Positions 1 through 16,842 of a stretch of DNA of 16,842 nt are shown here, one piece after another. This DNA is from Beijerinckiaceae bacterium (lineage in GTDB: Bacteria; Pseudomonadota; Alphaproteobacteria; Rhizobiales; Beijerinckiaceae), in NCBI GenBank assembly GCA_947458675.1, contig CANHAW010000005.1:1-16842 (forward strand), given 5' to 3'. The position numbers and the translations under genes were made by a program. The first letter of the stretch is position 1. The number at the start of each line of letters is the position of its first letter. A model generated the notes under the pieces. The model saw only the letters and a program-made list of their open reading frames with translations. It ran no database searches and was not told the origin of the DNA.

Positions 1-1
1 G

Positions 2-205
2 AAGAATTACGATGCCATCTACAATCTGGTGCATGATCAGGCCCATGCCTTCTCCGGCTCGATCAGCGCCGAACATGGCATCGGGTCATTCAAGGTCGAT
101 GAAATGCCGCGCTATAAAAAGCCGCGCGAGCTGGAATTGATGGCCCGCATCAAACAGGCTTTCGATCCTGACAATCTGCTCAATCCCGGCAAAGTGCTGC
201 GGTAA
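2..205 (+). CDS. FAD-linked oxidase, C-terminal fragment (glycolate/D-lactate/D-2-hydroxyglutarate dehydrogenase type)
   Basis: This is the last 67 codons of a gene that starts upstream of the window; frame 2 is open from the first base to TAA at 203-205. The fragment contains SAEHGIG, the histidine-bearing motif of the C-terminal domain of GlcD/DLD/D2HGDH-type FAD-linked oxidases, and it ends with FDPDNLLNPGKVL, the usual ending of this family. Such enzymes oxidise 2-hydroxy acids, passing electrons from FAD to a quinone, cytochrome or other acceptor. The substrate cannot be decided from this fragment. A strong terminator follows 6 bp after the stop, so the gene ends its transcription unit and is separate from pst. 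The family is clear; the subfamily is not. Confidence 0.85.
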   Translation, partial: KNYDAIYNLVHDQAHAFSGSISAEHGIGSFKVDEMPRYKKPRELELMARIKQAFDPDNLLNPGKVLR

Positions 206-211
206 GGAAAT

Positions 212-234
212 GGGGGCTTCGGCCCCCTTTTTTT
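212..234 (+). terminator. Rho-independent terminator after the FAD oxidase gene
   Basis: A perfect 6-bp stem GGGGGC/GCCCCC (212-217 and 222-227) closes a TTCG tetraloop and is followed at once by seven T residues (228-234). This is a textbook intrinsic terminator, 6 bp after the stop codon at 205. Confidence 0.93.
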
Positions 235-245
235 GCGAGTCGTGA

Positions 246-299
246 CCTGTGCCACAAGGCCTGTGGAGATATGTGACACAGGCTTTGGTTTTCCACAGG
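246..299. promoter_or_regulatory. Symmetrical CCTGTG / CACAGG array upstream of pstS
   Basis: Four copies of one hexamer lie in 54 bp: CCTGTG at 246-251 and 260-265, then its complement CACAGG at 277-282 and 294-299. The inner-left and outer-right copies extend to an 8-bp perfect inverted repeat, CCTGTGGA (260-267) with TCCACAGG (292-299). The array sits 38 bp upstream of the Pho box, in DNA with no gene. It could be a binding site for a dimeric regulator or a structured RNA leader. The pattern is seen directly; any function is inference. Confidence 0.4.
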
Positions 300-336
300 G
301 GTGCCATTCTAAATATATGATTTAAAAGGGTTTAAA

Positions 337-354
337 TTGTCATATTGATGTCAC
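337..354 (+). promoter_or_regulatory. Pho box (PhoB binding site) of the pst operon
   Basis: TTGTCAT-N4-ATGTCAC is two 7-bp direct repeats with 11-bp periodicity. Against the consensus CTGTCAT-N4-CTGTCAT, 11 of 14 positions match (6/7 in the first half, 5/7 in the second). It lies 90 bp upstream of the pstS start. A weak -10-like TAGAAA is at 365-370, 10 bp downstream, the spacing expected when the Pho box replaces the -35 element. PhoB encoded at 4946-5665 is the likely ligand, giving autoregulation under phosphate starvation. Confidence 0.75.
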
Positions 355-443
355 GGGCACCCCCTAGAAAGGCCATGCTCCTGGGGTGATATCGCCTTGG
401 GAGAGCGCCCGTCCGGCGCTCCGCTCACATGAAAGGGCCCATC

Positions 444-1469
444 ATGGACCTCAAGAATTTCTTCCGCGCTGCCGTCGTCGCCGCCACCACCGCGACGCTC
501 AGCCTCAGCGCGCAGGCCGCCGACATCACCGGCGCAGGCGCGACCTTCCCCTTCCCCGTCTATTCGAAATGGGCTGATGCCTATAAGACGCAGACCGGCA
601 CCGGCCTGAATTATCAGTCCATCGGCTCGGGCGCTGGCGTGAAGCAGATCCAGGCGCGCACGGTGACTTTCGGCGCGACCGATGCGCCTTTGCAGGCTCC
701 GCAGCTCGAGAAGGACGGCCTCGTCCAGTGGCCGATGGTCATGGGTGCGATCGTTCTCGTCGTCAATGTCGACGGCCTCAAGTCCAACGATCTCGTTCTC
801 GACGGCAAGACGGTCGGCGACATTTTCCTCGGCACGATCCGTCGCTGGGATGACCCCGCCATCAAGAAGCTCAATCCGAGCGTGAATCTCCCCGCCGCTC
901 CGATCAGCGTCGTTCGTCGCTCGGACGGTTCGGGCACGACCTTCAACTTCACTGACTATCTGTCCAAGGTCAGCCCTGACTGGAAGGCCAAGGTTGGTAC
1001 CGGCACGGCGGTCGAATGGCCGGTTGGCGTCGGCGCACGCGGCAATGAAGGTGTGGCTGGCAACGTCGGCCAGACGAAGAACTCGATTGGCTATGTCGAA
1101 TATGCCTATGCCAAGCAGAACAATCTGACCTATGCCGCCATGACCAATGCGGCTGGCAAGACGGTTCGCGCTTCGATCGCTTCTTTCCAGGCGGCCGCCT
1201 CCAATGCGGATTGGAAGGCCGAGGATGGTTTCTACCAGATCCTGACCAACCAGCCTGGCGATGCATCTTGGCCGATCACGGCAGCGACCTTCATCCTCAT
1301 GCATAAGCAGCCAGCCAATAAGGCAGCCTCGGCTGAAGCCCTGAAATTCTTCGAATGGGCCTTCGAGAAGGGCGACAAAATGGCGGAAGACCTCGATTAC
1401 ATCCCCATGCCCGATAATGTTGTGAAACTCATCAAAGACACTTGGGCGAAAAGCATCGTGACCAAGTAA
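444..1469 (+). CDS. pstS: PstS, periplasmic phosphate-binding protein
   Basis: This is the high-affinity phosphate receptor of the PstSCAB ABC importer, acting in the periplasm; 341 aa. I chose ATG 444 over ATG 429 because AAAGGG at 432-437 gives a 6-nt spacing and because the protein then begins with a normal Sec signal peptide, hydrophobic to about residue 24 and cleaved after AQA (mature [10 protein letters not shown]). Family motifs are GAGATFPFP near the mature N-terminus, SIGSGAG, FGATDAP, and the phosphate-binding RSDGSGTT segment in the middle. The length is normal. A Pho box at 337-354 predicts induction by PhoB when phosphate is scarce. The hairpin at 1478-1512 separates it from pstC. 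Confidence 0.97.
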
Positions 1470-1477
1470 GGTAGAAA

Positions 1478-1512
1478 GGCAGGCGCGGTGACCCCGCGCC
1501 TGCCGACTTTTT
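1478..1512 (+). terminator. Intercistronic terminator/attenuator between pstS and pstC
   Basis: A perfect 11-bp stem, GGCAGGCGCGG (1478-1488) with CCGCGCCTGCC (1494-1504), has a 5-nt loop; three bases later comes TTTTT (1508-1512). It begins 8 bp after the pstS stop and ends 43 bp before pstC. Placement inside the operon suggests partial termination or 3'-end protection of a pstS-only transcript, so that the binding protein outnumbers the permease. The stem is seen; the gene-dosage role is inference from how binding-protein operons commonly work. Confidence 0.8.
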
Positions 1513-1555
1513 ATTCTTCTGTAGACGCACGACCCAGAAGCGCGAGGGGGAGCAA

Positions 1556-2554
1556 GTGACCGATATCACGACGCAGGGAGCAAGCGAGGCCTCCAAGCCT
1601 TTTGATCGCGCCCGCGCCCTTGCCGCATTCAAATTGGGCGATTCAACCTTTTACTGGCTGACGCGCGTCTCTGCGCTCATCGTCCTGTTCATTCTGGGCG
1701 GGATCATTGTCTCGCTTGTCATCGGCGCCTGGCCGGCGATCAAGACATATGGCTTCGACTTTCTCGTCACGCGCCGCTGGGCGCCCCAGCTTGAGCCGAC
1801 ACCGATCCTGGGTGCGCTCGGCCCGATCTACGGCACGCTGGTGACATCCTTCATCGCCATGCTGATTGCCGTTCCGGTCGGCCTCGGCATTGCGATCTTC
1901 CTCACCGAATTTTGCCCGATCCGGCTGCGACGCCCCATCGGCACGGCGATTGAATTGCTCGCCGGCATTCCTTCGATCATTTACGGCATGTGGGGATTTT
2001 TCGTCCTTGCGCCTTTCATGACCGATCGTTTCATGCCCATGGTCATCAGAACATTCGAAGGCGTGCCGGTGCTGGGAACGATTTTTGCCGGTCCGCCCTC
2101 CTATCTGTCCTTGTTCAACGCATCGCTTGTTCTTGCCATCATGATCCTGCCGTTCATCACGGCCATTTCGCGCGATGTGTTCCAGACCGTGCCGCCCATG
2201 CTGAAAGAATCGGCCTATGGTCTTGGTTGCACGACCTGGGAAGTTGTTCGGAACGTCGTTATCCCCTTTACGCGCGCCGGCGTGATCGGCGGCATTATGC
2301 TGGCGCTCGGTCGTGCGCTCGGCGAGACAATGGCCGTGACTTTCATCATCGGCAATTCGTTCCAGATCAGCGGATCGATCTTTGCCCCCGGCACAACAAT
2401 TTCAGCAGCGATTGCGAGTGAATTTGCCGAAGCAGATGGCCTGCATATGTCGGCACTCATTTTGCTTGGCCTGCTTCTCTTCGTGCTGACATTCATCGTT
2501 CTGGCAGCTGCGCGGCTGATGCTGTCGCGGCTCGAAGCTCAAGCGGGGAAATGA
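1556..2554 (+). CDS. pstC: PstC, phosphate ABC transporter permease
   Basis: This is one of the two inner-membrane permease subunits forming the phosphate channel with PstA; 332 aa. The start is GTG 1556, placed by GAGGGGG at 1544-1550 with 5-nt spacing. About 38 mostly polar residues precede a first membrane helix at roughly 39-60; about five more hydrophobic segments follow. The MetI-type permease loop that contacts the ATPase (EAA motif) is visible as [20 protein letters not shown], followed by the conserved [12 protein letters not shown] stretch of PstC. pstA begins 4 bp after its stop, so the two are translationally coupled. Confidence 0.96.
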
Positions 2555-2558
2555 TCCG

Positions 2559-3404
2559 ATGAATCCGATCTACACCTCCCGCGCGCGCAACGACAAGATT
2601 GTGAGATTTCTCTGCCTTTTTGCGGCAGCTTTCGGTCTCATGTGGCTCGGCCTCATTCTGTTCACTCTGTTCTGGAACGGGCTGGCTGGCCTCAATTTTT
2701 CTGTCTTCACTGAAATGACGCCGCCGCCCGGTTCCAAAACCGGCGGTCTGGCCAATGCCATTTTCGGCTCCCTAATTATGACTGTGATCGGTGTCGGGAT
2801 TGGCGCACCGATTGGCCTGTTTGCCGGAACCTATCTCGCTGAATATGGACGGCATGAGAAGCTCAGCAATTATGTGCGCTTCATCAACGACATCCTTCTG
2901 TCTGCGCCCTCCATTGTGATCGGCCTCTTCATCTATGGCGCAGTGGTTGTGCCGATGGGTGGATTTTCGGGCCTTGCCGGATCGCTTGCTCTCGCCGTGA
3001 TCGTCATTCCGGTGGTGGTTCGCACAACTGAGGACATGCTGCTCCTGGTGCCAAACCAATTGCGCGAGGCAGCCTCTGCGCTCGGCCTGCCGCGCTCCCA
3101 TGTCATTCGCTCCATTGCTTACAAGGCAGCGCGCACGGGCATTGTCACCGGCATTCTGCTGGCGACAGCGCGTGTTGCGGGCGAAACAGCGCCGCTCCTC
3201 TTCACGGCCCTGTCGAACCAGTTCTGGAATGCCGATTTGATGAAGTCGATGGCGAACCTGCCGGTGACCATCAATAATTTCGTTCAATCGCCCTATGAAT
3301 ATTGGCGCCAGCTTGCCTGGACGGGCGCGCTCATCATCACGCTCGCTGTGCTTGCACTCAATATTGTTGCTCGCATGCTCGATGCCGAAAGGAAGAAGAA
3401 GTGA
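2559..3404 (+). CDS. pstA: PstA, phosphate ABC transporter permease
   Basis: This is the second permease subunit, partner of PstC; 281 aa, close to the short E. coli-type PstA rather than the N-terminally extended versions. ATG 2559 has GGGGAA at 2545-2550 inside the end of pstC. Hydrophobic helices begin at about residue 14. The EAA-like loop reads [18 protein letters not shown] and is followed by [15 protein letters not shown], the PstA counterpart of the PstC GETM segment. The stop TGA overlaps the GTG start of pstB (GTGA). Confidence 0.96.
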
Positions 3405-4216
3405 CCGACCTGCAAGTCATGACCGCCGTCAACGGCGACCGTGCCGCTCCTTCGCGCGACCGACATGTGACGCTCGAAGTTCGGGATCTCGATTTTTTCT
3501 ATGGAGAGGCCAAGGCGCTGAAGAACATCAGCCTCGATCTCGAGAGGCATAGTGTTACGGCCTTTATCGGACCCTCCGGCTGCGGAAAATCGACGCTGCT
3601 GCGGATTTTCAATCGCATGTATGATCTCTATCCCGGACAGCGCGCCGAGGGACAGGTCTTGCTTGAGGGCGAGAATATTCTCGATCCCAAGCTCGATCTG
3701 AATTTGCTGCGCGCGCGTGTCGGCATGGTGTTCCAGAAGCCGACGCCATTCCCGATGACGATTTATGAAAACATCGCTTTCGGGATCAAGCTCTATGAAA
3801 ATCTGTCCAAGAGCGAACTCGACGGGCGTGTGGAACATGCCTTGCGCGGTGCGGCTCTCTGGAACGAAGTGAAAGACAAGCTGAATGCCAGCGGGCTTTC
3901 GCTCTCGGGTGGGCAGCAGCAGCGCCTGTGCATCGCCCGCACGGTCGCCATTCAGCCGGAAGTCATTTTGTTCGATGAGCCCTGTTCGGCGCTCGATCCG
4001 ATTTCAACGGCCAAGATCGAAGAGCTGATCGACGAGCTGAAGGCGAAATATACGATTGCCATTGTCACGCACAACATGCAGCAGGCAGCGCGCGTGTCCG
4101 AATATACAGCCTTTATGTATCTCGGCGAGCTTGTCGAATTCGGCGAGACGACGCGTATTTTCACGACGCCTGAAAAGCGCCAGACGCAAGATTATATCAC
4201 CGGCCGTTTCGGCTGA
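3401..4216 (+). CDS. pstB: PstB, phosphate ABC transporter ATPase
   Basis: This is the cytoplasmic ATPase that powers the PstCA channel; 271 aa. The frame is open back to 3302 inside pstA, but the true start is GTG 3401, which overlaps the pstA stop by 3 bases and has GAAAGGAAG at 3387-3395. Counting from it: Walker [10 protein letters not shown] 57-65, Q-loop Gln112, signature LSGGQQQR 168-175, Walker B ending Asp192 with catalytic Glu193, H-loop His224 in THNMQQA. All catalytic residues are present. The N-terminal 20 residues are a short polar extension. phoU follows after 14 bp. Confidence 0.97.
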
Positions 4217-4230
4217 GGGAGCAGGAAGAG

Positions 4231-4941
4231 ATGACGGACCATACAGTCGCGCGATTCGACCAGGAGCTCGGCACGCTTGGCCGCTACATTGCAGAAATGG
4301 GCGGCATTGCAGAAAAAATGTTTTCCGACGCCATGGATGCGCTGATCTCCGCCGATATGGATATTGCGCGGACGGTTGTCGAAACCGATACGCGCCTTGA
4401 TGCCTTGCAGCGTCAGGTCGAGGAACTTGCCATTCTGACGATTGCGCGTCGTCAGCCCATGGCTGTCGATCTTCGTGAGATTGTGGCCGCCATTCGCATC
4501 TCGGCTGATCTGGAGCGGGTCGGCGATCTGGCTAAAAACATTGCCAAGCGCACATTGAAGATCGGTCCGGAAATGCGCATTCCGCGCGCGGCCGTCGGCC
4601 TGAAAAACATGGGCGATCTGGCTTTGTTGCAGCTCAAGAACGTGCTTGATGCCTATGCAGGGCGCGATCTGGAAAAAGCCAAGGATGTCTGGATGCGCGA
4701 TGCGCAGCTGGATGCGCTGGAAGATTCCGTTTTCCGCGATCTTCTGACCTTCATGATGGAAGATCCGCGCAACATTACTTTCTGCACGCATCTTCTGTTC
4801 TGTTCGAAGAATATCGAACGCGCGGGCGATCACACGACGAATGTTGCCGAGACCGTGCATTATCTTGTCTCGGGAACCAATCTCCCCGTCGAGCGTCCAA
4901 AGGGTTCGCTTGGCATGACAAATCTGGCCGGCAAGGCCTGA
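4231..4941 (+). CDS. phoU: PhoU, phosphate signalling regulator
   Basis: PhoU is a cytoplasmic protein that links PstSCAB transport to the PhoR-PhoB pathway and keeps the Pho regulon off when phosphate is plentiful; 236 aa, normal length. It is almost entirely helical, with two repeated PhoU domains of about 90 residues (roughly 20-105 and 120-210). The second is marked by FCTHLLFCSKNIERAGDHTTN and the first by the matching DLREIVAAIRISADLERVGD; such E/DxxxD patches bind metal in solved PhoU structures. ATG 4231 follows AGGA at 4223-4226 and GAGGGAG at 4215-4221. phoB starts within a few bases of its stop. Confidence 0.96.
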   Translation: MTDHTVARFDQELGTLGRYIAEMGGIAEKMFSDAMDALISADMDIARTVVETDTRLDALQRQVEELAILTIARRQPMAVDLREIVAAIRISADLERVGDLAKNIAKRTLKIGPEMRIPRAAVGLKNMGDLALLQLKNVLDAYAGRDLEKAKDVWMRDAQLDALEDSVFRDLLTFMMEDPRNITFCTHLLFCSKNIERAGDHTTNVAETVHYLVSGTNLPVERPKGSLGMTNLAGKA

Positions 4942-4945
4942 CGTG

Positions 4946-5665
4946 ATGCAGGTGTCGGGCAAGACAAACGCGCCGCGCGTTTTGATCGTTGAGGATGAAT
5001 CGGCGCTGGCGCTTCTTCTTGCCTATAATCTTGAGGCTGAGGGTTATCTCGTCGAGCGGTGCGATCGCGGCGATGAAGCCGAGGTCAGGCTTGCAGAAAA
5101 CATGCCCGATCTTGTCATCCTCGACTGGATGCTTCCCGGCGTTTCGGGAATTGAAATCTGCCGCCGCCTGCGCGCGCGCGATGCGACGCGGCAATTACCG
5201 GTCATCATGCTGACGGCGCGCGGCGAAGAGGGCGAACGCATTCGCGGCCTCTCGGTCGGTGCGGACGATTATGTCGTCAAGCCGTTTTCGGTCCCCGAGC
5301 TGATGGCGCGCGTGCGTGCACTTTTGCGTCGCGCGGCGCCCGAGCGGATAGCCGGTCGCCTGAATGCCGGTGATATTGAGCTGGATCGCGAGACGCGGCG
5401 CGTGCGCCGCTCTGGGCGCGATATCCATCTCGGGCCGACCGAATTTCGCCTGCTGGAATATTTGATCGAAAAGCCGGGTCGCATTTTCACCCGTGCGCAA
5501 TTGCTCGATTCGGTTTGGGGCATGTCAGCCGAAATCGATGAGCGCACGGTGGATGTGCATGTGGGGCGTTTGCGCAAGGCCTTGTCGCGCGGGCGCGAGA
5601 CCGACCCGATCCGCACAGTGCGCGGAGCGGGTTACGGCTTCGACGAGACATTCGGCAAGGCTTGA
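4946..5665 (+). CDS. phoB: PhoB, phosphate regulon response regulator (OmpR/PhoB family)
   Basis: This is a transcription factor that binds Pho boxes after phosphorylation by PhoR; 239 aa from ATG 4946. GTG 4943 is an equally readable alternative, as both share AAGG at 4933-4936. The receiver domain (about 10-125) carries the acidic pocket VEDE, phospho-acceptor Asp60 in VILDWMLPG, Thr90 and Lys112 in VVKPF. The C-terminal winged helix (about 140-235) shows LGPTEFRLLEYL and the recognition-helix region ERTVDVHVGRLRKAL, ending RGAGYGF. It is the last gene of the pst operon; its likely target is the Pho box at 337. No phoR lies next to it, so the kinase must be encoded elsewhere. Confidence 0.95.
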   Translation: MQVSGKTNAPRVLIVEDESALALLLAYNLEAEGYLVERCDRGDEAEVRLAENMPDLVILDWMLPGVSGIEICRRLRARDATRQLPVIMLTARGEEGERIRGLSVGADDYVVKPFSVPELMARVRALLRRAAPERIAGRLNAGDIELDRETRRVRRSGRDIHLGPTEFRLLEYLIEKPGRIFTRAQLLDSVWGMSAEIDERTVDVHVGRLRKALSRGRETDPIRTVRGAGYGFDETFGKA

Positions 5666-5677
5666 TCGGCCTTCGCG

Positions 5678-6382
5678 TCAGCGCGCAGCAGCGAGCTTGC
5701 CGAAATGTTCGACCACTTCCTCCGCATGCATGACATCGGCATATTTGTGATGCATGTCGAAGAGATTGACCTTGTGGGTGAGCGGCGCACGGTCGAACAC
5801 GCATTCTTCCACGACATTGACGTGATAGCCCGACGAGAAGCCCTCGACGACGCTGGCGCGTACGCAGCCGGATGTTGCCTCGCCCATCACGACGAGTGTG
5901 CGAATGCCCATCAGCGCGAGATGCGAGCGCAGCGGCGTTCCCTCAAAAATGCTGGCGCGTTGCTTGCGGATGACAATGTCTTCCTTGCGCACTTCAAAGG
6001 CGTGGTAAATATCGTAATCGTCGGCGCCGGGCGTGAATTGCCGGCGCTTCGTGGATATGGCGTCGAGCGGCCGATTGTTGGGCGCAATATCCTTGGTGCA
6101 GAAGATGATCGGGATTCCGGCCTTGCGCGCGGCCGCCAGAACGGCCTGCGTCGGCTCGATAGCCTTATGCGCATAGATGCCGCAGGAATTGGGATATTTT
6201 TCTTCCAATTCGTAAGGCGAATGCGGGCCGCCGCGATAGACAACATTATAAAGATCGATGGCAAGAACGGCAGGATTGGGTCCGATGAAAGTCTCGCGGA
6301 CATAGGTCTCGTAGAGTTTCAGATCCTCAGCCGGGACGACATCTTTCCAGCAATGATCCTCGAATTTTTCGCGCCCCGCCAT
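5678..6382 (-). CDS. Isochorismatase-like cysteine hydrolase
   Basis: 234 aa with the catalytic triad of the isochorismatase-like superfamily: Asp43 in VLAIDLYN, Lys140 in IVIRKQRAS, and nucleophile Cys173 in GEATSGCVRASVVEGF, preceded by the cis-peptide region MGEAT. The GEATSGC form of the active-site loop and a long N-terminal lead of about 38 residues resemble amidohydrolases such as N-carbamoylsarcosine amidase and related ring-cleavage amidases more than nicotinamidase; the substrate is not known. It has no signal peptide, so it is cytoplasmic. The start has GGGAG upstream on the minus strand. It lies 62 bp downstream of the phosphopantetheinyl transferase and converges with phoB, 12 bp apart. 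Confidence 0.85.
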   Translation of the reverse strand: MAGREKFEDHCWKDVVPAEDLKLYETYVRETFIGPNPAVLAIDLYNVVYRGGPHSPYELEEKYPNSCGIYAHKAIEPTQAVLAAARKAGIPIIFCTKDIAPNNRPLDAISTKRRQFTPGADDYDIYHAFEVRKEDIVIRKQRASIFEGTPLRSHLALMGIRTLVVMGEATSGCVRASVVEGFSSGYHVNVVEECVFDRAPLTHKVNLFDMHHKYADVMHAEEVVEHFGKLAAAR

Positions 6383-6444
6383 GTCTTGTTTCTCCCTTTG
6401 CTTTTGAGGCCTTTTAGCCTTTCGCTTCGGGAGATGCCAGCTGT

Positions 6445-7182
6445 CTATTCCGTGGCCGGTTCAAAACCCAGAAGCTCCATGTCGGCGCATAGCGTGCAGA
6501 CGGCAGCCCATGCATCATGGGTGGGGCGGAAGGCATGGAGCGTTGTGGCTTGCGCCTTTTGCGCATGGCCGTCGATGGCGCAGATCTGCGCCGGCTGGTC
6601 GGGCAACAGGGTGACATCGAAGCTCGCCAATTGATTGGCAATGCCGGTGCCTGTGGCCTTCACATAGGCTTCCTTCCGCGTCCAGCAGGCATGGAAAGCG
6701 TCGAGTTGCTGGCTTTCCGGCAGGCTGGCAAGGGCAGCCCGTTCGCTTGGGGTGAAATAGGTTTTGGCAATCCGGTCGGGGCGCGTCACCTCGCGGCGCA
6801 TTTCGAGATCGATGCCGACCGGTGCTGCGCGTGTGATCGCGATCAGGCCCATTTGGCCGGAATGGGAGAGGTTAAAGCAGGGTGCATTTTCATAGTTCAG
6901 CGATGGCTTGCCCTGCTCGCTGATCACAAGAGGCAGCGCCTCGGGGGGGTGGCCTGTATAGAGCGCCAGGATCCGCCGCAGCATGGTGCGCGTATGGAGA
7001 AAGACGCGGCGTGAGGGTTCGTGGCGCATGCGCGCGGCGCGTTCTTCTTCCTCGCGGGCGAGCAAAAGCGTCTCGGGCATGTCATGCAGCTGCAATCGCC
7101 AGACATGGATGGCATTGGCGGCAAGCGGCGGGGGGGCGCCCTCAAGTGGAGACGGCTGGAATGCCAATTCAATCGTGGCCAT
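6445..7182 (-). CDS. 4'-phosphopantetheinyl transferase, Sfp type
   Basis: This enzyme transfers the phosphopantetheine arm of CoA to a serine of carrier proteins of non-ribosomal peptide, polyketide or fatty-acid synthesis; 245 aa, a usual length for the Sfp class (AcpS is about half that). Signature residues are present in order: GKPSL at 91-95, FNLSHS at 103-108, magnesium-binding Asp125 and Glu127 in VGIDLE, and WTRKEAYVKATG at 167-178 with Glu171 and Lys175. No carrier-protein megasynthase is in the window, so the client is unknown. No clear ribosome-binding site precedes ATG 7182, so the exact start is less certain than the family. Confidence 0.92.
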   Translation of the reverse strand: MATIELAFQPSPLEGAPPPLAANAIHVWRLQLHDMPETLLLAREEEERAARMRHEPSRRVFLHTRTMLRRILALYTGHPPEALPLVISEQGKPSLNYENAPCFNLSHSGQMGLIAITRAAPVGIDLEMRREVTRPDRIAKTYFTPSERAALASLPESQQLDAFHACWTRKEAYVKATGTGIANQLASFDVTLLPDQPAQICAIDGHAQKAQATTLHAFRPTHDAWAAVCTLCADMELLGFEPATE

Positions 7183-7250
7183 GAAGAATCATAGCACGGG
7201 TGCGAATTCCTCTCCAACGCCGTGTCCGGGCGGGTGGTGCAGCAATGCGC

Positions 7251-7265
7251 CTTTATGCCATAAAG
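7251..7265. promoter_or_regulatory. Short inverted repeat in the divergent PPTase/msrQ spacer
   Basis: CTTTAT-GCC-ATAAAG is a perfect 6-bp inverted repeat with a 3-nt centre, overlapping the palindrome AAAGCTTT at 7262-7269. It lies in the 108-bp spacer between two divergent genes, 26 bp before the msrQ start. It could be an operator, or chance in the only AT-rich patch of the spacer. Confidence 0.25.
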
Positions 7266-7290
7266 CTTTCGGCATTTTCGGAGGTTGAAC

Positions 7291-8133
7291 GTGCTGCCCT
7301 GGACCGACCGCAAAGGCCATGTTGTGCCGCTGAAGCTCGCCGTTTTTCTGGCGCTCTTCGTGCCGGGCCTATGGATTGCGTTTGACTGGTGGCAGGGCAA
7401 TCTCGCGCCCAAGCCGGTGACGGAAGCATTGCATGCGACGGGCACCTGGAGCACACGCATCCTGCTCTTGTCGCTGCTCATCACGCCCTTGCGCGCGATC
7501 CTGCATTGGCCGCGGGTGATCGATGTCAGGCGCATGGTCGGTGTCGGCGCTTTGGCCTATCTGCTCATTCATTTCAGTCTGTATATTTACGATCAGAAGT
7601 TGGATCTGTGGCGCGTGGCCAGCGAGATTGTTCTGCGCTTCTATCTCACCATCGGCTTTGTCGCTTTGCTCGGCCTTGGCATTTTGGGGCTGACATCGAC
7701 CGATGGCTGGGTGCGCCGCCTGGGTGCTGAGCGATGGAACAGGCTGCATCGCATCATTTATGTTTTGACGGTCCTGTCGCTCATCCATGCTTTTCTGCAG
7801 GCCAAGGTCGATGTCACCGAATGGGTCATCATGAGCGGATTGTTCATTGCGCTCATGGTCTGGCGGCGTCTGGCAAGGACGGGCTGGACGGGTCCGCTGG
7901 CTCTGGTGCTGCTGGCGCTTGGCGCGTCATTGGCAACCGCTTTTGTTGAGGCGGGGTGGTATGCGGGCAAGACCGGCGTCGATGCTTTGCGCGTTCTTGC
8001 TGCCAATCTCGATCCAGATCTTGCTTGGCGGCCGGCACAATGGGTTTTGATTCTCGTGCTGATGGTCGTGCCCTTGCGATGGGTGGGACAAAGGCGCGCG
8101 CAGGGGCGCAAACGGCCGATTGGCGGTGCTTGA
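7291..8133 (+). CDS. msrQ: MsrQ, heme-binding membrane subunit of the methionine sulfoxide reductase system
   Basis: This inner-membrane b-type heme protein passes electrons from the respiratory chain or a flavin reductase to periplasmic MsrP, which repairs oxidised methionine. The frame opens at TTG 7285, but GGAGG at 7280-7284 touches that codon; GTG 7291 has a 6-nt spacing and is the better start, giving 280 aa. Family marks are GTWSTRILLLSLLITPLR (51-68), His94 in the LLIHFSLY helix, and His153 and His166 in RLHRIIY and LIHAFL, the likely heme ligands. Beyond about residue 195 there is an extra segment with two more hydrophobic stretches that the ~210-aa E. coli protein lacks. No msrP is adjacent. 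Confidence 0.88.
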   Translation: MLPWTDRKGHVVPLKLAVFLALFVPGLWIAFDWWQGNLAPKPVTEALHATGTWSTRILLLSLLITPLRAILHWPRVIDVRRMVGVGALAYLLIHFSLYIYDQKLDLWRVASEIVLRFYLTIGFVALLGLGILGLTSTDGWVRRLGAERWNRLHRIIYVLTVLSLIHAFLQAKVDVTEWVIMSGLFIALMVWRRLARTGWTGPLALVLLALGASLATAFVEAGWYAGKTGVDALRVLAANLDPDLAWRPAQWVLILVLMVVPLRWVGQRRAQGRKRPIGGA

Positions 8134-8190
8134 GGCGTCGGGGTGGCTTTTGGCCGCAGGACTGGATAGAAAGGCCCATCGCGGCCATCG

Positions 8191-8216
8191 GGCCGCTACG
8201 GCCAGCGGCCGCTTTT
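8191..8216 (+). terminator. Possible weak terminator after msrQ
   Basis: GGCCGCT (8191-8197) pairs perfectly with AGCGGCC (8204-8210) across a 6-nt loop; GC and then only four T residues follow. It sits between msrQ and the helicase gene, 15 bp before the latter's start. The short T-run makes it doubtful; it could instead be a leader structure. Confidence 0.35.
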
Positions 8217-8231
8217 GCCTGAAGGTTTTCC

Positions 8232-10184
8232 TTGCCCTTTCCCGACATGATCCCGAGCCTCGCGAAGGCCCTTGCCGCGCGTGATTATTCCGAGCCAACG
8301 CCGGTCCAGCTCGCCGTTATCGATCCACAAACCCATGACCGCGATCTGCTTGTTTCGGCGCAGACAGGCTCCGGCAAGACCGTCGCTTATGGCATCGCCA
8401 TTGCGCCGACCTTGCTGGGCGAGGCCGAATTTTTCGGTATGGCGGGCGCGCCTCTGGCGCTGGTTGTCGCGCCGACGCGCGAATTGGCTTTGCAGGTGCA
8501 TCGCGAATTGTCCTGGCTCTATGCCGGTGCAAAGGCGCGTGTCGTGGCCTGCGTCGGCGGCATGGATCCGCGCCGCGAGCGCCAGATGCTGCAGCAGGGC
8601 GCGCAGATTGTTGTCGGCACGCCGGGACGCCTGCGCGACCATATCGAGCGCAAGGGTCTCGATCTCTCCGCCATTCGTGCCGTCATTCTCGATGAAGCGG
8701 ATGAAATGCTCGATCTCGGATTTCGCGAGGATCTCGAGGAAATTCTGAAAGCCATGCCGGAGGACCGGCGCACTTTGCTGTTCTCGGCCACTTTGCCCAA
8801 GGGCATTGTTACGCTGGCGCGCGATTATCAGAAAGATGCGATGCGCATTGAGGTCGGCGGTGGCGAGCAGGGCCATGCCGATATTGATTATCGCGCCTTG
8901 CGCGTCATGCCGCATGAAATCACACATGCGACGGTCAATCTGTTGCGCTTCTATGAATCGCCGGGTGCGATTGTTTTCTGCAATACGCGCGAAGCTGTGC
9001 GGCATATGCATTCGGCATTGCTGGAGCGCGGCTTTGCCGCTGTTGCTCTTTCGGGTGAGCTCAGCCAGAGCGAGCGCAATCATGCGCTGCAGGCTTTGCG
9101 TGACGGGCGTTCGCGCATTTGCGTGGCTACCGATGTGGCTGCGCGCGGCATCGATCTGCCCAATCTCAATCTCGTCATCCATGCCGAGCTGCCCAATGAT
9201 GCTGAAATTCTGAAGCATCGTTCGGGGCGCACGGGCCGCGCCGGGCGCAAGGGCATTGCGGTTCTTCTGGTGCCGGTGTCGCGCCGCCGCAAAGCCGAGC
9301 GGCTGCTCGTCGATGCCGGTTTGCAACCGGAATGGAGCGGCCCGCCGTCTGCTGAAGATGTGCGCAAGCTCGATCAGGAACGGCTCATCAAGGACGAGAT
9401 TTTCACCGAGGAGACGAGCGAGGAAGATCTCGCTCTGGCGCAGGCGCTTTTGGCCGAGCGCGCGCCGGAGGATATTGCGTCTGCGCTCGTGCGGCTCTAC
9501 CGCTCGCGCCTACCCTCACCCGAAGATGTCTCCGATCCCGGTTTTGGTCGCGACATGCGCCCGCCGCGTCCCGAGCGCGGACCGCGCGAGCCGGGCGGGG
9601 CCGGGCCCAGTGCGCCCATGCGTCATCGCGGCGAAGGCGTGTGGTTCCATCTCGATATTGGTCGACGCGACAATGCCGATCCGAAATGGCTTTTGCCGAT
9701 GATCTGCAAGCGCGGTGGTGTGTCGCGCGAAGCCATTGGCTCGATCCGGATTTTCGATCGCGAAACCAAATTCGAAGTCGCGGCCGAACATGCGCAAGCC
9801 TTTGCCGAGGCGATGCAGCGCCCCGGCAAGCCGGCAAAAAACGGCCAGCGGGATCCCAATTTCACGCGGATCGATGGTGCGCCCGCCAGGGACAAGCCGG
9901 CATTCCGCAAAACTTTTGCCGACAAGCCCCGAGACAAATTCGACGGGCCGAAAGGCGAGGGCGCCAAATTTGGCAAATCCAAATTTGAGAAGCCCAAATT
10001 TGAGAAATCCAAATTCGACGCGCCGAAGTTTGAGAAGCCCAAATTCGACGCGCCCAAGTTCGAAAAGCCCAAGTTTGAGAAGCCGAAATTCGACAAGCCC
10101 AAATTTGCGGGCAAGAAGTTCGACGGGCCGAATGTGGACAAGGGCAAGCCGAAAAAATTCAAGAAACCGCGCCCGACGGAATAA
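8232..10184 (+). CDS. DEAD-box ATP-dependent RNA helicase with DbpA-type RNA-binding domain and repeat tail
   Basis: This 650-aa RNA helicase is probably for ribosome assembly or RNA turnover. TTG 8232 is preferred (GAAGG at 8221-8225, 6-nt spacing); ATG 8247 has no such site. All core motifs are present: Q-motif Gln26, AQTGSGKT 43-50, PTRELALQ, TPGRL, DEAD 154-157, SAT 185-187, VFCNTRE, ATDVAARGID, and HRSGRTGRAG from 329. A DbpA/CsdA-like domain spans about 470-540 (VWFHLDIGRRDNADPKWLLP), the type that in E. coli DbpA recognises 23S rRNA. The final ~70 residues are a lysine-phenylalanine repeat tail (see the repeat at 9966). It resembles CsdA/DeaD in layout, but the clade is not certain. 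Confidence 0.93.
   Translation: MPFPDMIPSLAKALAARDYSEPTPVQLAVIDPQTHDRDLLVSAQTGSGKTVAYGIAIAPTLLGEAEFFGMAGAPLALVVAPTRELALQVHRELSWLYAGAKARVVACVGGMDPRRERQMLQQGAQIVVGTPGRLRDHIERKGLDLSAIRAVILDEADEMLDLGFREDLEEILKAMPEDRRTLLFSATLPKGIVTLARDYQKDAMRIEVGGGEQGHADIDYRALRVMPHEITHATVNLLRFYESPGAIVFCNTREAVRHMHSALLERGFAAVALSGELSQSERNHALQALRDGRSRICVATDVAARGIDLPNLNLVIHAELPNDAEILKHRSGRTGRAGRKGIAVLLVPVSRRRKAERLLVDAGLQPEWSGPPSAEDVRKLDQERLIKDEIFTEETSEEDLALAQALLAERAPEDIASALVRLYRSRLPSPEDVSDPGFGRDMRPPRPERGPREPGGAGPSAPMRHRGEGVWFHLDIGRRDNADPKWLLPMICKRGGVSREAIGSIRIFDRETKFEVAAEHAQAFAEAMQRPGKPAKNGQRDPNFTRIDGAPARDKPAFRKTFADKPRDKFDGPKGEGAKFGKSKFEKPKFEKSKFDAPKFEKPKFDAPKFEKPKFEKPKFDKPKFAGKKFDGPNVDKGKPKKFKKPRPTE
9966..10130 (+). 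repeat. Eleven tandem 15-bp units coding a KF-x-x-x pentapeptide tail
   Basis: Within the helicase gene, 11 consecutive 15-bp units each encode Lys-Phe plus three residues: KFGKS, KFEKP, KFEKS, KFDAP, KFEKP, KFDAP, KFEKP, KFEKP, KFDKP, KFAGK, KFDGP. Lys-Phe is invariant; position 3 is mostly Glu or Asp and position 5 mostly Pro. Third-position changes between units (aaa/aag, ttt/ttc) show the array is not a very recent expansion. Such basic low-complexity tails on DEAD-box proteins usually bind RNA without sequence preference. Confidence 0.9.
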
Positions 10185-10192
10185 GTCTTGCC

Positions 10193-10244
10193 TTTTGACT
10201 TGCTCGCCTGCTTGCGTTCTTCTGGTGCAAGCGGGCAGTCAAGG
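10193..10244 (+). promoter_or_regulatory. Long bulged hairpin ahead of the glutamine amidotransferase gene
   Basis: GCCTGCTTGC (10206-10215) pairs with GCAAGCGGGC (10227-10236), 10 bp with one G-T wobble and an 11-nt loop. Below it, TTTTGACT (10193-10200) pairs with AGTCAAGG (10237-10244), leaving a 5-nt bulge (10201-10205). The 3' arm covers the AAGG of the likely ribosome-binding site AAGGGG (10241-10246) of the gene at 10256. It may be a translation-limiting structure or a weak terminator lacking a T-run. Confidence 0.4.
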
Positions 10245-10255
10245 GGCGGCGGGGC

Positions 10256-11017
10256 ATGTGTGAATTGCTGGGCATGAATGCGAATGTCCCAACGGATATT
10301 CGCTTCAGTTTTGCAGCCCTTGCCCGGCGTGGCGGCGCAACGGGCCCACATCGCGATGGCTGGGGCATTGCCTTTTATGAAGGGCGCGGCGCCCGCATGT
10401 TTCATGATCCCCAGCCCTCCGCGCAATCTGAGATCGCACGCCTGCTGCGCGACTATCCGTTGAAGAGTGAAATTGTCATTGCCCATGTGCGTCGCGCCAA
10501 TCGCGGGCGTGTCGGGCTTGAGAACACGCATCCTTTCACGCGCGAGATCTGGGGCCGGGCGATCACCTTCGCGCATAATGGCCAGCTCAAGGGCGTCAAG
10601 AAATTGCCGCTCGGTCTTTATCGGCCCATCGGCACGACCGACAGCGAACATGCCTTTTGCTGGATCGCGGATCGGTTGCGGGCACGTTTCGACACTTTGC
10701 CCACGCCCTCTGCACTCGACAGGGCGTTGCATGAATTGTGCAATGAGCTCGCCGGACGTGGCGTGCTCAATGTGCTGATGAGCGACGGGCGCACGCTCTA
10801 TGCCTTTTGCACGAAGAAGCTCTTCTACATCGTGCGCGAAGCGCCGTTCGGCGTGGCGACGCTGATCGATGAAGATCTGCGTATGGATTTTTCGAAAGAG
10901 ACAGGCCCGCATGACCGCGTCGCGGTGATCGCGAGCAATCCGCTGACGCGCGATGAAGTCTGGCGCGAATTGCCGTTGGGAAAGCTGAGCGCATTTCGCA
11001 ATGGTGCGATGGTGTAG
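10256..11017 (+). CDS. Class II glutamine amidotransferase, YafJ-like
   Basis: 253 aa with an N-terminal-nucleophile glutaminase fold: Cys2 directly after the initiator Met (MCELLGMNANVP) is the expected nucleophile. Further family marks are RRGGATGPHRDGWGIAFYEG, HVRRANRG, ENTHPF and FAHNGQL, the glutamine-binding and oxyanion segments of class II amidotransferases. There is no synthetase or isomerase domain, as in the stand-alone YafJ/Gat-like group whose physiological acceptor is generally not known. ATG 10256 has AAGGGG 9 nt upstream, partly inside a hairpin. It follows the helicase gene by 71 bp on the same strand and is followed by a palindromic repeat element. Confidence 0.9.
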   Translation: MCELLGMNANVPTDIRFSFAALARRGGATGPHRDGWGIAFYEGRGARMFHDPQPSAQSEIARLLRDYPLKSEIVIAHVRRANRGRVGLENTHPFTREIWGRAITFAHNGQLKGVKKLPLGLYRPIGTTDSEHAFCWIADRLRARFDTLPTPSALDRALHELCNELAGRGVLNVLMSDGRTLYAFCTKKLFYIVREAPFGVATLIDEDLRMDFSKETGPHDRVAVIASNPLTRDEVWRELPLGKLSAFRNGAMV

Positions 11018-11020
11018 CAA

Positions 11021-11144
11021 ACCCTCTCCCATAGGGAGAGGGTGGCCGCGCAGCGGCCGGGTGAGGGGTTTGCATCTTACCGGTGCGGGCGTAACCCCTC
11101 ATCCGTCATGCTTCGCATGCCACCTTCTCCCTCTGGGAGAAGGG
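11021..11144. repeat. 124-bp palindrome-rich intergenic repeat element (two inverted half-units)
   Basis: The element is a chain of hairpins: ACCCTCTCCC/GGGAGAGGGT (11021-11030, 11034-11043), GGCCGC/GCGGCC (11044-11049, 11053-11058), a 12-bp closing stem GGGTGAGGGGTT with AACCCCTCATCC (11059-11070, 11093-11104), CATGC/GCATG (11107-11111, 11115-11119) and CCTTCTCCC/GGGAGAAGG (11123-11131, 11135-11143). The right half, read on the other strand, closely matches the left half, so two ~50-bp units face each other. Repeats of this GGGAGAGGGTGGC...GGGTGAGGGG type are familiar between genes in Rhizobiales genomes and are non-coding. It starts 4 bp after the amidotransferase stop. Confidence 0.8.
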
Positions 11145-11164
11145 CGTGTACGATGAGACTCAAG

Positions 11165-11192
11165 AAAAAAGGCCCCGTTTCCGGGGCCTTTT
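11165..11192. terminator. Bidirectional intrinsic terminator between convergent genes
   Basis: GGCCCCG (11171-11177) pairs with CGGGGCC (11182-11188) over a TTTC loop; six A residues precede it and four T residues follow. Read on the minus strand it gives a strong stem followed by a six-T run, just past the cupin gene stop at 11201. Read on the plus strand it can end transcripts from the amidotransferase side. Confidence 0.9.
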
Positions 11193-11200
11193 CGCATTCC

Positions 11201-12436
11201 TTACACAACGGTCTTTTTGGTGTCGGCATCCGCGGTCTTTTCGTACCAGCTCGGATCCATGCGGCATTCCACGCCGTTTTCCTTCAGCGTTGCCTCATAT
11301 TCGTTGCGGATATACGGATCTTCCATCCAATAGGGAATGGCCGTGCCGCCCTGGTTGACGTCGATCGCTGTATAATCGGTGTGCTTCTGGCCGGGTGCAC
11401 CGGGATCGCGTCCCGGATTGTGCGGGCCAAACCATGCCGTCAAACGGAAATCTTCCTTCGAGACGGAGAAGTGCTGGTGATACCAGCGTGCACCGCCCGG
11501 TGCCGCCGTCACGAGACCGACGGGCTCGTAATCGAGACGGTTGACCTGATCGGCCATGCCGTTTTCCCACGGACGTTCCCCGCAACGCTCCGGCCAGGAA
11601 TAGGTGTAGCCCTTGCCCTTCAGGCAGACGAGCACCGCGGCCGATGTATGCGCCTGGCCCTTGGAATAGCGGCCATTCTCGTGCTGACCAATCCAGAAAT
11701 AGAACTGGTTGTTGGTCATTGCGGGTTCGACGCGGCGATAGCCGACCGAGCGGCGGTTATCGAGCGGCAATTCGCAATTGATGACATCGGGGATGAAGTT
11801 CGTCTTGCGCTGCGCGAGGCCGCGCACCGGATCGGGCGAGATTTCATCCTTCGGCTTGAAGAAGTCTTCATCGCCCGAGAAACGATCGCGGAAGATGAAG
11901 GGATTGTTGAAGACGGCATCGACATTGTTGAGCTGGTTGAGCACGTTCGGCGCCGTATTGCCGGCGAGCAGGAGGGCTCCGCCCGAGGTCGCATTGACGT
12001 GGCGATACCAGGCATTCATCGGGATCGAGAACATCGAGCCCTTCTGCCATTCGAAAGTGAGCTTCTTCTTGTCGCCTTCCTGCCAGACTTCCGTTGAGCC
12101 GCGGCCTTCCACGACGAGGAAGATTTCCTCGTACATGTGCTTCTCGGGGTTCAGCGCGCCGCCCGGCGGCACTTCCACCACATAGCAGCCCCATTTCGTT
12201 TCCGTGCCGTAGAGCTGGATGAAATGGCCCTTGCCGCCGCGACGCTTCCAGTCGAACAGCGGCAGGTTCTGCACCTTGCTGATGCCGATGCCGCGGAAGA
12301 CCGGAATGCCTTCAGCTTCCATCCAGGCGTCATAGGGGGTCGGCTGTTTCTTGAACTCGCCAAAACCCGCCTTGCGCGTGCCTGACGGCTCGTGCCAGTG
12401 CTGGACGCCGTCTTTGCCGGCTACATCATGGGGCAT
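11201..12436 (-). CDS. Double-cupin domain protein (putative dioxygenase-like)
   Basis: 411 aa with two cupin beta-barrels. The first (about 80-160) has PGGALNPEKHMYEEIFLVVEG followed by SIPMNAWYRHVNAT, matching the two cupin motifs; of the usual metal-binding residues His100, a nearby Glu and the His of RHVN are visible, while the first His of HxH is Glu98. The second (about 255-345) has GQAHTSAAVLVCLKGKG and APGGARWYHQHFS. Bicupins of this layout include gentisate-type ring-cleaving dioxygenases, but I cannot assign a substrate. It has no signal peptide. GAGGAG lies about 8 nt before ATG 12436. It is 24 bp downstream of a Bug-type binding protein, suggesting catabolism of an imported carboxylate. 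Confidence 0.8.
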   Translation of the reverse strand: MPHDVAGKDGVQHWHEPSGTRKAGFGEFKKQPTPYDAWMEAEGIPVFRGIGISKVQNLPLFDWKRRGGKGHFIQLYGTETKWGCYVVEVPPGGALNPEKHMYEEIFLVVEGRGSTEVWQEGDKKKLTFEWQKGSMFSIPMNAWYRHVNATSGGALLLAGNTAPNVLNQLNNVDAVFNNPFIFRDRFSGDEDFFKPKDEISPDPVRGLAQRKTNFIPDVINCELPLDNRRSVGYRRVEPAMTNNQFYFWIGQHENGRYSKGQAHTSAAVLVCLKGKGYTYSWPERCGERPWENGMADQVNRLDYEPVGLVTAAPGGARWYHQHFSVSKEDFRLTAWFGPHNPGRDPGAPGQKHTDYTAIDVNQGGTAIPYWMEDPYIRNEYEATLKENGVECRMDPSWYEKTADADTKKTVV

Positions 12437-12460
12437 GGTGCGGTCTCCTCTTTTTTCTGA

Positions 12461-13486
12461 TTATTGAAGTTCGCCGATGATGGCAGCCAGTCGTTCGGCT
12501 GTCTCCTTGGGCGTATTGACGATTTCATTGACGATTTTCTGCAGCTCCTCGCCAGAGACCGGATCGATCTCAAGATTGGTCTTTTTTGCTTCATCGACAA
12601 AGCCGGGATCGACGATCATTTTTTCGAAGGCGGCGCGCAGCGCCCTGACGCGATCCTCCGGCACGCCCGGCGTCGTGAAAATCGGACGCCCGATTGTGGC
12701 CGGGGCCGAGAGCATGCGCAAGACCGCCCGGTCGGAATCATTCTTGGCCAGATCGAGCAGCAAGGGCACATCCTGAAGGTCGGGGGCTTTGGTCAGGCCG
12801 ATCTGGACGAGAATATTGATCTTCTTGTCGCGCACCCAGTCCGGACGGGTCGATTTCCACGACGCCCAGCTGTTCGAGCCGCGGCCGGCGACCTCGCCCT
12901 TTTCCATGGCGAGGTTGATGTCATTACCGCCCGGATAGCCGAGGATGATTTTGAATTTCGTGCCCAGCAGCGCATTCATCGCGCGCGGATATTGCGAGGA
13001 GGTGGAGCCACCCGTCGCGCCCATCGGCACTTCCTGACGGGTCGCATCTTCGATCGTCTTGATGCCTGTCGTATGCCAGGTGACGGTCGTGTTGTTCTCG
13101 GCGCTGGGATTGCCGATATAGATGAATTTCGTCGTGTCGAACTGGATGCCCTTGTCGCCAATGGCCTGCGCCAGCGAGAGCGATTGGTCGGCGGTGGCGA
13201 GCACCGTGCCATCCTTGGGAGCCACTTTGAAGACGAAACCAGCCGCCACGCGCGAGCCGCCGCCGGGCATGTTGCGGGCGACAATATTGGGCTGGCCGGG
13301 CACGAATTGGCCGAGATAGCGGGCGACAAGGCGGGCATAAGTGTCATAGCCGCCACCGGCCGAATAGCCGATCACCAAGTCCATCTGCTTGCCCTTGTAG
13401 AAGCTCTCGACAGAGCTTTGGGCCATGGCTTGGGAAGCAAGGAGAGCAAGCCCTGCGGCTGCTGCGGTGACCTTGAGCATTTTCAT
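12461..13486 (-). CDS. Bug/TctC-family periplasmic solute-binding protein of a tripartite tricarboxylate transporter
   Basis: This is a periplasmic receptor for a small carboxylate-type solute; 341 aa. The frame opens at TTG 13492, but that codon touches the AGG of the ribosome-binding site; ATG 13486 gives a 6-nt spacing and a clean signal peptide (MKMLKVTAAAAGLALLASQAMA, cut after residue 22). The mature part has the family pattern: DLVIGYSAGGGYDTYARL near the N-terminus, NIVARNMPGGGS, then the middle strand VPMGATGGSTSSQY and the C-terminal SGEELQKIV helix. The TctA/TctB membrane partners are not in the window. The cupin gene follows 24 bp downstream, likely in one operon. The ligand is not predictable. 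Confidence 0.9.
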   Translation of the reverse strand: MKMLKVTAAAAGLALLASQAMAQSSVESFYKGKQMDLVIGYSAGGGYDTYARLVARYLGQFVPGQPNIVARNMPGGGSRVAAGFVFKVAPKDGTVLATADQSLSLAQAIGDKGIQFDTTKFIYIGNPSAENNTTVTWHTTGIKTIEDATRQEVPMGATGGSTSSQYPRAMNALLGTKFKIILGYPGGNDINLAMEKGEVAGRGSNSWASWKSTRPDWVRDKKINILVQIGLTKAPDLQDVPLLLDLAKNDSDRAVLRMLSAPATIGRPIFTTPGVPEDRVRALRAAFEKMIVDPGFVDEAKKTNLEIDPVSGEELQKIVNEIVNTPKETAERLAAIIGELQ

Positions 13487-13626
13487 GTCCAACCTGCGTT
13501 TCCGGTGAAGTGAGGGCGGGCTCTCAAGACCCTTTTGGCCCTCTGCCTCTTGGCGGGGAGAATTGCCACAACACTCGACAAAAGTCTAATCACCGATGCG
13601 GCAAAAAACCCGAAGCCGCCGAAGAA

Positions 13627-14394
13627 TCAGGGGCGGACGCCGGGCGTCTCGATGGTCATTCCCTTGGCGCGCTCCATCAGGAAGAGTTCGAGCGCGATGA
13701 ATTCAGCCGAGCCATAGGAAAAGGGCTCGGCGCGGGTTCCGACCATGCAATTGCGCAAGCGGCGTTGCAGCGATCCGGTGGACTGCCATTCCAGCCGGTA
13801 GATCGGATAGGCATTGGGATGGGCTTGGGGAATGGGCGCTGCGCCGAGTTTCTGGCCGGCATTGGCATCATGACATTGCGCGCAGGTGAAATTGAGCTGG
13901 CCCATGCGGGCCGTGTAGAGCCGCGCGCCCTCCTCGCGGAAAGGCCTGAGCCGTTCATCCTGCGGTGGGGCCACCGGCATGCCGCGCGATTGCAGGCCGA
14001 CAAAGGCAGACAAAGCCAGCATGTCGCGCCCTTCGCGCACCAAGGGTGCAGCCTCCATCCGCGTTTCGCGGCATTGGGCAATGCGCCCGGAGAGATCGAT
14101 GGGTTTTCCGCTGGCCTCATCCAGGGAGGGATAGCGTGCGGCAACGCCTTTCATGCTCTCGCGCGCCTCGCCGTGACAGGAGGCGCAGGATTTTCCGGCC
14201 TTGCCGGTTGGCGTCGTCCACAAGGCTTCGCCTTCCAGCACGGTGAGCATGGCCGGATTGGCGAGATCGTCCTGCTGCATGGCCTGCGTGTCGCGGCCCA
14301 TATAGGCAAAGCCTGATTTTCTGGGATCCTGCGGCGTCTGCGCCTGTGCAGGCCAGACAGACAGAAGCGACAGCGCGAGGGCGAGCCAGCCCAT
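13627..14394 (-). CDS. soxA: SoxA, diheme cytochrome c subunit of the SoxXA complex
   Basis: SoxAX covalently joins thiosulfate to the SoxY cysteine in the periplasm. The frame is open back to 14607, but ATG 14394, 1 bp after the soxZ stop, is the start: it gives a signal peptide ending AQA (residue 18) and 255 aa. Two heme sites are seen, CASCH 70-74 and CAQCH 171-175, so this is the diheme type of Paracoccus and relatives rather than the monoheme Chlorobium type. Cys108 (AQCRE) and Cys216 (RNCMVG) are the expected axial ligands; the latter is the residue carried as a persulfide in characterised SoxA. It is the last sox gene here; soxB does not follow. Confidence 0.95.
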   Translation of the reverse strand: MGWLALALSLLSVWPAQAQTPQDPRKSGFAYMGRDTQAMQQDDLANPAMLTVLEGEALWTTPTGKAGKSCASCHGEARESMKGVAARYPSLDEASGKPIDLSGRIAQCRETRMEAAPLVREGRDMLALSAFVGLQSRGMPVAPPQDERLRPFREEGARLYTARMGQLNFTCAQCHDANAGQKLGAAPIPQAHPNAYPIYRLEWQSTGSLQRRLRNCMVGTRAEPFSYGSAEFIALELFLMERAKGMTIETPGVRP

Positions 14395-14395
14395 C

Positions 14396-14716
14396 TTACT
14401 CAACCTGAATGGCAGCCGTCTGCACTTGCGTCTTGCCGTGATTATCCGTCCAGGCAAAGACGATTGTGCCGCTTTGCTCGGCGACCATGTTGAACGAGAG
14501 AAAGGGATTTGCCGAGACTGCCGGATAGAGATCGGCGGAGAAAACCACCTCGCCATTATAGGTGCAGACGAATTTCTCGATAATGTCGCGCGGCACGAGT
14601 CTGCCATCGGATGAGGGGCGAAAGCCCGTCTCCATCGGATGCGAGAGCATGGTCTTGATCTCGATCACTTCGCCGCGTTTGGCCTTTTGCGGAATATTGA
14701 TGAGTGCGCGAGTCAT
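14396..14716 (-). CDS. soxZ: SoxZ, subunit of the SoxYZ sulfur-carrier complex
   Basis: SoxZ is an immunoglobulin-like partner that holds SoxY; it has no signal peptide of its own and is co-exported with Tat-targeted SoxY. 106 aa, typical length. Family marks are KRGEVIEIKTMLSHPMETGFR near the N-terminus and FVCTYNGEVVFSADLYPAVSANP in the middle. ATG 14722 overlaps the soxY stop, but the GGAGGA site lies almost against it; ATG 14716 has about 6-nt spacing and the usual MTRALI start, so I chose it. The protein ends 1 bp before soxA. Confidence 0.95.
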   Translation of the reverse strand: MTRALINIPQKAKRGEVIEIKTMLSHPMETGFRPSSDGRLVPRDIIEKFVCTYNGEVVFSADLYPAVSANPFLSFNMVAEQSGTIVFAWTDNHGKTQVQTAAIQVE

Positions 14717-14718
14717 GT

Positions 14719-15183
14719 TCATTCCTCCACGCAGGCAGGCATTGTGACGATCACCTCGGCCTTGCCGGACCAGAATGATCCATCCGACATTTCGGCAATG
14801 GCGGTGATGAATTGCGTATCGTTGAGGCGCATGCGCGAGGCAACCTGCGCGCGCCCGCTGCGCGGTGTGAGATGGAAGGTCAAAACTTCCGGCAGCGGAT
14901 TTTTCTCGTTGAAAATGCCGATGCGCTTGACGTGATCCTGCCGCGTCATCGGGCTATCCACAGTGACGCTCAGCGGCACGGAATTTCCATTCTCGACCAG
15001 CAGGCTGATCTCAAGCTTGACGCGCCCATCTGCAATCGGCTTGCCGCCGGTGAATGTCTTGACTGCAGCCGCCATTGTCTCAGGCGTCGCGCGCGCGGTC
15101 GGCATGAGTGCGAAGGCACCAAGGCCGGCGCCGGCTGCAAGCGCTGCACGTCTTGTCAGTATGGCGGATTGTGAAGTCTTCAT
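14719..15183 (-). CDS. soxY: SoxY, sulfur-carrier subunit, with a non-canonical C-terminus
   Basis: SoxY carries pathway intermediates on a C-terminal cysteine. 154 aa with a Tat-type leader: TRRAALAAG at 10-18, hydrophobic to about 30, cleavage near ARA. The core strands ADGRVKLEISLLVENGNSVPLSVTV and MTRQDHVKRIGIFNEKNPLPEV are typical of the family. Odd: the usual terminal GGCGG is absent; the protein ends TMPACVEE, keeping one cysteine (Cys151) four residues from the end. The last codons coincide with the GGAGGA ribosome-binding site of soxZ. The start ATG overlaps the soxX stop (ATGA). It is likely the carrier by position and fold, but its activity is less certain. Confidence 0.92.
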   Translation of the reverse strand: MKTSQSAILTRRAALAAGAGLGAFALMPTARATPETMAAAVKTFTGGKPIADGRVKLEISLLVENGNSVPLSVTVDSPMTRQDHVKRIGIFNEKNPLPEVLTFHLTPRSGRAQVASRMRLNDTQFITAIAEMSDGSFWSGKAEVIVTMPACVEE

Positions 15184-15644
15184 TTGCTTTGCCCCGTCGC
15201 GCCATCCTCACGCAGCGTGAGAAGAAAGGCGATGACATCTTCAATTTCATCGGCATTGAGAAGCGGCTTGCCGCGAAAGTTCGGCGCCACTCTGTTCAAT
15301 CCCTCGATCCGATAATAGGGCGGCATGATCGTATCAGGGTTCACTTTCGTGCCATCCACCATGCGCAGCCTGATTTCGCCTGCATTCATCCGCGAGCCGA
15401 CGCCGGCAAGGCTCGGGGCAAGATCGCCCTGAAAGCGCTCTTCAGGAAATGGTCCCGAATGGCAGAGCAGGCATATGCCCTTTTGCCGCTCCAGAACAAT
15501 TTGCCGCCCCCGCGCCGGATCGCCGGGCTTGCCCGTCAGAGAAAGATTTATGGCGCCATTCTCGATTTTGTAGGGGCGCAGATCCTGCGCATGGGCTGCG
15601 TCGGCGAAGATAAGCGAAAGAGCCAGGGCAATTCCGCGCAACAT
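15180..15644 (-). CDS. soxX: SoxX, monoheme cytochrome c subunit of SoxXA
   Basis: SoxX accepts electrons released when SoxA attaches thiosulfate to SoxYZ; periplasmic, 154 aa. The frame extends far upstream to 15812 inside soxF, so the start must be chosen: ATG 15644 lies 1 bp after the soxF stop and gives MLRGIALALSLIFADAAHA as a signal peptide; ATG 15662 (overlapping soxF by 17 bp) is a possible alternative. Neither has a strong ribosome-binding site. The heme site is CLLCH 58-62, and the axial Met107 sits in the conserved MPPYY motif. The C-terminal LNADEIEDVIAFLLTL helix is a normal cytochrome c ending. The stop overlaps the soxY start. Confidence 0.94.
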   Translation of the reverse strand: MLRGIALALSLIFADAAHAQDLRPYKIENGAINLSLTGKPGDPARGRQIVLERQKGICLLCHSGPFPEERFQGDLAPSLAGVGSRMNAGEIRLRMVDGTKVNPDTIMPPYYRIEGLNRVAPNFRGKPLLNADEIEDVIAFLLTLREDGATGQSK

Positions 15645-15645
15645 G

Positions 15646-16842
15646 TCAGCCGAACACTTCATGCGTGATCGTCTTGTACCAGCCCTCGGCGTAGCTCGCC
15701 TCCGCCGCGCGCACCGAGGCTGGCGCATTGGCCGGGCTGACGCCGCCTGCGCCTTGGATGTCGGCCAGCAATCCGCGATTGGGTGCATAAACGCCGGCAA
15801 CCGAGATCGCATAATCGGGCGTGATCAGCGAATAGCAGGTGTTGATCAATTTGGGGCTGCTCACCTCGCGCCCGCGCAGCATCAGGGAAACCGCCTGCGC
15901 GCAGGCCTTGGCCTGTGCATTGGCCGAGAAAGCCGATTTCGGCATGCCGCCGCCGATACAGGCATCGCCGATCACATGCACGCCGGGCTGCAGCTTTGAT
16001 TCAAATGTGACGGGATCGATGGGACACCAGCCGGTCTGATCGGCAATGCCGGAGGAGAGGGCAATATGTCCGGCGCGCTGCGGGGGAATGACATTGCCGA
16101 CATCGGCACGATGTTCGCCAAATTCCGTGACGAAGATTTTTCCTTTCGGCTTGATCGACGTGACTTTGCCGCCGCCAGACAGGCCGACCCATTCGATCAT
16201 CGTACCGTCAATTCCAAAAGTACCATCTATCCCCGATGACCCACTTGAACCAGAAGAACCAGCCGAACCTTGAGCTCCAGTCAATCCGCTTGTACCATCA
16301 CTTCCAGATGAACCCGAAGTTCCACTACTACCGCTTGTGCCAGAAGTTCCCGATGAACCACTTGTGCCACTACTACCACTTGTGCCAGAAGTTGCTGATG
16401 AGCCACTTGTACCGCTACTACCATTTATTGCAGAAGTTCCTGATGAACCACTCATACCGCTACTACCGCTTGTGCCACTACTTCCGGTTGTTCCCGATGA
16501 ACCAGCACTTCCAGTTGTGCCAGAAGAACCCGAAGTTCCTCTAGTGCCCGATGAGCCACTTGTACCGCTAGACCCGCTTGTACCACTACTTCCGCTTGTG
16601 CCAGCAGTACCATTTGTTCCATCAGCCCCCACTAAATCATTTGATGGTATCCAAATTATCCCGTCACCATTATCATATTGAATGTATAAAGTTCCTTCAT
16701 TTGAATTAAACCAAAGTTTTGCCTGTAAAGCAATATCGGGTGGAGTTTCTGATACAATAACATCAGCACCCATTTCGCCCGTATCACCCTTTTCACCCTT
16801 CATACCTTGAACACCAGTATTTGATATTACAATTTCGGGTGC
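15646..16842 (-). CDS. soxF: SoxF (flavocytochrome c sulfide dehydrogenase flavoprotein) C-terminal part fused in frame to a collagen-like, phage-type sequence; 5' end outside the window
   Basis: Residues encoded by 16200-15646 (184 aa) are the C-terminal part of an FCSD/SoxF flavoprotein: FGEHRADVGNVIPPQRAGHIA, GWCPIDPVTFES, GVHVIGDACIGGGMPKSAFS and INTCYSLITPDYAISV, the last holding a conserved redox-type cysteine. The expected N-terminal ~230 residues with the FAD-binding GxGxxG fold are missing. In their place the same frame continues, without a stop to the window edge, through ~47 Gly-X-Y triplets and an LWFNSNEGTLYIQYDNGDG module typical of phage structural proteins. Base composition drops sharply at the join. 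Best explanation: an assembly chimera or an insertion that has truncated soxF. soxX follows 1 bp downstream. Confidence 0.8.
   Translation of the reverse strand, partial: APEIVISNTGVQGMKGEKGDTGEMGADVIVSETPPDIALQAKLWFNSNEGTLYIQYDNGDGIIWIPSNDLVGADGTNGTAGTSGSSGTSGSSGTSGSSGTRGTSGSSGTTGSAGSSGTTGSSGTSGSSGMSGSSGTSAINGSSGTSGSSATSGTSGSSGTSGSSGTSGTSGSSGTSGSSGSDGTSGLTGAQGSAGSSGSSGSSGIDGTFGIDGTMIEWVGLSGGGKVTSIKPKGKIFVTEFGEHRADVGNVIPPQRAGHIALSSGIADQTGWCPIDPVTFESKLQPGVHVIGDACIGGGMPKSAFSANAQAKACAQAVSLMLRGREVSSPKLINTCYSLITPDYAISVAGVYAPNRGLLADIQGAGGVSPANAPASVRAAEASYAEGWYKTITHEVFG
16201..16629 (-). repeat. Collagen-like Gly-X-Y repeat tract (GTSGSSG type)
   Basis: On the minus strand this stretch reads as glycine at every third residue for about 143 residues, mostly GTS and GSS triplets, with only two glycine-to-alanine breaks (TSAING and SSATSG). 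At DNA level it is a degenerate 9/18-bp repeat. Ser/Thr-rich Gly-X-Y tracts next to short DGTxG motifs are common in tail-fibre and other structural proteins of tailed phages and giant viruses. It joins SoxF-coding DNA at 16200. Confidence 0.9.
16630..16842 (-). other. AT-rich phage-like structural module at the window edge
   Basis: This AT-rich segment (16621-16800 is 38% G+C by hand count) encodes, on the minus strand, GVQGMKGEKGDTGEMG (collagen-like) and then PPDIALQAKLWFNSNEGTLYIQYDNGDGIIWIP. The LWxxxxxGTLYIxYxDGD pattern recurs in structural proteins of aquatic tailed phages. It leads directly into the Gly-X-Y tract. The composition and content are foreign to the rest of the window. The protein has no start within the window. 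Confidence 0.65.

Follow-up and report, generated by a model that had tools for sequence, protein, structure and literature searches.

SoxF/FCSD flavoproteins, of which PDB 5N1T, 3VRD and 1FCD are structural representatives, provide the first point of comparison for the locus described here. In 1FCD, we take Cys42, Cys161 and Cys337 to be the FAD-binding cysteine and the redox disulfide, i.e. the residues that bind FAD covalently or form the disulfide. For SoxF numbering, we used an intact orthologue of 423 residues from an 18-sequence cluster (P0002), which matches all three structures over its length. It carries a VVIGGGFAG loop at residues 37-45, and its Cys71, Cys190 and Cys361 align with Cys42, Cys161 and Cys337 of 1FCD, respectively.

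Two other bodies of work are relevant. The collagen domains of Escherichia coli prophage fibre proteins are described as trimeric in PMC3368898. As for metagenome-assembled genomes (MAGs), misassembly that joins fragments of different sources is among the errors described in PMC8201837, where it is presented as relatively rare compared with mis-binning.

The window analysed here, i.e. the whole stretch of 16,842 bases, is the entire contig C5 of a draft Beijerinckiaceae genome and contains no N. The draft amounts to 2,175,565 bases in 343 contigs, with 77.46% completeness and 1.42% contamination. As the window is all of the contig, its odd part is a contig end. We conclude that the junction at position 16200 is most likely an assembly chimera: C5 would break off within a soxF gene of the usual kind, and would have been extended in error by some 640 bases of fibre-protein DNA of phage type.

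An incomplete soxF gene in a long open frame

The features concerned are as follows.
15646 to 16200, minus strand: 3' part of soxF (host DNA), 184 codons and a stop, corresponding to P0002 residues 240-423 (97% identity); PF09242
16196 to 16204, minus strand: very probable misjoin point, where DNA homology to the soxF genes of relatives ends (11 of 11 matches in the genus; flanks of relatives)
16201 to 16630, minus strand: Gly-X-Y (collagen-type) tract, foreign, of phage-fibre type; PF01391 and PHROG tail families
16631 to 16842, minus strand: non-repeat module (KLWFNSNEGTLYIQYDNGDG...), of phage-fibre type, cut by the contig end; relatives in P0241 and L032, GC 0.368

The minus-strand frame 15646-16842 comprises 398 codons without a stop up to the contig end. 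Upstream of the ATG at 16200, it remains open through the Gly-X-Y tract and the phage-fibre-type module to 16842, so that the junction lies some 640 bases from the right-hand end of C5. The C-terminal FCSD flavin-binding domain PF09242 is present on 15646-16203 (94.2 bits for a cut-off of 26), and BLASTP aligns frame residues 213-398 with P0002 residues 238-423, with 180 of 186 positions identical (97%). Upstream of the soxF part, the other alignments to P0002 are at chance level (E of 7 or worse). The original prediction had SoxF homology begin at Met-Ile-Glu-Trp-Val with the N-terminal half missing, and this is what we found: the ATG of MIEWV starts at 16200 and corresponds to P0002 residue 240, and hence residues 1-239 of 423 are missing from C5.

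The N-terminal FAD-binding part is not in the C5 frame, and because residues 1-239 are absent from it, we have not filed the fused frame as a SoxF/FCSD flavoprotein. The VVIGGGFAG loop, Cys71 and Cys190 are absent from the fragment, which retains only Cys361 of the three cysteines compared. With the loop and two aligned cysteines missing, the fused frame, if real, would not be expected to act as a flavocytochrome c flavoprotein.

Other genes of the window were also inspected. The SoxY gene next to SoxZ (14719-15183, minus strand) matches TIGR04487, ‘SoxY-related AACIE arm protein’, with 199 bits for a cut-off of 172, and falls below the cut-off of the true SoxY model TIGR04488 (96 bits for 125). 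Its product ends in PACVEE at the C terminus, not in a GGCGG arm. The gene at 8232-10184 (plus strand) codes for a DEAD-box helicase that has a DbpA RNA-binding domain and, in the translation, a long series of KPKFE/KSKFD-like repeats at its end. Region 429-5665 (plus strand) appears to be a phosphate-uptake operon (Pst/Pho), as its Pfam domains are those of a binding protein, two permeases, an ABC ATPase, PhoU and a response regulator.

A foreign tail of phage-fibre type

The tail comprises 214 residues, namely a short module with KLWFNSNEGTLYIQYDNGDG followed by a collagen-type tract. Collagen PF01391 is found on 16201-16842 with 80.4 bits (cut-off 27.2), which bears out the claim that a Gly-X-Y tract lies upstream of soxF in the same frame. 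Thirty PHROG families match the tail; the 25 listed include 14 tail, 2 head and packaging and 9 unknown families, bearing in mind that a Gly-X-Y query matches partly through composition. PF01391 is also found in 3 of 14 control bacteria; the tract alone is thus not phage-specific and proves little.

The non-repeat module is more informative in this regard. With residues 1-72 as the query, one protein among 19 candidates was retrieved, P0241 (66% over 65% of the region), three of whose four PHROG matches are tail families. P0121 starts with KGDKGEKGD and contains Gly-X-Y repeats and KLWFDSNEGTLYVQYED modules. In the viral locus L032, the module matches at 64% over 47 residues; the ORF concerned lies some 1 kb downstream of the gene for a major head protein (phrog_138, 244 bits). 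Relatives of the tail are encoded by 66 viral loci, the best-ranked at 58%, and residues 1-72 were matched in two of them. Modules resembling KLWFNSNEGTLY are found close to Gly-X-Y tracts in several phage-type proteins, namely in L032 (4674-5480), L067, P0121 (twice) and P0241; PF01391 is the only Pfam accession listed for P0121 and P0241.

The tail therefore combines a Gly-X-Y tract with a non-repeat module common to phage proteins, as collagen-like phage fibre proteins do. It is not a complete protein in a phage gene neighbourhood, since C5 ends inside the gene and the downstream neighbour is soxF. Judging from its module relatives (P0241, P0121 and L032) and from the PHROG tail families, the tail is phage-type structural-protein DNA whose source phage was not found among those searched. 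A tblastn search of 50,697 phage records, with the low-complexity filter on, gave no match to the tail, and a degenerate pattern for its GTLYIQYDN stretch had no occurrence in the viral contigs searched. In the remainder of the draft genome, nothing matches the tail or PF01391. We also considered the collagen tract as a bacterial adhesin and rejected this idea, as the NCBIfam Scl/Lcl adhesin models gave 53-70 bits, far under their cut-offs of 325-500.

The base composition changes at the junction. The original prediction of a fall in GC stands, but its course is less simple than had been claimed: GC is 0.619 in the soxF part, 0.516 in the mostly Gly-X-Y region 16201-16630, and 0.368 in 16631-16842, for 0.467 in the tail as a whole. 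By comparison, the lowest GC of any 642-base stretch is 0.54 in C5:1-16196 and 0.567 in contig C124 (see below). GC at the three codon positions is 0.60/0.52/0.73 in soxF. The first 213 bases of the frame have 0.52/0.38/0.21, and the remainder of the tail has 0.41/0.91/0.23. Third positions thus fall threefold at the join, from 0.73 to 0.22, within one supposed gene.

A front part of this type of soxF is present on a second contig end

P0002 has four matches in the draft genome, on contigs C5, C124, C236 and C76. The C5 match covers residues 238-423 (97%), and that on C124 (positions 3-326) covers residues 1-108 (94%). The C124 soxF frame runs off the contig end at residue 108 without any foreign sequence, and a search with the first 250 bases of C124 gave no match in the other contigs of the genome. 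Residues 109-239 were found in no contig of this genome. Adjoining the soxF start on C124 (L095, 323-3335, minus strand) are genes for a small protein resembling a cytochrome (22.4 bits, which is below the Pfam cut-off), for a molybdopterin-binding subunit of a hydroxylase and for a 2Fe-2S subunit.

We compared the two contigs by blastn with three related MAGs (loci L096, L097 and L098). In all three, C124 and the end of C5 are aligned in one line, on either side of an uninterrupted soxF. In L096, C124 covers 12-1815 and 1934-6224, and C5 covers 6635-9148; L097 and L098 agree. The stretch missing between the two contigs is about 393-400 bases, corresponding to residues 109-239. We infer that C124 and C5 adjoin each other in the organism itself, linked by about 0.4 kb of missing soxF. 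The soxF front on C124 is of the same type as the C5 part, and may be of the very allele found on C5 rather than that of another strain.

The matches on C236 and C76 belong to a second soxF, which we considered as the source of the missing front and rejected: it is a paralogue, with 45% identity in the C-terminal part and 53% (C236) and 49% (C76) to P0002. This second copy (L099 on C236, L100 on C76) adjoins its own SoxY- and SoxZ-like genes, which score below the NCBIfam cut-offs. This copy, too, is interrupted: its two parts lie at contig ends that share an overlap of 155 bases at 94% identity, as strain variants might. A 25-base match in contig C3 was rejected as a contig link; it corresponds to window positions 16126-16150, a part of soxF, and on C3 it is far from either end (position 11751 of 19276), so that it looks like a chance match.

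The arrangement of soxF over two contig ends, one of them with phage-type DNA, is also what might be seen if phage DNA had truly inserted into soxF, in the strain or in part of the population, with both contigs ending at or near the insertion. Several observations speak against this scenario. The C124 end carries no foreign sequence, and since this contig stops at residue 108 and C5 resumes at 240, a single insertion would leave about 131 codons to be accounted for by a deletion or by another gap. Moreover, what is phage-like here is an internal piece of a structural gene, and nothing else in the genome matches the tail. The proposal of a viral integration that truncated soxF found no support, and we regard it as very improbable.

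The junction was not found in the other genomes and viral contigs searched

A 121-base query across the junction was searched in 51 genomes of the genus, including that of this organism. Among the 50 others, 11 gave a match, in all 11 cases on the soxF side only and ending at 16196, 16198 or 16200; the other 39 have no match and are uninformative at this site. In the relatives, the aligned flanks differ from the window upstream of the ATG at 16200. The SoxF C-terminal part was found as a protein in 48 of 61 genomes, again including this one. A 30-base pattern of the junction had no occurrence in the viral contigs searched, and a literature search for SoxF with collagen-like proteins was without result: of two papers with both terms, the one listed deals with hemidesmosomes.

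The two halves were also searched separately in bacterial and viral sets, as had been proposed. Patterns from the intact protein identified 104 soxF loci; in the best 80, a set that favours intact genes because of those patterns and of this selection, residues 200-280 are crossed in one piece without a stop (80 of 80) and the tail module is never present. Conversely, none of the 66 viral loci with tail relatives contains soxF. No protein annotated with both PF01391 and PF09242 is among the matches listed (120 of 4335 for the whole frame and 120 of 1760 for residues 1-212), in searches that scored only the candidates with most words in common. Each side of the junction has intact relatives of its own, and neither side's relatives show the junction, in the genomes and loci compared and among the protein matches listed.

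These results bear on the idea of a real translated fusion, with a collagen-like stalk preceding a C-terminal SoxF fragment. The continuity of the frame over 398 codons speaks for it, but the fragment lacks the loop and cysteines detailed above, no such fusion appears among the protein matches listed or in the best 80 of the 104 soxF loci, and third-position GC changes threefold at the join. We consider it exceedingly unlikely that a Beijerinckiaceae-type strain harbours a hybrid gene for a phage collagen stalk continued by the SoxF C-terminal part, and the fusion proposal, less probable still than an insertion, gained no support. If true, it would place a SoxF fragment on a triple-helical stalk, and a sulfur-oxidation operon would have recruited DNA of a phage fibre gene.

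Discussion

An assembly chimera, already the leading reading of the original prediction, is favoured by several lines of evidence. A soxF front is found at the end of C124, and three relatives have the gene intact, with the two contigs colinear around it. Homology breaks off sharply, base composition shifts at the join, and the tail, which lies at a contig end, has relatives of phage type. Finally, the junction was not found in the genus genomes and viral contigs searched. The assembler may have stopped inside soxF from both sides, leaving out about 0.4 kb, and the C5 side may then have been led astray into DNA of a phage present in the sample. The extension might stem from a fragment or read that was itself chimeric, or from a false graph path or short overlap between host and phage DNA of that sample. 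What stopped the assembler could be strain variation, as hinted at by the overlapping contig ends of the second soxF copy. In relatives, the bases before the ATG differ from those of the window, so that the soxF (host) side shows no shared word long enough to account for a false graph path.

Some observations go against a chimera. The frame is open through the junction, as a real fusion would need, and the phage records and viral contigs searched did not yield the exact source phage. Nevertheless, by simple reasoning, two open frames of the same sense would be joined in frame by chance in about one case out of three, and the open frame is thus weak evidence for a real fusion. That misassembly is rarer than mis-binning provides a mild prior against a chimera, which is outweighed by the specific evidence.

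The main value of this finding lies in quality control. A phage-type tail of 640 bases leaves a draft genome looking clean (1.42% contamination), and yet databases would receive from it a spurious protein, a spurious link between host and virus, and a sulfur-oxidation gene that seems truncated. In the organism, soxF is probably intact; the sulfide/thiosulfate pathway should therefore not be scored as broken on this evidence.

Comparison with known systems

Relative to the SoxF/FCSD flavoproteins of known structure (PDB 5N1T, 3VRD and 1FCD), C5 encodes an ordinary C-terminal part, residues 240-423. It differs from them in that residues 1-239 are absent from the contig, residues 1-108 of such a gene being found on C124. 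As for collagen-like phage fibre proteins (PHROG tail families, and EPclA of E. coli O157 prophages as described in PMC3368898), the C5 tail has the Gly-X-Y tract in common with them, and its non-repeat module is also shared by P0241, P0121 and the viral locus L032. Unlike these proteins, the tail is truncated twice, once where the contig ends and once at the join, and no phage with this sequence was found. Finally, C5 as interpreted here resembles the chimeric MAG contigs described in PMC8201837 in that fragments of different sources are found in one contig, but the present case, compared with those described there, joins host and phage DNA and involves only about 640 bases.
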